Positions 1 to 64,000 of a stretch of DNA of 64,000 nt are shown here, piece after piece. Each line of letters opens with the position of its first letter. Within the stretch, counting starts at the first letter, position 1. This stretch comes from Chryseobacterium carnipullorum (GTDB taxonomy: Bacteria; Bacteroidota; Bacteroidia; Flavobacteriales; Weeksellaceae). The translations under genes were made by a program, and so were the position numbers. Below the pieces are notes generated by a model, which was given only the letters and a program-made list of their open reading frames with translations, made no database searches and was not told the origin of the DNA. The stretch spans positions 186,001 to 250,000 of the forward strand of contig NZ_FRCD01000001.1 of the NCBI RefSeq assembly GCF_900142785.1, written 5' to 3'.

Positions 1-1389
1 GATGAAGAAGCTGCAAAGCGTTGGGATATGCGTGATATCTGTACCTTCACCATTGACCCTAAAGATGCAAAAGATTTTGATGATGCGCTTTCCATAAGAA
101 AAATGGAAAACGGAAACTGGGAGATCGGGGTGCATATCGCGGACGTTTCTCACTACGTAGTTCCGGGAACGATGCTGGATGATGAAGCCTATAAAAGAGC
201 AACGTCGGTATACCTTGTAGACCGTGTGGTTCCAATGCTTCCGGAAGTTTTAAGTAACGATGTATGTTCTCTCCGCCCGAACGAAGATAAATATACTTTC
301 TCTGCCGTTTTTGAACTGAATGACAAAGCAGAAATTCAGAAACAATGGTTTGGAAGAACCGTGATTCATTCAGACCGAAGATTTACGTATGAAGAAGCTC
401 AGGAACGTATAGAAACTGGGCAGGGAGATCTTGCTGAAGAAATCAATACGTTGGATAGACTTGCGAAAATCATGCGTGATGAAAGAGTAAGAAATGGAGC
501 GATCACTTTCGACAGAAGTGAAGTAAGATTCAATCTGGATGAAAATAACTCGCCGATTGGAGTATACTTTAAGATCAGTAAAGATTCCAATCACCTGATC
601 GAAGAATTCATGCTTTTAGCCAATAAAAAAGTGTCTGAATTTGTATCATTGACCAGTAAAGGAACAGTAAGCAATAATACCTTTATTTACAGGGTTCACG
701 ACGATCCAAATCCTGCGAAACTGGAAGCATTAAGAGATTTTGTTTCTACTTTCGGATATAAAATGAACCTTGACAATACCAAGAAAGTAGCTGAATCATT
801 GAACAAGCTTCTTTTTGACGTCAAAGGAAAAGGAGAAGAAAATATGATCGAAACGCTCGCTATGAGAAGTATGAGCAAAGCCGTATATTCTACAGAACCT
901 ATCGGACACTACGGTTTAGGTTTTGAATACTACAGCCACTTCACCTCTCCTATCCGTCGTTATCCCGACCTTTTGGCCCACCGTCTTTTACAGCATTATC
1001 TTGATGGAGGTAAATCTCCAAGCAAACAGGAGCTTGAAGACAAAGCAAAACACTGCAGTGCAATGGAAAGACTGGCTGCTGATGCGGAACGAGACTCTAT
1101 TAAGTTCATGCAGGTGAAATTTATGGAAAAACACCTTGGAGAAACCTTTACCGGAGTTATTTCAGGTGTTGCAGAATTCGGTTTCTGGGTAGAAATACCT
1201 GAAAACGGTGCTGAAGGCTTGATCAAATTAAGAGATCTTGTGGATGATTCCTATTCTTACGATGCGAAAACCCATGCAGTGTATGGTCATAAAACCGGAA
1301 AAAGACATCAGTTAGGGGATCAGGTCCAGATCAAAGTAGTAAAGGCCAACCTTATTCAGAAACAGTTGGACTTTAAGATTGTTGATTAA
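1..1389 (+). CDS. rnr: Ribonuclease R, 3' part of gene (5' truncated by window edge)
   Basis: The reading frame is open from base 1, so the gene begins outside the window and 462 residues are visible of a family that usually exceeds 700. RNase R is a processive 3'-5' exoribonuclease that degrades structured RNA. The visible part holds the RNB catalytic core: the metal-binding acidic motif TIDPKDAKDFDDALS lies at visible residues 18-32, the RNB-family block HFTSPIRRYPDLLAHRLL lies near residue 320, and a C-terminal S1 domain follows (GVISGVAEFGFWVEI through to QIKVVKANL). The frame ends normally at TAA. The next gene begins 15 bases downstream. Family assignment is firm; the N-terminal cold-shock domains cannot be seen. 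Confidence 0.95.
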   Translation, partial: DEEAAKRWDMRDICTFTIDPKDAKDFDDALSIRKMENGNWEIGVHIADVSHYVVPGTMLDDEAYKRATSVYLVDRVVPMLPEVLSNDVCSLRPNEDKYTFSAVFELNDKAEIQKQWFGRTVIHSDRRFTYEEAQERIETGQGDLAEEINTLDRLAKIMRDERVRNGAITFDRSEVRFNLDENNSPIGVYFKISKDSNHLIEEFMLLANKKVSEFVSLTSKGTVSNNTFIYRVHDDPNPAKLEALRDFVSTFGYKMNLDNTKKVAESLNKLLFDVKGKGEENMIETLAMRSMSKAVYSTEPIGHYGLGFEYYSHFTSPIRRYPDLLAHRLLQHYLDGGKSPSKQELEDKAKHCSAMERLAADAERDSIKFMQVKFMEKHLGETFTGVISGVAEFGFWVEIPENGAEGLIKLRDLVDDSYSYDAKTHAVYGHKTGKRHQLGDQVQIKVVKANLIQKQLDFKIVD

Positions 1390-1404
1390 TTTCATAGAGA
1401 GCTT

Positions 1405-2808
1405 ATGAAAAGAGTACTTGAAATAGATAAGGAAGAATTTTCAGAAATTTTAGAGAAAACATTTTCAGAAATTGTCCATTTTTTTAATTCTCTGGATGAA
1501 ATATCTACCCAGCCAAATGTAAAACTGGAACATCAAAAACTTTCTTACGAAGGATGGGGATCAAAAAAAGTTTTAGAATATTTCCAACAAGCAGTAAAAC
1601 CAATTATTTCTGGTTCCAGTGGACCTAAATATTGGGGCTTTGTTACCGGTGGGGCAACGCCAGCAGCTTTAATTGGAGATTTTTTGGCAACTATTTATGA
1701 TCAAAATACACAGAGAATTAATCAGGGAGGAGATATTTCTGCCCTTTTGGAAGTAGAAACTGTTAAGATGTTGCTGGATTTCTTTAGCCTGCCGGATTCT
1801 TTTGAAGGAGGTTTTGTGACAGGCGCTACTATGTCAAACTTTACATGCCTTGCTACAGCCAGACAATGGGCAGGGCATCAAATAAATAAAAACTATGCAT
1901 TAGAAGGTGTTTCTACTGATGATTTTGTCATACTTTCCGCAGAACCTCATTCTTCAGTTGTCAAATGCCTGAGCATGTTAGGGATAGGGAGTAATAATAT
2001 TGTTTCTGTTAGGAAAAAAGATGAGACAAGAGAGGCAGTTGATGTTGAAGATTTAGAACAAAAACTAGAATTATATAAGGCCAAGCAAATCATTATTTCA
2101 ACCAGTGGAGGAACCGTAAATACGGTTGATTTTGATGATATGAAATCTATCAGCAGACTAAAAGAAAAATATAATTTCTGGTGGCATATCGATGCTGCTT
2201 TCGGTGGGTTTGCTAATATTCTGGATGAATACAAACATTTATTAGATGGTTGGGAAAATGCAGACAGTATTGCAGTAGATTGCCATAAATGGATGAACGT
2301 GCCATATGAAAATGCGGTTTATTTTATTAGAAAAGAACATAGTGTTTTGCAGATGCAGGTTTTTCAAAACTCCAATGCAGCCTATTTAGGAAACCCGGAA
2401 GATAATTTTTCCTATGGTAATTTTACGCCTGAGAATTCCAGGAGATTCAGAGCTTTGCCTACATGGTTTACCCTAAAAGCGTATGGAAAAGAAGGCTATC
2501 AAAATATAGTGAGAAATAATATACAGAATGCTCAAAAATTTTCAGTATTTGTAGAAAATCACCCTGCATTACAATTATTGTCAGAAACAAGATTAAATTG
2601 TGTATGTTTTTCATTGAAAGAAAATCCCGAGAAAAGTTCTAAATTATTGGATATCATTAATGAAAATGAGAAAATTTTTATGACTCCTACAAAGCTTAAT
2701 AATAAAGCGGGAATCAGGGCTGCATTTGTAAATTGGAGAACAAGCGATAAAGATTTAGACGTCGCTTTTACAGAAATACAATTTGCGCTTGATAAAATGG
2801 ATATTTAA
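1405..2808 (+). CDS. PLP-dependent group II decarboxylase-family protein
   Basis: The 467-residue protein belongs to the fold type I PLP enzymes of the glutamate/aromatic amino-acid decarboxylase family. HIDAAFGG carries the Asp that contacts the PLP pyridine, and DCHKWMN carries the predicted Schiff-base lysine at about residue 295. GGFVTGATMSNFTCL is the family's N-terminal phosphate-cup region. The substrate cannot be told from sequence; close bacterial relatives are often annotated simply as aspartate aminotransferase family or pyridoxal-dependent decarboxylase. It starts 15 bases after rnr, and the LysE-type exporter gene follows by 24 bases, so decarboxylase and exporter may be co-transcribed. 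That would fit amino-acid or amine handling, but this is inference. Confidence 0.85.
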   Translation: MKRVLEIDKEEFSEILEKTFSEIVHFFNSLDEISTQPNVKLEHQKLSYEGWGSKKVLEYFQQAVKPIISGSSGPKYWGFVTGGATPAALIGDFLATIYDQNTQRINQGGDISALLEVETVKMLLDFFSLPDSFEGGFVTGATMSNFTCLATARQWAGHQINKNYALEGVSTDDFVILSAEPHSSVVKCLSMLGIGSNNIVSVRKKDETREAVDVEDLEQKLELYKAKQIIISTSGGTVNTVDFDDMKSISRLKEKYNFWWHIDAAFGGFANILDEYKHLLDGWENADSIAVDCHKWMNVPYENAVYFIRKEHSVLQMQVFQNSNAAYLGNPEDNFSYGNFTPENSRRFRALPTWFTLKAYGKEGYQNIVRNNIQNAQKFSVFVENHPALQLLSETRLNCVCFSLKENPEKSSKLLDIINENEKIFMTPTKLNNKAGIRAAFVNWRTSDKDLDVAFTEIQFALDKMDI

Positions 2809-2832
2809 TACTATTATTCTTAAATTTAGAGC

Positions 2833-3519
2833 ATGTTTGAACTTGTACTTTCTGCCGTTGTCTTAGGATTTATGCTGAGCCTGGTTTTTATAGGACCAAT
2901 TTTTTTCCTGTTAATTGAAACCAGTTTTTCCAGAGGACCAAGACATGCCCTGGCATTGGATCTCGGAGTTATTACAGCAGATATATTATGCATTGTTGCT
3001 GCGTATTATGCCAGTGCAGATATTGTTACTTTAATAGATAAGCATCCCGGATTTTACAGGATTACTTCTATTCTTATATTTGTATACGGGATCGTGATGC
3101 TGGTGACCAAAACCAAAATGCATATGCCTGGTGAAGAAAGGATCATTGGCCAAAACTATTTTAAAACCTTTTTCAATGGTTTTTTCTTCAATCTTTTGAA
3201 TGTGGGAGTGATTCTCTTCTGGCTGGTGACGGTGATTTCCGTAAGAAACCAGTACCCAGATACCAGCAGTTTTATTCTTTATGTGGGGATTGTCATTGGC
3301 ACCTATCTGTGCATTGACCTGGCCAAAATATTCTTAGCAAAACAATTTCACGATAAACTTACCCAGAAACTCGCCAACAAGATCAGAAGGATTGTAGGCG
3401 GGATTCTTATTGTGTTCAGTTTCTTTATATTTCTGCAGAGCTTTAAAAAATTCAATCAGTTCGACAGACGTTTAGAAGAAGCTGAGAAAAAAGAAATCAA
3501 GTACCAAAAAACAGAATGA
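2833..3519 (+). CDS. LysE-family translocator
   Basis: A 228-residue inner-membrane protein with about six hydrophobic segments. The N-terminal stretch of small and hydrophobic residues with FIGPIFFLLIETSFSRGPRHA is characteristic of LysE/RhtB amino-acid exporters, followed by a loop, helices around residues 105-125 and 140-160, and a last helix near residue 190 before a charged cytoplasmic tail. Such proteins export amino acids or related small molecules by proton exchange; the substrate here is unknown. Its stop overlaps the start of the LD-carboxypeptidase gene by 4 bases (ATGA), which implies translational coupling. Confidence 0.85.
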   Translation: MFELVLSAVVLGFMLSLVFIGPIFFLLIETSFSRGPRHALALDLGVITADILCIVAAYYASADIVTLIDKHPGFYRITSILIFVYGIVMLVTKTKMHMPGEERIIGQNYFKTFFNGFFFNLLNVGVILFWLVTVISVRNQYPDTSSFILYVGIVIGTYLCIDLAKIFLAKQFHDKLTQKLANKIRRIVGGILIVFSFFIFLQSFKKFNQFDRRLEEAEKKEIKYQKTE

Positions 3520-4445
3520 AAAAAATAATCTTTCCAAAAGTTCTTAAAAAAGGAGCAAAAATAGCTGTTATCTCCCCTGCCGGAGCTGTAGATCCGTCTC
3601 AGCTTGAAAAGGGCATAGAAATGATCAAAAACAGAGGTTTTGAACCTATATTGGGCGAACATCTGTACACTAAATTTTCAAACGGATATAATTATGCCGG
3701 GACAGAACAGGAAAGATTAAAAGACATCAACTGGGCTTTAAATGATCAAGATATTTCAGCAGTCTGGGCTTCCAGAGGAGGTTACGGATGTCAGCATCTG
3801 GTTCAGCATCTCAAACTGAAAAACTTTACAGAAAACCCTAAATGGTATATCGGATACTCTGATAATACGGTGATACAAAGCTATTTACTGAAGAAAGGTT
3901 TTGCCACTATTCACGGACAAACTATCAAAACATCAAGTTTTGGAGTAACAGATGAAAGCTATGACCTGATCTTTGATGTTTTAAAAGGTAAAAGTCTTAA
4001 ATATGCTTTAAAATCTCATCAATTGAATACAACCGGAACTATTGAAGGTGAATTGGTTGGAGGTAATTTAGCTCTTATCTATGCCCTTTTAGGAACTAAA
4101 TATTCTTTCGATTTTAAGGACAAGATCTTATTCATTGAGGATATCGGGGAAAATTTCTATGCCCTGGACCGAATGATTATGAGCCTCGAATTAGCCGGAG
4201 TTTTTACTAAAATAAAAGGACTGATCATTGGTGGAATGACCAATATGGGCGATGAAAAGGAGAATAAAAGTTATGAAGAAAGTTTTGATGAATTTGCTTA
4301 TAAATTAATTTCAGACAGAATTTCAAAGTATAATTTCCCGACTGTTTTCGGATTTCCCAACGGCCATATTAAAGATAACAGACCTTTGATTATTGGTGGA
4401 AAAGTAACAGTCAAAGTTGAGGATAAAGTAAAAATTGAGTTTTAA
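3516..4445 (+). CDS. LD-carboxypeptidase, peptidase family S66
   Basis: A 309-residue homologue of LdcA/MccF-type serine peptidases. The pieces of the S66 Ser-Glu-His triad are visible: the nucleophile elbow GYSDNT (Ser near residue 128), the Glu in FIEDIGENFYALDRM (near residue 205), and the His in GFPNGHI (near residue 286). Family members trim the terminal D-alanine from murein tetrapeptides during cell-wall recycling, and some cleave microcin-type antibiotics. No signal peptide is visible, which suits cytoplasmic recycling. It overlaps the upstream exporter gene by 4 bases and is followed by yraN after about 50 bases. Confidence 0.9.
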   Translation: MKKIIFPKVLKKGAKIAVISPAGAVDPSQLEKGIEMIKNRGFEPILGEHLYTKFSNGYNYAGTEQERLKDINWALNDQDISAVWASRGGYGCQHLVQHLKLKNFTENPKWYIGYSDNTVIQSYLLKKGFATIHGQTIKTSSFGVTDESYDLIFDVLKGKSLKYALKSHQLNTTGTIEGELVGGNLALIYALLGTKYSFDFKDKILFIEDIGENFYALDRMIMSLELAGVFTKIKGLIIGGMTNMGDEKENKSYEESFDEFAYKLISDRISKYNFPTVFGFPNGHIKDNRPLIIGGKVTVKVEDKVKIEF

Positions 4446-4497
4446 TTGATGCCAATATCCTTTATTTAATCTGCTCTCAAATATTAAAACTAACGTG

Positions 4498-4869
4498 ATG
4501 GCAACTCATAATGATTTCGGTAAAATAGCAGAAGATCTTGCCGCAGAATATCTGCAGAAGAATGGTTATAAGGTGGTTAAGAGAAATTTTCGGTTTCAAA
4601 AGGCGGAGATTGATATCATTGCTGAAAAAGAAAACCTGATCATCATCGTTGAAGTAAAAGCGCGTTCTACAGATGCTTTTATATTGCCTCAGGAGGCGGT
4701 GACCAAAGCAAAAATCAGATCTGTTGTGTCAGCGGCCAACCACTATCTTGAAGAGTTTAACAGGAACAATGAAGTAAGGTTTGATATTATTTCTGTTCTT
4801 CCTGACGAAAGAAAGAACCTGATTATTGAACATATAACCGATGCTTTTGAAGCTTTAGACGCCAACTGA
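4498..4869 (+). CDS. YraN/UPF0102 family endonuclease-like protein
   Basis: A 123-residue protein of the UPF0102 family, which has a restriction-endonuclease-like (PD-(D/E)XK) fold. The conserved elements are GKIAEDLAAEYLQKNGYKVVKRNFR at the N-terminus, then AEIDIIAE and IIIVEVKARS, which supply the acidic and lysine residues of the nuclease-like site. The cellular role of the family is poorly defined; a link to recombination or repair has been proposed from the fold. I start it at the ATG at 4498; the GTG just before it at 4495 is less likely. Confidence 0.9.
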   Translation: MATHNDFGKIAEDLAAEYLQKNGYKVVKRNFRFQKAEIDIIAEKENLIIIVEVKARSTDAFILPQEAVTKAKIRSVVSAANHYLEEFNRNNEVRFDIISVLPDERKNLIIEHITDAFEALDAN

Positions 4870-4978
4870 TTATAATAGTTTAACAATCTGATCATATACT
4901 ATTCTAACAATGGTCAAATCCACGATCTGTCATTGTTACATTGATAAAGTGATACATTGCTACATTAATAAAGAAATT

Positions 4979-5728
4979 ATGAAAACAATACTCATTACCG
5001 GAGCCACTTCCGGAATAGGAAAATCTACGGCAGAGCTTCTTGCCAGACAGGGAAACAGAATCATCATCTGTGGAAGGAGAAACGAAGTTTTAGAATCAAT
5101 AAAAACTGAGCTTTCTCAATTTACCGAAATATTTAGTTTATTATTTGATGTAAGAAATCTTGCAGAAGTTGAAAATGCCATCAATTCACTTCCTGAACAA
5201 TGGAAAAATATTGATGTTTTAATCAATAACGCAGGGAATGCACACGGTTTGGAACCTCTTTCTTCCGGAAAGACAGATGATTGGGATTCCATGATCGATG
5301 GTAATGTAAAAGGCTTATTATACGTTTCTAAAATGGTTATCCCTTCCATGAAAGAGAGAAACGCAGGTCATATCGTAAACATTAGTTCAGTGGCAGCAAG
5401 ACAAACGTATGCCAATGGTGTGGTTTACTGTGCAACTAAAAAAGCAGTTGATGTGATTTCTGAAGGAATGCGTCTGGAACTTACCGAATTTGGAATTAAG
5501 GTGACCAATATCCAGCCGGGAGCAGTAGAAACAGATTTCTCTCTGGTAAGATTCAAAGGAGACAGTGAAAGGGCAGCTACGGTATATGCCGGATACGAAG
5601 CCTTAAAAGCAGAAGATATTGCGGATGCTATTGCCTATTGTGTAAACGCTCCTAAGCATGTCATGGTTTCAGATATGACGATTTATCCAAGCGCACAAAG
5701 CGAGCCCAGAACCATCTACCGGAAATAG
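4979..5728 (+). CDS. SDR-family NAD(P)-dependent oxidoreductase
   Basis: A 249-residue classical short-chain dehydrogenase/reductase. The nucleotide-binding TGATSGIG lies at residues 6-13, NNAG near residue 83, and the catalytic Ser and Tyr-x-x-x-Lys appear in the NISSVAARQ segment and in YCATKKAV. The fingerprint resembles YdfG-like NADP-dependent 3-hydroxy acid/serine dehydrogenases, though the substrate is not certain. The frame is open further upstream to 4910, but residues before 4979 look like translated intergenic sequence and the SDR fold begins at MKTILITGA, so I use that ATG. tsaB follows after about 90 bases. Confidence 0.9.
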   Translation: MKTILITGATSGIGKSTAELLARQGNRIIICGRRNEVLESIKTELSQFTEIFSLLFDVRNLAEVENAINSLPEQWKNIDVLINNAGNAHGLEPLSSGKTDDWDSMIDGNVKGLLYVSKMVIPSMKERNAGHIVNISSVAARQTYANGVVYCATKKAVDVISEGMRLELTEFGIKVTNIQPGAVETDFSLVRFKGDSERAATVYAGYEALKAEDIADAIAYCVNAPKHVMVSDMTIYPSAQSEPRTIYRK

Positions 5729-5814
5729 TCTCAAAATAAAGGCATAAATTTGCATAATATTCAAAAGCAATTTTGCCTTTTTGCAATTTGCCAATTAGCT
5801 TAAAAATTAGAGAG

Positions 5815-6495
5815 ATGAAAATTCTATACCTGGAAACCTCTTCCAAAAACTGTTCTGTAGCTATTTCAGACGACGAAAAGCTCCTATGTTTGTGCGAAGA
5901 AGTCTCCGAAAACTACAAACAGTCTGAAAGTCTTCACACCTATGTAGAATGGGCACTGGAAGGCGCAGGTCTGACCATGCAGGATATTGAGGCCGTTTCC
6001 TTGGGCAAAGGTCCGGGTTCTTATACCGGATTAAGAATAGGGGCAGCCTCCGCAAAAGGTTTCTGCTACGGACTGAAAATTCCGCTTATGGCAGTAAATT
6101 CTTTGGAAACGATGATAGAGCCTTTTTTAGGCAAAAACTACGATTATGTGGTGCCATTGATCGACGCAAGGAGAATGGAGGTTTATACGGCTGTTTATGA
6201 CGGCGAGACGGGTAAGGAGCTTTCACAGACCGAAGCGAAAATTTTAGATGAGACTTCTTTTGAAGAATTTAAAGATAAAAAAGTGATTTTTGTAGGCGAT
6301 GGTGCCAGGAAAGCTAAAGACATTCTCAATCTGCCCGATGCAGACTTTAAAGATGATGTCTACCCTTCTGCACAGTACCTTATCAAACGGACACTGGAAA
6401 AGACAGACCAAAAGGATTTTGAAGATATAGCCTACTTTGAACCCTTTTATCTCAAAGATTTTCACGGAGTAAAGAAAAAGAAAAGCGAAGATTAG
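5815..6495 (+). CDS. tsaB: tRNA threonylcarbamoyladenosine biosynthesis protein TsaB
   Basis: A 226-residue member of the ASKHA superfamily. Visible signatures are MKILYLETSSKNCSVAI at the N-terminus (the phosphate-1 strand and turn), the GKGPGSYTGLRIGAASAKG block near residues 64-82, and VPLIDARRMEVYTAVYD near residue 115. TsaB partners TsaD and TsaE in making the t6A base at position 37 of ANN-decoding tRNAs. The ATG at 5815 is chosen because the TsaB fold starts there; an in-frame extension to 5773 has no family similarity. The stop lies inside a hairpin terminator shared with the convergent porW gene. Confidence 0.95.
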   Translation: MKILYLETSSKNCSVAISDDEKLLCLCEEVSENYKQSESLHTYVEWALEGAGLTMQDIEAVSLGKGPGSYTGLRIGAASAKGFCYGLKIPLMAVNSLETMIEPFLGKNYDYVVPLIDARRMEVYTAVYDGETGKELSQTEAKILDETSFEEFKDKKVIFVGDGARKAKDILNLPDADFKDDVYPSAQYLIKRTLEKTDQKDFEDIAYFEPFYLKDFHGVKKKKSED

Positions 6496-6507
6496 ATCTT
6501 CGCTTTT
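6481..6507. terminator. Bidirectional hairpin terminator between tsaB and porW/sprE
   Basis: A perfect 11-bp stem, AAAAGCGAAGA pairing with TCTTCGCTTTT around a 5-base loop, followed by more T on the plus strand. The tsaB stop codon TAG lies in the loop. Because both arms carry A/T runs, it can serve tsaB (+) and the convergent gene ending at 6513 (-). Confidence 0.85.
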
Positions 6508-6512
6508 TTTAT

Positions 6513-9083
6513 TTATTTTGGCATTGATGGTACACCATCAGGAATTTTTTCTTTATCCTTTTTCAGTCTTTGTTTAGGATTTTTTGGCTCAGCAGTTCCC
6601 GTACCTTGAAGCGACTGTAAAAGCTGACTGTTGTTTTTATCAATTCCGGCAGGAACCTGAGGGATATTATTATCCTGGTTTTGTACTGGTTGTACAGGTG
6701 TTCCCGGTTGCTGCGGAAGAGAATTTCCTTTATTATCAGTGGCCTGGAAAGAAAGCTCACTCTTCAGATAGTTCAGCATTTCTTTGGCTTTAACACCTTC
6801 AGGAGTCTTGGCATAATTGAGAGCAATCTGCTCAAGCTGCAGGATCATCACCTCTTTTCCACTGGTTTTACCCGTATTAAAAGCATTCAGCAGATGAAAT
6901 TTCGGAATCAGGGCATCTTTTGGAAACTTTTTTATCGTTTGATCTATCACATCTCTGCTTTCTGCAAACTTTTCAGATTCATAAAGGGCATAGGCCTTTT
7001 TGTATTCATTTTCAACCTCTTCGGAAGATTTTACAAATGAAATATTTTTAGGGTTTCTTGCAAATTCAGCATAGGAAGTGTAAGGATAATCACTTAGAAG
7101 AATCTGCTTCGCTCTTTCTGACGCCTGGGGATTCTTCAGATAATTCATAGCAAAGATCTCATAAAGCGCCTGCAACATTACCTTTTCCTCCGGTTTTACG
7201 TCTACAAGGTCATATAAGGTCTTGGTGGCTAGCGGAGTATTCGTAAAATAATTCTGATACATTACTCCCAAACCTAAAGAAGCAGTATCCCTGTCTTTTT
7301 TCAGCTGACCCAGTTTTTCCTGATCTGTTGGGATCTGTTCGATATAGTAAGTAGGTTCAAAACGTCTTGGATTGGGTGCTGATGTCACTCCCAGAGCCTC
7401 ATTTTTCATATCTTCAATAGACGCCATCTTCTTGGAATAACGCCAGTTATCCGCTAATGCTCTTTCTCCCCAGATCTGCTTAAACGAGGAAGTTCCTTTG
7501 CTTATCGTCCCGGTATTGCTGAAATAAAAACCTTTTGTAGTGACTCCAAAATCTTCAAAAGAATTGGTATTATTCGCAAATATAGAATTCGCATTGTAGT
7601 CTCCGCCATCAAATCCTTTGCTCCTTTCTGCACGTCTTCTTTCCAGCTCTTCTTTTTCCTCTTTAGCTTTCAGTTTTGCAATATATTTTGTGAAAAAGTC
7701 AGTTTTCTGTGGGTCGCTCATCTTCGCCAAAGAAAGAATACTGTCATTCTTTTTGATCAGATAATAGTTTTTGGAGATCTTCTTGATGTATTCAGACTGG
7801 TCCTTCAAAAGGATCTTGGAAGGCTCATAGGTCATTACCGTAAGTGCTGAATCATAGTAAGTTCCGGCACCGATATAGTCGTTTTTTTCAAGATAGCTCT
7901 TCCCTATTTCGTAGTAGGTTAAACCTCTTACCTGCGGATCAGATACTTTTTCGAACAAAGATTTTTTAAAGAAATCCTGAGCTTCATCTTTCTTCCCTGC
8001 TTTATTGGCCATTAAACCTAAAGCATAGTAAAATTCATTCTTTCTGGAACCGTACGTTCCTTTTTTACTAATGCCTTCAAGGTAATTCTTAGCCCCGTTG
8101 TAATCCCCTTTTCCATTGAATGTCTTCGCAATAGCAATCTGGGATTTTACTTCAAATTCGAAATCATTAGCGTACTTATAGGCCTGCGTAAAGCTTTCTC
8201 TGGCTTTATCATTGTTACCCATATTTTCATACACCTGCCCTTTCAGATAGGATATTCTGCTCTTTAATTTTCGGTCAGAATTCAGTTCAAAAGCTCTGTC
8301 AAGCTCAGCAGCTGCTTCCTCCTTTTTTCCTGAATCCAAAAGAGCTTCAGAATAATAGATGCTCAGCAGTTTAGCATAACTTTTATTAATGTCTTCCCCT
8401 TGCAGTTTGGCAAAAGTTTCATTGGCTTTATGATAATCTTTGATCTGTGCATAAGCCACTCCCTGATATATTCTCGCCAACGGAAGTCTTTTATCCTCCT
8501 TCATGTGCGTGAAAACATAATTCAGGGCGTCCAGAGCCTGCACCGCCTTATTCTGATAAATTCTGGACTGTACCAGGATCATATAGGCATCGAAGATCTT
8601 TTTATTCTTTTCTTCACCGTTTCTGATCACAGAATACTTGGTGATGGCTTTCTGAGCCTTTGCTTCAGCAATTTCCAAAGTGGTTGCCCCTTTATTCTGA
8701 AGATCATCAGGCTTACTGGGATCCTCTCCATTGGACCCGGGCATTCCTGGTGGCATTCCCGGAGCTCCTCTTCCTGAAGATGGTCTGTTCACTTCCGCCA
8801 TCTTCATAGAGTTTTCGGCAAATGCAGCAGATTGTCCGAGATCACTGCCAAGCGGCTGATCCTCATAGGTAAGAATAGGAATATAAGGAGCATAGAAATT
8901 ATCCTTATGTCCTTTGTCTCTGCTCGTAAATTCACTGTTCAATGCATCTTTAGCATTAAAAAGGGTATTATAATAGGTGTTAAATCCTTTCATGAATTTT
9001 GATCGCTGTTCCGGCTTTTTTGTCTTGGTGACACAGGAAGCAACGAGACACATGATTAAAAGGAATAATATATTTTTTTTCAT
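6513..9083 (-). CDS. porW: Type IX secretion/gliding motility lipoprotein PorW/SprE, TPR-rich
   Basis: An 856-residue predicted lipoprotein. The N-terminus is a short hydrophobic signal ending in the lipobox VASC (Cys at residue 17), and the sequence continues with KFMKGFNTYYNTLFNAKDAL, typical of PorW (Porphyromonas) and SprE (Flavobacterium). The central region holds many tetratricopeptide-like helical repeats (about residues 180-480), then a low-complexity charged segment, more TPR-like helices (about 650-780) and a Pro/Gln-rich tail. PorW/SprE is an accessory protein of the type IX secretion system, thought to link the outer-membrane translocon to the PorLM motor. It matches the type IX substrates encoded at 49460-54958 and 58338-60191. 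Confidence 0.9.
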   Translation of the reverse strand: MKKNILFLLIMCLVASCVTKTKKPEQRSKFMKGFNTYYNTLFNAKDALNSEFTSRDKGHKDNFYAPYIPILTYEDQPLGSDLGQSAAFAENSMKMAEVNRPSSGRGAPGMPPGMPGSNGEDPSKPDDLQNKGATTLEIAEAKAQKAITKYSVIRNGEEKNKKIFDAYMILVQSRIYQNKAVQALDALNYVFTHMKEDKRLPLARIYQGVAYAQIKDYHKANETFAKLQGEDINKSYAKLLSIYYSEALLDSGKKEEAAAELDRAFELNSDRKLKSRISYLKGQVYENMGNNDKARESFTQAYKYANDFEFEVKSQIAIAKTFNGKGDYNGAKNYLEGISKKGTYGSRKNEFYYALGLMANKAGKKDEAQDFFKKSLFEKVSDPQVRGLTYYEIGKSYLEKNDYIGAGTYYDSALTVMTYEPSKILLKDQSEYIKKISKNYYLIKKNDSILSLAKMSDPQKTDFFTKYIAKLKAKEEKEELERRRAERSKGFDGGDYNANSIFANNTNSFEDFGVTTKGFYFSNTGTISKGTSSFKQIWGERALADNWRYSKKMASIEDMKNEALGVTSAPNPRRFEPTYYIEQIPTDQEKLGQLKKDRDTASLGLGVMYQNYFTNTPLATKTLYDLVDVKPEEKVMLQALYEIFAMNYLKNPQASERAKQILLSDYPYTSYAEFARNPKNISFVKSSEEVENEYKKAYALYESEKFAESRDVIDQTIKKFPKDALIPKFHLLNAFNTGKTSGKEVMILQLEQIALNYAKTPEGVKAKEMLNYLKSELSFQATDNKGNSLPQQPGTPVQPVQNQDNNIPQVPAGIDKNNSQLLQSLQGTGTAEPKNPKQRLKKDKEKIPDGVPSMPK

Positions 9084-9168
9084 TATTCAATATAACTCTC
9101 TTATCTGCTTTTTATTATAAGCAGTTGATGATTTTGTAAAAATAATAAAATTTTATAATGAATAATAT

Positions 9169-9723
9169 TTATATTTCATTCAAAATTTTGTAAACCAGGT
9201 GGGTAGGAAGTCCCATGATCGTATAAAAACTTCCGCTCATCTTTCTGATTTTTGCCATTCCCAGCCACTCCTGAATGCCATAGCTACCCGCTTTGTCGAA
9301 AGGTTTGTAATTTTGAATGTAATACGTTATCTCCTCATCTGTAATTTCATCCAACTCTACATCTGCCACATCAGTTTCTGTATAGGTTTTATCAACGGTT
9401 TTTATACTGATTCCCGTGTAGACCTGATGCGTTTTTCCGGAAAGCATGCGGAGCATCTGTCTGGCCTCGTTTTCATCTTTAGGTTTTCCAAGGATTTGTC
9501 CTTCTGCCGCTACCACGGTATCAGCCGTCAGTAAAACTTCTTCAGCAATGAGTGTTCTGAATGCTTTTGCTTTTAATTCAGACAGATAGGCTGCAGCCTC
9601 TTCTATTGTTATCGTTTCAGGAATAATCTCTTCACAATCTATTTTTACAACCTCAAAATCAAAACCTAAGCTGGTAAGCAGCTCTTTTCTTCTGGGTGAC
9701 TGGGACGCTAAAAGTAATTTCAT
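9169..9723 (-). CDS. maf: Maf-family nucleotide pyrophosphatase
   Basis: A 184-residue Maf/YhdE-type protein. ASQSPRRKELLTSLG at residues 6-20 is the phosphate-binding signature, TADTVV near residue 67 carries the catalytic Asp, and GKPKDENEARQMLRMLSGKTHQVYTG is the conserved central block. Maf proteins hydrolyse non-canonical or excess nucleoside triphosphates (dTTP/UTP in the YhdE subgroup) to monophosphates and are linked to septum control and nucleotide-pool hygiene. It lies 9 bases downstream of the KdsC-like gene on the same strand, in an order (DUF2520, HAD phosphatase, maf) that I recall as common in Bacteroidota. Confidence 0.92.
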   Translation of the reverse strand: MKLLLASQSPRRKELLTSLGFDFEVVKIDCEEIIPETITIEEAAAYLSELKAKAFRTLIAEEVLLTADTVVAAEGQILGKPKDENEARQMLRMLSGKTHQVYTGISIKTVDKTYTETDVADVELDEITDEEITYYIQNYKPFDKAGSYGIQEWLGMAKIRKMSGSFYTIMGLPTHLVYKILNEI

Positions 9724-9732
9724 GCTTTGAAT

Positions 9733-10251
9733 TTATACAGATTGGGTATTATCATCATGCCAGTTTCCCTGAACTTTCATCACCTGCTCGATCACGTCCC
9801 GTACTGCACCACTTCCCCCTTTTTTGGTCGAAATGTAATCGGATATCCCTTTTACTTCAGGAACGGCATTTTCGGGGCATGCCGCAATGGCAGAATTTTC
9901 CATGATATGGATATCCGGCAGATCATCTCCCATCGTCAGAATCTCTTCATTTTTAAGATTGTACTTCTTCTTGAAGTCTTCAAAATCAGCCATCTTATTG
10001 TGTGATTTTGCATAATAGTCACTGATTCCAAGATAATTGATTCTGTGTTTTACCATATCATCGTTTCCGCCGGTAATGACCCCTATTAAATACTTGTTTT
10101 TTAAGGCTTTTACTACTGCATATCCGTCCAGGACATTCATGACCCTGCACATATTTCCGCCAGACATCAGATAAACGCTTCCATCGGTAAAAACACCGTC
10201 CACATCAAATACAAATGCCTTAATATCTTTTAATTTCTCTTTATAACTCAT
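9733..10251 (-). CDS. KdsC-like HAD phosphatase (probable KDO-8-phosphate phosphatase)
   Basis: A 172-residue C0-type HAD hydrolase. Motif I is FVFDVDGVFTDGSVY near residues 13-27, giving the nucleophile Asp and the second Asp, and motif IV is GDDLPDI near residue 107. There is no large cap domain, as in the tetrameric KdsC family that releases phosphate from 3-deoxy-D-manno-octulosonate 8-phosphate during lipopolysaccharide inner-core synthesis. A sialic-acid or other ulosonate phosphatase role cannot be excluded. Its start overlaps the end of the DUF2520 gene by 11 bases, so the two are almost certainly one transcript. Confidence 0.85.
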   Translation of the reverse strand: MSYKEKLKDIKAFVFDVDGVFTDGSVYLMSGGNMCRVMNVLDGYAVVKALKNKYLIGVITGGNDDMVKHRINYLGISDYYAKSHNKMADFEDFKKKYNLKNEEILTMGDDLPDIHIMENSAIAACPENAVPEVKGISDYISTKKGGSGAVRDVIEQVMKVQGNWHDDNTQSV

Positions 10252-10990
10252 ACATTTTTTGAATAGAATGATTCATTGTCTTGTAAATCTTAAGACTTTC
10301 GTCTTTTAATAGCTGCTCGTGTAATTCCAGAACTCTCACATCATTTCTTACTGCCGGTCCCGTTTGTGCCTCCTTAGGTTCAATTTCATGAATCTTTTTC
10401 ACCGTTTCATCAATGAGCGGCAAAAAATAATCAAACGGAATTTCTTGCGAATCAGAAACTTCTTTGGCTCTTGCGAAAAGGTGATTCACAAAATTACAGG
10501 CAAAAACGGCTGTAAGATGAATGTATTTTCTCTTTTCATGGCTGCTCTCCATTACGTTATCAGAAATTTGGGAAGCAAGGTCAAAAAGAAGTTGTTGGTC
10601 CTTTTCATTTTCTGTTTCAATAAAAAATGGAATCTTTTTATACTCCAGTTCTTTTGATTTTGAAAAAGTCTGCAAAGGATAAAAACTTGATTTTCTGTAG
10701 GGTCCTGATAAGACTTCTTTAGGCAAAGATCCTGAAGTGTGGGCAACAAGACAGTCTTTTTTAGTAATCATTTTAGAAACATTTTCCACCGAATTGTCAC
10801 TGACGCAGATGATGTAAAGGTCTGCCTCTTCAAGGTGCTCCGTAGAATAAGGAACTTTCAGCTCTTCAGAAATTTTCTCCAGTTCGACAGCGTTCCTCCC
10901 AAAAATCTGCATTAATGGAGTGTTCTTCAGACTAAAAGCTTTTGCCATATGGTAGGCCACATTTCCTGAACCTATAATTACAATTTGCAT
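10241..10990 (-). CDS. Rossmann-like and DUF2520 domain-containing protein
   Basis: A 249-residue protein with an N-terminal NAD(P)-binding Rossmann fold (MQIVIIGSGNVAYHMAKAF) and a C-terminal helical DUF2520 domain. The architecture is that of 6-phosphogluconate-dehydrogenase-like and pyrroline-5-carboxylate-reductase-like oxidoreductases; VAHTSGSLPKEVL is the conserved middle segment. The substrate is unknown. It is the first gene of the minus-strand set DUF2520, KdsC-like, maf. The 189-base gap to the divergent sigma-factor gene must hold promoters for both directions. Confidence 0.85.
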   Translation of the reverse strand: MQIVIIGSGNVAYHMAKAFSLKNTPLMQIFGRNAVELEKISEELKVPYSTEHLEEADLYIICVSDNSVENVSKMITKKDCLVAHTSGSLPKEVLSGPYRKSSFYPLQTFSKSKELEYKKIPFFIETENEKDQQLLFDLASQISDNVMESSHEKRKYIHLTAVFACNFVNHLFARAKEVSDSQEIPFDYFLPLIDETVKKIHEIEPKEAQTGPAVRNDVRVLELHEQLLKDESLKIYKTMNHSIQKMYEL

Positions 10991-11179
10991 CTAACAAATA
11001 TAAGATTTTAAAGGAAGATGGAAACATTAGGGTAGAAGTTTGTCATGAATCTTCCTTTCAGCCGTTGCTTATTGCTTAGCGCGTAACGATCTGATATTAT
11101 TTTAAATATTTGGACTGAAAATTGAATAAGTAATTTAACTTTCAGCTATTTTTGTCATCCAAAACAGTGAAAGCATCTT

Positions 11180-11731
11180 ATGAAGATTAAGGACGCGGAA
11201 ATTATTTCGTTGATGCAAAATCCACGGACCCTGGAAAAAGGGGTACGGGCCTTGATGGATGCTTATCAAAGCAGATTGTACTGGCATATCAGAAGGATTA
11301 TTGTGGATGGAGACCTTGCCCAGGATACCCTGCAGGAGACTTTTATCAAAGCCTATCAGAATTTTCACCAGTTCAAAAATGATAGCCAGCTGTACACCTG
11401 GCTTTACAGGATCGCTACCAACGAAGCGCTGCAGCAGGTCAATAAGATGAAGAAAATGCAGAAAACGGATGAAGATCCGGAGTATTATATGCAGAATCTG
11501 GTGGCCGACAATACAGAAGGAGATGCAGAAGAAATACAGCTGCTGCTCCAGAACGCCATACAAAGCCTGCCCGAAAAGCAGAAACTGGTATTTATGATGC
11601 GGTATTATGATGATTTGCCTTACGAAGAGATATCAAAAATTGTGGATATGTCTGTAGGGACTTTAAAAACAAATTACCATTATGCCAAACAGAAAATAGA
11701 AGAGTATATAAAAGAAAATTACGAGAGATAA
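11180..11731 (+). CDS. ECF-type RNA polymerase sigma factor
   Basis: A 183-residue sigma-70 family factor with only regions 2 and 4. Region 2 is visible as YWHIRRIIVDGDLAQDTLQETFIKAYQNFHQF and YTWLYRIATNEALQQ (about residues 30-95), and region 4 as LPEKQKLVFMMRYYDDLPYEEISKIVDMSVGTLKTNYHYAKQKI (about residues 133-176), a helix-turn-helix. Extracytoplasmic-function sigma factors direct stress or envelope regulons and are usually held by a membrane anti-sigma factor. The next gene, 18 bases downstream, encodes a single-span membrane protein that suits that role. Confidence 0.92.
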   Translation: MKIKDAEIISLMQNPRTLEKGVRALMDAYQSRLYWHIRRIIVDGDLAQDTLQETFIKAYQNFHQFKNDSQLYTWLYRIATNEALQQVNKMKKMQKTDEDPEYYMQNLVADNTEGDAEEIQLLLQNAIQSLPEKQKLVFMMRYYDDLPYEEISKIVDMSVGTLKTNYHYAKQKIEEYIKENYER

Positions 11732-11749
11732 TTTTTTGACCCAACAAAG

Positions 11750-12283
11750 ATGAAAGAGTTCGACATAGAAAAACTAGAACGAAAAAATATTTACAAGGTT
11801 CCGGATGATTTATTTGCCAATATCCAGAGCAATGTAATGAACGAAGTGAAAGCGAATAAGAAAGCACCGGTTTTTAAACTCAACTGGATGTATGCTGCTG
11901 CGGCATCACTGGCTTTACTGTTCGGAATTACTTATGTTTTTAATTCTGATAACGATTCTGCTAAGGATAGGTTGAATTCAAGAACATATGCGGTTAATGA
12001 AAAACAGCCGAAAACAGAAAGCGAGCGTGCTTATGAAACGCTGGAGGCCGATTTAACTTCTGTTGAAAATAACAATCAAAAAGTTAGCAACCAGAGCAGT
12101 AAAACAGTTTCCTATGCTTCAAAAACAGAAAATGAGAAGGCAGCTGCGCCCCAACCGGTAAAAGCGGCCACTAAAAAAGAAGAAACTAAAATGAATGAAT
12201 ACCTGGATTCCTTTTCTAATTCTGAAATATCAGAACTGGCAAGCAACTCAACCCAGGACGTTTATTTAGATCTATATAATTAA
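11750..12283 (+). CDS. Single-span membrane protein, candidate anti-sigma factor
   Basis: A 177-residue protein with a roughly 45-residue cytoplasmic N-terminus (MKEFDIEKLERKNIYKVPDD), one transmembrane segment at about residues 46-66 (LNWMYAAAASLALLFGITYVF) and a polar, low-complexity extracytoplasmic tail rich in Lys, Ser and Glu. I recognise no catalytic domain. Size, topology and position 18 bases after an ECF sigma gene match flavobacterial anti-sigma-like partners, so that role is inferred from context. The C-terminal motif MNEYLDSFSNSEISELAS looks conserved rather than linker-like. Confidence 0.7.
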   Translation: MKEFDIEKLERKNIYKVPDDLFANIQSNVMNEVKANKKAPVFKLNWMYAAAASLALLFGITYVFNSDNDSAKDRLNSRTYAVNEKQPKTESERAYETLEADLTSVENNNQKVSNQSSKTVSYASKTENEKAAAPQPVKAATKKEETKMNEYLDSFSNSEISELASNSTQDVYLDLYN

Positions 12284-12288
12284 GAAAG

Positions 12289-12810
12289 ATGAAAAAGATA
12301 TTATTTACGCTTTTTATTATGTATGGTTTTGGTCTGAATGCACAAAATGCCCAGACTTCAGACTATGACTGGAAAAAGATGGATCCTAAACAAAGAAAGG
12401 AGGTAATAAACAATCTTTCTCCGGAAGAAAGAAAAGAGCTTCTCAAGAAATTCAGAAATAATATGGTGCTGGAAAATTTAGAAATAGATGCCAGCGATAA
12501 AACAGAATTTACACAGCTGTATAATGAGTATCTTGAGAACCAGAAACAAATAAAAGGCCAGTTTAATCCTAATTTCAATCCTGAAACTTTATCTGATGAT
12601 GAAGCGAAGGCAAAGCTTCAGCAAAGTTTTGAAGTAGGGCAGAAGCTGCTGGATAACCGAAAAAAATACGCTGATAAAATGCAGCAGGTGATTCCTTGTC
12701 AAAAAGTATTGAAACTATTCCAGTCTGAGGGAATGATGAGAGATAAAATGAATGAAAGAAAACCTCACAGCGGACACGATACGACAACAAGGCCCAAACA
12801 GAACCCATAA
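12289..12810 (+). CDS. Secreted helical protein of the sigma-factor operon (CpxP/Spy-like layout)
   Basis: A 173-residue protein with a signal peptide (MKKILFTLFIMYGFGLNAQNAQ) and then a charged, predominantly helical body with repeated LSPEERKELLKKFRNN and LDNRKKYADKMQQVIPCQKVLKLFQSE segments. The layout resembles periplasmic CpxP/Spy-like helical-hairpin proteins that accompany envelope-stress sigma factors, but I see no definite LTxxQ motif, so this is a weak analogy. It starts 5 bases after the anti-sigma-like gene. The C-terminal tail is rich in His, Lys and Arg. Confidence 0.65.
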   Translation: MKKILFTLFIMYGFGLNAQNAQTSDYDWKKMDPKQRKEVINNLSPEERKELLKKFRNNMVLENLEIDASDKTEFTQLYNEYLENQKQIKGQFNPNFNPETLSDDEAKAKLQQSFEVGQKLLDNRKKYADKMQQVIPCQKVLKLFQSEGMMRDKMNERKPHSGHDTTTRPKQNP

Positions 12811-12832
12811 TAGTTTATTTTTTTAATGTTGG

Positions 12833-12865
12833 ACGGCTCTTACAAATTTTTTTTGTGAGAGCCGT
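12833..12865 (+). terminator. Hairpin terminator of the sigma-factor operon
   Basis: A 14-bp stem with one G-U pair: ACGGCTCTTACAAA (12833-12846) pairs with TTTGTGAGAGCCGT (12852-12865) around five T. The following T run is short, so termination strength is uncertain. Confidence 0.7.
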
Positions 12866-12907
12866 TTAGTATGTATGAATTGCTATTTTTGCGCAAAAAA
12901 ATATCTA

Positions 12908-13924
12908 ATGAGAAAACTGATGCAGCTGGCATTTATTTTTGTGGCTATTATCGCTTTTGCACAGACAAAAGAAGTCATAAAATTCAGAGGGAACATTTTG
13001 AATTATAGTGAAAACCCTTATGCTTTTTTCAAAGTAATCGATCAGAGAGAGGATAAGCAGATCGGAACACTGCCTTTTGGCGACCAAAAGGAAATGAAGG
13101 AAATTGTTTTTCCTTCTACACCGGATGCTGATTTTAGTGCCTGGTATTTAAAAAGCAATCAACCGGGTAAATTAACTGATTTTGTTTTGGTTTTAAAAAA
13201 ACTGAAACTTTCAACAGGAGAATCTGATGGTAAGAAGAAAGAAGGAAAGATGGATTTTTCTGCTCAGACCTTTGCTAAAACCGGAGACAAATATCAATTT
13301 TTATATAAAAAGGATACCGTGTTTACCTTTTATGATCAGGAAGTTTCCGAACTGATGGTGAAAAATATTCCGACCATTTTTTCCGTATTCATCAAAAAAT
13401 CATATTCATTGAATCCTACCGGAAATTTAGTTTCATTAAATGATCTGGCAGATTACAACAGTCTTGTAAAAAACAATTATCCTGCTTTGAAAGAAACCCC
13501 GTTAAAAGATGGAATCTATCTGGATTATCTTTCTTTCTTCAACCAAACCCCTGAAAAGGGAGACTACGCGCTTGAAATTAATAATAAAGGAGACGTTACA
13601 AAAGCTGTGAAAGAGGAAAACGGAAAAAAGACTAAGATTCCTGCTTACAAAATGTTTGCATACGTAGAGAAAGGGAAGGCCCATAAATCAACGTTCTCCG
13701 GATTTATGGATCTTGATAAAGATGAAAACGGGTTTTATCTTTTAGCCAACCGCGGCCACCTTTTTCCTGTACAATCCAACAGTGCTTACGGAATGTTCGG
13801 CCTTATTGGGGGAGTTGCAGGAGTCATTGAGCAGGGAGCAAGACAGAAGAAAATGAAGAGTGGAGACGCGGGAAAAGTATACATTGACCCATTGACCGGA
13901 GAATATGACTTTTCTGAAGAATAA
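12908..13924 (+). CDS. Secreted protein of unknown function, first of a tandem paralogous pair
   Basis: A 338-residue protein with a signal peptide ending near AFAQ (residue 18). I choose the ATG at 12908 because the signal peptide begins there; an upstream in-frame ATG at 12875 adds residues without similarity. The body is mixed alpha/beta with a glycine-rich hydrophobic segment near residue 300 (MFGLIGGVAGVIEQGA) and the C-terminal signature VYIDPLTGEYDF. The next gene shares the same plan: a KDGIYLDYLSFF-type block, a YVEKGKA block, a glycine-rich segment and the VYID-LTG tail, so the two arose by tandem duplication. I cannot assign a function. Confidence 0.7.
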   Translation: MRKLMQLAFIFVAIIAFAQTKEVIKFRGNILNYSENPYAFFKVIDQREDKQIGTLPFGDQKEMKEIVFPSTPDADFSAWYLKSNQPGKLTDFVLVLKKLKLSTGESDGKKKEGKMDFSAQTFAKTGDKYQFLYKKDTVFTFYDQEVSELMVKNIPTIFSVFIKKSYSLNPTGNLVSLNDLADYNSLVKNNYPALKETPLKDGIYLDYLSFFNQTPEKGDYALEINNKGDVTKAVKEENGKKTKIPAYKMFAYVEKGKAHKSTFSGFMDLDKDENGFYLLANRGHLFPVQSNSAYGMFGLIGGVAGVIEQGARQKKMKSGDAGKVYIDPLTGEYDFSEE

Positions 13925-14004
13925 AAATATATTGAATGCAATGGGGATCTAAAGAGAGATGGATTGTTTCTATTTTTATCTGTACAACGTATAAAAAAAA
14001 CAAA

Positions 14005-15009
14005 ATGAAAAAAATCATAATCTTCCTCTTACTTTCAGAGGTTTTATCTGGCCAAAAAACGGAAATAATTGAACTTAATCAGAATATTAAAGATAAAAAA
14101 GGCCTTACCAAATCTTTAACTCTCATAGATAACAGGAATGACAAAACCATTGGAACTATTACCGGTAAGAAAGGTACATCAGACATAAAGTTTGCTGATG
14201 AAGATTTAAAAAATCATGTGGAAACCTGGTTTGCTGATGATAATAAGGTAAAAGGAAATAATGATATCACCATGCTTTTAGAAGAAGTGAAGATCAGTAG
14301 CTTTCAAAATACGGGGCTGGCAAAAGTAAAAATTAAAGTAAGCAGCTTCATCAATAGAAGCGGCAAATATTTCTTTATCAACCGATACTACAATACGTTA
14401 AGTTTTAATTCGAAACTTACACCCAATATCCCCAGAGAAGTTTCTTCATCTATTTCAGATGTCCTGTCTTCTTTTATTAATGAATCTTATTCCCATACTG
14501 TTTTAAGTACACCTATTCTTGAATCTGAACTCAAGGATTATGAAACCATACTGGAGAAAAACATGAAATTTATTACGTCTCCTGAACTTGTGAATGGAGT
14601 GTATAAAGATTTCAAATCTTTTTCAGAGCAAAAACCACAAAAAGAATATTACATAGGAAAGAATAAAAAAGGGAAAGTAATCGGGGTGAAAGATCAAAAT
14701 GATCTTCTTGTTTTAACTGAAGAAATGTACGGATATGTTGAAGACGGGAAAGCATACCGATCCACACCTGTTGGTTTTTTAGAAATAAATAAAGATGATA
14801 AGGGATATTATATTGTTTCTTCCAGACTTGAACTATATCCGAAAAACAACAACTCAGGAGCTATGATTGGAGCTATGACAGGAGGAATAGCAGGTGGGCT
14901 AATCGGAGCAGCAATTGATTCCGGATCAAAAACGGATAGAAATGCGAACACGACTTTATCCCATGTTTATATAGACTCTTTAACAGGCGCTTACATCTTT
15001 GAAAAATAA
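14005..15009 (+). CDS. Secreted protein of unknown function, second of the tandem pair
   Basis: A 334-residue paralogue of the preceding gene with its own signal peptide (MKKIIIFLLLSEVLSGQK). I start it at the ATG at 14005; the frame is open to 13936, but the extension is not signal-like. Shared landmarks are NGVYKDFKSFSEQKP (first protein: DGIYLDYLSFFNQTP), YGYVEDGKAYRSTPVGFLEIN, a glycine-zipper-like segment MIGAMTGGIAGGLIGAAID near residue 290, and VYIDSLTGAYIF at the C-terminus. The glycine zipper suggests membrane association or oligomerisation, which is inference. Overall divergence between the copies is high, so the duplication is old. Confidence 0.7.
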   Translation: MKKIIIFLLLSEVLSGQKTEIIELNQNIKDKKGLTKSLTLIDNRNDKTIGTITGKKGTSDIKFADEDLKNHVETWFADDNKVKGNNDITMLLEEVKISSFQNTGLAKVKIKVSSFINRSGKYFFINRYYNTLSFNSKLTPNIPREVSSSISDVLSSFINESYSHTVLSTPILESELKDYETILEKNMKFITSPELVNGVYKDFKSFSEQKPQKEYYIGKNKKGKVIGVKDQNDLLVLTEEMYGYVEDGKAYRSTPVGFLEINKDDKGYYIVSSRLELYPKNNNSGAMIGAMTGGIAGGLIGAAIDSGSKTDRNANTTLSHVYIDSLTGAYIFEK

Positions 15010-15080
15010 ATTGTACCCTGAAAATTAAAGAGAGGAATTGTCTCGCTTTTTTTTATCTTTGCAAATTACAAAGTTCTTAA

Positions 15081-16877
15081 ATGAAAAACATACGAAATTT
15101 TTGCATAATCGCTCATATTGACCACGGTAAAAGTACTCTGGCAGACCGTCTTTTGGAGTATACCAATACAGTTACTCAAAGAGAACTGCAGTCTCAGACC
15201 CTGGATGATATGGATTTGGAGAAAGAACGTGGGATCACCATTAAGTCTCACGCCATCCAGATGGATTATGAATATAAAGGAGAAAAATATATCTTAAATC
15301 TTATCGATACACCGGGACACGTAGACTTTTCTTACGAAGTTTCCCGTTCTATCGCAGCCTGTGAAGGAGCACTTCTTATTGTAGACGCTGCACAGAGTAT
15401 CCAGGCACAGACCATCAGTAACCTTTATTTAGCATTAGAAAACGATTTGGAAATTATTCCAATTCTGAATAAAATAGATCTTCCGTCTGCCAACCCTGAA
15501 GAAGTGACCGACGAAATTATGGGACTTTTGGGTTGCAAGTATGAAGATGTTCTTAGAGTTTCCGGAAAAACAGGAGAGGGAGTGCATGATTTGCTTGAGC
15601 AGATCGTGAATAGAATTCCACCTCCGGTTGGAGATCCTGATGCCCCATTACAGGCTTTAATCTTTGACTCTGTTTACAACCCGTTCAGAGGAATTGAAGC
15701 CTATTTTAAAGTCGTCAACGGAAGTATTTCTAAAAACGAAAAAATTAAATTCTTCGCGACCGGAAAAGAATACGGTGCTGACGAAGTAGGAACATTAAAA
15801 TTAAAGCAGGTTCCTAAGAAATCCATTCACTGTGGAGATGTAGGATACATTATTTCAGGAATCAAAGATGCAAGAGAAGTAAAAGTAGGAGATACCATCA
15901 CCTCTTTTGTGAATCCTGCTTCCGCTGCCATTGATGGTTTTGAAGAAGTAAAGCCAATGGTTTTTGCCGGAATTTATCCTATAGAATCAGAAGACTTTGA
16001 AGAATTAAGATTCTCACTTGAAAAATTAAGATTAAATGATGCTTCCCTGGTTTTCGAACCGGAAAGTTCAGCTGCTTTAGGTTTCGGATTCCGTTGCGGA
16101 TTCTTGGGAATGCTTCACATGGAAATCGTTCAGGAGCGTCTTGACAGAGAATTTAATATGGACGTTATTACTACGGTACCCAACGTTTCGTACCATGGAT
16201 ATTCTAAAAAGGATCCTGAAACAGCAATTCTGATCAACAACCCATCAGAAATGATTGATCCCAATCTTTTAGATAGAGTTGAAGAACCATACATTAAAGC
16301 GTCTATTATTACTAAATCTGATTTTGTTGGTGCTGTAATGACCCTTTGTATTGAAAAAAGAGGAGAGATCGTTAACCAGAGTTATTTAACGGCAGACAGA
16401 GTAGAATTAACATTCAATATGCCTTTGGCAGAAGTTGTTTTTGACTTCTATGACCGTCTGAAATCTATTTCTAAGGGATATGCATCTTTCGATTATTCTC
16501 CAATAGGAATGCGTTCTTCCAAATTGGTTAAAATGGATATTCTGATCAATGGAGATATGGTAGATGCCCTTTCTTCACTGATTCACGACAGTAATGCCTA
16601 TTATATCGGTAAAAAGATGTGTGAGAAACTTCGTGAGCTGATTCCTAGACAGCAGTTTGATATTGCTGTTCAGGCCGCTTTGGGAGCGAAAGTTATTGCC
16701 AGAGAAACCATTAAAGCTTTAAGAAAAGATGTTACCGCAAAATGTTACGGTGGAGATATCTCCAGAAAACGTAAGCTTCTTGAAAAGCAGAAAGAGGGTA
16801 AAAAGAAAATGAAGCAGATTGGTAGAGTAGAAGTACCGCAATCCGCATTCATGGCAGTATTAAAACTAAACGATTAA
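15081..16877 (+). CDS. lepA: Elongation factor 4 (LepA), ribosome back-translocating GTPase
   Basis: 598 residues, the usual length. The GTPase domain shows [15 protein letters not shown] (G1), the G2 region [24 protein letters not shown] (G3) and NKIDLPSA (G4); EF-G-like domains II and III follow, and the C-terminus carries the LepA-specific domain ending [39 protein letters not shown]4 binds ribosomes and is implicated in translation under stress and in ribosome assembly. A flavobacterial -7 box TATCTTTG lies at 15054-15061, 19 bases before the ATG. A strong hairpin terminator follows. Confidence 0.97.
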
Positions 16878-16882
16878 TATAA

Positions 16883-16912
16883 AAAAGACCGGTAAGAAAT
16901 TACCGGTCTTTT
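16883..16912 (+). terminator. Hairpin terminator of lepA
   Basis: A perfect 13-bp stem, AAAAGACCGGTAA with TTACCGGTCTTTT, GAAA loop, followed by a T-rich tract. The arms' A/T runs may also serve the convergent small gene that ends at 16919. Confidence 0.9.
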
Positions 16913-16918
16913 ATTTTT

Positions 16919-17128
16919 TTAGAAAGTTCGCTGCTTCTCCGTCAGATTGGCCTGGATTACCAAAGCACCGAGTCCCAGAATGACTTCAGCGATGCCTAAT
17001 GTTCTTATCAGATTGATCCCGCATACGAGACATTCAGGTTCCGGGAAAGGCTTTTTCCCTACGACAATGATCAATACTCCTCCTATGATAATAATGACCA
17101 CGATAAAGGCTCTTAATAATGTTTTCAT
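16919..17128 (-). CDS. Small two-helix membrane protein, unknown function
   Basis: A 69-residue protein with a hydrophobic N-terminal helix (residues 4-24, LLRAFIVVIIIIGGVLIIVVG), a short loop with PECLVC, and a second hydrophobic helix (IAEVILGLGALVIQ). I recognise no family. It is small and could be questioned, but the start ATG, two clean helices and location directly before a shared terminator support it. The loop Cys pair might be a redox or metal site; this is speculative. Confidence 0.55.
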   Translation of the reverse strand: MKTLLRAFIVVIIIIGGVLIIVVGKKPFPEPECLVCGINLIRTLGIAEVILGLGALVIQANLTEKQRTF

Positions 17129-17226
17129 GATGGTATAAATTTTTATTTTCTATACCAAAGTTGAGCATATCTCTCATGATATTCTTAAGGAAAATCACTG
17201 TTTCGTACCGGAGGTTTCTCCCGTTT

Positions 17227-17859
17227 TTATTTCTTTCTGGTGAATTTTATTTCCATGGACTTATATTCCTTTCCCGTTTTGGAATCAGGACCGTACATTT
17301 CCATCGTGTGATTATTGTCATCGGTAAATACATACACTTCTCTGAAATTACATTCTTTATCAGGTCTTGCAGGATCAGCCATTGTACCTTTGAACTCAAG
17401 AGATTTTTTTGCTGCGTTCCATTCACCCTCTGCATGCATAATGCCTGTTCCCATATTGTCTATCCAGATGCTAACAAATTTTTTCCTGGCATTGTCGTAG
17501 CCCATCAGACTCATGCCTTCAAAAGGCATTCCCATAAAATTTCCTTTATAATTGCTTTGTTGATAGCGTCCTCCGAAGATCATTTTATTCGTACATTCAG
17601 AAGGATTGGTAACCGGTTTTCCTCCGGCTTCCATCCACATCGTTGATGTACCCGCCCAGTTTCCGTCATATTTTGCCAGCATTTTGTGCAGATCTCCGGG
17701 GGTGGCGTATTCCATCCAGGCTTTCGTGGCAACGGCAGAATCTACAGGTTTCCAATCTGCAGAATCAGTTTTGGATAAACTTTTTTCTGTGGCAGACTTT
17801 CCTTTCTCACAAGCCGAGAAAACAAAAGCAATTGAGAATAATAACAATAGATTTTTCAT
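17227..17859 (-). CDS. DUF1579-family lipoprotein
   Basis: A 210-residue predicted lipoprotein: the signal peptide ends in the lipobox FSAC (Cys at residue 17), then a linker and a lipocalin-like DUF1579 domain. Diagnostic pieces are PGDLHKMLAKYDGNWAGTSTMWMEAGGKP, IFGGRYQQSNYKGNFMGMPFEGMSLMGYDN and SIWIDNMGTGIMHAEGEWN. The family is widespread and uncharacterised; the beta-barrel suggests binding of a small hydrophobic ligand. It is divergent from the Nudix regulator, with 121 bases between the start codons. Confidence 0.85.
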   Translation of the reverse strand: MKNLLLLFSIAFVFSACEKGKSATEKSLSKTDSADWKPVDSAVATKAWMEYATPGDLHKMLAKYDGNWAGTSTMWMEAGGKPVTNPSECTNKMIFGGRYQQSNYKGNFMGMPFEGMSLMGYDNARKKFVSIWIDNMGTGIMHAEGEWNAAKKSLEFKGTMADPARPDKECNFREVYVFTDDNNHTMEMYGPDSKTGKEYKSMEIKFTRKK

Positions 17860-17861
17860 AA

Positions 17862-17909
17862 TTAGTTAATTTTAAGTGGGTTAATGTGAAATAAAGTTAG
17901 TTAATTTTA
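17862..17909. repeat. Pair of 13-bp direct repeats between DUF1579 and the Nudix regulator
   Basis: TTAGTTAATTTTA occurs at 17862-17874 and again at 17897-17909, 35 bases start to start, close to an integral number of helical turns. A shorter GGTTAATTG follows at 17916. The repeats lie between two divergent genes and could bind a regulator of either; the sequence is AT-rich, so chance is possible. Confidence 0.4.
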
Positions 17910-17929
17910 TTATTCGGTTAATTGTTTTT

Positions 17930-17974
17930 TTGATGTCATTTATAAAACGTATTTTTGTGTATTCATAACGCAAA
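17930..17974 (+). promoter_or_regulatory. Predicted promoter with overlapping palindromic operator for the Nudix regulator gene
   Basis: A -33 TTG at 17930-17932, a 17-base spacer and the flavobacterial -7 box TATTTTTG at 17950-17957 place transcription start about 18 bases before the ATG at 17981. The 21-nt palindrome TTTGTGT-N7-ACGCAAA at 17954-17974 overlaps the -7 box and the start point, the expected position for autorepression. Related sites occur at 18850, 18904 and 20086. Confidence 0.65.
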
Positions 17975-17980
17975 TTAATT

Positions 17981-18658
17981 ATGCAGGCTATAAAAGTTGC
18001 AGTAGACGCAGTCATTTTCGGATATTTTGATAAGCAGGACCTTCAGCTCCTTTTAATCAAAAGAAAGATCGAACCATTTAAAGGAGGCTGGGCGCTTCCC
18101 GGAGGCCTTGTTCTGGATGATGAAAACCTGGATGATGCAGTCAAAAGAGAACTGCATGAAGAAGCAGGCATAAAACCTGATTTTTTAGAGCAACTTTACA
18201 CTTTTGGTAACATAGGCCGGGATCCAAGGAACAGAGTGGTTTCTGTAGCTTATCTGGGCCTTGTGAACCCTTCTTATCATGAACTCTTTGCAGACTCAGA
18301 TGCCGAAGACGCCCAATGGTTCAGTGTGAATAAACTTCCCACCCTTGCATTTGATCATAAAACCATCATTGATATGGCGTTAAAAAGACTTCGTACCAAA
18401 ATACAGTACCAGCCGATCGGCTTTAATCTTCTCAATGAAGAATTCCCTTTTTCAGACCTAGAAAACCTTTACAGGACTATTGTCGGGCGCGAGATAGACC
18501 GCAGAAATTTCCGTAAAAAGATCATGAGCTACGAACTGCTTACTGAAACCAACAATGTAAAAAAAGAAGGGAGCGGAAGACCTGGAAAACTTTTTACATT
18601 CAACCAGGAGAAGTATGAAGAACTTGAAAAAGAAGGATTCTATTTCGAGATCAAATAA
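17981..18658 (+). CDS. NrtR-type regulator: Nudix domain plus winged helix
   Basis: A 225-residue protein with an N-terminal Nudix domain (about residues 1-140) and a C-terminal winged-helix region (about 150-225). The Nudix box is intact: it starts at the Gly of PGGLVLDDE near residue 41 and runs to RELHEEAGI, so both metal-binding Glu are present. The C-terminal part contains FDHKTIIDMALKRLRTK and RNFRKKIMSYELLTETN, typical of NrtR-family proteins, which sense ADP-ribose or related NAD metabolites and repress NAD genes. The 16-gene ADP-ribose run starts 267 bases downstream, and a shared palindrome occurs at both promoters. In some Bacteroidota, Nudix regulators control sugar genes; the neighbourhood argues for NAD/ADP-ribose here. 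Confidence 0.88.
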   Translation: MQAIKVAVDAVIFGYFDKQDLQLLLIKRKIEPFKGGWALPGGLVLDDENLDDAVKRELHEEAGIKPDFLEQLYTFGNIGRDPRNRVVSVAYLGLVNPSYHELFADSDAEDAQWFSVNKLPTLAFDHKTIIDMALKRLRTKIQYQPIGFNLLNEEFPFSDLENLYRTIVGREIDRRNFRKKIMSYELLTETNNVKKEGSGRPGKLFTFNQEKYEELEKEGFYFEIK

Positions 18659-18726
18659 CTTCCCATTCCATGACATATTCTGTATAAATTTACATCAAAA
18701 ATCTCTTGTTTTCCTGTTTAAATCAA

Positions 18727-18748
18727 TTGAACTAAAATTTTAGTTCAA
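18727..18748. repeat. Perfect 22-bp palindrome upstream of the ADP-ribose run
   Basis: TTGAACTAAAA is followed immediately by its reverse complement TTTTAGTTCAA with no spacer. It lies 69 bases after the regulator's stop codon and about 180 bases before NADAR. No T run follows, so a terminator is unlikely; a protein-binding site is more plausible. A second inverted repeat, TTTCAAAT-TGG-ATTTGAAA, sits at 18791-18809. A -7-like TATATTTG lies at 18751-18758 between them. Confidence 0.6.
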
Positions 18749-18849
18749 TGTATATTTGTGCTATTTGTGAAAATATTAGTATCATTTGTGTTTCAAATTG
18801 GATTTGAAATATTTATTTTTTTTTATTTGATAATCAGTAGTTTAGTTAT

Positions 18850-18924
18850 TTAGTGTTAAAATAACGCAAATATATTTTGGCGGTATAATGAGATTTTTTT
18901 ACATTTGTGTAATAATAACACAAT
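18850..18924 (+). promoter_or_regulatory. Predicted promoter of the ADP-ribose run with two palindromic operators
   Basis: Site A at 18850-18870 is TTAGTGT-N7-ACGCAAA. A -33 TTG at 18877-18879 and the -7 box TACATTTG at 18900-18907 form a promoter with a 20-base spacer. Site B at 18904-18924 is TTTGTGT-N7-ACACAAT, overlaps the -7 box and ends just before the ATG at 18926. Both sites match the palindrome at the Nudix regulator's own promoter with the same 7-base spacer, so the regulator probably represses this run. The leader would be only about 12 bases long. Confidence 0.65.
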
Positions 18925-18925
18925 C

Positions 18926-19468
18926 ATGAAATGCACCCTACAATATATTATTGAAAGATTTCAGGAAAAAGAAAAACTGGATTTTCTATTTTTCTGGGGA
19001 CATACCGTGAAAGATCAGATCACCAAATCATGTTTCAGCCAATGGTTTCCCATTCAATTTGAAGAAAATGGAATCCTCTATAAAACCGCTGAACATTATA
19101 TGATGGCGGGAAAAGCAAAATTGTTTAACGATCAGGAAATTTTAGAAAAGATTGTAAAGGCTGAAACACCGGATCAGGCTAAAAGTCTTGGAAGAAAAGT
19201 CAAAAATTTTGATCCGAAACTCTGGGACGAACATAAATATGAAATAGTAAAAAATGCCAATCTTCTGAAGTTCTCCCAAAATTCAAAATTTAAAGATTTT
19301 CTCTTGTCTACAGATAATAAGATCCTGATTGAAGCAAGTCCTTATGACAGGATTTGGGGAATCGGAATGCTGGAAACGGATTCCAGAGCGAAAGACCCCG
19401 CTCTATGGAATGGAGAAAATATGCTCGGTTTTGCTTTAATGGAAGTAAGGGACGAATTAAGAAGATAA
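18926..19468 (+). CDS. NADAR-family protein (YbiA-like)
   Basis: A 180-residue NADAR domain. Landmarks are FFWGHT near residue 24, SCFSQWFPIQF near 36, the helix YKTAEHYMMAGKAKLF near 52-67, and ASPYDRIWGIGM near 140. NADAR proteins act on ADP-ribose linkages: members have been shown to remove ADP-ribose from guanine bases in DNA, while YbiA-type members act on riboflavin-pathway intermediates. Here the context of macrodomains, PARG and KptA favours an ADP-ribose substrate. An in-frame TTG at 18905 lies inside the -7 box, so I start at the ATG at 18926. It is the first gene of the run. Confidence 0.9.
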   Translation: MKCTLQYIIERFQEKEKLDFLFFWGHTVKDQITKSCFSQWFPIQFEENGILYKTAEHYMMAGKAKLFNDQEILEKIVKAETPDQAKSLGRKVKNFDPKLWDEHKYEIVKNANLLKFSQNSKFKDFLLSTDNKILIEASPYDRIWGIGMLETDSRAKDPALWNGENMLGFALMEVRDELRR

Positions 19469-19497
19469 ACACAATCACTAAACACAAAATAAAAATT

Positions 19498-20046
19498 ATG
19501 GAAAAAACAGAACTGCACCCACAGATATTTCTCATTGAAGATTTTTTGACTGCTGAGGCCTGTGATAAATATATTGCAATGGCTGAAGGAAAAGTATTTG
19601 AAGAAGCTCAGATCAATGTACATGGACGCCAAATGATGAGTAAAGGCATCAGGAATAACGACAGACTAATGATTTTTGATCATGATTTAGCAGAAGATCT
19701 TTTCAGAATAGCGGAACAATTTCTCCCTCAGGAACACGAAAATTATAAGCTTCTGAATTTCAATGAAATGTTCAGAGTTTATAAATATACGCCCGGACAG
19801 AGGTTCAAAATACACAGAGACGGAAGCTATATCCGCAACGAACATGAAAAAAGTTTCTACACTTTCATGGTTTATCTGAATGATGACTTCGAAGGAGGAG
19901 AAACAGAATTTGAAAACTTGTTTACAGTCGCTCCGAAAAAAGGATCTGCACTGGTTTTCTATCATCCGCTAAGACATGAAGGGAAAATCCTGATCAGCGG
20001 TAAAAAGTATGTTTTGAGAACCGATGTCATGTATTCCAACAAATAA
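19498..20046 (+). CDS. 2-oxoglutarate/Fe(II)-dependent oxygenase, prolyl-4-hydroxylase-like
   Basis: A 182-residue double-stranded beta-helix dioxygenase. The iron ligands are visible as HRDG in RFKIHRDGSYI (about residue 106) and the distal His in HPLRHEGKILISGKKYVLRTDV (about residue 159), with the Arg of LRTDV suited to bind 2-oxoglutarate. FYTFMVYLNDDFEGGETEF is the P4H-like core. Members hydroxylate protein side chains or, in AlkB-like branches, nucleic acids; this one is closest to prolyl-4-hydroxylase type. I use the ATG at 19498, 29 bases after NADAR. The intergenic bases contain two ACACAAW half-sites (19469 and 19482). Confidence 0.85.
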   Translation: MEKTELHPQIFLIEDFLTAEACDKYIAMAEGKVFEEAQINVHGRQMMSKGIRNNDRLMIFDHDLAEDLFRIAEQFLPQEHENYKLLNFNEMFRVYKYTPGQRFKIHRDGSYIRNEHEKSFYTFMVYLNDDFEGGETEFENLFTVAPKKGSALVFYHPLRHEGKILISGKKYVLRTDVMYSNK

Positions 20047-20085
20047 AATTCTTTAAAAGAAGAAGCATTGTTATGCCCTTTTTAT

Positions 20086-20106
20086 TTAGCGTAAAAACAA
20101 CACAAA
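20086..20106. promoter_or_regulatory. Fourth copy of the predicted NrtR-type palindrome
   Basis: TTAGCGT-N7-ACACAAA lies in the 70-base gap before the gene at 20117, with the same arm sequence and spacer as the sites at 17954, 18850 and 18904. I see no clear -7 box beside it, so it could be an internal control point or part of a weak promoter. Confidence 0.55.
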
Positions 20107-20116
20107 AAAGATAAAA

Positions 20117-20452
20117 ATGGAAGACGACTTAAAACCAAGATTCATCCAGTCATTACAGAGAAACAATGACCAGATCAGAGAAGACCGTGCACGAACCATC
20201 GGAGCAGATTCCGAATTGATTTACAGGCGCAGGGTGGAAGACATTGACCTTAAGATCAAGAGACTGGAAAGAGAACAGGAAGCCCTCATTGACATCAGCC
20301 CTTTAGACAGGAACAGCCTCACATTTGCAGACTTTCAGCCCGAGGCATTTGTTCAGAAAGATATAGAATATTCATTAACCCTCAGAAATTTAAATATTCA
20401 GTTAGAAGTCGCAGTGAAGAGATTTGAATATTTATTCGGTAAAACATTTTAA
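20117..20452 (+). CDS. Small charged helical protein, unknown function
   Basis: A 111-residue protein rich in Arg, Glu and Asp with a predicted coiled coil near residues 20-58 (RARTIGADSELIYRRRVEDI and on through LKIKRLEREQEALIDI) and a second helix near the C-terminus. No catalytic motif is recognisable. The VWA-domain gene starts 3 bases after its stop and the PurA-like gene follows that at once, so the three are tightly coupled. An adaptor for the VWA protein is a reasonable guess only. Confidence 0.75.
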   Translation: MEDDLKPRFIQSLQRNNDQIREDRARTIGADSELIYRRRVEDIDLKIKRLEREQEALIDISPLDRNSLTFADFQPEAFVQKDIEYSLTLRNLNIQLEVAVKRFEYLFGKTF

Positions 20453-20455
20453 ATT

Positions 20456-21307
20456 ATGGGAAGTACAAGATACGATATGGACGCTCGTTTCGACAGAGCA
20501 AGAAAAGAAGGATACGGATCTAAATCCGCAGGTGAAATTTTCACTCAGAATGCAAAAAGAATGGCTCATGAATCTATGAACCCAAAAGGTATTTCTTTCA
20601 GAGAGTCGAGAGATTCATCCGTACACCCGAACTCTGTTCCCATCATCTTAGGATTGGATGTGACCGGCAGTATGGGACATATTCCCCACGAACTTATTAA
20701 AGAAGGATTGCCTAAATTAATGGGTGGAATTATTCAGGGCGGTGTTCCGGATCCCGCACTTTTATTCTTAGGAATCGGAGATCATGAATGTGATGCTTAT
20801 CCTCTTCAGGTCGGGCAGTTTGAGTCAGGAGATGAAGAGCTGGATATGTGGCTGACCCGTACTTATATTGAATCCGGCGGTGGCGGAAATGCAGGAGAAA
20901 GTTATCTTCTCGCGTGGTATTTTGCCGCTTTTCACACCAGAACGGATGCTTTTGAGAAGAGAAATCAGAAAGGACTTTTGTTTACCGTAGGTGATGAACC
21001 TTGTCTGAAAACGCTTCCGGCATCAGCAATCAGAGAAATAATGGGAGCCGGACAGCATACTTTTACGCACTTTGACCTCTTGGAAGAAGCCCGAAAAAAG
21101 TATGAAGTGTATCACATCAATGTTGTCCATTCAGACCAGGCCATGAGAGCAAATGGCGGCTGGAAAGAATTGTTAGGGCAAAACTGTTTATCCATAGAAG
21201 ATCACAGGGAAATTCCCAATGTAATTAAAGGAATTATCTGCGATACCTATAAAAATAAAACCTTCCTGTCAGGAGATAAAAACGGATTTGATATTCAAAT
21301 GTTTTAA
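20456..21307 (+). CDS. VWA-like (MIDAS) domain protein
   Basis: A 283-residue cytoplasmic protein. After a charged, glycine-containing N-terminus (MGSTRYDMDARFDRARKEGY) it has a von Willebrand factor A-like domain: strand PIILGLDVTGSMGHIP carries the metal-ion-dependent adhesion site DVTGS (Asp at residue 68), followed by FLGIGDHECD and GLLFTVGDEPCLKTLP, the expected later strands. There is no signal peptide. Intracellular VWA proteins usually act as assembly or regulatory partners of another enzyme; the neighbours are the helical protein upstream and the PurA-like enzyme 3 bases downstream. The Gly-rich loop GGGGNAGESY is notable and could be a ligand contact. Confidence 0.8.
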   Translation: MGSTRYDMDARFDRARKEGYGSKSAGEIFTQNAKRMAHESMNPKGISFRESRDSSVHPNSVPIILGLDVTGSMGHIPHELIKEGLPKLMGGIIQGGVPDPALLFLGIGDHECDAYPLQVGQFESGDEELDMWLTRTYIESGGGGNAGESYLLAWYFAAFHTRTDAFEKRNQKGLLFTVGDEPCLKTLPASAIREIMGAGQHTFTHFDLLEEARKKYEVYHINVVHSDQAMRANGGWKELLGQNCLSIEDHREIPNVIKGIICDTYKNKTFLSGDKNGFDIQMF

Positions 21308-21310
21308 GTC

Positions 21311-22381
21311 ATGAAAAAAGCACAAATAGTAATAGGCTTGGGTTTTGGAGATGAAGGAAAGGGAATCACGACAGATTTCCTGGCGCAGCAAAACCCGGAT
21401 TCTTTGGTTATCAGATTTTCCGGAGGCCAGCAGGCCGCGCATACTGTAATGATTGATGGTAAAAAGCATATTCATTCCAGCTTTGCAAGCGGGGCACTTC
21501 GGGGACTACCGTCCTATTTTTCGGAACATTGCACGATTCATCCTGTGTTTTTACTGAACGAAAGGAAGGAATTAATGGAGAAAAATGGAAATACTGAACT
21601 GCATATTCATCCGCTGGCGAAAGTCACCACTCCGTTTGATGTCTGGCAAAACAGAACCAATACAAAGAATCTGGAGCACGGAACCTGTGGAAAAGGAATT
21701 GGAGCGACCATGAAAAGACATGAAAGCCCATACAAACTATTTGCTGCAGATTTGATAGCCCCAAGAGCGATGCTGATCGAAAAATTAAAAGGAATTGCTT
21801 ATTACTATGGCTTTATAGACGAAGATCAGGTAAATGAAGCTCTGCATGATTTCTTGAATGCGGTAGACGGGATCGATTGGAAAATAGAGGGTTATACCTA
21901 TCTGAATTCATTTGAGAATCTCATATTTGAAGGGAGTCAGGGAATTTTGCTGGATATGGATCACGGGGTATTTCCCAATGTAACCTATGCCCATACCACT
22001 TCAAAAAATGCTTATGAGATCTGTCAACTTTTGAAAATCGAGGATATCGAAATATATTATGTGACCAGAATATATTCTACACGTCATGGAAGCGGATGGA
22101 TGAGCAATGAAAAGGAATTGGTGCTGAAAAATAATAAAGAGGAAACCTGTATTTTTAATGAATATCAGAAAGAGTTTCGATTTGGAGAACTGGACTATGA
22201 CTTACTCAACTATGCCCTCCTTTTGGATGGCGCTTATGGAACAGCAACCCAAAAGAATCTTGTCGTTACGTGTCTGGATCAGACCGATGAGCAATTTAAA
22301 AAAGAGAATATAAAAACAGAATTTGACCAGATCTATGGATCCTATTCTCCGTTTTCAAAAGACTTTAAACCAATTTTTTAA
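21311..22381 (+). CDS. Divergent, shortened adenylosuccinate-synthetase (PurA) homologue
   Basis: 356 residues against about 430 for housekeeping PurA. Retained: the P-loop and catalytic Asp FGDEGKG (Asp14), GGQQAAHT with the catalytic His (His44), GTCGKGIG, FEGSQGILLDMDHGVFPNVT and STRHGSGW. Changed: the TKLD/NKxD guanine-specificity motif reads VTCLDQTD with the Lys replaced; the Arg-rich aspartate-binding loop of PurA (TTGRRRRTGWLD) is replaced by FRFGELDY; and the C-terminus is short. This suggests a ligase that keeps phosphoryl activation of a 6-oxo purine-like group but uses a different amine and perhaps a different NTP. That is inference. It begins 3 bases after the VWA gene. Confidence 0.85.
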   Translation: MKKAQIVIGLGFGDEGKGITTDFLAQQNPDSLVIRFSGGQQAAHTVMIDGKKHIHSSFASGALRGLPSYFSEHCTIHPVFLLNERKELMEKNGNTELHIHPLAKVTTPFDVWQNRTNTKNLEHGTCGKGIGATMKRHESPYKLFAADLIAPRAMLIEKLKGIAYYYGFIDEDQVNEALHDFLNAVDGIDWKIEGYTYLNSFENLIFEGSQGILLDMDHGVFPNVTYAHTTSKNAYEICQLLKIEDIEIYYVTRIYSTRHGSGWMSNEKELVLKNNKEETCIFNEYQKEFRFGELDYDLLNYALLLDGAYGTATQKNLVVTCLDQTDEQFKKENIKTEFDQIYGSYSPFSKDFKPIF

Positions 22382-22433
22382 ACCAAATAATGGTTTTATA
22401 TTTAATGGCAGAACGGAGCCGAATACCAGTAGA

Positions 22434-23030
22434 ATGATGAAAGAATTTGAAATAAGAGCAGATTACAACAGAGATACGATCGTGATATACCAGTCATACA
22501 ATGAGCAGATTGCAAAATCTGCCGTGATGAATCAGAAGTTTTCTGCTCCTTTTTCATTCAAAAGGATGACGTGGATCAAACCTTCTTTTCTCTGGATGAT
22601 GGAAAGAAGTAATTACGGACAAAAATCCGGACAGGAATGTACGCTGGCCATCCATATTAAACGAGAAGCATGGGAAAAAGTACTAGGCAAAGCCATTTTA
22701 ACTTCTCCTGAAAAAAGGGTGTATCCCGATCCCGGAATCTGGGAAAAAGACTTTGAGAATGCTGAGGTTTATGTACAGTGGGATCCGGAAAGGAATATTA
22801 AAGGGAATAAACTGGAGTACCGTTCCATTCAGGTAGGCATTAGCCGGTATCTGATTGAAGAATTTAATAATGAATGGATCGTTAAAATTGAAGATTATAC
22901 ACCTTTGGTCAAAAAGATCTTACATTTTACCAAATCGGGAGCATATGATAAAGCAAAAAAACTGTTACCAATTGAAAAATTGTATCCATTGTCCACTGAA
23001 CTGGCTCATAAAATAGGAGCAATTATTTAA
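22434..23030 (+). CDS. DUF4291 family protein, copy 1
   Basis: A 198-residue protein from the ATG at 22434 (a second ATG follows directly at 22437). The family core is clear: IRADYNRDTIVIYQSYNEQI, RMTWIKPSFLWMMERSNYG, GQECTLAIHIKREAW and VYVQWDPERN with GNKLEYRSIQVG. I recall DUF4291 as uncharacterised; its repeated occurrence next to ADP-ribose enzymes suggests a role there, possibly transferase or binding, but I cannot see a definite catalytic signature. In-frame codons reach back to 22323 inside the PurA-like gene, but the family begins near MKEFEIRADY. A paralogue lies at 24759. Confidence 0.8.
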   Translation: MMKEFEIRADYNRDTIVIYQSYNEQIAKSAVMNQKFSAPFSFKRMTWIKPSFLWMMERSNYGQKSGQECTLAIHIKREAWEKVLGKAILTSPEKRVYPDPGIWEKDFENAEVYVQWDPERNIKGNKLEYRSIQVGISRYLIEEFNNEWIVKIEDYTPLVKKILHFTKSGAYDKAKKLLPIEKLYPLSTELAHKIGAII

Positions 23031-23042
23031 AAACAAAAAACT

Positions 23043-23459
23043 ATGAAAACAATACCTCTTTACAGACCGGTTGGAGAAAAAGAAATGATCCTGATTGCAG
23101 AGAATGGATATAAAAAATTTCCACCAAGACTGGAATGGCAGCCTATGTTTTATCCGGTACTGGACGAAAGCTATGCTTCGGAAATTGCTGAAAAATGGAA
23201 TACGAAGGATGAAGCCGGAAATTTTCTTGGTTTTGTTACACAGTTCAAGGTGCTGGAAGAAGCGGTTAGTCAATATGAGACCCAGAATGTGGGGGCAAAA
23301 AATCATAATGAATTTTGGGTTCCTTCTGAAGAACTAGAGGTATTTAATAAGGCAATAGTGGGGAATATTGAGGTGATAAAAGTTTTTGTTGGAAACGATT
23401 TTAAAGAATCAACAGATGCTGAAATTAATAACCTTATTGTCAAACTACAAAAAGGATGA
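23043..23459 (+). CDS. Small protein of the family often labelled ADP-ribosylation/crystallin J1
   Basis: A 138-residue protein with the pattern PLYRPVGEKEMILIAENGYKKFPPRL, then QPMFYPVLDESYA, and near the C-terminus NEFWVPSEELEVFNKAIVGNIEV. I recognise these blocks from small proteins named ADP-ribosylation/crystallin J1 in databases; the true activity is not established. The LYRPVG start and FWVPSEEL block resemble the substrate-gating style of small ADP-ribosyltransferase-like proteins, which is a weak inference. It overlaps the macrodomain gene by 4 bases (ATGA), so the pair is translationally coupled, as in writer-eraser or toxin-antitoxin pairs. Confidence 0.7.
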   Translation: MKTIPLYRPVGEKEMILIAENGYKKFPPRLEWQPMFYPVLDESYASEIAEKWNTKDEAGNFLGFVTQFKVLEEAVSQYETQNVGAKNHNEFWVPSEELEVFNKAIVGNIEVIKVFVGNDFKESTDAEINNLIVKLQKG

Positions 23460-23929
23460 AAAAAATAAACTATTTAAAAGGAGATGCCACCAATCCTCAG
23501 ACAGAAGGAAATAAGATCATCACCCATATCTGTAACGATATTGGAGGTTGGGGAAAAGGATTTGTGATGGCGATTTCTAAAAGATGGAAGCAGCCTGAGG
23601 CAGAATACAGAGAATGGTTTAAAAGTGGAGAAAGTTTCAGTCTCGGAGAGATTCAGATCATAAAGGTTGAAGAAGAGACTTGGGTTTGCAATATGATCGG
23701 TCAGCATAGGACAATAACAAGTTCAAAAGGAATTTCGCCAATAAGATATGAGGCCGTAGAAAAGTGTCTTGAAAAATTAGCTTTTGATGCTTTAAAACTC
23801 AATGCTGAGATACACATGCCGAGAATAGGCTGCGGTTTGGCAGGAGGAAAATGGGAAGAGATTGAACCGATCATTGTAAAAACATTGCTCAGACATGATG
23901 TCTCAGTATATGTTTATGACTTTGAATAA
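23456..23929 (+). CDS. Macrodomain protein, TARG1/Poa1-like
   Basis: A 157-residue single macrodomain. The N-terminal strand and loop are KKINYLKGDATNPQTEGNKIITHICNDIGGWGKGFVMAIS, and the phosphate loop is HMPRIGCGLAGGKWEEI. This is the TARG1/Poa1/ALC1 branch, whose members hydrolyse ADP-ribosyl esters or nucleoside-linked ADP-ribose, or remove phosphate from ADP-ribose 1''-phosphate. In TARG1, as I recall, an Asp follows GCGL; here the residue is Ala, so the chemistry may differ or the protein may only bind. ADP-ribose 1''-phosphate turnover would fit KptA further down the run. Confidence 0.9.
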   Translation: MKKINYLKGDATNPQTEGNKIITHICNDIGGWGKGFVMAISKRWKQPEAEYREWFKSGESFSLGEIQIIKVEEETWVCNMIGQHRTITSSKGISPIRYEAVEKCLEKLAFDALKLNAEIHMPRIGCGLAGGKWEEIEPIIVKTLLRHDVSVYVYDFE

Positions 23930-23946
23930 AAAAAAGAAAATTAATC

Positions 23947-24759
23947 ATGACCAATAAAGGAATGGCGAAAGACACCTTAGAGATCTTAGCCAAAACATAC
24001 TATATAAATGAAGAAAACGAAAAAATAACGATAGAAAAAGAACTTGAAATCTGTAAAAAAGAAACCGTTTTATTTTCGTCAGAACAACTTGCTGAAATCG
24101 CAAAAAGTGAACTTCCGGAAGTCAATTTTGAAACAAAATTCGAAGTCTGGAATTGCAGTTCTTTAAAAGCAATTTTACAACTAGCGGCGGAAGAAAATCA
24201 GGAAAAACTGATGTGTCTGAATTTTGCATCAGCGAAGAACCCTGGTGGCGGATTTATCAATGGCGCCGAAGCACAGGAAGAAAGTCTGGCCAGAACGTCT
24301 GCTTTATATGAAACTCAACTTCAGGCACAAGATTATTATAAGATTCACAGAGCAATGGAATCCTGTTTTTATACCGATATGATGATTTACAGTCCTAAAG
24401 TTCCCGTTTTCAGAAAGGATAAAGGAGAATTACTACCAAAACCTGTTTTGTGTAATTTTATCACTTCTCCTGCAGTCAATGCCGGAGTGGTAAAGCGACA
24501 GGAACCGGAAAGAGCAGATGAAATTTTTGGAGCTATGGACGTACGAACAGATAAAATGTTGGCCTTATCTTTAAAACAGGGAAATGAAACCTTGATTTTA
24601 GGGGCGTGGGGGTGCGGCGTTTTTAAAAACGACCCACAAGAAATTGCAGATTTATTCAAAAAATACCTGCACGGAAAATATAAAAATAAATTTAAAAGAG
24701 TGGTTTTTGCAATTTTAACCAAGAAAAAGGAATTGCTGGAAGTATTCGAAGAAATATAA
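23947..24759 (+). CDS. Bacterial-type poly(ADP-ribose) glycohydrolase (TIGR02452 family)
   Basis: A 270-residue PARG-like macrodomain protein. The PARG signature is present as GGG at residues 100-102 and QEE at 110-112 within SAKNPGGGFINGAEAQEES, so both catalytic Glu are kept. An N-terminal accessory region (about residues 1-65) and the C-terminal adenine-binding segment NETLILGAWGCGVFKNDP complete the fold. The enzyme is expected to cleave ADP-ribose chains or terminal ADP-ribose from proteins. It starts 17 bases after the macrodomain gene; its last base is the first base of the next start codon. Confidence 0.92.
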   Translation: MTNKGMAKDTLEILAKTYYINEENEKITIEKELEICKKETVLFSSEQLAEIAKSELPEVNFETKFEVWNCSSLKAILQLAAEENQEKLMCLNFASAKNPGGGFINGAEAQEESLARTSALYETQLQAQDYYKIHRAMESCFYTDMMIYSPKVPVFRKDKGELLPKPVLCNFITSPAVNAGVVKRQEPERADEIFGAMDVRTDKMLALSLKQGNETLILGAWGCGVFKNDPQEIADLFKKYLHGKYKNKFKRVVFAILTKKKELLEVFEEI

Positions 24760-25400
24760 TGAAACTTAAACTAAAAAAATATAAAGAACAACTACAGGAT
24801 TGGCCTCAGGAGGGATATCACCTCATGGCCCAATACGATAATGACAGAATTATTGTATATCAGTCCTATCGAAAAAATATAGGTGAATTTGCCGTTAAAA
24901 ATCAATATTTTGGAGGTGAATTCAGTTTGGACAGAATGACTTGGATCAAGCCTAATTTTCTTTGGATGATGTACAGAAACGGATGGGGAACAAAAGAAGG
25001 GCAGGAATATGTTCTAGCCATTCATTTGAAAATGTCTGCTTTCAAAAAATATGTAGAGAATGCAGTTTATTCTTCCTACAATGATAGTTTGGGAATTTCC
25101 CGGGAAGCATGGCAGGCTGAGGTAAAAGCATCTTCTGTGAGATTGCAATGGGATCCGGATCATGATCCTTTTGGGAACAAGCTGGAGAGAAGGGCAATAC
25201 AAATTGGGTTGCGAAATGAATTCACCCGTTCTTTTGCTCATGAAGATGTCCTCTTAATTGAAAATATTTCAGATTTTGTGAAAGAACAATACGAGTTTGT
25301 TTTAAGGGATGATTTGGATAACCTGATCATTCCTCAGGAAAGACCACTGTTGTTCAATGATAAAAGTTTAAATAAAAAGTTAAGATTATATCAGAACTAA
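24759..25400 (+). CDS. DUF4291 family protein, copy 2
   Basis: A 213-residue paralogue of the protein at 22434. It shares RMTWIKPNFLWMMYRNGWG, GQEYVLAIHLK, VRLQWDPDHDPFGNKLERR and AIQIGLRNEF, at positions matching copy 1, but has a longer N-terminus (MKLKLKKYKEQLQDWPQEGY) and a different C-terminal tail. Its start codon shares a base with the PARG stop codon (TAATG), so the two are tightly coupled. Two diverged copies in one run imply non-identical roles. No function can be assigned from sequence alone. Confidence 0.85.
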   Translation: MKLKLKKYKEQLQDWPQEGYHLMAQYDNDRIIVYQSYRKNIGEFAVKNQYFGGEFSLDRMTWIKPNFLWMMYRNGWGTKEGQEYVLAIHLKMSAFKKYVENAVYSSYNDSLGISREAWQAEVKASSVRLQWDPDHDPFGNKLERRAIQIGLRNEFTRSFAHEDVLLIENISDFVKEQYEFVLRDDLDNLIIPQERPLLFNDKSLNKKLRLYQN

Positions 25401-25406
25401 TTTGCC

Positions 25407-25913
25407 ATGAATATTGAACTGATAAAAGGAGACATCACAAAAATCTCCGCAGACGCTATTGTCAATGCCGCGAATTCATCATTGCTCGGCGGCGGCGGAG
25501 TAGATGGAGCTATTCATCGTGCAGGAGGAAAGCAGATTCTCGAAGAATGTATCCAGATCAGGAACAGACAGGGAAAATGCAATACCGGGGAAGCTGTGGC
25601 CACTTCAGCAGGAAATCTTCCGGCGAAGTATGTAATTCACACGGTAGGACCTGTTTGGAACGGAGAAGAAGATAAAAGCTCAAAGCTTTTGGAAGACTGT
25701 TATAGAAATTCCTTGCAACTGGCGGAAAGTTTGGGTATTAAAACCATTGCTTTTCCAAATATCAGTACGGGAATTTATCAATTTCCAAAAGAACTGGCCG
25801 GAAAAATTGCCGTAGAAACAGTAAAGAATTTTCAGGCAGAAACCATTGAGAAAGTTATTTTTGTGTGCTTTGATGATGACAATGAAAAGATTTACAAAAA
25901 ATTATTAGATTAA
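25407..25913 (+). CDS. MacroD/YmdB-type macrodomain, O-acetyl-ADP-ribose deacetylase-like
   Basis: A 168-residue macrodomain of the MacroD class. Diagnostic motifs are [36 protein letters not shown] (the catalytic loop), and the phosphate loop [13 protein letters not shown]. These enzymes remove O-acetyl from O-acetyl-ADP-ribose, the sirtuin product, and mono-ADP-ribose from acidic residues. The gene for a Sir2 deacylase follows 4 bases downstream, giving a direct producer-consumer pair. It is clearly a different branch from the macrodomain at 23456. Confidence 0.94.
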
Positions 25914-25917
25914 AACA

Positions 25918-26604
25918 ATGAAAAAACTAATCATATTAAGCGGTGCAGGAATCAGCGCTGAAAGCGGAATAAAAACATTCAGAGACGGAGATGGTCTCTG
26001 GGAAAATCATAATATAACAGACGTAGCAAGTCCGGAAGGATGGAGAAAAGACCGGGAACTGGTGCTGGAATTTTACAATCAGAGAAGAAGACAGCTTCAT
26101 GAAGTTGAACCTAACGAAGCCCATCGATTAGTCGCAGAACTCGAAAAATATTTTGATGTTCAGATCATTACCCAAAATATAGATGACCTGCATGAAAGAG
26201 CCGGATCTACAAATATCATTCATATTCATGGGGAGCTATTCAAGTCTTGCTCATGCAACAATAAAAACCTGATCTATGAAGAGAAAGGAGATATAAAGAT
26301 TGGAGACAAAGCGGAAGATGGAGCCCAGTTAAGACCTTTTATCGTATGGTTTGGGGAAGATGTTCCTTTGTATAAGACTGCTCAGGAGAAGGTAAAAGAA
26401 GCAGATATTATGGTCGTCATCGGAACTTCTCTGCAGGTATATCCTGCGGCAGGATTGATCCATGACATCAAAGATGACTGTTTGCTGGTGGTCATCAACC
26501 CTAATGAAACAGGATTCGGATATGGACAAAGAGCGGTAGTGATGAAAGAATCAGCAACTCAGGGAATGAAATTGCTGTTTGATAAATTGGTTAATCTTGC
26601 CTGA
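25918..26604 (+). CDS. Sir2-family NAD-dependent deacylase (class III, CobB-like)
   Basis: A 228-residue sirtuin. NAD-binding GAGISAESGIKTFRDGDGLW is at residues 9-28, TQNIDDLHERAG with the catalytic HIHGEL follows near residue 100, and GTSLQVYPAAGL near residue 170. FYNQRRRQL supplies the Tyr-x-x-Arg of class III enzymes that prefer malonyl, succinyl or glutaryl lysine. The structural zinc ribbon is eroded: only SCSC is visible and the second Cys pair is missing before LRPFIVWFGE. I recall similar loss in other Bacteroidota sirtuins. The stop overlaps the glycohydrolase start by one base. Confidence 0.93.
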   Translation: MKKLIILSGAGISAESGIKTFRDGDGLWENHNITDVASPEGWRKDRELVLEFYNQRRRQLHEVEPNEAHRLVAELEKYFDVQIITQNIDDLHERAGSTNIIHIHGELFKSCSCNNKNLIYEEKGDIKIGDKAEDGAQLRPFIVWFGEDVPLYKTAQEKVKEADIMVVIGTSLQVYPAAGLIHDIKDDCLLVVINPNETGFGYGQRAVVMKESATQGMKLLFDKLVNLA

Positions 26605-27545
26605 TGGAAAATGTAGTAAAAGCCGGAATTTTTGGAGTATGCATCGGGGATGCGCTGGGAGTTCCGGTGGAATTTAAGAAAAGAGAAGATTTAAAGAGAT
26701 TCCCAGTTACAGGTTATCTGGAATTCATGTCCTGGAACCAGCCCAAAGGAACTTGGAGCGATGACAGCTCATTAACGCTTTGTATTGCTGATGTACTTAC
26801 AAAAGGGTATGACTTAGAAAAGATCGGACAAAGCTTTGTAAAATGGAATAAATATGGACACTGGACCGCTCACGGAAGGCTTTTTGATATAGGAGGAACC
26901 ACAAGACATTCGATTGCACGATTGATCAAAGGTGAAAGCGCCAGATTTTCAGGAAATATTTTTGAAGAAGATAATGGGAATGGCTCTTTAATGAGAACAC
27001 TTCCCTTGGCCTTTTATCTTAAAGATGAAGTAGATATTGAAAAATTATATCAAACCGTAAAAGAGGTTTCAGCCATTACGCATGGACATTTCAGATCTGT
27101 TTTCGCCTGTTTCATATATGTTATTTTTACCATTGAACTGATTAAGGGAAAAAGTAGAAAAGAAGCTTATACGCATATGCAAAAGATAGCTTTGGAATAC
27201 TCAGAAATTCAAGGCTTTAACCTTAAAGAGATAGAGCTGTTTCACAGAGTTTTAAAAAATGATATTTCAACTTATTCCGAAGAAGAAATTAAAAGTGGCG
27301 GCTATGTCCTCCACAGCCTCGAAGCCTCCCTTTGGTGTTTTCTCAACTCTGAAACCTATGCAGAAGCCGTGTTGAAAGCGGTGAATTTAGGAGAAGATAC
27401 AGACACCACAGGAGCTATTACCGGAGGAATTGCAGGTATTTACTACGGATTTGAAAGTATTCCGGAAGAATGGGTCTCTGATTTGGTGAGGAAAGAGGAT
27501 ATTGAGGCTTTATGCGAAAAACTTTATAAAAAAATATACAATTGA
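26604..27545 (+). CDS. ADP-ribosylglycohydrolase (DraG/ARH-like)
   Basis: A 313-residue all-helical ADP-ribosylglycohydrolase. The dinuclear magnesium ligands are visible in GTWSDDSSLTL near residue 50 and in GEDTDTTGAITGGIAGIYYG near residue 265, with GVCIGDALGVPVEF at the N-terminus. DraG-type enzymes remove mono-ADP-ribose from arginine in proteins, and relatives act on serine, on O-acetyl-ADP-ribose or on modified bases. It starts on the last base of the Sir2 stop codon and overlaps the next gene by 4 bases. It is the fourth ADP-ribose hydrolase-type fold in this run. Confidence 0.94.
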   Translation: MENVVKAGIFGVCIGDALGVPVEFKKREDLKRFPVTGYLEFMSWNQPKGTWSDDSSLTLCIADVLTKGYDLEKIGQSFVKWNKYGHWTAHGRLFDIGGTTRHSIARLIKGESARFSGNIFEEDNGNGSLMRTLPLAFYLKDEVDIEKLYQTVKEVSAITHGHFRSVFACFIYVIFTIELIKGKSRKEAYTHMQKIALEYSEIQGFNLKEIELFHRVLKNDISTYSEEEIKSGGYVLHSLEASLWCFLNSETYAEAVLKAVNLGEDTDTTGAITGGIAGIYYGFESIPEEWVSDLVRKEDIEALCEKLYKKIYN

Positions 27546-28069
27546 TTGAAATAAGAGATTTTAAAATAGACAAAGTCTGTAATGAAATTAAAATCGTTTT
27601 AAATGAACTTGCAGAAAAAGAATACGAAAACAACATCGGTAATAGACTATGGACAAAATATATTATAAAAAAATTTAAAGAACTAGGGCATAGTTATGGT
27701 TTTGATGTTTGTCCAGATGCAGATAATGGTAACTCGGAATGGCTTTATGATATGATCTGGTATAAGAATAAAGATGGATATCTAAAGGAAATTCCGTTTG
27801 TGATGGAATCAGAATGGAGCTACGGTTATGATTGTGTGCGTTACGATTTTGAAAAATTATTGCAGGCTGATGCCAGGTTAAAATTAATGATTTGCTGTCA
27901 TAAAAATGGAGTAGCTGACATTAATTATTTTAAAGAGTACTTTTCTAAAGCTATTCAATGTTATCATAAGTCTTCAGCTTCAATATATTTATTTGCAATT
28001 TTACAAGATTGGGAGCCATTCAAATTTGAGTTTTATTACTATGATAATTTTTGCTTAAAAGAATTTTAA
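27542..28069 (+). CDS. Unknown protein with weak nuclease-like features, TTG start
   Basis: A 175-residue protein that I do not recognise. The TTG at 27542 overlaps the preceding TGA (TTGA), a layout like the ATGA couplings elsewhere in the run, and no other good start exists upstream of the conserved-looking core. The middle contains EWLYDMIW, then VMESEWSYGYD, DFEKLLQADARLKLMIC: an acidic residue before a tryptophan, an ExE pair and a hydrophobic strand, as in some restriction-endonuclease-like folds. That resemblance is weak and no Lys of a PD-(D/E)XK motif is certain. Position between the glycohydrolase and KptA suggests an RNA or ADP-ribose role. Confidence 0.65.
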   Translation: MIEIRDFKIDKVCNEIKIVLNELAEKEYENNIGNRLWTKYIIKKFKELGHSYGFDVCPDADNGNSEWLYDMIWYKNKDGYLKEIPFVMESEWSYGYDCVRYDFEKLLQADARLKLMICCHKNGVADINYFKEYFSKAIQCYHKSSASIYLFAILQDWEPFKFEFYYYDNFCLKEF

Positions 28070-28071
28070 CC

Positions 28072-28614
28072 ATGAACGAAATAGAAAACAAAAGAATAAG
28101 CAAATTTCTAAGCCTTATTCTGAGACATCAACCCGAAATCATTGAGCTTAGACTGGATGAAAACGGTTGGGCAGAAGTGAATGAACTCATTACAAAATCT
28201 GCAAAAGGAAGAATGCACTTCAGTTTTGAAGACCTCGAGGAAGTGGTAGAAACCAATAATAAAAAACGGTTCGCATTCAATGAAGATAAAACCAAAATCA
28301 GAGCCAGTCAGGGACATTCCATTGCGATAGATCTGGCCCTGAAAGTCGCGCAGCCACCAGATTTTCTGTATCACGGAACAGCACAATCGAATATTTCTTC
28401 TATTCTGGACAACGGAATTGAAAAAAGAAGCCGCCAGCATGTTCATCTAAGCGCAGACAAAGAAACCGCCACGAAAGTAGGAATGCGCCACGGAAAACCC
28501 GTTATTCTGACCATCAGAACAAAGGAAATGCATGATGACGGAATCGCTTTTTATCTTTCAGCCAACGGTGTTTGGCTGACTGATTTTGTGGATGCAAAAT
28601 ATATTTCAAAATAA
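28072..28614 (+). CDS. kptA: RNA 2'-phosphotransferase KptA/Tpt1
   Basis: A 180-residue KptA. The N-terminal winged-helix lobe has KFLSLILRHQPEIIELRLDENGW, and the ADP-ribosyltransferase lobe has FLYHGTAQSNISSILDNGI, HVHLSADKETATKVGMRHG and GVWLTDFV. The Arg-His-Arg-Arg set of Tpt1 (LRH, YHGT, the Arg of GMRHGKP and an Arg between) appears complete. The enzyme uses NAD to remove an internal RNA 2'-phosphate, releasing nicotinamide and ADP-ribose 1'',2''-cyclic phosphate. Bacterial KptA has no known tRNA-splicing role and is thought to act in RNA repair. I use the ATG at 28072, 2 bases after the preceding stop. Confidence 0.95.
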   Translation: MNEIENKRISKFLSLILRHQPEIIELRLDENGWAEVNELITKSAKGRMHFSFEDLEEVVETNNKKRFAFNEDKTKIRASQGHSIAIDLALKVAQPPDFLYHGTAQSNISSILDNGIEKRSRQHVHLSADKETATKVGMRHGKPVILTIRTKEMHDDGIAFYLSANGVWLTDFVDAKYISK

Positions 28615-28615
28615 G

Positions 28616-29374
28616 ATGGGCAGAACATTAGTAATCGGTGATATTCACGGAGGTTTTAAAGCCTTACAACAGGTTTTTCAAAGAGCACAAGTAGGAGAAA
28701 AGGATATCCTTATTTTTCTCGGAGATTACGTTGATGGCTGGAGCGAATCTGCTCAGGTCATCCAGTTTTTGATGGAACTTTCCCAAAAACAGGAATGCAT
28801 TTTCATTAAAGGGAACCATGATGCCTGGTGTGAGGATTGGCTGAGCCTTGGAGACAAACCCGATGTCTGGCTTTTCAATGGTGGGAAAAGTACCGTTGAA
28901 AGTTACAACGATTATCCGCTGGAAGATCTGGATCTTCACCTTGAATTCTTTCAAAGGATGAAAAACTACCATGTAGATGCCGGAAACCGCTTGTTTATCC
29001 ATGCAGGATATTCCTCTATGCATGGTCCTGAAAAAGAAGTCTATTCCACCAATTACCGCTGGGACAGAACCCTTTGGGAAACCGCAGTAGCAATGGATAA
29101 AAAATTAGAAAAAAATTCAGCACTTTATCCGAAAAGACTCCTTTTATACCATGAAATCTTTATCGGACATACACCAACATTAGATATAGGAATTAAGCAT
29201 CCTGTTAATAAAGCGAACGTCTGGAATATCGATACCGGAGCAGCTTTTACAGGCGTTTTGTCAATGATGAATATCGATACCAAAGAATTCTGGCAAAGCG
29301 ATCCGCTTCCTTCTTTATATCCGGACGAAAAAGGCAGAAATAACGATAGTGCAGGAAATAAAACCCTATTATAA
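28616..29374 (+). CDS. PPP-type metallophosphatase (ApaH/PrpA-like)
   Basis: A 252-residue calcineurin-like phosphatase with the full metal-site set: GDIHGG (residues 8-13), GDYVDG near 40, KGNHDAW near 70, FIHAGY near 130 and GHTPT near 186. Relatives include bacterial Ser/Thr phosphatases and ApaH, which hydrolyses Np4N and removes NAD-like caps from RNA. After KptA, a role in processing RNA ends or ADP-ribose cyclic phosphate is plausible, but protein phosphatase activity is an equal possibility. The ATG at 28616 follows the kptA stop by one base. This is the last gene before the terminator. Confidence 0.9.
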   Translation: MGRTLVIGDIHGGFKALQQVFQRAQVGEKDILIFLGDYVDGWSESAQVIQFLMELSQKQECIFIKGNHDAWCEDWLSLGDKPDVWLFNGGKSTVESYNDYPLEDLDLHLEFFQRMKNYHVDAGNRLFIHAGYSSMHGPEKEVYSTNYRWDRTLWETAVAMDKKLEKNSALYPKRLLLYHEIFIGHTPTLDIGIKHPVNKANVWNIDTGAAFTGVLSMMNIDTKEFWQSDPLPSLYPDEKGRNNDSAGNKTLL

Positions 29375-29400
29375 TAGATCAGAAATCTCCAACACACTCC

Positions 29401-29435
29401 AACCTTATAGGTTTCCAAAACCTATAAGGTTTTTA
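29401..29435 (+). terminator. Strong hairpin terminator ending the ADP-ribose run
   Basis: A perfect 14-bp stem: AACCTTATAGGTTT (29401-29414) pairs with AAACCTATAAGGTT (29418-29431) around a 3-base loop, followed by T. It lies 27 bases after the last stop codon. From 29436 to 29668 I see no further gene; short frames on the minus strand there lack protein-like composition. Confidence 0.9.
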
Positions 29436-29668
29436 TCGATAAAAAAACTCAATATAAATAGCTGTTTACCAAAGATTAAGCACATTCCCGGACAGTATAT
29501 GATCCAATGAAAATCTCTGATTTTCTTGCGCCTTAAAACATAATTAAGATCAAAAGCCTTAGCGCCCTTGCGATAGTCCAACCCCATTACATATAGCTCA
29601 ATAAATCCACAATTTCCCTTTCCCACCCAAATCAGATTAAGTAATTTTGAAGTTCAAAAACTGCTTCA

Positions 29669-31393
29669 ATGAAACTGAAATACCTCTTAATATTCCTAAG
29701 CACATCCTTATTTTTAGCGCAAAAATCATTTCAGACTCCCTTTGAAAAAGGAAACGGAAACCAAACGGTGACCTACGATGAAATGAATGCCTATTATCAG
29801 GATCTGACTCAACACTTCAATACGATTCAATACCTTAAAAAAGGAGAAGACGATAATGGAAAACCCATTTACGTCGTTATTTACAATCCTTTTCCTGAAA
29901 AAAATCTGGAGAAACTAAGAAAAGATAAAGCAATTCTCTTTGTCAACAACGGAATTCACCCAGGAGAACCGGACGGAATAGACGCGACTATGATGCTCAT
30001 GCGTGATTTGGCAACCGGGAAAATAAAAACTCCTCAGAACTTCGTCATTGCAGCCATTTCAGCGTACAACGTAAGCGGAATGCTGAACAGAGGTTCTTTT
30101 TCCAGAGCCAATCAAAACGGTCCCGAGCAGTATGGTTTCAGAGGAAATGCCAGAAACTATGACCTGAACAGGGATTTCATTAAAGCGGATTCAAAGAATG
30201 CCAGAAGTTTTCAGGAAATCTATCAATGGCTGCAACCGGATGTTTTTATAGACAATCATGTAAGCAACGGCGCTGATTATCAGTATACCTTCACCTATAT
30301 CTCAACCTTTAAAGAACGTCTTGGAAAGGCCTTGGGAAACTACTTCTACAATGACTATCAGGCTAAAAACCTTGAAGCTATGAAGAAAGTGGGCTATGAA
30401 AGCACACCTTACGTCAATATTCACGGTGATATTCCAGATGAAGGATTTGCTGCTTTTGAAGACTCTCCGAGATATTCTACGGGGTATACCTCCCTGTTTA
30501 ATTCACTGGGAACAGTTCCCGAAACACATATGCTGAAATCGTATGACAAAAGAGTTGATGCAACGTATCAATATATGCTGGTCAGCCTTCAGAATCTGGA
30601 TAAAGATTATAAAAAGATCAAACAGCTCCGTCTTGACAATCTAAAGCAGTACAAATCGGGAATGCAGTACGGAATCCGTTGGAAAATAGATTCTACCCAA
30701 TTTTCTACAATGGATTTCAAAGGCTATGAAGGAAGCTACAAGCCCAGTGATATTTCCGGGAAGCCAAGACTCTATTACGATAGAAATAAACCTTTTACAA
30801 AAAAGATAAAACTCTTTATGACGGCTGTCCCAACCGGATATATTACGATTCCTGAATACTATGTGGTTCCGCAATCCCAATACCGGGTAATTGAAGAAAT
30901 GAAAAGGAATAAAATCCAAATGACAATCCTTAAGAAAGATAGCACGGCATTGGTAGAATCGTATAAAATCAAAGATTTTAAGACCGTTAAAAATCCTTAC
31001 GAAGGACATTATCTTCATTATGATACCACTGTAGAAACAGCAAAAAGGAATATTACTTTTTCTGCCGGAGATTATATCATTCCAACACAGCAGCCTGGGG
31101 TAAAATACATCATTGAAACCCTTGAACCTGAAGCGTCAGATTCCTTTTTTAACTGGAATTTATTCGATGGTATTTTAGCACAGAAAGAATATTATTCTGC
31201 CTACATTTTTGAAGATACAGCTTCGGAACTTTTGAAGACGGACAAAAAATTAAAAGAAGCTTTTGAAGCCAGAAAATCATCAGATAAAAAGTTTGCCGAT
31301 GACGGAACTGCCCAGCTGGACTGGATCTACAGGAATTCTCCTTATTTTGAAGAGAAAACATTCAGACAGTATCCGATATACAGAATCTTATGA
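29669..31393 (+). CDS. Secreted M14-family zinc carboxypeptidase
   Basis: A 574-residue exported peptidase with a signal peptide (MKLKYLLIFLSTSLFLAQK). The zinc motif His-x-x-Glu is visible as GIHPGEPDG near residue 97, and the third zinc ligand is probably the His of FIDNHVSNGADYQYTF near residue 197. MLNRGSFSRANQNGPEQYGF and ARNYDLNRDF provide the substrate-binding Arg/Asn region of M14 enzymes. The C-terminal 250 residues form an additional domain without clear family. The catalytic Glu may be in the TVPETHMLKSY region. It likely degrades peptides in the periplasm or outside the cell. Confidence 0.85.
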   Translation: MKLKYLLIFLSTSLFLAQKSFQTPFEKGNGNQTVTYDEMNAYYQDLTQHFNTIQYLKKGEDDNGKPIYVVIYNPFPEKNLEKLRKDKAILFVNNGIHPGEPDGIDATMMLMRDLATGKIKTPQNFVIAAISAYNVSGMLNRGSFSRANQNGPEQYGFRGNARNYDLNRDFIKADSKNARSFQEIYQWLQPDVFIDNHVSNGADYQYTFTYISTFKERLGKALGNYFYNDYQAKNLEAMKKVGYESTPYVNIHGDIPDEGFAAFEDSPRYSTGYTSLFNSLGTVPETHMLKSYDKRVDATYQYMLVSLQNLDKDYKKIKQLRLDNLKQYKSGMQYGIRWKIDSTQFSTMDFKGYEGSYKPSDISGKPRLYYDRNKPFTKKIKLFMTAVPTGYITIPEYYVVPQSQYRVIEEMKRNKIQMTILKKDSTALVESYKIKDFKTVKNPYEGHYLHYDTTVETAKRNITFSAGDYIIPTQQPGVKYIIETLEPEASDSFFNWNLFDGILAQKEYYSAYIFEDTASELLKTDKKLKEAFEARKSSDKKFADDGTAQLDWIYRNSPYFEEKTFRQYPIYRIL

Positions 31394-31534
31394 AATTTCA
31401 AAATTGATTTAAATAATTGATAATCAGGAGTTAATTTTAAGGATTTTCACCTGCGCAGAAAGGGTGTTTTTCCTGATAAATATTGCCCGGTCTCTGACGA
31501 AATTTGCTTTATAAAACCAATAAAAATTATAGTT

Positions 31535-31816
31535 ATGGCTACTAAAAAGCAATTTTTCGTGTCGTTGGAAGGAGTAGATCTTTCAGACGAGCAGTTGAAA
31601 AACATCGACAGAGGAATTCAGAATGTCGTTCTTTCTGAACTTTCAAAAATTGACAATACCCAGGCTTTTGCAGCGCACAGGGATTTCAAAGGACTCTTAA
31701 AACCGCTGAAAATTAAAGACTGGTTTCCGTGGGGGATGATCATCTTTAAACCCGGAATTGATATTCAAAAACAGGTGAAAGAAATTCAGTCTCAAATAAA
31801 AGGCTATGGAGCCTGA
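31535..31816 (+). CDS. Small protein of unknown function, first of a two-gene pair
   Basis: A 93-residue protein starting MATKKQFFVSLEGVDLSDEQ, with an Asp/Glu/Gln-rich helix (LKNIDRGIQNVVLSELSKID) and a tryptophan-containing segment KDWFPWGMIIFKPGID. No signal peptide and no family that I recognise. Its last 11 bases overlap the start of the Cys-rich gene in another frame, so the two are coupled. The length and leader-like helix bring ribosomal-peptide precursors to mind, but no modification enzyme is next to it. Confidence 0.65.
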   Translation: MATKKQFFVSLEGVDLSDEQLKNIDRGIQNVVLSELSKIDNTQAFAAHRDFKGLLKPLKIKDWFPWGMIIFKPGIDIQKQVKEIQSQIKGYGA

Positions 31817-32216
31817 TTTACAATCTTCAAAGAAGAAGTGTCCCAGTTATCTTGGGAAAGTTGGGGCACAGCTTTTTGGAGTAGTCGACAAAGACGGGAA
31901 GGTACAGTTCATCTCACCTCTCACCGTTACAGAAGATTTTCTGAATCTTAATAAAGACAAAAACAGCCTGGAGCAGAGATTTCGTTTTACGGGAAAATGT
32001 GTAGAAAAAGGCTGTGCACAGTGGAACGCTGAAGAGTCCAAATGTTCTTTGTCCAAAAAGGTGCAGCATTTGGATAGTCATAAAGAAACCGAACTGTTCT
32101 TTTGTCCGATAAGAACTCAGTGCAGATGGTTTTCTCAGGATGGAAAAGAGGCCTGTTTTTCGTGCAATGAGGTCACGAGGAATATGGAAGAACTTTTAAC
32201 AGGGACTCGATCATAA
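31806..32216 (+). CDS. Cysteine-rich cytoplasmic protein, second of the pair
   Basis: A 136-residue protein with nine cysteines. The spacing is CVEKGC-x9-C in the middle and CPIRTQC-x10-C-x2-C near the C-terminus (FFCPIRTQCRWF, then ACFSC), plus one Cys near residue 12. Such spacing suggests a metal or iron-sulfur site. There is no export signal, so disulfides are unlikely. I recognise no family. It overlaps the upstream small gene by 11 bases and ends at a hairpin terminator. Confidence 0.65.
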   Translation: MEPDLQSSKKKCPSYLGKVGAQLFGVVDKDGKVQFISPLTVTEDFLNLNKDKNSLEQRFRFTGKCVEKGCAQWNAEESKCSLSKKVQHLDSHKETELFFCPIRTQCRWFSQDGKEACFSCNEVTRNMEELLTGTRS

Positions 32217-32250
32217 AAAAAGACGCTTCACATTGAAACGTCTTTTTTTT
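32214..32250. terminator. Hairpin terminator between convergent genes
   Basis: AAAAAGACG-c-TTCA pairs with TGAA-a-CGTCTTTTT (one internal mismatch) and is followed by a run of eight or more T on the plus strand; the matching A run serves the convergent gene ending at 32250. Confidence 0.8.
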
Positions 32251-33131
32251 TATTTGGGTAAGCCTTTTTTTAAAGCCATTTCTGCGGTTTTAACGGCTGC
32301 TTTTTCTTTCCAGTCCATATAGGTATTTTTAAAATTGGATTTCATAATATCGTCAAACTTACGCTGTACGGTAAGATTCCATAGAGAGTGTGCTTTCACA
32401 GCCCATGATTTGTCCCATGCTCTCAGAGAAATAGAGAAACTTCCGTCCAGATATTTCATCCAGTGCCACCATCCCGTAGGCATGAAAAGCGTGTCTCCGT
32501 GTTCAAGGAAACATTCAATACCTTCTACACCATTAAGGGCGGGATATTTTTCAAAATCAGGATTGTCGATGTCATAATCTTCCAGGGCATAGGTTGCGTA
32601 AGGAAGCCTGTACAATCTTTCTTTCCATTTATATTCAAATAACTTGACATGCTTTCTTCCGTTGAAGTGCGTATGGAAAATATGTGCCATATCAATATCG
32701 AAATGGAGAAAAGTAACCGAACTCTTCCCTCCAAAAAACATAGATGGATATTTATCCAGAAAACCTCCCATCAGTTCTTTGGGAGCGATAAAATCGTCCA
32801 TTAATTTATTGGCGTGCTTTATCGGGTCAAAAAAGAAAATTCTCAGATCTGTAGGCTCTCTCTGGATGAGGTCTATATAATCTCCGAACTTCATTTTCGT
32901 CGTGGGCGTATTGATGGGAGCTGCAGGATCGGCTTTTTTGGAATCATAAAGAGGAACTTCTACATCACCTACCACTTCTTTTACATACTCCATGGTCCAC
33001 TTCTGATAAGCAGGCCATTTTCTTGCCATATTTTTTATGACAACGGGCCTTCTTGGCTTTAGATATTTTTCCATGAACTCCTCCTGAGTAATATCATCTA
33101 CAACATCTATAGGCTTTAAAATAATTCCCAT
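32250..33131 (-). CDS. Cupin-like (JmjC-type) 2OG-Fe(II) oxygenase
   Basis: A 293-residue cupin_8/JmjC-like protein. The iron ligands are visible as HFDID near residue 143 (His-x-Asp) and the distal His in PTGWWHWMKY near residue 221. The N-terminal segment LKPRRPVVIKNMARKWPAYQKWT is typical of the PHF8/FIH-like bacterial cupins. These enzymes hydroxylate protein side chains, including ribosomal proteins, using 2-oxoglutarate. The target here is unknown. It is a single minus-strand gene between two plus-strand blocks. Confidence 0.85.
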   Translation of the reverse strand: MGIILKPIDVVDDITQEEFMEKYLKPRRPVVIKNMARKWPAYQKWTMEYVKEVVGDVEVPLYDSKKADPAAPINTPTTKMKFGDYIDLIQREPTDLRIFFFDPIKHANKLMDDFIAPKELMGGFLDKYPSMFFGGKSSVTFLHFDIDMAHIFHTHFNGRKHVKLFEYKWKERLYRLPYATYALEDYDIDNPDFEKYPALNGVEGIECFLEHGDTLFMPTGWWHWMKYLDGSFSISLRAWDKSWAVKAHSLWNLTVQRKFDDIMKSNFKNTYMDWKEKAAVKTAEMALKKGLPK

Positions 33132-33627
33132 TCTATAAATTTTATGTTACAAAATTATTAAATAAATAGATATGAATCAGTGTTTAAGTTTTTTTTAATC
33201 TATGATTCAAATCACTTTTAACTATTTAGACTAAGTAAGAATATGGAAATTGATCCTTTTCTGTAAAGTCTTTAGTTTTTCCCTGTTATAAGCCCATATT
33301 TTCATTGAAAATGATAAAAACTGATAACACAATGGGATTAGTTATGGGCTAAATTTAATGAATAGATTTTAAAGAATTTACATACCAAACGAATTTTTAA
33401 GATAAAAATGACAGACTGTTATTCAAAACAGGATAATATTGATTTTAAATGCATAACAGCTTCTTCAGCAATAAAATTTTAAAATAGCTCGACAAAATAT
33501 TGGACCTGTAAAAATTATCACTAAGTTTATAGTGTTAAATACGTTTAACCTTTATCATTATAATACATCTTTATAAAAAGTGTAACAAAAAACACAAGCG
33601 ACAAACTAATTAGGCAAATAATAAATT
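33132..33627. other. AT-rich intergenic region upstream of the TonB-receptor-like gene
   Basis: About 500 bases without a convincing gene. It must hold the divergent promoters of the cupin gene and the outer-membrane protein gene. Visible elements are a 16-bp palindrome GTTAAATACGTTTAAC at 33534-33549, about 80 bases before the receptor start, and a partial inverted repeat of AGCCCATA near 33290-33350. Neither can be tied to a regulator. Confidence 0.5.
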
Positions 33628-36303
33628 ATGAAAGGAAAAATTTCTTTATTTCTGATACTTTTTTTTACCGTGCTCACTTTTGCACAAAAAACAGTGTCAG
33701 GGAAAATTACCGATGAAGATGGGTCCGCTATTCCCAGTGCCAGCGTTACTATAGAAGAACCGGGCAAAGATGCTATTTTGGCATATGGGATCACCAACTC
33801 CAAAGGAGAATACAAAGTTACATTCACTTCTTCAGAGGCTAATGTAGACATGAAAGTAAAGGCTTTCAACCAAAAATCTCAAACAAAACAGATCAGCAAC
33901 AGCGATCAGACCATCAGTTTCAAAATGCAGTCTGAAGCGACAGAAATAAAGGAAGTTCAGCTGAAAACAAAGATGATCACTGCAAGAGGGGACACCATTG
34001 CGTATGATCTTAAAGCTTTTGCCAACGCAAGCGACAGAACCCTTGCCGATGTAATGAGAAAAATTCCGGGTATTGAAGTCAATAAAGACGGAACCATTCT
34101 TTACCAGGGTAATGCCATCAATAAATTTTATGTTAACGGGAAAGACCTTATGGAAGGCGGATATGGGACCATCAACAACTCGCTTCCAAAAGATGCCGTA
34201 CAGAAAGTAGAAGTTCTGGAAAACCACCAGCCTGTAAAAATTCTTCAGGATAAAGTACCTTCTGACCAGGCAGCCATCAATATCAAGCTGAAAAATTCAG
34301 TGACAATGACCGGAAGAGGAGAAGTAGGAACCGGCTTTGGAGATCCGTGGCTGTGGAATGTTAAACTGACCCCTATGTTTTTTGGACAAAAAAGCCAGTG
34401 GGTGGTTAACTATAAAACCAACAATGTTGGAGAACAGGTAGAAAATGAAGGAAACATCCTGGCATTTGGAAGTCGATTTGAAGGAAGAAGAATTAATAGT
34501 TCCCAAAACGACTGGCTTAATGTGGAAAATGCCAGTACACCCAATCTTCCGGTAAAAAGATACCTGATGAATAACGTCCATTATCTGTCCGCCAACTATC
34601 TTACCAATATTGATAAAAAGAAAGAGTGGGAGCTTAAGGCCAATGCCAACTATACCAATAATGCCGTTGAAAGACAATCGTACAGCCAGACTGATTATTT
34701 TGAGGGAAGTTCCAATTATACAAACATTCTCAATAATTTTTATACAGATAAAGCAAAAGGTGAACTGATATTCACTAAGAATGCTAAAAAAGGATTCTTT
34801 AAAAATACTACCAGTTTCTCCCAGTTCTGGAATGCAGACAGAGGAATTGTAGACAGAACCGATGTTAAAGATGGCAGCCTGAGACACGCAAACGAAGCAA
34901 CAGAGTCGCCTACCACCTCATTTCAAAACTCATTGAGTACCATTATTCCATGGAAAGAAAAAATGGTCAATTTGCTGTCATTTATAAGTTATCAGACAGA
35001 CAGACAGAATCTGGATGTTTCTCCATCATCTTATTTAGGAATTCCTGGATTTACGCCTGTACCAAGTAATTTCGTTCGTCAGAACCTGAGACTTAAAACC
35101 TTCGAAGCCAACCACTCTGCCAACATCAGTTTTTCCAAAAAAGGTTGGACCCTTACGCCGGAAGTTGGATTTAATTTTAAAACAACAGATTTAGTTTCAG
35201 ATTTATTCAATATCACAACAACAGGAGTATCTCCGAATGCATACAGCAATGATCTTACCTACACAACTGCAACACCTTATGGAAGCTTAGGAGTTAACTA
35301 TAAGAATGAATCCTGGATGTTGTATGCCAACTTGCCTGTAAACTCTAATAATATTAAAGCAGATGACCCGCTGAGGAATGTATCAAAAACAGTAAATAAA
35401 GTTACTTTTGAACCCAATATTTTTGCGCAATATACCTTTGCTTCTTTCTGGAAAGCTTCGGTGAATGCTAATATCAATAATAATTTCGGGGAAATAAATA
35501 CAGCGTATTCAGGATTTCTGATGACTTCGCCAAGTGGAATTAATGCGATGGATATCAATAATCCTATTCCGCAGAATAATAATAAATCTGCAGGCACAAG
35601 ACTGGAATACAGAAATCCACTAAACAATTTATTCTTTAATGTGAATTATAGATTCTCTGATGCTAAAAGAAACCTGATTGCTAATCCTACGATCAATGGA
35701 CCAGGATATAGCATCATGAAATATATAGAACAGGATAATCATGTTTTGAATAATGGATATTCAGCAGAAGTAGGAAAATATTTCCCGAAATTTAAAACAA
35801 ATGCTTCACTTACTTACAGCAATAATACAGCAAAATCTGATGCGTTCTTAAATAATGAATCGTATACCAATAACAACAATAGCCAGTCCTATGGTATTAA
35901 ATTCAATAATAGCTATTTTAGCTGGATGAGCATTGATTATAATGCGAGTATTTCAAGAACCAAGCAGAAAAGTACAGGGAGGGTAAATTCTAGTGCAACC
36001 AGAACAGGATTTACACATAATCTTGGAGCATTCTTCTACCCGGTGGAAAACCATACGATTGGATTCAACTGGGATCAGGTGAATACCAATGCAGTGGGTC
36101 AAAAATACCATAACGGATTCTACGACGTTTCATACCAATTTACATGGTCAAAAAAGAAGATTGATTTTGAGGTTAAATGGATGAATATCGCCAATAAAAA
36201 AGTATTCGAAACCTATGATATCAATACTACGAATATTACCTATACAAGATATCAGCTCCGTCCAAGCCAGGTCATGTTTACCGTAAAATTCAATTTCAAA
36301 TAG
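33628..36303 (+). CDS. Outer-membrane beta-barrel protein, TonB-dependent-receptor-like with CarboxypepD_reg domain
   Basis: An 891-residue outer-membrane protein. A signal peptide (ending FAQK) is followed by a carboxypeptidase-regulatory-like Ig fold (residues 22-105, KTVSGKITDEDGSAIPSASV), a plug-like domain (about 125-225, DVMRKIPGIEVNKDGTILYQ) and a long barrel ending in the aromatic-terminated strand MFTVKFNFK. It belongs to the flavobacterial group often found next to GLPGLI proteins; one such gene lies at 37120. No TonB box or substrate specificity is evident, and no SusD partner is present. The cargo may be a peptide or metal. Confidence 0.85.
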   Translation: MKGKISLFLILFFTVLTFAQKTVSGKITDEDGSAIPSASVTIEEPGKDAILAYGITNSKGEYKVTFTSSEANVDMKVKAFNQKSQTKQISNSDQTISFKMQSEATEIKEVQLKTKMITARGDTIAYDLKAFANASDRTLADVMRKIPGIEVNKDGTILYQGNAINKFYVNGKDLMEGGYGTINNSLPKDAVQKVEVLENHQPVKILQDKVPSDQAAINIKLKNSVTMTGRGEVGTGFGDPWLWNVKLTPMFFGQKSQWVVNYKTNNVGEQVENEGNILAFGSRFEGRRINSSQNDWLNVENASTPNLPVKRYLMNNVHYLSANYLTNIDKKKEWELKANANYTNNAVERQSYSQTDYFEGSSNYTNILNNFYTDKAKGELIFTKNAKKGFFKNTTSFSQFWNADRGIVDRTDVKDGSLRHANEATESPTTSFQNSLSTIIPWKEKMVNLLSFISYQTDRQNLDVSPSSYLGIPGFTPVPSNFVRQNLRLKTFEANHSANISFSKKGWTLTPEVGFNFKTTDLVSDLFNITTTGVSPNAYSNDLTYTTATPYGSLGVNYKNESWMLYANLPVNSNNIKADDPLRNVSKTVNKVTFEPNIFAQYTFASFWKASVNANINNNFGEINTAYSGFLMTSPSGINAMDINNPIPQNNNKSAGTRLEYRNPLNNLFFNVNYRFSDAKRNLIANPTINGPGYSIMKYIEQDNHVLNNGYSAEVGKYFPKFKTNASLTYSNNTAKSDAFLNNESYTNNNNSQSYGIKFNNSYFSWMSIDYNASISRTKQKSTGRVNSSATRTGFTHNLGAFFYPVENHTIGFNWDQVNTNAVGQKYHNGFYDVSYQFTWSKKKIDFEVKWMNIANKKVFETYDINTTNITYTRYQLRPSQVMFTVKFNFK

Positions 36304-36321
36304 AAGTAAAAAGAAATATAA

Positions 36322-36358
36322 AAACAAAAACCAATCTCGCAGAGGTTGGTTTTTGTTT
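36322..36358. terminator. Hairpin terminator downstream of the outer-membrane protein gene
   Basis: A 17-bp arm (AAACAAAAACCAATCTC, 36322-36338) pairs with GAGGTTGGTTTTTGTTT (36342-36358) with one G-U pair and a 3-base loop. T-rich in both directions, it also lies just downstream of the minus-strand DinB gene. Confidence 0.85.
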
Positions 36359-36377
36359 GAGATATATGCTGTTGTTT

Positions 36378-36875
36378 CTAGAAACTCTGATGGTCTGCGG
36401 ATGGACCATAACTTCCGGGAAGAGGAATGTCGTTCAGTCTGTAATACACGCCCAGCTGTGCCCGGTGATGAGTGATCTGGTTCAGAGCATGGCGGATGGA
36501 ACCGTATTTTGTCCATTTTGCCACTTCGTGACCGTTGTTCTTGAGCGCCCAGGTATCATTAAGGTCTTCTTCTTTAGCATTTTCGAGAGCATATTGGGCA
36601 GATTTGAAATTTTCATCCAGCGTATTCAGGAGATCTTGTTTGGTAGACAGATGTTTAGGCTGAAAACCCCCGGTGGCAAAATCCAGTTCTGAAGTTTTCA
36701 GGATGGTGTCCGGCCATCCAAAGATTTCTGAAATATGAGTGGCAAGAGGCATTAGTTTCATGCTTTTCTCATGGGGAGCATAGTCGTTTTTACCTTCAGG
36801 ATAAGCTTCAAAGAACTTTTTCGTCGTCTGGTACTCGGTTTCAAACTCGTCTCTAAATTGTGATAAAGTGTCCAT
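36378..36875 (-). CDS. DinB-family protein
   Basis: A 165-residue four-helix-bundle protein of the DinB/YfiT superfamily. The metal-binding His residues appear in LATHISEIFGW (near residue 47) and in LNQITHHRAQLGVYYRL (near residue 137). DinB-like proteins include thiol transferases that use bacillithiol or mycothiol, and many of unknown role. It is encoded opposite to, and between, the outer-membrane protein and GLPGLI genes. Confidence 0.88.
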   Translation of the reverse strand: MDTLSQFRDEFETEYQTTKKFFEAYPEGKNDYAPHEKSMKLMPLATHISEIFGWPDTILKTSELDFATGGFQPKHLSTKQDLLNTLDENFKSAQYALENAKEEDLNDTWALKNNGHEVAKWTKYGSIRHALNQITHHRAQLGVYYRLNDIPLPGSYGPSADHQSF

Positions 36876-37119
36876 AATATTTTGTTTTTTAAGTACTTAA
36901 AGATAAAGTTTTTGAATCGGAAAATGTTGTAAAGGAATCATAATTTTATAGAAGGATATTGAATAGTTAATAATTTTTAATAAGACCAAAAAGCAATTAG
37001 AATAAATTAGTTTTAGCAAAATATTGTTATTCAGGATTTTACAATGATTACAATAAATTTTTGAAAAAAAACTGTAACATATTTCAACAATTGGTAACTA
37101 ATGAGTAAACATTATTACA

Positions 37120-38037
37120 ATGAAAAAGCTATTTTCTATATTCTTTATCGCACTCTTTGCATTTGCATCGGCACAGGATTCTAAAGAATCAAAAGAAACA
37201 GCCAACCGTTTCTTTTATGAACTGACTTTTAAGCCGAAGAAAGATTCAACGAAGCTGGATAAAGTAGTGACTATTTTAGATATCACAGACAAGAACAGAT
37301 CAATTTACCAGGACTATACAGTGATTGCTCAGGACTCTATTATGAAAATTGAAATGGAGGCCATTCAGAAGTCTGGGATGATGAAAGATCTATCAAAATC
37401 ACTGAAAACACCCAAAATTTCAGCAAGGATATACAAATCATATCCAATCATGAAAGTTCAGTATGTAGATAAAATAGCAAACGGATTTACACCAAGTAAT
37501 ATTGGCTATAGCGAAGATTTGAAATTCAACTGGAATATTCTGAATGACAAACAAAAAATAGGAGAATACAACGCTCAAAAAGCGACTACTGAATTTGGAG
37601 GAAGAAAATGGACAGCATGGTTCAGTACAGATTTACCTTTTCAGGATGGACCCTATAAATTCTTCGGACTTCCAGGCTTGATCGTTAAAATTGAAGACGA
37701 TCAGAAAAATTACTCTTGGGTTTTACAGGGAAACAAGAAAGTTAAAGACTATACAGAATACTCTTACATTGAAAACCTGATGCAGGCAAAAGGTGGAAAA
37801 GTAAATGAATTAACAAGAGAAAAGTTTGAAAAAACATTCAGTGATTTCAAAAAAGATCCTTTTGCATCGATAAGACCTATGATGACACAGGAAATGATGT
37901 CTAAGCCAATTCCCGGAATGGATGGTACGGTTGGAGATATGGTGAAGAAACAGGAAAAGCAGTATAAAGACTTCTACAATGCGAACGACAATCCAATAGA
38001 AATTTCTTCTCAAACTCCTGAGAAAAAGAAAAAATAA
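37120..38037 (+). CDS. GLPGLI family protein
   Basis: A 305-residue exported protein. The signal peptide ends in FASAQ, and the namesake motif reads FFGLPGLIVKIED near residue 190, preceded by WTAWFSTDLPFQDGPYKF. GLPGLI proteins are common in Bacteroidota, periplasmic or surface-located, and frequently encoded beside TonB-receptor-like proteins such as the one at 33628; a joint role in peptide or metal handling is suspected but not shown. The C-terminus holds many Met and Lys, which might bind metal. Confidence 0.9.
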   Translation: MKKLFSIFFIALFAFASAQDSKESKETANRFFYELTFKPKKDSTKLDKVVTILDITDKNRSIYQDYTVIAQDSIMKIEMEAIQKSGMMKDLSKSLKTPKISARIYKSYPIMKVQYVDKIANGFTPSNIGYSEDLKFNWNILNDKQKIGEYNAQKATTEFGGRKWTAWFSTDLPFQDGPYKFFGLPGLIVKIEDDQKNYSWVLQGNKKVKDYTEYSYIENLMQAKGGKVNELTREKFEKTFSDFKKDPFASIRPMMTQEMMSKPIPGMDGTVGDMVKKQEKQYKDFYNANDNPIEISSQTPEKKKK

Positions 38038-38066
38038 ACATTCATATCAACTAAATTATATTTTTG

Positions 38067-38102
38067 AATCAACCCAGGTACAGCAATGTATTTGGGTTGA
38101 TT
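38067..38102 (+). terminator. Hairpin terminator of the GLPGLI gene
   Basis: AATCAACCCA (38067-38076) pairs with TGGGTTGATT (38093-38102) around a 16-base loop; T-rich sequence follows. A -7 box TATATTTG for feoA lies beyond it at 38144-38151, 30 bases before the feoA ATG. Confidence 0.7.
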
Positions 38103-38180
38103 TCTTTCATACCTGTTGTTATTTAGATTAAATTTAAATAGCGTATATTTGCCCGTACAAAAAAGCAGGTTTTGAAAGAG

Positions 38181-38426
38181 ATGGACTTACATAAATTAAG
38201 CGGATTCCCTAAGAACAAAATGGGGAAGATTTTGGGTTATGACAATGATCACCTTAAAATGCCTAACAAGATCATAGAAATGGGACTTCTGCCGGAAACC
38301 ATTTTCAGGATATTGTATCAGGCACCGTTCAATGGTCCGATGTATGTGGAATTTGGAGAAGAAAAAAGCCGCATCGCTCTAAGGGAAGAAGAGGGAAATT
38401 ATATCATTGTTGAAGAATTGAATTAA
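38181..38426 (+). CDS. feoA: FeoA-family ferrous iron transport accessory protein
   Basis: An 81-residue SH3-like FeoA. MDLHKLSGFPKNKMGKILGYDNDHL leads into KIIEMGLLPETIFRILYQAPFNGPMYVEF, the family pattern. FeoA is a small cytoplasmic partner of the FeoB iron permease. An in-frame TTG at 38172 exists, but the ATG at 38181 fits the family start. It shares one base with the feoB start codon (TAATG). Confidence 0.93.
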   Translation: MDLHKLSGFPKNKMGKILGYDNDHLKMPNKIIEMGLLPETIFRILYQAPFNGPMYVEFGEEKSRIALREEEGNYIIVEELN

Positions 38427-40459
38427 TGCAGGAAAATAAGAAAAAACAGGTCCTTTTAGTCGGGAATCCTAATGTAGGAAAGTCTACGGTTTTCAATGCA
38501 CTGTGCAATAAAAAGCAGAAGACCGGAAATTACGCCGGAGTTACCGTAGCAAGCCATTCTGGAAATTACACCTATAAAAATGAAGAAGTGGAGGTCATTG
38601 ACCTGCCGGGTTCATACAGTGTATATCCCAGTTCGGAAGATGAAGCTATTTTTTCCAAATTTCTTATTGAAGAGCAAAAAAATTATGCTGGAGTCGTTTA
38701 TATTCTTGAAGCATTAAGTCTGAAAAGAGGGCTGCTTTTGTTTCAGCAGATACAGGATCTTGGTATTCCTATGATTTTGGTGGTCAACCAGATTGACCAG
38801 GCAGAAAGAAGAGGAATTACCATTGATATCCGGAAGTTTTCTGATGCTTTGGGCATTAAAATTATTCAAACCAACGCTAAAGAGCAGTTGGGAATAGACG
38901 AAATCAGAGAGGCTGTTCTGAACAATGGTTTTGTAAAAACCGACAAGACCTCTTTCGAAATACCCAACGAACATAAAGATTTTATCCATAAACTGGCTGC
39001 CCACAAAGGCATCGAAAATGAATATAAAGCCTGGATGAGCCTTTCTTTAGGCTCAGATGTGGTAAAAATAGCTTCAATAAAAGACATGATGAATGAGCCT
39101 GACTCCAAAAGTCTGGTTCCGAAAAGACTTCAGGTTCAGGAAACAGTAAGAAGATATCAGAATGTTGACAAAATATTAGCAGATGTTATCTCTAAAAAAG
39201 CTCAGTTTAAAGAACTTCTGACAGAAAAATTAGATAAGGTACTGGTTCATAAAGTCTGGGGCTACGTCGTTTTTATGATGATTCTGTTGGTTATTTTCCA
39301 AAGTGTTTTCTTCCTGGCCGAATATCCGATGAACTGGATTGATGATTTTTTCTCATGGCTGGCTGCATTTACCGGAGAACATCTTCCGGAAGGACCTATC
39401 AATTCATTGATTTCAAACGGTATTGTTCCCGGAATTGGAGGAATTGTAGTCTTTGCACCGCAGATTGGGATCTTATTATATTTCTTATATTTATTAGAAG
39501 ATTCAGGGTATATGGCAAGGGTCGTATTCCTGATGGACAGACTGCTGCGTCCCTTTGGACTGAACGGGAAAAGTATTGTCCCGCTGGTATCCGGGACAGC
39601 CTGTGCTATTCCTGCTGTAATTTCCACTAGGAATATTGAGAACGTAAGAGAGAGATTGTTAACTATATTAGTGACACCTTTTATGACGTGTTCTGCAAGA
39701 CTTCCGGTGTACAGTATCATTATCGGCTTAATTATTTCTGAAGGATCATTCCTTGGAATTAAATATAAAGCACTGGTGCTGATGGGAATGTACCTTTTAG
39801 GGTTCCTTGTAGCCCTGTTTTCAGCTGCGATTCTTAAAAGATTTATCAAAAATGAAGGCAAGACCTATCTTGTAATGGACCTTCCTGCTTATAAAAAACC
39901 ACTTTTCGGATACGACCTTAAAATGGTTTTAGGTAAAGTATGGGAGTTCGTAACAGGAGCTGGTAAGATCATTTTTATAGTAAGTATCATCATCTGGTTC
40001 TTAAGTTATTTCGGACCAAAACAAAAGCCAGAGCAGTTTGTGGCAACGAATGTTGAACTTGATCACTCTTATCTGGCAAAAATGGGTAAAGGAATCGAAC
40101 CTCTTATCGAGCCCCTTGGCTACGACTGGAAAATGGGAGTAGGAATTTTGACCAGTTTTGTGGCGAGAGAAGTTTTCGTAGGAACCATGTCTACCCTGTA
40201 TAGTTTGGAAGATGATGCTCCCGAAGTAAAAGTGATTGATAAAATGAGAAGAGATGTAAAACCTGACGGAAGTAAAGTGTTCAGCTTTGCCACAGGTATT
40301 TCCGTACTCTTATTCTATGCATTTGCAATGCAGTGTGTTTCTACACTTGCAGTAGTCTACAGAGAAACCAAAAGCTGGAAATGGACCGGCTTTCAGGTAG
40401 CGATGATGACCGGTTTGGCATATTTTGTGTCGTTGATAGCTTATCAGATTTTAAAATAA
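38426..40459 (+). CDS. feoB: Ferrous iron permease FeoB
   Basis: 677 residues. The N-terminal G domain shows GNPNVGKST (G1, residues 12-20), TGNYAGVTV (G2), DLPGSYS (G3) and NQID (G4), followed by the GDI-like helical spacer (about 165-270) and the membrane core with Gate motifs GIGGIVVFAPQIGIL and GTACAIPAV near residues 330-400. FeoB imports Fe(II) across the inner membrane with nucleotide hydrolysis. The gene is tightly packed between feoA and the small Cys-rich gene. No Fur box was recognised. Confidence 0.96.
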   Translation: MQENKKKQVLLVGNPNVGKSTVFNALCNKKQKTGNYAGVTVASHSGNYTYKNEEVEVIDLPGSYSVYPSSEDEAIFSKFLIEEQKNYAGVVYILEALSLKRGLLLFQQIQDLGIPMILVVNQIDQAERRGITIDIRKFSDALGIKIIQTNAKEQLGIDEIREAVLNNGFVKTDKTSFEIPNEHKDFIHKLAAHKGIENEYKAWMSLSLGSDVVKIASIKDMMNEPDSKSLVPKRLQVQETVRRYQNVDKILADVISKKAQFKELLTEKLDKVLVHKVWGYVVFMMILLVIFQSVFFLAEYPMNWIDDFFSWLAAFTGEHLPEGPINSLISNGIVPGIGGIVVFAPQIGILLYFLYLLEDSGYMARVVFLMDRLLRPFGLNGKSIVPLVSGTACAIPAVISTRNIENVRERLLTILVTPFMTCSARLPVYSIIIGLIISEGSFLGIKYKALVLMGMYLLGFLVALFSAAILKRFIKNEGKTYLVMDLPAYKKPLFGYDLKMVLGKVWEFVTGAGKIIFIVSIIIWFLSYFGPKQKPEQFVATNVELDHSYLAKMGKGIEPLIEPLGYDWKMGVGILTSFVAREVFVGTMSTLYSLEDDAPEVKVIDKMRRDVKPDGSKVFSFATGISVLLFYAFAMQCVSTLAVVYRETKSWKWTGFQVAMMTGLAYFVSLIAYQILK

Positions 40460-40611
40460 TGGAAACTTCATTACTATTTCAGTATGTTATTATTGCACTG
40501 ATCGTTGCATTTGCCTGTTACTCTTTATTTAAAGTACTCAGAAAGAATTTTGCGCCGAAAAAATTCAGCTCTAAAAGAAGCGGTTGTGATAAAGACTGCG
40601 GATGCTCATGA
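40459..40611 (+). CDS. FeoB-associated Cys-rich membrane protein
   Basis: A 50-residue protein with one N-terminal transmembrane helix (LLFQYVIIALIVAFACYSLF) and a short cytoplasmic tail ending SGCDKDCGCS. It starts on the last base of the feoB stop codon. Such small Cys-tailed proteins accompany feoB in many bacteria and functionally recall FeoC; the three terminal Cys probably bind iron or another metal. It was placed by its start codon and context. Confidence 0.85.
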   Translation: METSLLFQYVIIALIVAFACYSLFKVLRKNFAPKKFSSKRSGCDKDCGCS

Positions 40612-40679
40612 TGCTGTTTTAAGTTCATAATTGAAAAAATTGTAGTAATTTCATTTTCTGAAACTAAAACCATTTCGAT

Positions 40680-41708
40680 TTGAGCCCGAAATCATTAGCT
40701 GTCTTTATATTTTCTATGGTAACAATTCTGGCTAAAGCCCAGATCGATACGACCAAAATCAAGTCTTATGCAGATCAGGTTATGGTCCGTGTAAACTTTG
40801 ATACCAATATTGAAAATTATGTGTACACAGAAGGCCCTGAAGATAAACCATTAGAAACCATCCTTTCGATTAACAATAAAACTAGAGCTTCCTTTTCTAT
40901 TGACTATAGAATTATAAGTGCCACAGTGTCGTTTACGCCCAGTTTTCTTCCGGGAAACAATGATGACGAACTGAAAGGCAACAGCGCCTATGCAGACCTA
41001 AGATTTCGTTTTTTCCCCAAAAGATTTATTCAGACCGTTTATTACAAAAATGTAAAAGGATTTTACATTGAAAACATGAAGGACCTGGATCCCGACTGGA
41101 GAGAAGGAAAAGACCCGTATCTTCAGTTTCCGGATTTGAGGATTCAAAGTTTTGGAGGATCTACGGCCTATGTCATGAAGAAAGATTTTTCCCTGAAAAG
41201 TATCTATACGCAAGGAGAATGGCAAAAAGAAAGCCGAGGGAGCTGGGTTCCTTTTTTAGATTATGATCTTTCGGTATTCAGAGATATTTTAAACGGACAG
41301 AAAAGTAAAGAAACCCAATATAGTTTCGGAGGCAATATGGGGTATTTTTACAATTGGGTGCTTGGGTCTAAAAAAAGGGTAAACATTGCTCCCAATGTGT
41401 CACTGGGGTTTGGCGGAATGTTTTCGAGCAGCTGGGATATTCGTAATGACGGTACGAAATTCAACAAAGAAAATACACAATATCTGATCTTTAAGTTTGC
41501 CACAGGTCTTCATATAGGATATAATACAGACCGGTTTATTTTCGGAGGAAAATTTAATGTCAACGCCTATGCCTATAACGAAAAGGACAATCAAAGTGTA
41601 CAAAATAATAATTTATACGGACTGCTTTACATAGGCTACCGTTTTCCTCCTCCAAAGGTAATACAGAGGAACTATGACAAGATCCAGAAAAAGATCCCTA
41701 TTTTATAA
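40680..41708 (+). CDS. DUF4421 family exported protein
   Basis: A 342-residue predicted outer-membrane beta-barrel protein. I use the TTG at 40680 because it gives a full signal peptide (MSPKSLAVFIFSMVTILAKAQ); the next ATG at 40716 would cut into it. FRFFPKRFIQTVYYKNVKGFYI, with DPDWREGKDPYLQFPDLRIQ and repeated amphipathic strands, matches DUF4421. The C-terminus GYRFPPPKVIQRNYDKIQKK is typical of the family. Function unknown. It begins 68 bases after the feo genes and may be separate. Confidence 0.8.
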   Translation: MSPKSLAVFIFSMVTILAKAQIDTTKIKSYADQVMVRVNFDTNIENYVYTEGPEDKPLETILSINNKTRASFSIDYRIISATVSFTPSFLPGNNDDELKGNSAYADLRFRFFPKRFIQTVYYKNVKGFYIENMKDLDPDWREGKDPYLQFPDLRIQSFGGSTAYVMKKDFSLKSIYTQGEWQKESRGSWVPFLDYDLSVFRDILNGQKSKETQYSFGGNMGYFYNWVLGSKKRVNIAPNVSLGFGGMFSSSWDIRNDGTKFNKENTQYLIFKFATGLHIGYNTDRFIFGGKFNVNAYAYNEKDNQSVQNNNLYGLLYIGYRFPPPKVIQRNYDKIQKKIPIL

Positions 41709-41771
41709 CTTACAGGTCTTTTAAGTATCTTTGCTCAGATTAAAAAACAACTTAAAAAAAATAAAAACAGA

Positions 41772-43154
41772 ATGTCGTTAATAAAATCTATTTCAGGGAT
41801 CCGAGGGACAATCGGCGGAAAAGTAAATGATAACCTGACTCCTCTGGATGTGGTGAAATTTGCTTCCGCATTCGGAACCTGGCTTCAGAATACACAGAAT
41901 AAAAAAGAATTAACCCTTGTCATAGGAAGAGATGCCAGAATTTCTGGCGAAATGGTTTCTTCCCTGGTGACGGCTACCCTTCAGGGGTTGGGAATTAATG
42001 TCGTAGACTTAGGACTTTCCACAACACCTACCGTAGAAATCATGGTTCCCGAACTTAATGCAGACGGAGGAATTATCCTTACCGCATCACACAACCCAAA
42101 ACAGTGGAACGCGCTTAAGCTATTGAATGGCAAAGGAGAGTTCATCAGCGGAGAAGACGGGGCAAAAGTACTGGCTCTGGCTGAAAGTGAAGATTTCAAC
42201 TACGCTGAAGTAGATGATCTTGGAAAATATGAAACAAGAGATGATGCTTTTGATATTCATATCCAGCAAATCCTTGACCTGCCAATGGTAGACGTTGAAG
42301 CCATTAAAGAGAAAAAATTCAAAATTGTTCTTGATGCCGTCAACTCTACAGGAGGAATCGCTATTCCGATGCTGTTGGATAAACTTGGTTGCGAGACCGT
42401 AAAATTATACTGCGAACCGAACGGACAGTTCCCGCACAATCCTGAACCTTTGAAAGAACATTTGGGAGATATCTGTGAGCTGGTAAAAAAAGAAAATGCT
42501 GATCTTGGAATCGTTGTAGATCCGGACGTAGACAGGCTGGCTTTGATTGATGAAAAAGGGGAAATGTTCGGGGAAGAATATACATTGGTTGCTGTTGCAG
42601 ATTATTTATTGAAGCATAAAAAAGGAGCCGCAATCTCTAATCTTTCTTCAAGCCGTGCTTTGAGGGATGTTGCCAATAGCCACGGTTCTGAATACTTTGC
42701 AAGTGCTGTAGGGGAAGTGAATGTAGTGAATTTAATGAAAGAGAAAAATGCAGTGATCGGAGGAGAAGGAAACGGAGGAATTATCTATCCGGATCTGCAC
42801 TACGGAAGAGACTCTTTAGTGGGTGCTGCTTTGTTTTTAACCCATCTGGCAAAAGAAAACAAAACCGTTTCCGAATTAAGAGCAGGTTATCCAAGCTACT
42901 TTATGGGAAAAAAGAAAATAGAGCTGACTCCGGAAATCAATGTAGATGAAATTTTATCCAAAATGGAAAAAGAATACCAGAACGAGCAGGTTTCTACCAT
43001 TGATGGGGTGAAGATCGACTTTGAAAATAACTGGGTGCACCTTAGAAAATCCAATACAGAACCCATTATCAGAATCTATACAGAGGCTTATACACAAGAA
43101 GAAGCCGATAAACTCGGAGACGATATCATCGCTAAAATTAAAAGTTTAATTTAA
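41772..43154 (+). CDS. glmM: Phosphoglucosamine mutase (GlmM-type phosphohexomutase)
   Basis: A 460-residue alpha-D-phosphohexomutase. The active-site phosphoserine loop is TASHNP (near residue 102), the metal loop DPDVDRLA (near residue 255), sugar-binding GEGNGG (near residue 332) and phosphate-binding RKSNTEPIIRIYTEA near the C-terminus. It interconverts glucosamine-6- and -1-phosphate for peptidoglycan and LPS precursors; a phosphomannomutase function is the main alternative. A -7 box TATCTTTG lies at 41726-41733. The gene ends before a hairpin terminator. Confidence 0.9.
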   Translation: MSLIKSISGIRGTIGGKVNDNLTPLDVVKFASAFGTWLQNTQNKKELTLVIGRDARISGEMVSSLVTATLQGLGINVVDLGLSTTPTVEIMVPELNADGGIILTASHNPKQWNALKLLNGKGEFISGEDGAKVLALAESEDFNYAEVDDLGKYETRDDAFDIHIQQILDLPMVDVEAIKEKKFKIVLDAVNSTGGIAIPMLLDKLGCETVKLYCEPNGQFPHNPEPLKEHLGDICELVKKENADLGIVVDPDVDRLALIDEKGEMFGEEYTLVAVADYLLKHKKGAAISNLSSSRALRDVANSHGSEYFASAVGEVNVVNLMKEKNAVIGGEGNGGIIYPDLHYGRDSLVGAALFLTHLAKENKTVSELRAGYPSYFMGKKKIELTPEINVDEILSKMEKEYQNEQVSTIDGVKIDFENNWVHLRKSNTEPIIRIYTEAYTQEEADKLGDDIIAKIKSLI

Positions 43155-43162
43155 AATAAAAG

Positions 43163-43190
43163 AAGAACGGAACAGAAATGCTCCGTTCTT
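43163..43190 (+). terminator. Hairpin terminator of glmM
   Basis: AAGAACGGA (43163-43171) pairs with TCCGTTCTT (43182-43190) around a 10-base loop, followed by TTGTTCTTC. It overlaps an in-frame ATG at 43178 of the next gene, which argues for the later start at 43208. Confidence 0.75.
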
Positions 43191-43207
43191 TGTTCTTCTG
43201 CACAAAA

Positions 43208-43804
43208 ATGTTTGAACATATCCAAAACAGGTTTCTCTTTCCCAAAGATAAATGGCGAAAATTCCTAAGGTGCTTTGAGCGCTTGGAAGTTTCTGCCAAA
43301 ACATTGCTTTTAAAAGAAAATGAAGTCTCGGACAGCGCTTACTATATTGAAAAAGGAGTGGTAAGAGCGTGGTACAATAATGACGGAAAAGATGTGACCT
43401 TCCAGTTCTTTATGGAAAATACCATGTTCTCATCCCTTGAAAGTTTCAGGAAAGGCCTTCCCAGCATGGTCTCTTTTGAAACAATAGAGCCCTGCATTTT
43501 GTGGAAGATCAATAAATCTGATGCAGAAGCCGTTTTAGCAGAAGTCTATGAAGATCCTGAGCTGAGGAACCAGTTCATGGATTCCCTTTTTGAAAGGATA
43601 TTTGATTATATGAAACATTTCTTTTCTTTCATAAAAGACACCCCGAAACAACGGTATATCAGCCTTGGCAAAGAACGCCCGGAAATTATCAGGAGAATTC
43701 CCCAGCACTATATTGCTTCCTATCTGGGAATTACCACGGTACATCTCAGCAGAATCAAAAGTGCCATTTTAAAAGAGGATTCTTTTAAAAACAAAGATTA
43801 TTAG
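43208..43804 (+). CDS. Crp/Fnr-family transcriptional regulator
   Basis: A 198-residue regulator with an N-terminal cyclic-nucleotide-binding-like beta-roll (SAKTLLLKENEVSDSAYYIEKGVVRAWY) and a C-terminal helix-turn-helix (PQHYIASYLGITTVHLSRIKSAI). There are no conserved Cys for an FNR iron-sulfur cluster, and the cNMP pocket residues are not clearly kept, so the effector is unknown. The next gene, an oxidoreductase 157 bases away, has a palindrome in its promoter and is the likely target. The start at 43208 avoids the glmM terminator. Confidence 0.9.
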   Translation: MFEHIQNRFLFPKDKWRKFLRCFERLEVSAKTLLLKENEVSDSAYYIEKGVVRAWYNNDGKDVTFQFFMENTMFSSLESFRKGLPSMVSFETIEPCILWKINKSDAEAVLAEVYEDPELRNQFMDSLFERIFDYMKHFFSFIKDTPKQRYISLGKERPEIIRRIPQHYIASYLGITTVHLSRIKSAILKEDSFKNKDY

Positions 43805-43899
43805 AGATTAAGAATTTCTTAAAGATCAATAAGATCAAACTTAATGAAGCTTAACAACTTAAAGAATCTTAATGGTTTAAATAATCAATCAGATAACTG

Positions 43900-43944
43900 A
43901 TAACAAATGTTATTGCACCGCAGACCGCTCTCATCCTAATTTTG
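43900..43944 (+). promoter_or_regulatory. Predicted promoter and palindromic site of the oxidoreductase gene
   Basis: The palindrome ATAACA-AA-TGTTAT at 43900-43913 abuts a -33 TTG (43913-43915); the -7 box TAATTTTG lies at 43937-43944, 18 bases before the ATG at 43962. The position suits an activator or repressor such as the Crp/Fnr-type protein encoded just upstream. Confidence 0.5.
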
Positions 43945-43961
43945 TATAAAAATTTAAAATA

Positions 43962-44933
43962 ATGAAAGCAGCAGTCGTATTTGAAAAAGGAAGGGCTCCA
44001 CAATATGCAGAGGTAACAGATCCGCAAACACCTCAGAACAACGAAGTACAGGTATCGGTTAAAGCCGCATCTATTAAAAACCTGGACAGAGCCATCGCAG
44101 GAGGAAATCACTATTCCGTCAGTAATGCAGTAGATCAACCTAAAATCATAGGAACGGATGGCGCCGGATATCTTGACAATGGCGAGAAAGTCTATTTTTT
44201 CAGTAAAAAAGGAACCACAGCCGAAAAAGTGAATGTTGAAAAAGGATTTGTCATTCCTGTACCGGAAGAACTCGATTTTGCTATTGCTGCTGCATTACCT
44301 AATGCTGTCATGGGATCTGCAATGGGGCTGAGGTTCAAAGGTGGAATGAAGCCGGGTGATACAGTTCTGATCAATGGAGCTACCGGAGTTACCGGAAGAA
44401 TCGCGGTTCAGGTGGCCAGATTGTATGGCGCTAAAAATATTATAGTCACAGGAAGAAATGAAGAATCCCTAAAGTCACTTCTTGAGCTTGGTGCAGATGA
44501 AGTGGTTTCCCTGAAACTACAGGATGAAGATTTTAAAACAAAAATAAAAGATATTCACAGAGAAACCCCTGTTGATATTGTTTTGGACTATCTGTGGGGA
44601 CATTCTGTTGAAATGATTCTCTGGGCTTTGAAAGGTGACGGGACATTTTCTCACAAAACCAGATTGGTTTCAGTGGGAGGAATGAGCGGAGATACCATTC
44701 AGCTGTCCTCACAAATTCTGAGAGGAACAGACATCCGGATTTCCGGATCAGGATTGGGAAGCTGGACGAAAGAAGAATTCAGGTTGCTGTTCACTGAAAT
44801 CATTCCCGAAATGTTTCAGGCAGCCGGAGAAGGAAAAATAGCAATCGATACAGAAAAGGTTTCCATAAAAGAAATAGAATCGGTTTGGGAGACCGAAATT
44901 CCGGCCGGAAGAAGGCTCGTTATAACTATTTAA
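43962..44933 (+). CDS. Zinc-type alcohol dehydrogenase-like/quinone oxidoreductase
   Basis: A 323-residue medium-chain dehydrogenase/reductase. The GroES-like N-terminal domain is followed by the Rossmann fold with GDTVLINGATGVTGRIAVQVA (NADPH-binding AxxGxxG type) near residues 130-150. Structural and catalytic zinc ligands of true alcohol dehydrogenases are not apparent, so a quinone or enone reductase is more likely. It is probably controlled by the adjacent Crp/Fnr-type regulator. A partial match to the 21-nt palindrome of the ADP-ribose region occurs just after its stop (44940-44960), probably by chance. Confidence 0.87.
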   Translation: MKAAVVFEKGRAPQYAEVTDPQTPQNNEVQVSVKAASIKNLDRAIAGGNHYSVSNAVDQPKIIGTDGAGYLDNGEKVYFFSKKGTTAEKVNVEKGFVIPVPEELDFAIAAALPNAVMGSAMGLRFKGGMKPGDTVLINGATGVTGRIAVQVARLYGAKNIIVTGRNEESLKSLLELGADEVVSLKLQDEDFKTKIKDIHRETPVDIVLDYLWGHSVEMILWALKGDGTFSHKTRLVSVGGMSGDTIQLSSQILRGTDIRISGSGLGSWTKEEFRLLFTEIIPEMFQAAGEGKIAIDTEKVSIKEIESVWETEIPAGRRLVITI

Positions 44934-45099
44934 CCACAATTTGCGTTATTTATCCACAATCTTTTTATCTGTTTTCTTTTTTTACTATCTTTATTATAGA
45001 AATTTATGAAAAACTAATTCAAAAAAAAGTTGCAACTTTGCATAAACATTTGAATGTCAGTTTCAGAAGTTATTATTAATTAATAAAGTTTGCCGAGGT

Positions 45100-46524
45100 T
45101 TGCAAGTATATTCAGACATCGGACCGACAAAGACGACACTATTGGAAGAGTATTTTGGAAATGAACTTGTGAAAAAGTTCGAGGAAATGATGGAAAACAA
45201 TGATGAATTCTACTTCGATACCGAAGAATTGGAAGATATTATTGTTTATTATTTGGAGCTGGGAGATTTTAACTACGCAGACAATGCGGTTAACTATGGA
45301 CTTAAGCTTCACCCGAATTCATTAGATATCAAGATCAAAAGACTTGAAATTCTTCTGGAATGGGAAGACTATAATACCGCAAAAGAACTTATCAATGAGC
45401 TGAAAGGCGCATCGATGGAGAATACAGACTTTTTAGTCTGCTATGCGAAGTATTATTCGAGCCTGGGAAACCCTAGAAAATCCATTGATATCTGTAAAAA
45501 AGCTTTAGAACTGAAAGAAGAAGAGAACTTCCTTCACAACTTTATTGCGGATGAATATGTGAATTTGGGAGATCCCTTTAACGCTCTTAAACACTACAGA
45601 AAAGCTCTGAAAGAAGATCCTACAGACGAGTATTCACTTGAAAACTGTATGATCTGCTTCAGCGATCTGAATAAGAGCGAGGAGGCTATTGCCTTTCTTA
45701 ATGAATATTTAGATGAATTTGCTTACTCCGAAACCGCATGGTTTGAATATGGACAGTTTTACTTCAACAGAAAGAATTTTGAAGAAGCCATCAAAGGATA
45801 TGACTACCTGTTGGCGATCAATTCAAATTCTGTAGGAGTATATGCCAACAAAGCAGCCTGTTACGAAGCTTTAGGACAATATCAGAAAGCCGTGACAGTC
45901 TATGAGGAAATGCTTGAGCTGGAATACACCAAAGCATTTACTTTTTACAAAATAGGATTGTGCTACAAAGCCCAGAAACAGTCTATTATGGCTCTTAATG
46001 CGTTCCAGAAATCATTGAGAGAAGACCCTCAGTTTTATCTTGCGATGATGGAGCAGTCTTACCTGTATGAAGAAATGGGAGGTATGAAAGAAGCGTTGCA
46101 TTTTGCACAAGAAGCGACCCATCTGAATGATGACAACCTTGATTATCAGAAAAGGTTAGCATTTCTGTTCATCGATTCCGGTAAATTTGAGGAAAGCCTT
46201 AGCTGCCTGAAAAAGCTGGTAGATGCAGAACCTACGAGGTTCTATAACTGGTATGCCTATTCAGAAGTACTGATGCTTCTGGGAGAATATGAAGAGGCCG
46301 TGACCATTCTTGAGAGAGCATTAAAAGAACACGACAGGGCGGAACTCTATTATCAGTTAAGCAATTGCTATTTTAACCTTAAAAGAGCGGAAAAAGGGGC
46401 AGAATCTCTTCAGAAAGCATTAAGTATAGACCCATCCTTGGCTCCGGATATGCAGAAAAAGTATCCGTTCATCAAAGATGAGGTAAAAAAGGTCAAGGCA
46501 AAAGTAAAAAAGAAGAACTCTTAA
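45100..46524 (+). CDS. Tetratricopeptide-repeat protein
   Basis: About 474 residues built almost wholly of TPR helices from residue 50 to 465; for example FNALKHYRKALKEDP, YQKAVTVYEEMLELEYTKAF and GAESLQKALSIDPSL are typical repeat units. No signal peptide. The start is uncertain: the TTG at 45100 gives the longest form, but a TTG at 45142 preceding EEYFGNELVKKFEEMM gives a more natural start. The protein ends with a very basic tail (KVKAKVKKKNS). It is likely a scaffold, partner unknown. Confidence 0.85.
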   Translation: MQVYSDIGPTKTTLLEEYFGNELVKKFEEMMENNDEFYFDTEELEDIIVYYLELGDFNYADNAVNYGLKLHPNSLDIKIKRLEILLEWEDYNTAKELINELKGASMENTDFLVCYAKYYSSLGNPRKSIDICKKALELKEEENFLHNFIADEYVNLGDPFNALKHYRKALKEDPTDEYSLENCMICFSDLNKSEEAIAFLNEYLDEFAYSETAWFEYGQFYFNRKNFEEAIKGYDYLLAINSNSVGVYANKAACYEALGQYQKAVTVYEEMLELEYTKAFTFYKIGLCYKAQKQSIMALNAFQKSLREDPQFYLAMMEQSYLYEEMGGMKEALHFAQEATHLNDDNLDYQKRLAFLFIDSGKFEESLSCLKKLVDAEPTRFYNWYAYSEVLMLLGEYEEAVTILERALKEHDRAELYYQLSNCYFNLKRAEKGAESLQKALSIDPSLAPDMQKKYPFIKDEVKKVKAKVKKKNS

Positions 46525-46611
46525 GAAGTTGAAAGAAAGAAGTTTCTGAAAATCTGGATTTCCAACAGCTTACGATTCTTAAAAACTTAAATTAAAACAA
46601 TTCAAATAAGT

Positions 46612-46635
46612 AAATCCTGCAGCAATGCAGGATTT
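46612..46635. terminator. Hairpin terminator between TPR and EamA genes
   Basis: AAATCCTGCA (46612-46621) pairs with TGCAGGATTT (46626-46635) with a GCAA loop and T on the plus strand; the convergent EamA gene ends at 46659. Confidence 0.85.
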
Positions 46636-46658
46636 TTAGTTGGTTTCAGTAAAATAAT

Positions 46659-47549
46659 TTATTTCTTTACAACGCCGTTTTTAGACCTTAAAAAGATCAA
46701 TCCGCCGATGATCACCCCTGCGCCTGCAAATTGTAAGATACTTAGTTTTTCGCCATCCAGAAAGCCCCAGATAATAGCAACAATAGGCATCAGCAGGGTT
46801 ACTGTTGATGCAAAAAGAGGAGTGGAGACTTTAAGCAACCGGTAATTCAGGGTCATAGCCAGCCCTGTTCCGAAGATGGACAACAGGCCAACAAACATCA
46901 GCCCCATCATATGATCTTCATTAAAACTGAATGTTGAAAAAAATCCGGTAAATGCTAAAGAGATAAGGGAAGGGAAAAATAAGACAAAAGAGAATACAAA
47001 CGCGGACAAAATAGTCGAAGAGACCTCCATCAGTTTAGACTTCACCGTTGTTGTACTTATGGCATAACATAGTGTGGCCAATAAAAGAAGTAATATCGGG
47101 ATCAGTTTAAACTTTCCGCCCTCTCCGTCTCCACCGAATGCTAATAGGCAGACTCCCGCAAAGCTGATCATCGTTCCTACGATCTGTCTTTTGGTGGTTT
47201 CAAATTTCCAGATCAGAGCACCCACAATAATTACGAAAATAGGCATCATAGAATTGATAATTCCCGCAATACTGCTGCTGACCTCCGTTTCTGCGATCGG
47301 AAAAAGAAACATGGGAATGAAATTTCCCGTAAATGCAGCCAGGATAAGCCATTTTAAATGCTTTTTAGGAAACAGTTTATATTTCGAAATCGCGACCGGC
47401 ATTAATACAATTCCTGCGATCAAAACTCTCAGTGCTCCGACCTGATAGGGGCTGAAATGTTCCAGCGATTTTTTGATCAAAATAAAAGATGATCCCCAGA
47501 TAAGCGTTAATACAATCAGAAGAATCCATTTTTCTTTATCTGCGTTCAT
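46659..47549 (-). CDS. EamA-family (drug/metabolite) transporter
   Basis: A 296-residue inner-membrane protein with about ten hydrophobic helices arranged as two EamA repeats (about residues 7-140 and 150-290). The N-terminal LIVLTLIWGSSFILIKKSLEHFSPYQVGALRVLIAG is characteristic. These proteins export metabolites such as amino acids or sugars; the substrate is unknown. Its start overlaps the end of aat by 14 bases, so the two are co-transcribed. Confidence 0.9.
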   Translation of the reverse strand: MNADKEKWILLIVLTLIWGSSFILIKKSLEHFSPYQVGALRVLIAGIVLMPVAISKYKLFPKKHLKWLILAAFTGNFIPMFLFPIAETEVSSSIAGIINSMMPIFVIIVGALIWKFETTKRQIVGTMISFAGVCLLAFGGDGEGGKFKLIPILLLLLATLCYAISTTTVKSKLMEVSSTILSAFVFSFVLFFPSLISLAFTGFFSTFSFNEDHMMGLMFVGLLSIFGTGLAMTLNYRLLKVSTPLFASTVTLLMPIVAIIWGFLDGEKLSILQFAGAGVIIGGLIFLRSKNGVVKK

Positions 47550-48189
47550 TATTTTTGTGTAAGATTTTTAAAAATTCTTTTTTAGGAATCATTTTTGCGC
47601 CCAGGCTTTCCAGATGCTCGGTATGAGATTGGCAGTCAATGAGATCTATGTTTTCTTTGTTGCTTTCTACAAAGTGTATAAAGCCCGCTTTAGAAGCGTT
47701 GCTCACCTTGGCAAACATACTTTCTCCACAGAAAACATTACCAATTTGAAGTCCGTAAAATCCGCCAACCAATTCGTTATCCTGCCATACTTCGATACTT
47801 TTGGCAAGGCCGTATTCGTGAAGTTTGATGAAAGATTCCATCAGTTCATCTGAAAGCCAGGTTCCTGTCTGTCCTTTTCTGCTCGTCTGCTGACAGTTTT
47901 GGATGACTTCCCTGAAATTTTTATTCTCAGAAAAGGTAAAAACAGATCTGTTCAGTATTTTTCGCATCGATTTTGAAACTTTCAGCTCTTCAGGAAATAT
48001 GACAAACCTTGGATCAGGGCTCCACCACAGTATTTCCTCTCCCGGATTATACCAGGGAAAAATTCCCAGCTGGTAAGCAAACCAGATGCGTTCTACAGAC
48101 AGATCGCCACCAAAAGCAATCAGGCCTTCGTGACCGTCATAAAGTTCAGGATCGGGAAATGAAATCTCGTTTTCGTCTAGTCGGACCAT
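47536..48189 (-). CDS. aat: Leucyl/phenylalanyl-tRNA--protein transferase
   Basis: 217 residues from the ATG at 48189. The family block GLIAFGGDLSVERIWFAYQLGIFPWYNPGEEILWWSPDPRFVIFP (residues 24-68) is unmistakable, followed by TGTWLSDELMESFIKLHEYG and FCGESMFAKVSNASKAGFIHFV. The enzyme adds Leu or Phe from tRNA to N-terminal Arg or Lys, marking proteins for ClpS-ClpAP in the N-degron pathway. An in-frame start 21 bases upstream is possible, but VRLDENEISFPDP is the usual beginning. Confidence 0.95.
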   Translation of the reverse strand: MVRLDENEISFPDPELYDGHEGLIAFGGDLSVERIWFAYQLGIFPWYNPGEEILWWSPDPRFVIFPEELKVSKSMRKILNRSVFTFSENKNFREVIQNCQQTSRKGQTGTWLSDELMESFIKLHEYGLAKSIEVWQDNELVGGFYGLQIGNVFCGESMFAKVSNASKAGFIHFVESNKENIDLIDCQSHTEHLESLGAKMIPKKEFLKILHKNNERR

Positions 48190-48194
48190 TTTTT

Positions 48195-48226
48195 GGAAAA
48201 AAAATCCCACTTGAGAAAGCAGGATT
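48195..48226 (-). terminator. Minus-strand hairpin terminator after the DUF3127 gene
   Basis: Read on the minus strand, AATCCTGCTT pairs with AAGTGGGATT (two G-U pairs, TCTC loop) and is followed by eight T. It separates DUF3127 from aat. Confidence 0.7.
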
Positions 48227-48248
48227 CATATTTGATCTTATTTTTTAA

Positions 48249-48626
48249 TTAAAAAGGCAAATCATCGTCATCATCGCCAGCGAAAGGGTTTTCGTTGGAA
48301 ACAGGAGATGCAGATTGAGAAGGAGACGCCTGAGTAGGCTCAGATCCGTTATCCATTACTTTTTCAATTTTCCATCCTGTGATAGAATTGAAATATTTAG
48401 TTTCACCTTGTGGAGAAACCCATTCTCTTCCTCTGATGTTGATTCCCACTTTTACATTTTCACCTTCTTTAAGGTTATCTAATAAACTGATCTTATCAGA
48501 CAAAAATTCTATGTTTATCGGCTGTGGGTACTGTTCCTGGGTTAAAATAACCATTTCTCTTTTTTGAAAACCACTTGCAAATGTCTGAGCATCAAAAAGT
48601 TTCTTTACCGTTCCTTGTAATTCCAT
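48249..48626 (-). CDS. DUF3127 (OB-fold-like) protein
   Basis: A 125-residue protein. MELQGTVKKLFDAQTFASGFQKREMVILTQEQYPQPINIEF and KVGINIRGREWVSPQGETKYFNSITGWKIE match DUF3127, an OB-fold-like family. The C-terminal tail is disordered and ends in a highly acidic run with Phe (FAGDDDDDLPF), just like the protein-interacting tip of single-stranded-DNA-binding proteins. An SSB-like or replication-linked role is therefore an attractive inference, but it is not shown. Confidence 0.88.
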   Translation of the reverse strand: MELQGTVKKLFDAQTFASGFQKREMVILTQEQYPQPINIEFLSDKISLLDNLKEGENVKVGINIRGREWVSPQGETKYFNSITGWKIEKVMDNGSEPTQASPSQSASPVSNENPFAGDDDDDLPF

Positions 48627-48724
48627 ATTGTAATTATTAACGTTGTAAAAGTAAGAAAATGAAATGTAATAATAGGGTCGACAGAAAAAAAATCTATGAA
48701 TTTTAATTTTTTTTCATGAAAAGT

Positions 48725-48754
48725 TTGGAGGTAAAGGAAAATGTCCTATATTTG
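48725..48754 (+). promoter_or_regulatory. Promoter of the tRNA operon
   Basis: A -33 TTG at 48725-48727 and -7 box TATATTTG at 48747-48754 with a 19-base spacer, 44 bases before the first tRNA. It fits the flavobacterial consensus well. Confidence 0.7.
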
Positions 48755-48798
48755 CACTCACAAAAACGAAGCAAGCTCTTTAAAATAAACAAAAACCA

Positions 48799-48880
48799 GC
48801 GGATGTGGTGTAATTGGTAGCCACGCCAGACTTAGGATCTGGTGCCGTGAGGCGTGGGGGTTCGAGTCCCTTCATCCGCA
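48799..48880 (+). tRNA. tRNA-Leu (anticodon UAG), copy 1
   Basis: An 82-nt class II tRNA. Acceptor GCGGATG pairs with CATCCGC; the anticodon loop CTTAGGA gives TAG at 48833-48835; the variable arm GCC-GTGA-GGC forms a stem; the T arm has GGTTCGAGTCC. No CCA is encoded after the A discriminator. First of three clustered tRNAs; a nearly identical copy lies at 55696. Confidence 0.96.
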
Positions 48881-48884
48881 CTAT

Positions 48885-48960
48885 GCGAAAATAGCTCAGC
48901 TGGTAGAGCACAACCTTGCCAAGGTTGGGGTCGCGGGTTCGAATCCCGTTTTTCGCTCCA
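48885..48960 (+). tRNA. tRNA-Gly (anticodon GCC)
   Basis: 76 nt including an encoded CCA. Acceptor GCGAAAA pairs with the 3' TTTTCGC; the anticodon stem CAACC/GGTTG encloses loop TTGCCAA with GCC at 48918-48920; GGTTCGAATCC is the T arm. It lies 4 bases after the first tRNA-Leu, so the two are co-transcribed. Confidence 0.96.
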
Positions 48961-48965
48961 CACCT

Positions 48966-49049
48966 GCCCTGGTGGTGGAACTGGTAGACACGCAGGACTT
49001 AAAATCCTGTGTTCGTAAGAACGTGCGGGTTCAAGTCCCGCCCGGGGTA
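48966..49049 (+). tRNA. tRNA-Leu (anticodon UAA)
   Basis: An 84-nt class II tRNA with acceptor GCCCTGG/CCGGGGT (two wobble pairs), anticodon stem CAGGA/TCCTG and loop CTTAAAA giving TAA at 49000-49002, and a long variable arm (TGTTCGTAAGAACG). No CCA encoded. Last tRNA of the cluster before the terminator. Confidence 0.95.
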
Positions 49050-49051
49050 CT

Positions 49052-49088
49052 AAAACCCTCTGTAACTTCGGTTAACAGAGGGTTTTTT
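49052..49088 (+). terminator. Terminator of the tRNA cluster
   Basis: AAAACCCTCTGT-AAC and GTT-a-ACAGAGGGTTTT form a long stem closed by a TTCG tetraloop, followed by T. It lies 3 bases after the last tRNA. Confidence 0.9.
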
Positions 49089-49092
49089 GTTT

Positions 49093-49398
49093 TTAGGAGT
49101 GGTTATTTATTTCTCCTTCTTTCTTTATAATTGTTTTATTAATCGTCTTAAACCAGTCATCACATCCATTCATATTGCCACCTGTAGCAAAGTTATTAGA
49201 TCAGGGCGGAGATAAATTCTATGTCTTCATTTAGCAGATAGTATGGATCATCAGCACTTGCTATGTTCTTTCATTCTATCTATCTTTTCTTTGTTCATTA
49301 CCAAAGCGTGATAAAATATCCAATACCAATGTACTCCCATCCTTTACAATAAATAGATTTTTGTATGGATAATCTGTCTTTGCTTCATTTATTGACAT
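49093..49398 (-). pseudogene. Degenerate gene remnant, unknown family
   Basis: Between the tRNA terminator and the large surface-protein gene, the minus strand shows three consecutive protein-like pieces in different frames: MSINEAKTDYPYKNLFIVKD from the ATG at 49398 (40 residues, stop at 49276), then NIASADDPYYLLNEDIEFIS, then FATGGNMNGCDDWFKTINKT ending at 49093. Codon content looks coding, but frameshifts and stops break it. I do not recognise the family; small immunity-type proteins look similar. It is probably an eroded cargo gene of this variable region. Confidence 0.5.
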
Positions 49399-49407
49399 AT
49401 TAACACA

Positions 49408-49443
49408 AAGAATCCGTCTCACAAAAAAGTAAGACGGATTCTT
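49408..49443 (-). terminator. Hairpin downstream of the large surface-protein gene
   Basis: AAGAATCCGTCT (49408-49419) and AGACGGATTCTT (49432-49443) pair perfectly; the hairpin lies 16 bases after the stop of the minus-strand gene. The T run on that strand is short. Confidence 0.75.
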
Positions 49444-49459
49444 AAGATAAATATTATTT

Positions 49460-52400
49460 TTATTTTTTGATAATTTTTACAACGAGCTCAGAATTATTTA
49501 TTCTGATAATATAAGCGCCTGAAAGTAAATTGCTGAGATTGGTTTTGTTATTTTCAAATTTGCCTTCTTTCACAAGCTGACCGGACAAATTGTATATCTG
49601 ATAATAATAATCTCTGCTGTCTTTAGCATCTATATAAACAATATCGGTTACAGGATTTGGGAAAACACTAAGCTTTTTTTGCTCAATTTTTTTCTTAATT
49701 TCTTTTTCTGTAAATACATTGCCGGCTCTGCTTATTGCATCTGACTGTACAGGAATTGTGACGTTATCCGGGTAAAAGCCTTCTTCTTTTTCATTTCTGG
49801 ACAGAATCTTAACACATCGGCAAGGAGCTCCAAAATACTGACTGTTATCGCTATCTGCTAAATATAAATTATTATTAGCAGTACTGAAAGTCATAGAAAT
49901 AGGCCTTCCCTGATAAGCAGTACGCAATGCAGCAGTCCATCTTTTTCCATTACCAAATTCTACTTTAGTTGGTATAGACGGGGCTGAAGAGAATATTATA
50001 CTGCGGTTTCCTCTGATACCGGATGTTCCATAGTTGCCAATTTTATATGCTGGATTCTGGAAAGCGTATCCTAAAATGGTATTTCCATTTTTAATCGGAG
50101 TACCCAAATAATCATTTACCGCATTTTTTCCTGCAACAAAAACATTCTTTTTGTACCATAGAGAGCCGCCTAAACCAGTCTCCGAATCATTACTGGAATC
50201 GGCATCTGGTATTCTCCAGCCTTCCGGGCAAGGGTCGAATGGTGATTTGCTGGTTCCTTTACCCCAACGCTCAGGGAATTGACTAGCCTGATTGATTAAC
50301 CAGTCTGTTCCCATTGTTCTAACCCCGTTATAAGGATTTAAAGTGCTAGGAATCATAAATACCAAAGGATTTTTAACAGAATATCCTAAAACTTTAGCAA
50401 TTTTATCAGCAGTTTTATCGTTTCCTGATACATTGGCGCTATTGGCATAGGTATTATATGGAATGATATAATTACTTCCTGCATTTTCAAAAGTATCAGC
50501 GGTAAGCTCACTATAAGTAATACTTCCATCTGCGTTGGCTCTTCCCAGGAAAACACTTGTTTTGTTGTTGTTTACATTTTCGTGGAACACAGGGAAAGGA
50601 TCTTTTCTGCCCCATTGGTAATGTAAGCCTGCCGAATTTTGAATTTGCGACAACTCGGCTTCTGTAGGAGCACCTTGAGTTTGTAAAGACGAAGGTAACA
50701 CTTGCAACGCCCCTAAATCTCTATCCATAAGCTGGGCTTGCTTCACTGCATTACTGGATAATCCCTTCACATAATTTACAAAGTTTGGAGCAGCAGGATC
50801 ACCCATATCAGTTGTATATAAGTAAGAACCTACTTCCGTATCAGTTATCCAAATATGCCAGCTCCAGTAAACAGGATTATCTATACTGCCATTATGAAGC
50901 GTTACTACTGCATTACCGCTTTGGTTTGGATTAATGAGAACCTTAATCTTAGAATTTGAAATAGCTGCTAATGATGCGGGAGAAGAGTTAAGCACTGAAA
51001 TATTTTTAATCAATTGCGTATTATTACTCCAATGTACATTAGCTTTTAAGCTATTATAACTTACAGGATTCAGAATTTCCAGGTTATTCATATACTGATT
51101 TTGCATAGCAATAGCCTTTGAAACAGGAATTTCTATGGTCAATTCAGCAGTGCTTTTTACTCTTTGATAAGAGTTTGGCTGATTTAGATATTCTTTTCCA
51201 TAGTTCTTTTGATCTGTAAAGAATTCTGTAGGGAAATTATAATCATTATCCTTATATAAAGGATCTTTTATACATCGGCACCCGGCAGCATCTGTAGTGT
51301 GCATTTCGTACATTGGGTTATATGAATATCTGCCAATAACATTCAAACTTGGATCTGGTGTATCATTAGTTGAATTGGGTTCATTTTCAGGAATAATCAA
51401 TAAACCTCTTGCTGTATTAGAAGTACTACCGTTATTAGAGCCACCAAAGACTGTTCTAGCCATAGTAGCAGTCCACAATCTTGTTTGGTGCATGTCTCCG
51501 TAGGAGTCTTCATTAGGCATTTTCCATAATATTTTTCCGGTACCTGGAAACAGCCCTAAATTATCCCCACCAAAATTAGTCATATCTACTCCTATGTTAG
51601 AATAAACCTTAATTGATTTTAAATAGTTAGGATAGGATGGAAAATTATTATAATTGGGTTTTATAAATCCATAATAGGGATTTGCTCCAATTTTCAAAGT
51701 ATTGCTTACACTATTAGTGGTGTAATAAATATCTGCATTATCGTTAGATTTTGGTCCAAAAGGAGATCGGTTTAATGGTATGCCACTGTAATATGCAAAA
51801 GTTGTAAGCATAGAAGGGATTCTCCAGCCATTTGGACATGGATCGTACTTTTCTTTGTTTCTATAAACATTTTTAGCCGTCGTTGTAGTTTCCGTTGAAT
51901 TGTTTATATTTCCTTGTGCATTATCCGACCAAAAATTTACTCTTGCATTATTAGATGGATTTACACTTGTCCCATTAATATATCCAAACCAATTGTATCT
52001 GGAAGATGAGACGCCATCATAATGAAGCGCATCTGAATAGATCAAACTCAATGGATTTTTTATAGAAAGCGGCAAATTATTTGTTATAAATGCGTCAGCT
52101 TTGGGTACAGTTATCGCTATATCAGTAAGTATTTTGTAGTTAGCACCATTTTCCAGGCTAGCCTTTACATCTCTTACTTTTCCTATTGAACCTGATACTT
52201 CATAATAAGTATTCCCTCTCGTAATAAGTGGAGGAAAAGGGTCTTTTCTTCCCCATTGGTAAAGTAAACCTCCGTTTTTGTCATATTGATCTGTCCCTGT
52301 AATAGAAGCTCCTAAAGCCCCCAGGTTTCTGTCCATCCAGCCCCAATCTGAATCAGGGATTCTTTCTTGGGTGCCATTTTTGAGTAGTCTTGCCTCATCT

Positions 52401-54958
52401 CCATAACTTCTGTATTTTGAACCATTCGTAGGGTCATCAGTCACCCAAACGTGCCAGGACCATTGAACTTCTCCATTCACTTTAAATGCAATTACTGCGT
52501 TCCCTTCTAGAGATTTCTTAATAGGAATTTTAATTTTTGCATTTTCAGCTTCTCCTGTCATTTCAAGTGAATAATTTTCTCCTGATTTAATTAAACCTGG
52601 AGTATCTTCCCATAACACATCAGCAGTTATTGTACCTTGAGGTAATGAAGTCTTGTTTAGATACATCACATTATCCTGCCACATCTTATATGCTTTTTTA
52701 ACTGGAATATAAAGCCCATCTACCTCATTTCCGGTATCATCTTTTCCTGTAAAGATGTAGGAATTTGGCGCTAGTTTCCAATCTTTAGCGGCTACAACTG
52801 TAATTGTTCCCTGTAAATTTACAGGGGCACATCCTCCGGTAACTGTAACGGTGTAATTATAAATTCCGGCTGTTGTAGCTGTTCCGCTGATAGTAACGGT
52901 TGTTCCGTTTACTGTAGCCGTAATACCAGCTGGAAGCCCTGTTACAGAAGTTCCTGTAGCTCCGTTAAAAGTATATGTTATTGGAGTGATAGCAGTATTT
53001 ACCTCTACTGTCTGTGTATTATTACCTGATGTCAACACCAAATTAGCAGGAGGGTTCACGGTTACTGTCATCGTGTTTGTAGAAGCACATTGCCCTGCAT
53101 TGGGCGTAAAGGTGTAGGTCGTCGTCGCCTGGTTATTAATGGCAGGCGACCAAGTTCCCGAAATTCCCTGGGTAGAAGTGCTGGGTAATGTCAATGCAGA
53201 TCCTGCACAAATAGGTGAGATCGATGTAAATGTAGGAGTGATTGGATTCGTACATGCCGCATTTTCATAACAGATCTCCTGAACTGGGCTTATGTAAGCA
53301 TGAACTTCGGCGTTGCTTGAACTGGTGACTCCTATAATTACATTTGCGTTTTCAAATTGTGAAAAACCCGTTACTATTTTGTAAGATAGAACCCCATTAT
53401 GTATTTCTGTGGTAAGATTCGAAAATGACAGAGCATTGAAAAAAGCTCCATTTGAAAGATAGCGTTTTACAGTAGCATTATTTCCATTCCATTGGTTAAC
53501 AGGAATGTATATGGTGTAATCCGCATTATTTCTATTGATACAAATTCCATTGGCCTTGTCTACACATTGTTCTTGCTTTGTGAGGTCGTTCCATTCACTT
53601 TGCGGAAGTGGTGCCAAGGTATTTGATACTGCCGCATTTTTAGGACTGCTCACTTCATAAGTCAAGGTCTGGTTGCTGAAATCCTGTGATGTTCCTTCTT
53701 TTATGTAATAATAATCCTGACCGTTTTTGTTAACTTTTGTCAAATTATTAACATTGTAATTGTATACATTCCACAAACCACCTGCTGCAAGATAAATCTT
53801 GAAGCTTACCGTAGTATCTCCATTCCATTCATTTACAGGAATCAAAGCTTCTGCAAAACTGTTGTGCAGACGGTTGAAGCACACATTGGCTTTATCAATG
53901 CATTGTTCTTGTTTTGTGTAATCATTCCAGTCGCTTTGCGGACGTGGTGCCAAAGTATTTGATACTGCCGCATTTTTAGGACTGCTCACTTCATAAGTCA
54001 AAGTCTGGCTGCTGAAATCCTGTGATGTTCCTTCTTTTATGTAATAATAATCCTGACCGTTTTTGTTAACTTTTGTCAAATTATTAACATTGTAATTGTA
54101 TACATTCCACAAACCACCTGCTGCAAGATAAATCTTGAAGCTTACCGTAGTGTCTCCATTCCATTCATTTACAGGAATCAAAGCTTCTGCAAAACTATTG
54201 TGCAGACGGTTGAAGCACACATTGGCTTTATCAACACATTGCTCCTGTTTCGTGTAATCATTCCAGTCGCTTTGCGGAACTGCCGCCAGGGTATTTGATA
54301 CTGCCGCATTTTTAGGACTGCTGACTTCATAAGTCAAGGTCTGGCTGCTGAAATCCTGGGATGTTCCTACTTTTAAGTAATAATATTCCTGACCGTTTTT
54401 TGTAACCTTGGCCAAATCATTAACATTGTAATTATACCCATTGAAAAGTCCACCGGTTGCAAGGTAAATCTTGAAGTTCACTTTAGTGTCTCCATTCCAT
54501 TGATTCACAGGAATCAGGGCTTCTGCAAAACCGTTGTGCAGACGGTTGAAGCACACATTAGCTTTATCCACACATTGTTTTTGCTTCGTATAATCATTCC
54601 AGTCGCTTTGTGGAATTGCCGCTAATGTACTGGAGACTGCTGCATCCGAAGGACTGCTTACCTCATAGATTAAAGTCTGGTTGCTGAAATCCTGTGTTGT
54701 TCCTACTTTAACGTAATAATATTCCTGACCGTTTTTATTAACTTTTGTCAGATTATTCACATCATAGTTATACCCGTTAAAAAGGCCACCAGTTGTAAAA
54801 TAAATCTTAAAGGAAACTGTTGAACCGTTCCATTGATTTACGGGAATTAAGGCTTCTGCAAAACTATTGTGCAGACGATTGAAACAGACATTGCTATTTT
54901 GGGCTAAAGAGGTTAGCCAAAATAAGATTAAAAAAAAGAATGATAATTTTTTTTTCAT
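49460..54958 (-). CDS. Large secreted surface protein with N-terminal tandem repeats and type IX sorting domain
   Basis: 1832 residues. Signal peptide MKKKLSFFFLILFWLTSLAQ; four tandem repeats of about 112 residues (23-469, each beginning NVCFNRLHN and containing FAEALIPVN and SDWNDYTKQ or a close variant) and a fifth degenerate one; two Ig-like modules (about 565-722); two related modules, each with a YQWGRKDPFP motif and a CPNGWRIP or CPEGWRIP motif (about 724-1230 and 1233-1750), as in Bacteroidota surface proteins with FISUMP-like domains; and a C-terminal type A sorting domain beginning LSVFPNPVTDIVYIDAKDS (about 1760). It is exported by the type IX system, probably as a cell-surface adhesin or binding protein. 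Repeats 3 and 4 are almost identical in DNA. Confidence 0.88.
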   Translation of the reverse strand: MKKKLSFFFLILFWLTSLAQNSNVCFNRLHNSFAEALIPVNQWNGSTVSFKIYFTTGGLFNGYNYDVNNLTKVNKNGQEYYYVKVGTTQDFSNQTLIYEVSSPSDAAVSSTLAAIPQSDWNDYTKQKQCVDKANVCFNRLHNGFAEALIPVNQWNGDTKVNFKIYLATGGLFNGYNYNVNDLAKVTKNGQEYYYLKVGTSQDFSSQTLTYEVSSPKNAAVSNTLAAVPQSDWNDYTKQEQCVDKANVCFNRLHNSFAEALIPVNEWNGDTTVSFKIYLAAGGLWNVYNYNVNNLTKVNKNGQDYYYIKEGTSQDFSSQTLTYEVSSPKNAAVSNTLAPRPQSDWNDYTKQEQCIDKANVCFNRLHNSFAEALIPVNEWNGDTTVSFKIYLAAGGLWNVYNYNVNNLTKVNKNGQDYYYIKEGTSQDFSNQTLTYEVSSPKNAAVSNTLAPLPQSEWNDLTKQEQCVDKANGICINRNNADYTIYIPVNQWNGNNATVKRYLSNGAFFNALSFSNLTTEIHNGVLSYKIVTGFSQFENANVIIGVTSSSNAEVHAYISPVQEICYENAACTNPITPTFTSISPICAGSALTLPSTSTQGISGTWSPAINNQATTTYTFTPNAGQCASTNTMTVTVNPPANLVLTSGNNTQTVEVNTAITPITYTFNGATGTSVTGLPAGITATVNGTTVTISGTATTAGIYNYTVTVTGGCAPVNLQGTITVVAAKDWKLAPNSYIFTGKDDTGNEVDGLYIPVKKAYKMWQDNVMYLNKTSLPQGTITADVLWEDTPGLIKSGENYSLEMTGEAENAKIKIPIKKSLEGNAVIAFKVNGEVQWSWHVWVTDDPTNGSKYRSYGDEARLLKNGTQERIPDSDWGWMDRNLGALGASITGTDQYDKNGGLLYQWGRKDPFPPLITRGNTYYEVSGSIGKVRDVKASLENGANYKILTDIAITVPKADAFITNNLPLSIKNPLSLIYSDALHYDGVSSSRYNWFGYINGTSVNPSNNARVNFWSDNAQGNINNSTETTTTAKNVYRNKEKYDPCPNGWRIPSMLTTFAYYSGIPLNRSPFGPKSNDNADIYYTTNSVSNTLKIGANPYYGFIKPNYNNFPSYPNYLKSIKVYSNIGVDMTNFGGDNLGLFPGTGKILWKMPNEDSYGDMHQTRLWTATMARTVFGGSNNGSTSNTARGLLIIPENEPNSTNDTPDPSLNVIGRYSYNPMYEMHTTDAAGCRCIKDPLYKDNDYNFPTEFFTDQKNYGKEYLNQPNSYQRVKSTAELTIEIPVSKAIAMQNQYMNNLEILNPVSYNSLKANVHWSNNTQLIKNISVLNSSPASLAAISNSKIKVLINPNQSGNAVVTLHNGSIDNPVYWSWHIWITDTEVGSYLYTTDMGDPAAPNFVNYVKGLSSNAVKQAQLMDRDLGALQVLPSSLQTQGAPTEAELSQIQNSAGLHYQWGRKDPFPVFHENVNNNKTSVFLGRANADGSITYSELTADTFENAGSNYIIPYNTYANSANVSGNDKTADKIAKVLGYSVKNPLVFMIPSTLNPYNGVRTMGTDWLINQASQFPERWGKGTSKSPFDPCPEGWRIPDADSSNDSETGLGGSLWYKKNVFVAGKNAVNDYLGTPIKNGNTILGYAFQNPAYKIGNYGTSGIRGNRSIIFSSAPSIPTKVEFGNGKRWTAALRTAYQGRPISMTFSTANNNLYLADSDNSQYFGAPCRCVKILSRNEKEEGFYPDNVTIPVQSDAISRAGNVFTEKEIKKKIEQKKLSVFPNPVTDIVYIDAKDSRDYYYQIYNLSGQLVKEGKFENNKTNLSNLLSGAYIIRINNSELVVKIIKK
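53552..54892 (-). repeat. Four tandem coding repeats of about 336 bp
   Basis: Units at 54892-54560 (333 bp), 54559-54224, 54223-53888 and 53887-53552 (336 bp each). The third and fourth share long identical DNA stretches, including the span that encodes the NNLTKVNKNGQDYYYIKEG segment, and differ at only a few bases. This indicates recent duplication or gene conversion, and copy number could vary between strains. Confidence 0.85.
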
Positions 54959-55136
54959 ACTTGAAGTTTTTTAATAATTCCTACTCGTTGAAGGCTTTTC
55001 GGAAAACCGCCTTTTTGGGTGTCGGGATACTCTAAGTTACTTTCACCAAAAAATTCATACAACTGGGAAAAATCACGCTAAAAAGACAGTCCTTTATGAA
55101 CACCGAATAGCTATCCCAGTAAGTTGCTTGAACACT

Positions 55137-55277
55137 TTAGAAATTGCAGGGGGAAATTTTGTGTGTAACAGGTCTGAATGAGGTTCCATTTGTATCAACT
55201 TTGTCAGTACTTGTAAAAGAACTAAGAGTAAATGCACCAATAATTGATAGTGTAATTAAGTTTTTTCTTATGGTTAT
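55137..55277 (-). pseudogene. Small secreted-peptide frame lacking a standard start codon
   Basis: A 46-residue frame beginning at an ATA codon (55277): residues ITIRKNLITLSIIGAFTLSS form a good signal-peptide-like start, followed by TSTDKVDTNGTSFRPVTHK and a stop. No ATG, GTG or TTG precedes it before the in-frame stop. A flavobacterial -7 box TACATTTG lies on the same strand at 55302-55295, about 18 bases upstream of the ATA, exactly where a start codon would be expected. Either the ATG mutated to ATA (pseudogene) or ATA is used. The family looks like small exported peptides common in Chryseobacterium; this is from memory. Confidence 0.5.
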
Positions 55278-55642
55278 TGTTTTAAATTAGACAACAAATG
55301 TAGGTCAATAATTCTTACGCGTAAAAAATATTATATTATGTTAATCCCTTTATTTTAGGAGGTTATGCCCTTATTCGTTGTTTGTTTTCAACAAAAAAAT
55401 GAGAGTGTACTATAATTCTAAATTTGATATACACTCGCATAAAATTGATCTTTTGTTTTTATCGTAATTACTTCCATATTTTCGTCCAGGCAAACGTTTA
55501 ATAATTTGTTTATTGTAAGAATTCCTCTTTGTGGTTATTTGGAATGAAAAACAAGATCTGATTAATGTCTTGTCCTGAAATTACGTTACATTATTTAACA
55601 GTAATTCTGTTTTTTTTGTTCTTATTTTAGAAGAAAATGTTT

Positions 55643-55650
55643 TATATTTG
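55643..55650 (+). promoter_or_regulatory. -7 box of the second tRNA-Leu
   Basis: TATATTTG, identical to the -7 box of the first tRNA cluster and 45 bases before the tRNA (44 for copy 1). No well-spaced -33 TTG was found (nearest at 55616, spacer 24). Confidence 0.5.
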
Positions 55651-55695
55651 TAGCCTCAAAAGGAAGGAAGTTCTTTTAACAAAGAAAAAACAACC

Positions 55696-55777
55696 GCGGA
55701 TGTGGTGTAATTGGTAGCCACGCCAGACTTAGGATCTGGTGCTGTGAGGCGTGGGGGTTCGAGTCCCTTCATCCGCA
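55696..55777 (+). tRNA. tRNA-Leu (anticodon UAG), copy 2
   Basis: 82 nt, identical to the copy at 48799 except for one base in the variable arm (GCT-GTGA-GGC instead of GCC-GTGA-GGC), which keeps a G-U pair. It has the same anticodon loop CTTAGGA and no encoded CCA. It stands alone, followed by its own terminator. Confidence 0.96.
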
Positions 55778-55785
55778 CTCAGCAA

Positions 55786-55819
55786 AAAAACTCTCTGTGA
55801 AATATCACAGAGAGTTTTT
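55786..55819 (+). terminator. Terminator of the second tRNA-Leu
   Basis: AAAAACTCTCTGTGA pairs with TCACAGAGAGTTTTT (15 bp, AATA loop), 8 bases after the tRNA. Confidence 0.92.
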
Positions 55820-55936
55820 TATTTTTATACCGTTTCTCTGTTAAATATAATATTCTGTACCCATAATAATACCAAGTTCTGTATCTGTATCCAGTCTCCA
55901 ATACTCTATAATTTTGTCCAAGTAAAGCAGAACACT

Positions 55937-56302
55937 ATGGAAACCTTACTACAATCCCGGGATCAGCTCGTGTATGCTGAAGTCTACATTTCAGATATGC
56001 TGTCCTTAAAAAATATTTTTCTACAGTCACAAACCCTTCAAAAGCTTAATCAGAATTTTGGAGTTCCTTTTCTTTTGGTTAAAAAAAAGGACACAATTTT
56101 AGCTTTTGCGACGCTGATTCTTACTGAAAACGGAGAAATTGCCTTTAAAATTTATGAAAGCAATCTTACGGAGTGGGAGAAAAAGAATTTTATCTTTCGT
56201 GCAGAGCATTATTTTAAGAAAAAGACAACCGCCAATTTCAGAAATCCGCAGCAACTGAAAAGCAGTATTTCCAGAATGGTCAGCTGGCTGAATGTTGGAT
56301 AA
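55937..56302 (+). CDS. Small protein of unknown function
   Basis: A 121-residue protein starting METLLQSRDQLVYAEVYISD. I start it at the ATG at 55937; the open frame continues upstream into the tRNA and its terminator, which cannot be coding. It has alternating beta and helical segments (PFLLVKKKDTILAFATLILTENGEIAFKIYES) and a basic C-terminal half. No family is recognised. It is 40 bases upstream of the MocR-type regulator and probably in the same unit. Confidence 0.65.
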   Translation: METLLQSRDQLVYAEVYISDMLSLKNIFLQSQTLQKLNQNFGVPFLLVKKKDTILAFATLILTENGEIAFKIYESNLTEWEKKNFIFRAEHYFKKKTTANFRNPQQLKSSISRMVSWLNVG

Positions 56303-56342
56303 AAATAATGGAAGTTGTACATTTACTTAAACCCGATTTCCT

Positions 56343-57758
56343 ATGTCTAAAGACGTTCTGTATCTTAAAATAGCAAAATCCGTCACGGAACAGATCAAAA
56401 GCGATACCCTGCAGTTTGGGGACAGATTGCCCTCGCTTAGAAGTGCCCAGAAACTTTACAATGTCAGTCTGAATACCGTGAAGCAGGCCTACATGGAACT
56501 GGAAAGCCGTTCGTTGGTAGAGTCACGGCCGAAATACGGCTATTTTGTGAGCCAGAGTTCCCAGAGAAAGCTTGCCTTGCCCTCTGTTGCCCCTATGAAA
56601 GTAGCAGAAAGAGAAAATACAGCTGAGGTTCTTATCGATAAAGTATTCGGAACCATTGGTGGAACGGATGTTACCCAGTTCGCCTTGGGAATTCCTGGTA
56701 AAAGCTTTCTTCCATTAGCCAAATTGAAGAAATCTATGATCAATGTGATTAACAGAAAGAGTGACAGTGGAACAGATTATGAACCGGTACAGGGAAACGA
56801 ATATCTGCGTCGCGAATCAGCCAAATGGGCGCTTGTGCTGGAAGGGAAGATTTCAGAAGACGATCTGGTGATCACCTCAGGAGCTATGAATGCTGTCTAT
56901 ACCTGTCTGATGGCAGTAACAAAACCCGGAGACTCTGTTGCGGTGGAAAGCCCTGTCTATTTCGGGGTACTTCAGGCCATCCAGCAATTGGGGCTGAAAG
57001 TGGTGGAAATTCCTACCCATCCTATTTATGGAGTTGATCTGGAAGCCCTGAAAAAAGTACTTCCTACACTTTCTGCGTGCTGTTTTGTGACCAATTTCAA
57101 CAATCCTTTAGGTTTTCAGATGCCTGATGAGAACAAAAAAGAACTGGTAAAGCTGATTACGGAATATAATGTTCCTCTTATTGAAGACGATATTTACGGC
57201 AACCTTTATTTTGGAGCAGAAAGACCAAAACCATGTAAATTCTATGATGAGGCAGGACTTGTAATGTGGATCGGATCGGTTTCCAAGACATTGGCTCCCG
57301 GTTATCGGGTAGGATGGGTGGCTCCCGGAAAATTTAAAGAGCAGGTCATCCGGCAGAAACTGGTACAGACGGTGTGCAGCCCTTCTATCTATCCGGATGT
57401 GATTGCTGATTTTCTCGAACACGGCCGTTATGACCATCATTTGAGAACATTCAGAAAAAAATTATATGCGAATTATCTTCAGATCCAGAAGTCGGTGACA
57501 GAATATTTTCCAGATAATACCAAAATCTCAGAACCGAAAGGAGGCTTTATGCTGTGGCTGGAACTGGACAAAAAAATATGTACAGAGGATTTATTTGATG
57601 AAGCTATGAGCCAGAAAATAAATTTTGCCCCGGGAAGGATGTTTTCACAGTACAATCAGTACCAGAACTGTATGCGACTGAATTATGCTCTGGAATGGAC
57701 AGACAGAGTAGAAAGTGATCTGGAGAAATTAGCCAAAATGGTAAAAAAAAGAATGTAA
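56343..57758 (+). CDS. MocR-type regulator: GntR helix-turn-helix fused to PLP aminotransferase domain
   Basis: 471 residues: an N-terminal GntR winged helix (residues 5-75, with FGDRLPSLRSAQKLYNVSLNTVKQAY) and a fold type I aminotransferase-like domain (about 110-465). NFNNPLGF and IEDDIYGNLYF give the PLP contacts and SVSKTLAPGYRVGW the Schiff-base Lys near residue 315. MocR proteins such as GabR and PdxR use PLP and sometimes an amino acid as effectors. The domain boundary also resembles aminotransferases with a GntR head that retain catalysis. The GNAT gene follows by 15 bases. Confidence 0.92.
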   Translation: MSKDVLYLKIAKSVTEQIKSDTLQFGDRLPSLRSAQKLYNVSLNTVKQAYMELESRSLVESRPKYGYFVSQSSQRKLALPSVAPMKVAERENTAEVLIDKVFGTIGGTDVTQFALGIPGKSFLPLAKLKKSMINVINRKSDSGTDYEPVQGNEYLRRESAKWALVLEGKISEDDLVITSGAMNAVYTCLMAVTKPGDSVAVESPVYFGVLQAIQQLGLKVVEIPTHPIYGVDLEALKKVLPTLSACCFVTNFNNPLGFQMPDENKKELVKLITEYNVPLIEDDIYGNLYFGAERPKPCKFYDEAGLVMWIGSVSKTLAPGYRVGWVAPGKFKEQVIRQKLVQTVCSPSIYPDVIADFLEHGRYDHHLRTFRKKLYANYLQIQKSVTEYFPDNTKISEPKGGFMLWLELDKKICTEDLFDEAMSQKINFAPGRMFSQYNQYQNCMRLNYALEWTDRVESDLEKLAKMVKKRM

Positions 57759-57773
57759 TTAAACCTTATAGCA

Positions 57774-58259
57774 ATGAATGAAATGAACAATGAAGTACAA
57801 ATTGTCAACTATGAACCTCAATATAAAGAAGCTTTCAAGGCTTTGAATGAAGAATGGATCAAAACCTTTTTCGCGATGGAAGCAGGAGACTATAAACTGC
57901 TGGACAACCCTCAGGAATATATTGTAGATAAAGGAGGATATATCATCGTTGCCCTTTTAAATGGTGAAGCTGTGGGAACATGTGCGTTGGTGAAAATATC
58001 GGATGAACCCCTAAGGTTTGAACTGTCAAAGATGGCAGTAAGTCCTAAGGCACAGGGAAAGAAAATCGGATATCTTGTAGGACAGGCTCTGGTAGATAAA
58101 GCAAGAGCATTAAAAGCAGAAAGTATTTTTCTGGAAACAAATTCTGTACTGGTTCCTGCCATAAAACTGTACGAAAAACTGGGCTTTGATCATATGCCGG
58201 TTTCAGATTCAGCTTACGCCCGATGCAACACCCAAATGTTGTTGAAATTCAATGATTAA
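57774..58259 (+). CDS. GNAT-family N-acetyltransferase
   Basis: A 161-residue GNAT protein. The acetyl-CoA-binding motif A is FELSKMAVSPKAQGKKIGYLVGQALVDKAR (residues 82-111, with the Q/RxxGxG/A pattern as QGKKIG), and motif B is IFLETNSVLVPAIKLYEKLGF. The substrate is unknown; proximity to a MocR regulator suggests an amine or amino acid. It starts 15 bases after the regulator gene. Confidence 0.9.
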   Translation: MNEMNNEVQIVNYEPQYKEAFKALNEEWIKTFFAMEAGDYKLLDNPQEYIVDKGGYIIVALLNGEAVGTCALVKISDEPLRFELSKMAVSPKAQGKKIGYLVGQALVDKARALKAESIFLETNSVLVPAIKLYEKLGFDHMPVSDSAYARCNTQMLLKFND

Positions 58260-58261
58260 GC

Positions 58262-58309
58262 AAAAAAAAGATATTAGAACTCGGATAGGAATATCCTTGT
58301 TCTAATATC
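58262..58309 (-). terminator. Terminator for the secreted phosphodiesterase gene
   Basis: GATATTAGAAC (58270-58280) pairs with GTTCTAATATC (58299-58309), with an inner GGATA/TATCC stem. The A run at 58262-58269 gives eight T on the minus strand, so it terminates the gene ending at 58338; it may also stop the GNAT transcript. Confidence 0.85.
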
Positions 58310-58337
58310 AAAAAATTAAATCTAATGCTTTACTGTT

Positions 58338-60191
58338 CTATTTCTTAATGAAAGTCTTCGTCAGCGACTTTTTGCTTCCGTTGATTTTTAGGAAATACGC
58401 GCCTGCAGGAAGGCTTTGAACATTGATCGTTTCGTTAAACGAACCATTGTAAGACTTTAAATTTCTTACTGAAATCAATGATCCTTTGGTATCAATAATT
58501 TCCATTTTAATTTCCTTATCATCAGACTGATACTGTATGCTTATGCTTTCTGAAGCAGGATTGGGATAAAGTCTGAAATCATCGGTTTTTGCTTGAATGT
58601 CTTTCACTCCCAAAGCTCCATTGATACATACCGGAATACGGTTTACCCCGTCGATTCCCCATGAAGGCTGTACCGGAATACACATCCAGTTCAGGACTGT
58701 AGGAAAATGATCCGTCTCTCTAGGCGTTGAGGTATAGTCATAAATCTTGAAAGTATTTGTCGTACCAGCAGCATAAGAAGGAGAACCTGTTACCGCCAGA
58801 TTGTTAGCGTTAGGACTTGAATCCGTCAAGATATTACCTGATGTTTCACCACATTTCCAGTCTGCCAGCAGCTGAGCATAATAAGGATGTGAAGAAGTAA
58901 TATCCTGATTCGCCCAGTTAACAATCACGTTAGCGGGAAGGGCAGATTTCCATATTCTGATATCTTTGTAAGAAGCGGCAAGATTGAGCCCATATACATT
59001 CGTTCCGTCCTGGTTGATAGTCAGTGGTAAGCCGGAATCGATATTTCCGATGGTATTCATTTTGGCAAAAGTCACCGGAACTCCATCTTCATAAAGCGTT
59101 ACCAATCCGTCTCTGTCGAAACTTACCGCAATATGTTTCCATTTTCCTGTTTCTGCTTTTCCGCCGGTCAGATCAATTCTGTTGGTTCCGTCCCCGATAT
59201 TCATTTTGAAGTTCTGCCCGGAACTGCCGGATATAACAAAACCTTTATTGTTTCCGCTTGCCCAGTTTTTATTACTGATCATCACTGGATCACTGGAGTA
59301 AGCAGCATTAGGTTTTACCCAGAATTCAATGGTAAAATCCTGCGATGCCCCAAAATTAAAAGGAGTCTGATTGGCAGGTTTTGCATATGTTCCTGCCGGA
59401 AAGCTAAGCTGATTGAAGGTTTTGTTGGATTCAAGAATTGTTTTACTGATCTGCTGAGGTGTAAATCCCGGATTGGAATAGATGTTAAAGATATTACGTT
59501 CAGAAAGATTTCCTCCACCGTGAGCACTTTGAACAGCCCCGTGATCTGTGGTCAAAACCACCAGCCAGTCTTCACTGGAGTAAGTCGGTCTGCTTTTCAT
59601 CGCACTGACAATTTCACCAATATATGAATCGGTCGTCTGAATCGATGATACATACTGGGGAACCGTACCCGCGAATCCATAAGAATGTCCTGCATGGTCT
59701 ACATCATCAAAATCCACGAAAAGAATATCCGGATTGTCATTCTGCATAGCATTCACAGCTGCATTTTTTACGGCCAGGTCAGAACCTAAATTGCTTTTTA
59801 CATCGGCACTTTTCACAATTTTGTCATTAATGGGGGCCCAATTCGCCAGAGAGATCGTTCTTAAATTAGGATTGTAAGTTTCGGCTCTGGTAAGAAAATC
59901 AGGATAATTGATGTAGTTGGGACTGGTAAAATTGTTGTCCTGCACATTGTGTTTCGTGTGCCATACACCGGTAAGCATTGTACTCCAGCCATTTCCGCTC
60001 CATGTAGTGGCAGCGCAAAGACCATCAATAGAGTAAATGGATTGATTAACAAGGCTTTGGATGTTCGGGATATTGCTAGACATCATCACGTCCGCGCGAC
60101 ACCCGTCAATACCGATAAAAAGAACTTTTTTAGTCTGAGCTCCCAGGAAACAGCTCATAAGAACAGCCATTGAGAATAGTTTTGTTTTCAT
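58338..60191 (-). CDS. Secreted type I phosphodiesterase/alkaline-phosphatase-superfamily enzyme with LamG and type IX sorting domains
   Basis: 617 residues. Signal peptide ending FLGAQ; catalytic domain (about 20-250) of the alkaline phosphatase superfamily with FIGIDGCRADVM (first metal Asp), TTWSGNGWSTMLTGVWHTKHN (nucleophile region), VDFDDVDHAGHSYGF and TTDHGAVQSAHGG (other metal ligands); a LamG/concanavalin-like domain (about 275-430, FTIEFWVKPNAAYSSDPVMI); and a C-terminal type A sorting domain (FRLYPNPASESISIQ). It likely releases phosphate from phosphodiesters or nucleotides at the cell surface. It is encoded beside the phosphonate-type cluster on the same strand. Confidence 0.9.
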   Translation of the reverse strand: MKTKLFSMAVLMSCFLGAQTKKVLFIGIDGCRADVMMSSNIPNIQSLVNQSIYSIDGLCAATTWSGNGWSTMLTGVWHTKHNVQDNNFTSPNYINYPDFLTRAETYNPNLRTISLANWAPINDKIVKSADVKSNLGSDLAVKNAAVNAMQNDNPDILFVDFDDVDHAGHSYGFAGTVPQYVSSIQTTDSYIGEIVSAMKSRPTYSSEDWLVVLTTDHGAVQSAHGGGNLSERNIFNIYSNPGFTPQQISKTILESNKTFNQLSFPAGTYAKPANQTPFNFGASQDFTIEFWVKPNAAYSSDPVMISNKNWASGNNKGFVISGSSGQNFKMNIGDGTNRIDLTGGKAETGKWKHIAVSFDRDGLVTLYEDGVPVTFAKMNTIGNIDSGLPLTINQDGTNVYGLNLAASYKDIRIWKSALPANVIVNWANQDITSSHPYYAQLLADWKCGETSGNILTDSSPNANNLAVTGSPSYAAGTTNTFKIYDYTSTPRETDHFPTVLNWMCIPVQPSWGIDGVNRIPVCINGALGVKDIQAKTDDFRLYPNPASESISIQYQSDDKEIKMEIIDTKGSLISVRNLKSYNGSFNETINVQSLPAGAYFLKINGSKKSLTKTFIKK

Positions 60192-60440
60192 AGGGTAAAA
60201 GATTTTTAAAAGGAAAAGTTTACAAATAGTAATTTTATTTTTAATAATTGTAAAATTAATTTACTATTTGTAAAAATGTGTAAACTTAAAGTTAATAAAT
60301 TGATAACTAAATATTTAAGGATTTTAAACACCAACAGCACAAATACCTTAACGAATTTCCACGAATCATAAAGTGGTGTTATTAATGTTTAATTTAAAAA
60401 AATGAGGCTGAAAAAAATAAGTATAATTTGAAAGAAGAGT

Positions 60441-61109
60441 TTAAAGTAAATCTTCAGCCTCAGAAATGGTATTAAAAATATAATCGGGATGGGCTTTTTC
60501 CAGTTCCGCTCTGCTTTGAGCTCCGGAAAGAACAGCAATGGTGAGCCCGCAGCCTGCATTTTTCCCTTCTTCAATATCAATCACAGAGTCCCCCGCCTTT
60601 AAAACTCTGCTGGCTTCAACGATATTGAATTTTTTCATCGCAAGGTTGATCATATCAGGGCTAGGGCGACTTTCGGAGACATCATCAGCCGTGATCAAAG
60701 CATCAAAATGGACATTTTCCTTCCACTGTAATTTGTCAAGTAGCTGCTGCGCAATTTCGGAGGTATAACCGGTATTCAGAACTACTTTTTTATTTTGAGA
60801 TTTCATTTTTAAAAGAAAAGCTTCGGTCCCGTTAATAGGCTTTACTTCCAGTTTTTGATACGCTACTCTTAACTGTTCAGAAAAGTTTTCAAAAATAACG
60901 GGAGCATCTTCTTCGCTTCCGTTGATCTCCTTGAGCAGACTCGTGATCGCTTCCAGTTTTTCCATTCCTGCGCAGCTTGAAAGCACATTTTCTAAGGTCA
61001 CATGATAGCCGTGATTATTCACAGCTTCAGTTAATGTTTTGTACACTACATTATCTTCGTCAATCGTTGTTCCGGCCATATCCAGAACCAGTAATTCTAT
61101 ATTCTTCAT
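60441..61109 (-). CDS. PhnX-like HAD hydrolase (phosphonatase-like)
   Basis: A 222-residue HAD protein of the TIGR03351 PhnX-like family. Motif I is VLDMAGTTIDEDN (Asp at residue 10; the DMAGT form is typical of phosphonatases), motif II NTGY near residue 113, and motif IV GDSVIDIEEG near residue 173. The cap segment SSCAGMEKLEAI places Lys51 where PhnX has its Schiff-base Lys, which would allow C-P cleavage of phosphonoacetaldehyde to acetaldehyde and phosphate. The enzyme's true substrate is not established. It is encoded 6 bases after the FAD oxidoreductase gene. Confidence 0.88.
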   Translation of the reverse strand: MKNIELLVLDMAGTTIDEDNVVYKTLTEAVNNHGYHVTLENVLSSCAGMEKLEAITSLLKEINGSEEDAPVIFENFSEQLRVAYQKLEVKPINGTEAFLLKMKSQNKKVVLNTGYTSEIAQQLLDKLQWKENVHFDALITADDVSESRPSPDMINLAMKKFNIVEASRVLKAGDSVIDIEEGKNAGCGLTIAVLSGAQSRAELEKAHPDYIFNTISEAEDLL

Positions 61110-61115
61110 TGAAAT

Positions 61116-62270
61116 TTATGCGTAAATTTTATCTATATTAAATTTTGAAAAGCCTCCGCTTCCCGTCATTCCTTTTCCTCCGATCCCAGTTACGATGTAG
61201 ATATTCGGGGAAGGATTGTGCTCGAAAATATCTTTTGTTTTGCACTGGGAATAGATCCCGAACCATCTTCTTTGAATTTCATAAGTAGGAAGATCAATAA
61301 TTTTTTTGGCTTCATGGATCATGAATTCGTCGATTTCCATATTCAGATCATATCCGAGATCATCTGCATTTTTAGCATCTGCATACTCATGAGAGTCTCC
61401 AAGAATGATTGAACCGTCAAGGGCCTGTTTAAATAAAATATGAATACCAAACTTCTTTTCAAAAGATTTCGGATCTTCAGATGCCTTGATTTTCTGATAG
61501 GAAGCACATTCGCTGAATGACTCATATCTTCTGATGGAAAGTCCCGTCAAAATGTTCCCCGGAAGCGAATAAATGCCCTGAGGTTTTGTTTGCAGCATCT
61601 GTAGTTTACTCACTTCTAAATCGCTTTCATCAAATACTTTAGGGTATAATGTCTTGAACTCATGCCCACCGCAGATAATGATTTTTGAAGCCGTAAATTC
61701 CGTTCCGCCTGCACTGATGGCGGAACAGTTCTGCCCGTTCTCACCCGTTTCAATAATGGTGGTATTGTAAAAGATCTGAAGTCCCAGTTTTTCCTGTAGG
61801 AGCTTATGAAGCTTGACGATCATATCAGCAGAATCTACCGAAAGTTCCTGTGGGAAAAAAAGTCCTCCTTTACAGTAATCCGAACGCAGCCCGTCAAATT
61901 TCTTGATGCAGTCGTTTTTGGATAAGAGAACGGATTCATAATCATTATTTCTGTTGATTTCATACAGTTCTTCAATCAGCTGAATTTCTTCATCATTCGA
62001 TGCGATATATACGGAACCGTTTTTTCTTATGGTAAGATCTGCCTGGGAATGAAGTTCGTTATAGATGGCCAGACTTTCCCTTCCGTAGTTTTGCCATGTA
62101 AGATCCATTCCGGAGGGAACTACCTGTCCGAAATTTCTCACCGTTGCGCCCTGAGGAACAGAATTTCTTTCCAGTAAAGCGACCTTAAGACCTCTTTTTA
62201 GAGCATGATAGGCGTGGAATGTTCCCAGAATTCCACCTCCTACAACGATTAAATCAAATTTTGCTGTCAT
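61116..62270 (-). CDS. FAD-dependent oxidoreductase, TIGR03364-type (phosphonate-linked)
   Basis: A 384-residue DAO-fold oxidoreductase. The N-terminal dinucleotide site is LIVVGGGILGTFHAYHALKRG, VRNFGQVVPSGMDLTWQNYGRESL is the family block, and GIGGKGMTGSGG is the C-terminal FAD contact. The family is named for its frequent pairing with PhnX-like hydrolases. Related enzymes oxidise 2-aminoethylphosphonate or its N-methyl form to phosphonoacetaldehyde, which the hydrolase next to it would cleave. Gaps of 2 bases upstream and 6 downstream indicate one operon. Confidence 0.88.
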   Translation of the reverse strand: MTAKFDLIVVGGGILGTFHAYHALKRGLKVALLERNSVPQGATVRNFGQVVPSGMDLTWQNYGRESLAIYNELHSQADLTIRKNGSVYIASNDEEIQLIEELYEINRNNDYESVLLSKNDCIKKFDGLRSDYCKGGLFFPQELSVDSADMIVKLHKLLQEKLGLQIFYNTTIIETGENGQNCSAISAGGTEFTASKIIICGGHEFKTLYPKVFDESDLEVSKLQMLQTKPQGIYSLPGNILTGLSIRRYESFSECASYQKIKASEDPKSFEKKFGIHILFKQALDGSIILGDSHEYADAKNADDLGYDLNMEIDEFMIHEAKKIIDLPTYEIQRRWFGIYSQCKTKDIFEHNPSPNIYIVTGIGGKGMTGSGGFSKFNIDKIYA

Positions 62271-62272
62271 TG

Positions 62273-63580
62273 TTACTTTAGTTTATAAAATTTCGACGGA
62301 TCGAAATTGATGAATTGATTAGAATTAGAATTCGGTTTTGCCTTTTTTTTGAATGCTAAAAAAGCAGTGACCGAAAGAATAAGAACGGCGGCTGTAATGA
62401 TATAATTCAAATGAATATAAAAATTAAGCCACGAAGTCTGCGCAGAACCAAAGTTCTTATACAGCAGAATCAGAACACTTCCAAGATAACCGAAAGAGTC
62501 TACGGTATAAATCAGAAACCCAACATTTCCCTTGATATCAAAAGCGGCAATCATCCGGTCAAAATAGATTCCGTTGAAGGGAATATAGCAGATGTACATT
62601 CCGAAACCGGAGATCATCATCCACAGAAAAGGAGATAAAGAGCCGGTCTGAAATAAATACGTTGATAATCCGACCGTAAGAATGCCTCCAAAAAGGATGT
62701 AGTGATAATAGGCAAAAGCTTTTTTATTGTTTTTAACTTTTACCATAAAGCTTAAAATCAGAAGAACCATTATTGCGATGGGAATTTCAGTGAGGGTGAA
62801 AATGGAACTGTCAAAACTAAAATGCAGACCATCCCAGATCTCGCGGTTGAAATTATCCCTGAAATCCCTTAAAACCGTTAAACAGATATAAAGAAAAATA
62901 ATACACACAACAGGAATAAAAAACTGACGAATCAGCTCTTTTCTTTCCGCACGAACTAATGGCTGTCTTTTGTTTTTAAGCAGAATATCCTCTTCAGTAG
63001 GTTTCGGAATCCTTTCCAGAAGAAAAGCGAAGATCATCAGAGGAATAATGAAAATCAATCCTGTGCAGAATGGCATCCAGAATTCTGAAACCGCAAAAGT
63101 ATCCATTAAGAATTTCCCGGCAGATTTTGTAAATCCTGAAGAAACTACAAAACTTGAACACAGGAAAAGCCCGATGATCTCTGTGGTTTTTCGTCCTTCA
63201 ATATAGGAGAATACAATTCCCCAGATCATTCCCAACGGAATACCGTTGATAAACATGAAAACGATGTTATAAGGAGCGGGAAAGGCAGCAAAACCCAGTA
63301 AGGCAAGCTCAGCCACTCCAATGAACGCCAGTAAATAGACGATTCTTTTTTCAGGTTTCAGTTCTGAAATAAATTTGATCCCTATGAATTTTGAAATAAA
63401 ATAACCTACCGCCTGAGCGATGATGATCAGGATTTTATAATCAACCCCGAAATAGGCAAGTCCCTCAAAAGAAGCTACTGTAAACGGTTTTCGGAAGCCG
63501 TACATGCAGAAGTAGACACCGAAAGCGGCCAGGGCAGCCTTCAGTGTTACTAATGTTTTGGTATTGATGCTTTGAGCCAT
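62273..63580 (-). CDS. DUF5690 family membrane transporter (MFS-like)
   Basis: A 435-residue protein with about twelve hydrophobic segments. VYFCMYGFRKPFTVASFEG near residue 22 and GIPLGMIWGIVFSYIEGRKTTEIIGLFLC near residue 115 mark the DUF5690 family, which has a major-facilitator architecture similar to organophosphate antiporters (GlpT/UhpT-like). In this position it would import the substrate of the FAD oxidoreductase across the inner membrane. The gene is 2 bases upstream of that oxidoreductase gene and 10 bases downstream of the outer-membrane receptor gene. Confidence 0.85.
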   Translation of the reverse strand: MAQSINTKTLVTLKAALAAFGVYFCMYGFRKPFTVASFEGLAYFGVDYKILIIIAQAVGYFISKFIGIKFISELKPEKRIVYLLAFIGVAELALLGFAAFPAPYNIVFMFINGIPLGMIWGIVFSYIEGRKTTEIIGLFLCSSFVVSSGFTKSAGKFLMDTFAVSEFWMPFCTGLIFIIPLMIFAFLLERIPKPTEEDILLKNKRQPLVRAERKELIRQFFIPVVCIIFLYICLTVLRDFRDNFNREIWDGLHFSFDSSIFTLTEIPIAIMVLLILSFMVKVKNNKKAFAYYHYILFGGILTVGLSTYLFQTGSLSPFLWMMISGFGMYICYIPFNGIYFDRMIAAFDIKGNVGFLIYTVDSFGYLGSVLILLYKNFGSAQTSWLNFYIHLNYIITAAVLILSVTAFLAFKKKAKPNSNSNQFINFDPSKFYKLK

Positions 63581-63590
63581 TGATGATGGT

Positions 63591-64000
63591 TTAGAAGTTC
63601 AGTTTTATTCCAAGATTACATCTTACGCCGTAATATTCTACCTGTTCGGGGCGATCTTCATTCTTTCCGAAATGATAGATGAGCGGTTTGTTCAGAATAT
63701 TGTTAACATCCGCATACAGCATCAGGTGTTTAGTGAATTGATATGATCCTCCGAAATCTAAGCTGCTGTATTTTCCGTAATAAGAATCATTGATATCATC
63801 TTCCGCATATTCTACGGCATATTTTCCTTTGTAATTATAAGCCAGTCTTGCGTTGAACCCTTTTTTCTCAAAGAAAACCTGTACGTTGTACAATTGTTTA
63901 GCCTGATAAGGAAGGGCTACTTTTCTTCCGCTTGGTTTTTCCATTTCCGAAGTCATGAACGTGGCATTCAGCTGGGTTCCGAAATACTGAAGAAATCCGG
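63591..64000 (-). CDS. TonB-dependent outer-membrane receptor, C-terminal part (cut by window edge)
   Basis: The frame is open to the window end; about 136 residues are visible. They form beta-barrel strands and end SYQFTKHLMLYADVNNILNK and then YYGVRCNLGIKLNF with a terminal Phe, the outer-membrane insertion signature. DVNNILNKP is a standard TonB-receptor motif. It is the upstream gene of the minus-strand set receptor, DUF5690 transporter, FAD oxidoreductase, PhnX-like hydrolase, so it is probably the outer-membrane entry port for the same compound. Confidence 0.88.
   Translation of the reverse strand, partial: GFLQYFGTQLNATFMTSEMEKPSGRKVALPYQAKQLYNVQVFFEKKGFNARLAYNYKGKYAVEYAEDDINDSYYGKYSSLDFGGSYQFTKHLMLYADVNNILNKPLIYHFGKNEDRPEQVEYYGVRCNLGIKLNF

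Follow-up and report, generated by a model that had tools for sequence, protein, structure and literature searches.

The NrtR proteins of Shewanella and Synechocystis combine a Nudix domain with a winged helix-turn-helix (wHTH) domain and act as repressors of NAD metabolism that are released by ADP-ribose. In the same superfamily, the arabinose repressor of Bacteroides thetaiotaomicron (BtAraR; PDB codes 5bs6 and 5ddg) has a crystal operator with the core GTGT-N7-ACAC (structural sections of PMC4666351), and the passages on the Nudix box in two reports call the boxes of NrtR and AraR proteins impaired and place the ADP-ribose pyrophosphohydrolase activity of MsNrtR below detection (PMC4666351, PMC6800001). 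ADP-ribose also figures in the ARG-centric conflict systems with Nudix or WYL repressors that Iyer and colleagues described in 2022 (PMC9503650). These authors already suggested that ADP-ribose acts as the inducer; by their account, the set was chosen for having no linked sirtuins or ARTs and comes from several lineages, including actinobacteria, planctomycetes, and proteobacteria.

The locus described here lies in a 64,000-nucleotide stretch of the Chryseobacterium carnipullorum genome (the window), where the gene for a Nudix-wHTH regulator precedes a large ADP-ribose-removal operon. The kind of regulator is known; what is new is the layout, the NAD target, and an enzyme domain that may be active, and these details bear on what triggers bacterial operons of the NADAR/macro/PARG/KptA type.

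The regulator and the adjoining operon

The genes, all on the plus strand, are as follows.

17981 to 18658: regulator of the NrtR/AraR superfamily with Nudix and winged-HTH domains, 225 aa, with an intact Nudix box
18926 to 19468: NADAR domain gene, first of the operon (Pfam NADAR, 1.2e-55)
19498 to 20046: 2OG-Fe(II) oxygenase (Pfam, 7.8e-12)
20117 to 20452: 111-aa protein with no Pfam, PADLOC, or NCBIfam match
20456 to 21307: vWA-like protein, without a Pfam match (DVTGS motif identified by eye)
21311 to 22381: adenylosuccinate synthetase (AdSS) paralogue (Pfam, 3e-43; below the NCBIfam purA and PurZ cut-offs)
22437 to 23030: DUF4291 protein, first copy (Pfam, 8.3e-68)
23043 to 23459: 138-aa protein with no family match in Pfam, PADLOC, or NCBIfam
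23456 to 23929: macro-like protein, DarG-like (Pfam Macro, 3.2e-4, 21.1 bits against a cut-off of 22; PADLOC DarG, 1.3e-11)
23947 to 24759: microbial-type PARG (Pfam, 2.3e-49)
24759 to 25400: DUF4291 protein, second copy (Pfam, 3.2e-63)
25407 to 25913: macro domain protein (Pfam, 3.1e-49)
25918 to 26604: SIR2 (Pfam, 4e-44)
26604 to 27545: ADP-ribosylglycohydrolase, ARH/DraG type (Pfam, 1.5e-75)
27542 to 28069: 175-aa protein with no Pfam or NCBIfam match
28072 to 28614: Tpt1/KptA RNA 2'-phosphotransferase (Pfam PTS_2-RNA, 7.9e-55)
28616 to 29374: metallophosphatase-like protein, probable last gene (sub-cut-off NCBIfam matches to ApaH/PrpE/Ser-Thr phosphatases)

A keyword search of the literature found no publication on DUF4291. 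Like the ARG-centric systems (PMC9503650), the locus places a Nudix-HTH repressor beside PARG, macro, NADAR, vWA, and phosphatase genes and is variable in gene content. Unlike them, it belongs to Bacteroidota, commonly includes SIR2 and KptA, has defined predicted operators, and shares its operator with pncB. Among 74 full-length loci, SIR2 occurs in 70, KptA in 67, and PARG in 54, which departs from the ARG-centric pattern of PARG with no linked sirtuin or ART.

The regulator has an N-terminal Nudix domain and a C-terminal NrtR-type winged helix, with Pfam matches above the cut-offs to NUDIX (1.1e-20), NrtR_WHD (3.4e-22), and AraR_C (2.9e-13); its match to the NCBIfam model of the ADPR-responsive transcriptional repressor (NF050029; 142.6 bits) lies under the curated cut-off of 400. 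Since the sequence matches solved NrtR/AraR structures over nearly its full length (5bs6, 2.5e-50; 3gz5, 2.1e-33), its fold is settled, and BtAraR is the closest of these structures. The ligand contacts of BtAraR and SoNrtR (Arg34/Arg41, Arg86, and His131, with the BtAraR numbering counted by hand) align with R28, R80, and H126 of the regulator, and the DNA contacts of BtAraR (Lys179, Arg180, Asn181, Lys184, and Arg205) align with R174, R175, N176, K179, and R200.

Palindromic sites and the promoter frame

Four palindromes that had been predicted to tie the regulator to the operon are present exactly as described, each with an N7 spacer. These sites and the promoter elements next to them are as follows.

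17950 to 17957, plus strand: -7 box of the regulator promoter, TATTTTTG; TAnnTTTG here in 80/80 named loci
17954 to 17974, no strand: operator 1 (predicted, autoregulation), TTTGTGTATTCATAACGCAAA; site in 80/80 named loci
18850 to 18870, no strand: operator 2 (predicted), distal member of a pair, just upstream of the -33 element, TTAGTGTTAAAATAACGCAAA; pair in 78/80 named loci
18877 to 18879, plus strand: -33 element (TTG) of the operon promoter, 20 nt upstream of its -7 box; TTG 19 to 21 nt before the box in 77/77 pairs measured
18900 to 18907, plus strand: -7 box of the operon promoter, TACATTTG; TAnnTTTG at 77/77 proximal sites measured
18904 to 18924, no strand: operator 3 (predicted), proximal site of the pair, its start 54 bp past that of operator 2, TTTGTGTAATAATAACACAAT
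20086 to 20106, no strand: operator 4 (predicted), internal, before the 20117-vWA-AdSS block, TTAGCGTAAAAACAACACAAA

As in the NrtR/AraR superfamily, palindromic predicted operators precede the regulator's own gene and its target operons. Their core, GYGT-N7-ACRC, has the same geometry as the BtAraR crystal operator and, like the recognition helix, is AraR-like and unlike NrtR. Tandem sites are likewise known for BtAraR; the paired sites here start 54 bp apart (a 33-bp gap), while in Bacteroides the gaps measure 3 bp or 42 nt.

The pattern TTWGYGTN7ACRCAAW with 0 mismatches has five matches in the window (four places, one of them read on both strands), compared with 0.00 on average in 100 dinucleotide-shuffled sequences. 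Once 2 mismatches are allowed, the excess becomes weak (12 matches against a shuffle mean of 6.2, with 3/100 shuffles reaching 12), so that information comes from the tight motif alone. Across the 5.15 Mb of the genome, TTWGYGTN7ACRCWAW with 0 mismatches is confined to the four window places, while at one mismatch the backward-pattern control is commoner than the motif (16/17 versus 9/12).

Sites 1 and 3 do overlap -7 boxes with very short leaders, as originally predicted, of about 19 and 14 nt when the start site is set 5 bases after the -7 box, in keeping with the frame of -12 to -5 given for sigma-A of F. psychrophilum (PMC9723704). The promoter sites lie in one frame, in which the left arm of the palindrome shares its TTTG with the -7 box TAnnTTTG. 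In the named loci this overlap is found at 80/80 regulator sites and 77/77 proximal sites, and at 0/77 distal and 0/68 third sites. At window sites 2 and 4, TTAG replaces TTTG, and on the strand of the gene no TAnnTTTG box is overlapped. Only 13/77 loci have a -7 box on the reverse strand at the distal operator, so this feature is not general. At the regulator's own promoter, 46/80 named loci have no TTG 17 to 23 nt upstream.

Conservation across Chryseobacterium and near kin

We scanned 80 named loci of Chryseobacterium and near kin (1.61 Mb) with up to 1 mismatch. A site, always a single one, overlaps the regulator promoter in 80/80, and a further pair 53 to 55 bp apart brackets the downstream promoter in 78/80. 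The spacing of the 77 pairs within +600 to +4500 is 54 in 70, 53 in 4, and 55 in 3; one more pair (L249, spacing 54) lies at +6878, and the two loci with no pair (L236 and L273) are on contigs that end 266 and 630 bp past the gene. Third sites occur in 68/77 loci with a measured pair, and the 20117 homologue is the next gene after 47/65 of those in full-length loci.

When 14 whole genomes of the genus were scanned with TTTGYGTDN5HACRCAWW at 0 mismatches, the regulator promoter was matched in 14/14 and the proximal operator in 13/14 (some 42 kb away from the regulator in G009). One further, off-locus site was present in 13/14, located at pncB for 12 of the 13, G004 being left out. Every listed match falls into one of these three categories, and the backward control gave 0 in the 14 genomes. 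These counts are not independent, because the genomes are related. Thus, the tight motif is neither random in this genome and its relatives nor lost before orthologous operons, two outcomes that had been named as fatal to the prediction.

Where the regulator has been lost, the site is mostly absent or decayed, a partial co-loss with one exception, an 87%-complete genome (G039) in which the pncB site is present and no regulator was found. In two other genomes (G013 and G038), the regulator is interrupted by a stop; these are uninformative on the link between regulator and site because the sites and the operon are intact.

A fifth site at pncB and the NAD side of the probable regulon

The fifth site, overlooked in the original prediction, lies elsewhere in the genome before pncB (nicotinate phosphoribosyltransferase). 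It is present in 21/22 tested genomes of the genus with the regulator, the exception being G008, and in 0/4 without it. Where only residues 1 to 58 of the regulator are matched (G246), the pncB site is lost, and four genomes of other genera with regulator homologues (G067, G109, G119, and G128) have no pncB site. The TAnnTTTG overlap recurs at 22/22 pncB sites found (20 genus genomes with the regulator, the window's own genome, and G039), 21 of them exact and one TAAATTCG. By its sites, the regulon includes NAD salvage, as in NrtR. The predicted operator at pncB points to a coupling of ADP-ribose clean-up with NAD refilling in the cell.

Across the class, related regulators with a site pair lie near PRPP-synthetase/NAMPT genes, ADP-ribose genes, or both. 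Outside the family, 18/27 intact-box loci fetched have a pair, with a spacing of 51 to 55 bp, and no pair was found in the other 9/27. NAD-salvage genes are near 16/18 loci with a pair versus 1/9 without one (Fisher p = 1.7e-4, which is descriptive only, given the relatedness of the rows and the definition of "near" as a tblastn match with E<=1e-6 within -5 to +7 kb). PRPP biogenesis was reportedly named among NrtR targets by Rodionov in 2008. Our keyword search for NrtR with phosphoribosyl pyrophosphate and nicotinamide phosphoribosyltransferase found no publication, and one for NrtR in Flavobacter found none on this system, as judged by titles and the start of abstracts; we do not claim its absence from print. 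The pncB site and these class-level neighbors thus extend an NrtR-type NAD regulon to an ADP-ribose-removal operon, which distinguishes it from NrtR; the putative NAD/ADP-ribose regulon also appears to differ from that of BtAraR, with no arabinose-utilization genes among those classified (the window operon, pncB, 19 chosen class-level genes, and homologues of the window genes). The predicted link of regulator, motif, and operon stands up to sequence tests. Because related regulators with the pair outside the family are mostly near NAD-salvage genes, the protein looks like an NAD-homeostasis regulator to which an ADP-ribose operon has been attached rather than like a switch reserved for that operon.

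Proposed mechanism and alternatives

The palindromes are very probably the operators of the neighboring Nudix-wHTH regulator, and we consider the scheme as a whole, with an NrtR/AraR-type repressor acting at them, highly probable. We infer that a dimer would cover the -7 box and start site, from about -8 to +13, and block sigma-A RNA polymerase in the same frame at three promoters, namely, its own, that of the ADP-ribose operon, and that of pncB. A second dimer at the operon promoter, bound beyond the -33 element and 54 bp upstream (roughly five helical turns), would tighten repression there, and a predicted internal operator precedes the 20117-vWA-AdSS block. NAD consumption or the clean-up of ADP-ribosylated molecules would raise the level of free ADP-ribose or of a SIR2/KptA derivative; as the putative inducer, this compound would bind the Nudix domain, release the DNA, and so yield more ADP-ribose-removing enzymes and more PncB, which rebuilds NAD from nicotinate. 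The earlier wording that the operon is induced by its own substrate is inaccurate, because free ADP-ribose would mostly be a product of its NADAR, macro, PARG, and ARH enzymes. Several observations weigh against the scheme: the missing pncB site in G008 and in the four genomes of other genera, the pncB site of G039, the nine intact-box loci with no pair, the intact operon sites beside an interrupted regulator in G013 and G038, the regulator promoters with no -33 TTG, and the replacement of the ligand arginine R28 by Q or P in 10/31 intact-box rows. With the predicted operators, their frame, and the likely regulon defined in one genus, the scheme can be tested with one protein and five short DNA fragments.

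A reading that would add to this scheme rather than replace it is that the regulator doubles as a catalytically active Nudix hydrolase and, by breaking down its inducer, makes the switch time itself out; we put the chances of this reading just short of even. Unlike the characterized NrtR and AraR proteins of the reports cited above, this regulator has an intact Nudix box, as do 80/80 named loci, and the group may therefore hydrolyze its own inducer; an impaired box is a trait described for NrtR proteins and does not strictly define them. A tree of 47 rows places 30 of the 31 intact-box rows on one starred branch, together with a single broken row. All 31 have E57 and E61, as they must, the rows having been grouped by the box; all six paralogues, BtAraR, and SoNrtR have lost both residues, and the 10 broken-box rows retain E57 in 1 and E61 in 2. 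The sole genus regulator found with a broken box (G235) adjoins fragments of NADAR and KptA. Against this reading, the box residues may serve only metal-dependent ligand binding. A fuller version appears doubtful to us: a repressor that is both sensor and active hydrolase of ADP-ribose or a derivative, controlling exchangeable ADP-ribosylation-reversing enzymes coupled to NAD resynthesis. If true, an ADP-ribosylating attack or NAD drain would start repair and refueling, and the sensor would end the response. The intact Nudix center in a DNA-binding repressor is in any case a test case for a transcription factor that consumes its own inducer.

Class I activators use positions just upstream of the -33 element, and the distal operator has such a position at nearly constant spacing, as would suit a regulator that is mainly an activator or dual, its distal site recruiting polymerase and its proximal site modulating. 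This is improbable, given that three promoters carry a site over the -7 box and start, that every named locus has just one site at the promoter of the regulator itself, and that NrtR and AraR members are repressors in the descriptions consulted in PMC4666351 and PMC6800001. Least probable is an incidental association with a palindrome of another protein, whether a Crp/Fnr protein (a Crp-like gene, named by eye, lies at window position 43178) or a paralogous Nudix regulator (the genome has four further matches to the regulator, five in all at E<=0.001), since site presence tracks the Nudix-wHTH regulator except in G008 and G039, the 250 bp upstream of the matched stretch at six paralogue loci hold palindromes of other sequence or none, and the core geometry is that of a superfamily protein's crystal operator.

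Other candidate sites

A one-mismatch site at window position 44940 (TTTGCGTTATTTATCCACAAT) was treated as chance, being at the level where the backward control outnumbers matches; 13 relatives have no further off-locus match to the tight pattern, which would also miss a one-mismatch copy of this site. Another one-mismatch site (C19:130212) was dropped because it falls within a reading frame, at its 3' end. Matches in two genomes with no regulator match at E<=1e-60 (G065 and G077) are at the control level (a control match in 7/26 genomes) and were also treated as chance, with no query gene found in their flanks. A perfect palindrome at 18726 to 18749 (ATTGAACTAAAATTTTAGTTCAAT) was placed outside the operator system, its 22-base core being present in 0/80 named loci; in 19/77 loci, this place holds different repeats whose arms are at least 9 long.

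The regulator, its predicted operators and the likely operon

The regulator gene lies between the first two candidate operators and codes for a Nudix domain followed by an NrtR-type winged helix (Pfam), the closest solved structures being BtAraR (5bs6; 2.5e-50) and Shewanella NrtR (3gz5; 2.1e-33).

17954: operator 1, at the regulator promoter
17981 to 18658, forward strand: regulator, 225 aa
18726 to 18749, between regulator and operon: perfect 24-bp palindrome ATTGAACTAAAATTTTAGTTCAAT, followed by another TAnnTTTG-like box
18850: operator 2, distal site of the pair
18904: operator 3, proximal site of the pair
18926 to 29374, downstream of the regulator: likely operon, starting with NADAR, a 2OG-oxygenase and a 111-aa unknown; further members are a vWA-like protein, an adenylosuccinate-synthetase paralogue, two DUF4291 proteins, a macro-like protein, PARG, a macro protein, SIR2, ARH, KptA, a phosphatase-like protein and two further unknowns
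20086: operator 4, third (internal) site
20117 to 22381: the 111-aa unknown, vWA-like protein and adenylosuccinate-synthetase paralogue, a block often found together, with a predicted upstream operator of its own
22437 to 23030 and 24759 to 25400: the two DUF4291 copies (no mention of DUF4291 was found in the literature searched)

The four 21-nt palindromes that had been proposed to link the regulator to the ADP-ribose operon are each present, letter for letter, at the positions given, and a tight version of the pattern has five matches in the window versus 0.00 in 100 shuffles. Nor is the motif scattered at random: with no mismatch, TTWGYGTN7ACRCWAW matches only those four places in the window's genome. 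With one mismatch, the control, a backward version of the pattern, is commoner (16/17) than the motif (9/12), and such matches therefore carry little weight alone. Among 18 genomes of the genus, strict palindromes number two to three in each of the 16 with an orthologous regulator, all <3 kb from it, and none in G031 and G039, which have no such regulator; control matches number one each in two genomes. In 14 whole genomes, TTTGYGTDN5HACRCAWW recovered the regulator promoter (14/14), the operon's proximal operator (13/14; that of G002 has a C forbidden by the pattern) and one off-locus place (13/14), with no matches beyond these three kinds of place and none for the control. Across 26 genomes of the family (two shared with the genus set), a strict match occurs in 10 and a control match in 7, and only G065 and G077 have matches away from any regulator locus. 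The strict match of G246 falls in the promoter of a truncated regulator; that of G128 lies 8 kb before the G128 regulator. At this last locus (L149), whose regulator has 51% identity and a broken Nudix box, one site pair stands before the regulator and a second, 8.3 kb away, ahead of homologues of the vWA-like and AdSS genes.

Promoter architecture

Conservation before orthologous operons was borne out in 80 named loci (L223 to L302; 1.61 Mb; up to one mismatch allowed), mostly from Chryseobacterium, with Elizabethkingia, Epilithonimonas and one Flavobacteriaceae record: all 80 have a regulator site, and 77 have a pair between +600 and +4500. Outside these places, sites occur only in L249, which has three and whose pair sits at +6878. 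No pair was found in L236 and L273, whose contigs end 266 and 630 bp beyond the regulator gene; because the gap before the pair has a median of 251 bp (range, 37 to 750), L273 may truly be without a nearby pair. The starts of the distal and proximal sites are 54 bp apart in 70 pairs, 53 in 4 and 55 in 3.

The predicted overlap of operators 1 and 3 with -7 boxes holds throughout, TAnnTTTG coinciding with 80/80 regulator sites and 77/77 proximal sites; on the gene strand, it is never found at distal (0/77) or third (0/68) sites, and these have a TTAG arm in 76/77 and 62/68 cases. A -33 TTG stands 19 to 21 nt ahead of the proximal -7 box in 77/77, and the regulator promoter has no TTG at 17 to 23 nt in 46/80. 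A pair of dimers would thus flank the core promoter. In excerpts of PMC9723704, the sigma-A box of F. psychrophilum is TAnnTTTG at -12 to -5, a frame in which the operators at promoters would span roughly -8 to +13. In full-length loci, 47 of 65 third sites have the 111-aa gene next to them downstream, and in G009 the operon and its pair are ~42 kb away from the regulator. The 24-bp palindrome might serve as terminator of the regulator gene or as a further control site; some relatives have similar or terminator-like repeats.

Searches of 74 full-length loci by tblastn with the window proteins, which miss divergent members, recovered SIR2 (70), KptA (67), ARH (63), NADAR (61), PARG (54), AdSS (52) and the two DUF4291 queries (37 and 19). 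Across loci, the operators persist and the cargo varies, much like the variable modules of conflict systems described by Iyer et al. (PMC9503650, section 3.8).

A predicted operator before pncB

The off-locus site of the window's genome, G000:C11:51863 (TTTGCGTTAAAATTACACATA), stops 2 nt short of the ATG of a nicotinate phosphoribosyltransferase gene (L005). This is pncB (NCBIfam TIGR01514, 434.8 bits; the sole PF04095 match in the genome), a predicted further target overlooked in the original prediction. We sought pncB in 31 other genomes and obtained the locus from 30. Among genus genomes with the regulator, the site occurs in 20/21 (21/22 counting the window's own), the exception being G008; it was found in none of the four regulator-less genus genomes (G031, G229, G242 and G246) and in none of four other-genus genomes of the family with a regulator homologue. 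The site is also present in G039, whose assembly is 87% complete and yielded no regulator orthologue. Every one of the 22 sites found coincides in part with a -7 box, TAnnTT[T/C]G, and the first ATG follows 0 to 2 nt beyond the operator; the site of G058 has TTCGCGT. Because the genomes compared are related, this co-occurrence represents a few events, not dozens.

In G246, where the pncB site is lost, the regulator has one matching piece only (residues 1 to 58), behind an intact operator 1 and with SIR2 and ARH close downstream. KptA is in pieces or with stops in G031 and G229, is 41% identical in G242 and has no match in G246 and G039. L206 (G008) is a natural partial regulon, with the regulator kept, the pncB operator gone and the operon shortened. 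In L204 and L205 (G013 and G038), a stop interrupts the regulator gene, yet operators and operon look intact; the stops reflect either recent inactivation or sequencing error.

DNA contacts, ligand site and Nudix box

The operator core is GYGT-N7-ACRC in the window versus GTGT-N7-ACAC for BtAraR, contacts in whose DNA complex define GTGT (positions 7 to 10 in Table 2 of PMC4666351, with ACAC at 18 to 21 and a gap of 7). BtAraR Lys179, Arg180, Asn181, Lys184 and Arg205 align with R174, R175, N176, K179 and R200 of the regulator, and the ligand-contacting Arg34, Arg86 and His131 (PMC4666351) with R28, R80 and H126 (alignments, counted by hand).

The Nudix box GX5EX7REUXEEXGU is intact in the window protein, in 48/48 genus/family loci and in 80/80 named loci, the two sets overlapping. 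In a 47-row tree, for which the last glycine was allowed as G or N (N in 3 rows), the 31 intact-box rows need two changes (0/500 shuffles as low), and a starred branch is common to 30 of them and one broken row, G235, whose NADAR and KptA are in fragments. R80 and H126 are invariant among the 31 intact-box rows, of which 9 have Q and 1 has P in place of R28. None of the six paralogues, nor BtAraR or SoNrtR, retains E57 or E61, and the 10 broken-box rows keep E57 in 1 and E61 in 2. Excerpts of PMC4666351 and PMC6800001 describe NrtR/AraR Nudix boxes as impaired, and several NrtRs and MsNrtR as inactive.

Proposed mechanism

The regulator would be an auto-repressor of NAD/ADP-ribose homeostasis, released from DNA, by analogy, by ADP-ribose or a derivative. 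Because ADP-ribose is what NADAR, macro, PARG and ARH enzymes set free, the operon would be induced by a product, a positive feedback, and not by its own substrate as originally predicted. The regulator's Nudix domain, if active, might end this feedback. Repression is the best model for the sign, as operator position and family precedent suggest; ADP-ribose or a derivative is likewise the best model for the inducer, following SoNrtR, Synechocystis NrtR and MsNrtR (excerpts of PMC4666351 and PMC6800001). Very similar induction of Nudix-regulated ADP-ribose operons, with the Nudix domain perhaps sharing in ADP-ribose processing, is already proposed in PMC9503650, which lowers the novelty of this idea. 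The operator code, promoter frame, pncB arm and class-wide link were not met in the literature searched; key older papers lie outside that set, and we do not claim their absence from print.

Distribution across the class

Matches to the regulator at E <= 1e-45 occur in 114 of 395 genomes of the class. We fetched 40 larger loci, of which 35 come from other families than the window's; most of the 40 were taken from the head of the match lists, so that the sample is not random. A site pair (up to two mismatches to TTTGYGTN7ACRCAAA), spaced 51 to 55 bp, accompanies 18 of the 27 homologues from beyond the family that have an intact box; L143, a broken-box locus, has one pair spaced 50. PRPP-synthetase or NAMPT-type genes are nearby in 16/18 loci with the pair and 1/9 without, and ADP-ribose genes in 8/18 and 0/9; in chosen loci, Pfam confirmed NAMPT, PRPP synthetase and a Nudix gene that we labelled NMNAT-Nudix. 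NAD salvage is thus the common theme, with the ADP-ribose operon an apparent addition or replacement. In L151 (G067), the first cargo gene beyond the operators encodes an SPFH/Band_7 protein, not NADAR. In L148 (G109), the regulator and operator pair stand ahead of a TonB-dependent receptor gene, perhaps for precursor uptake.
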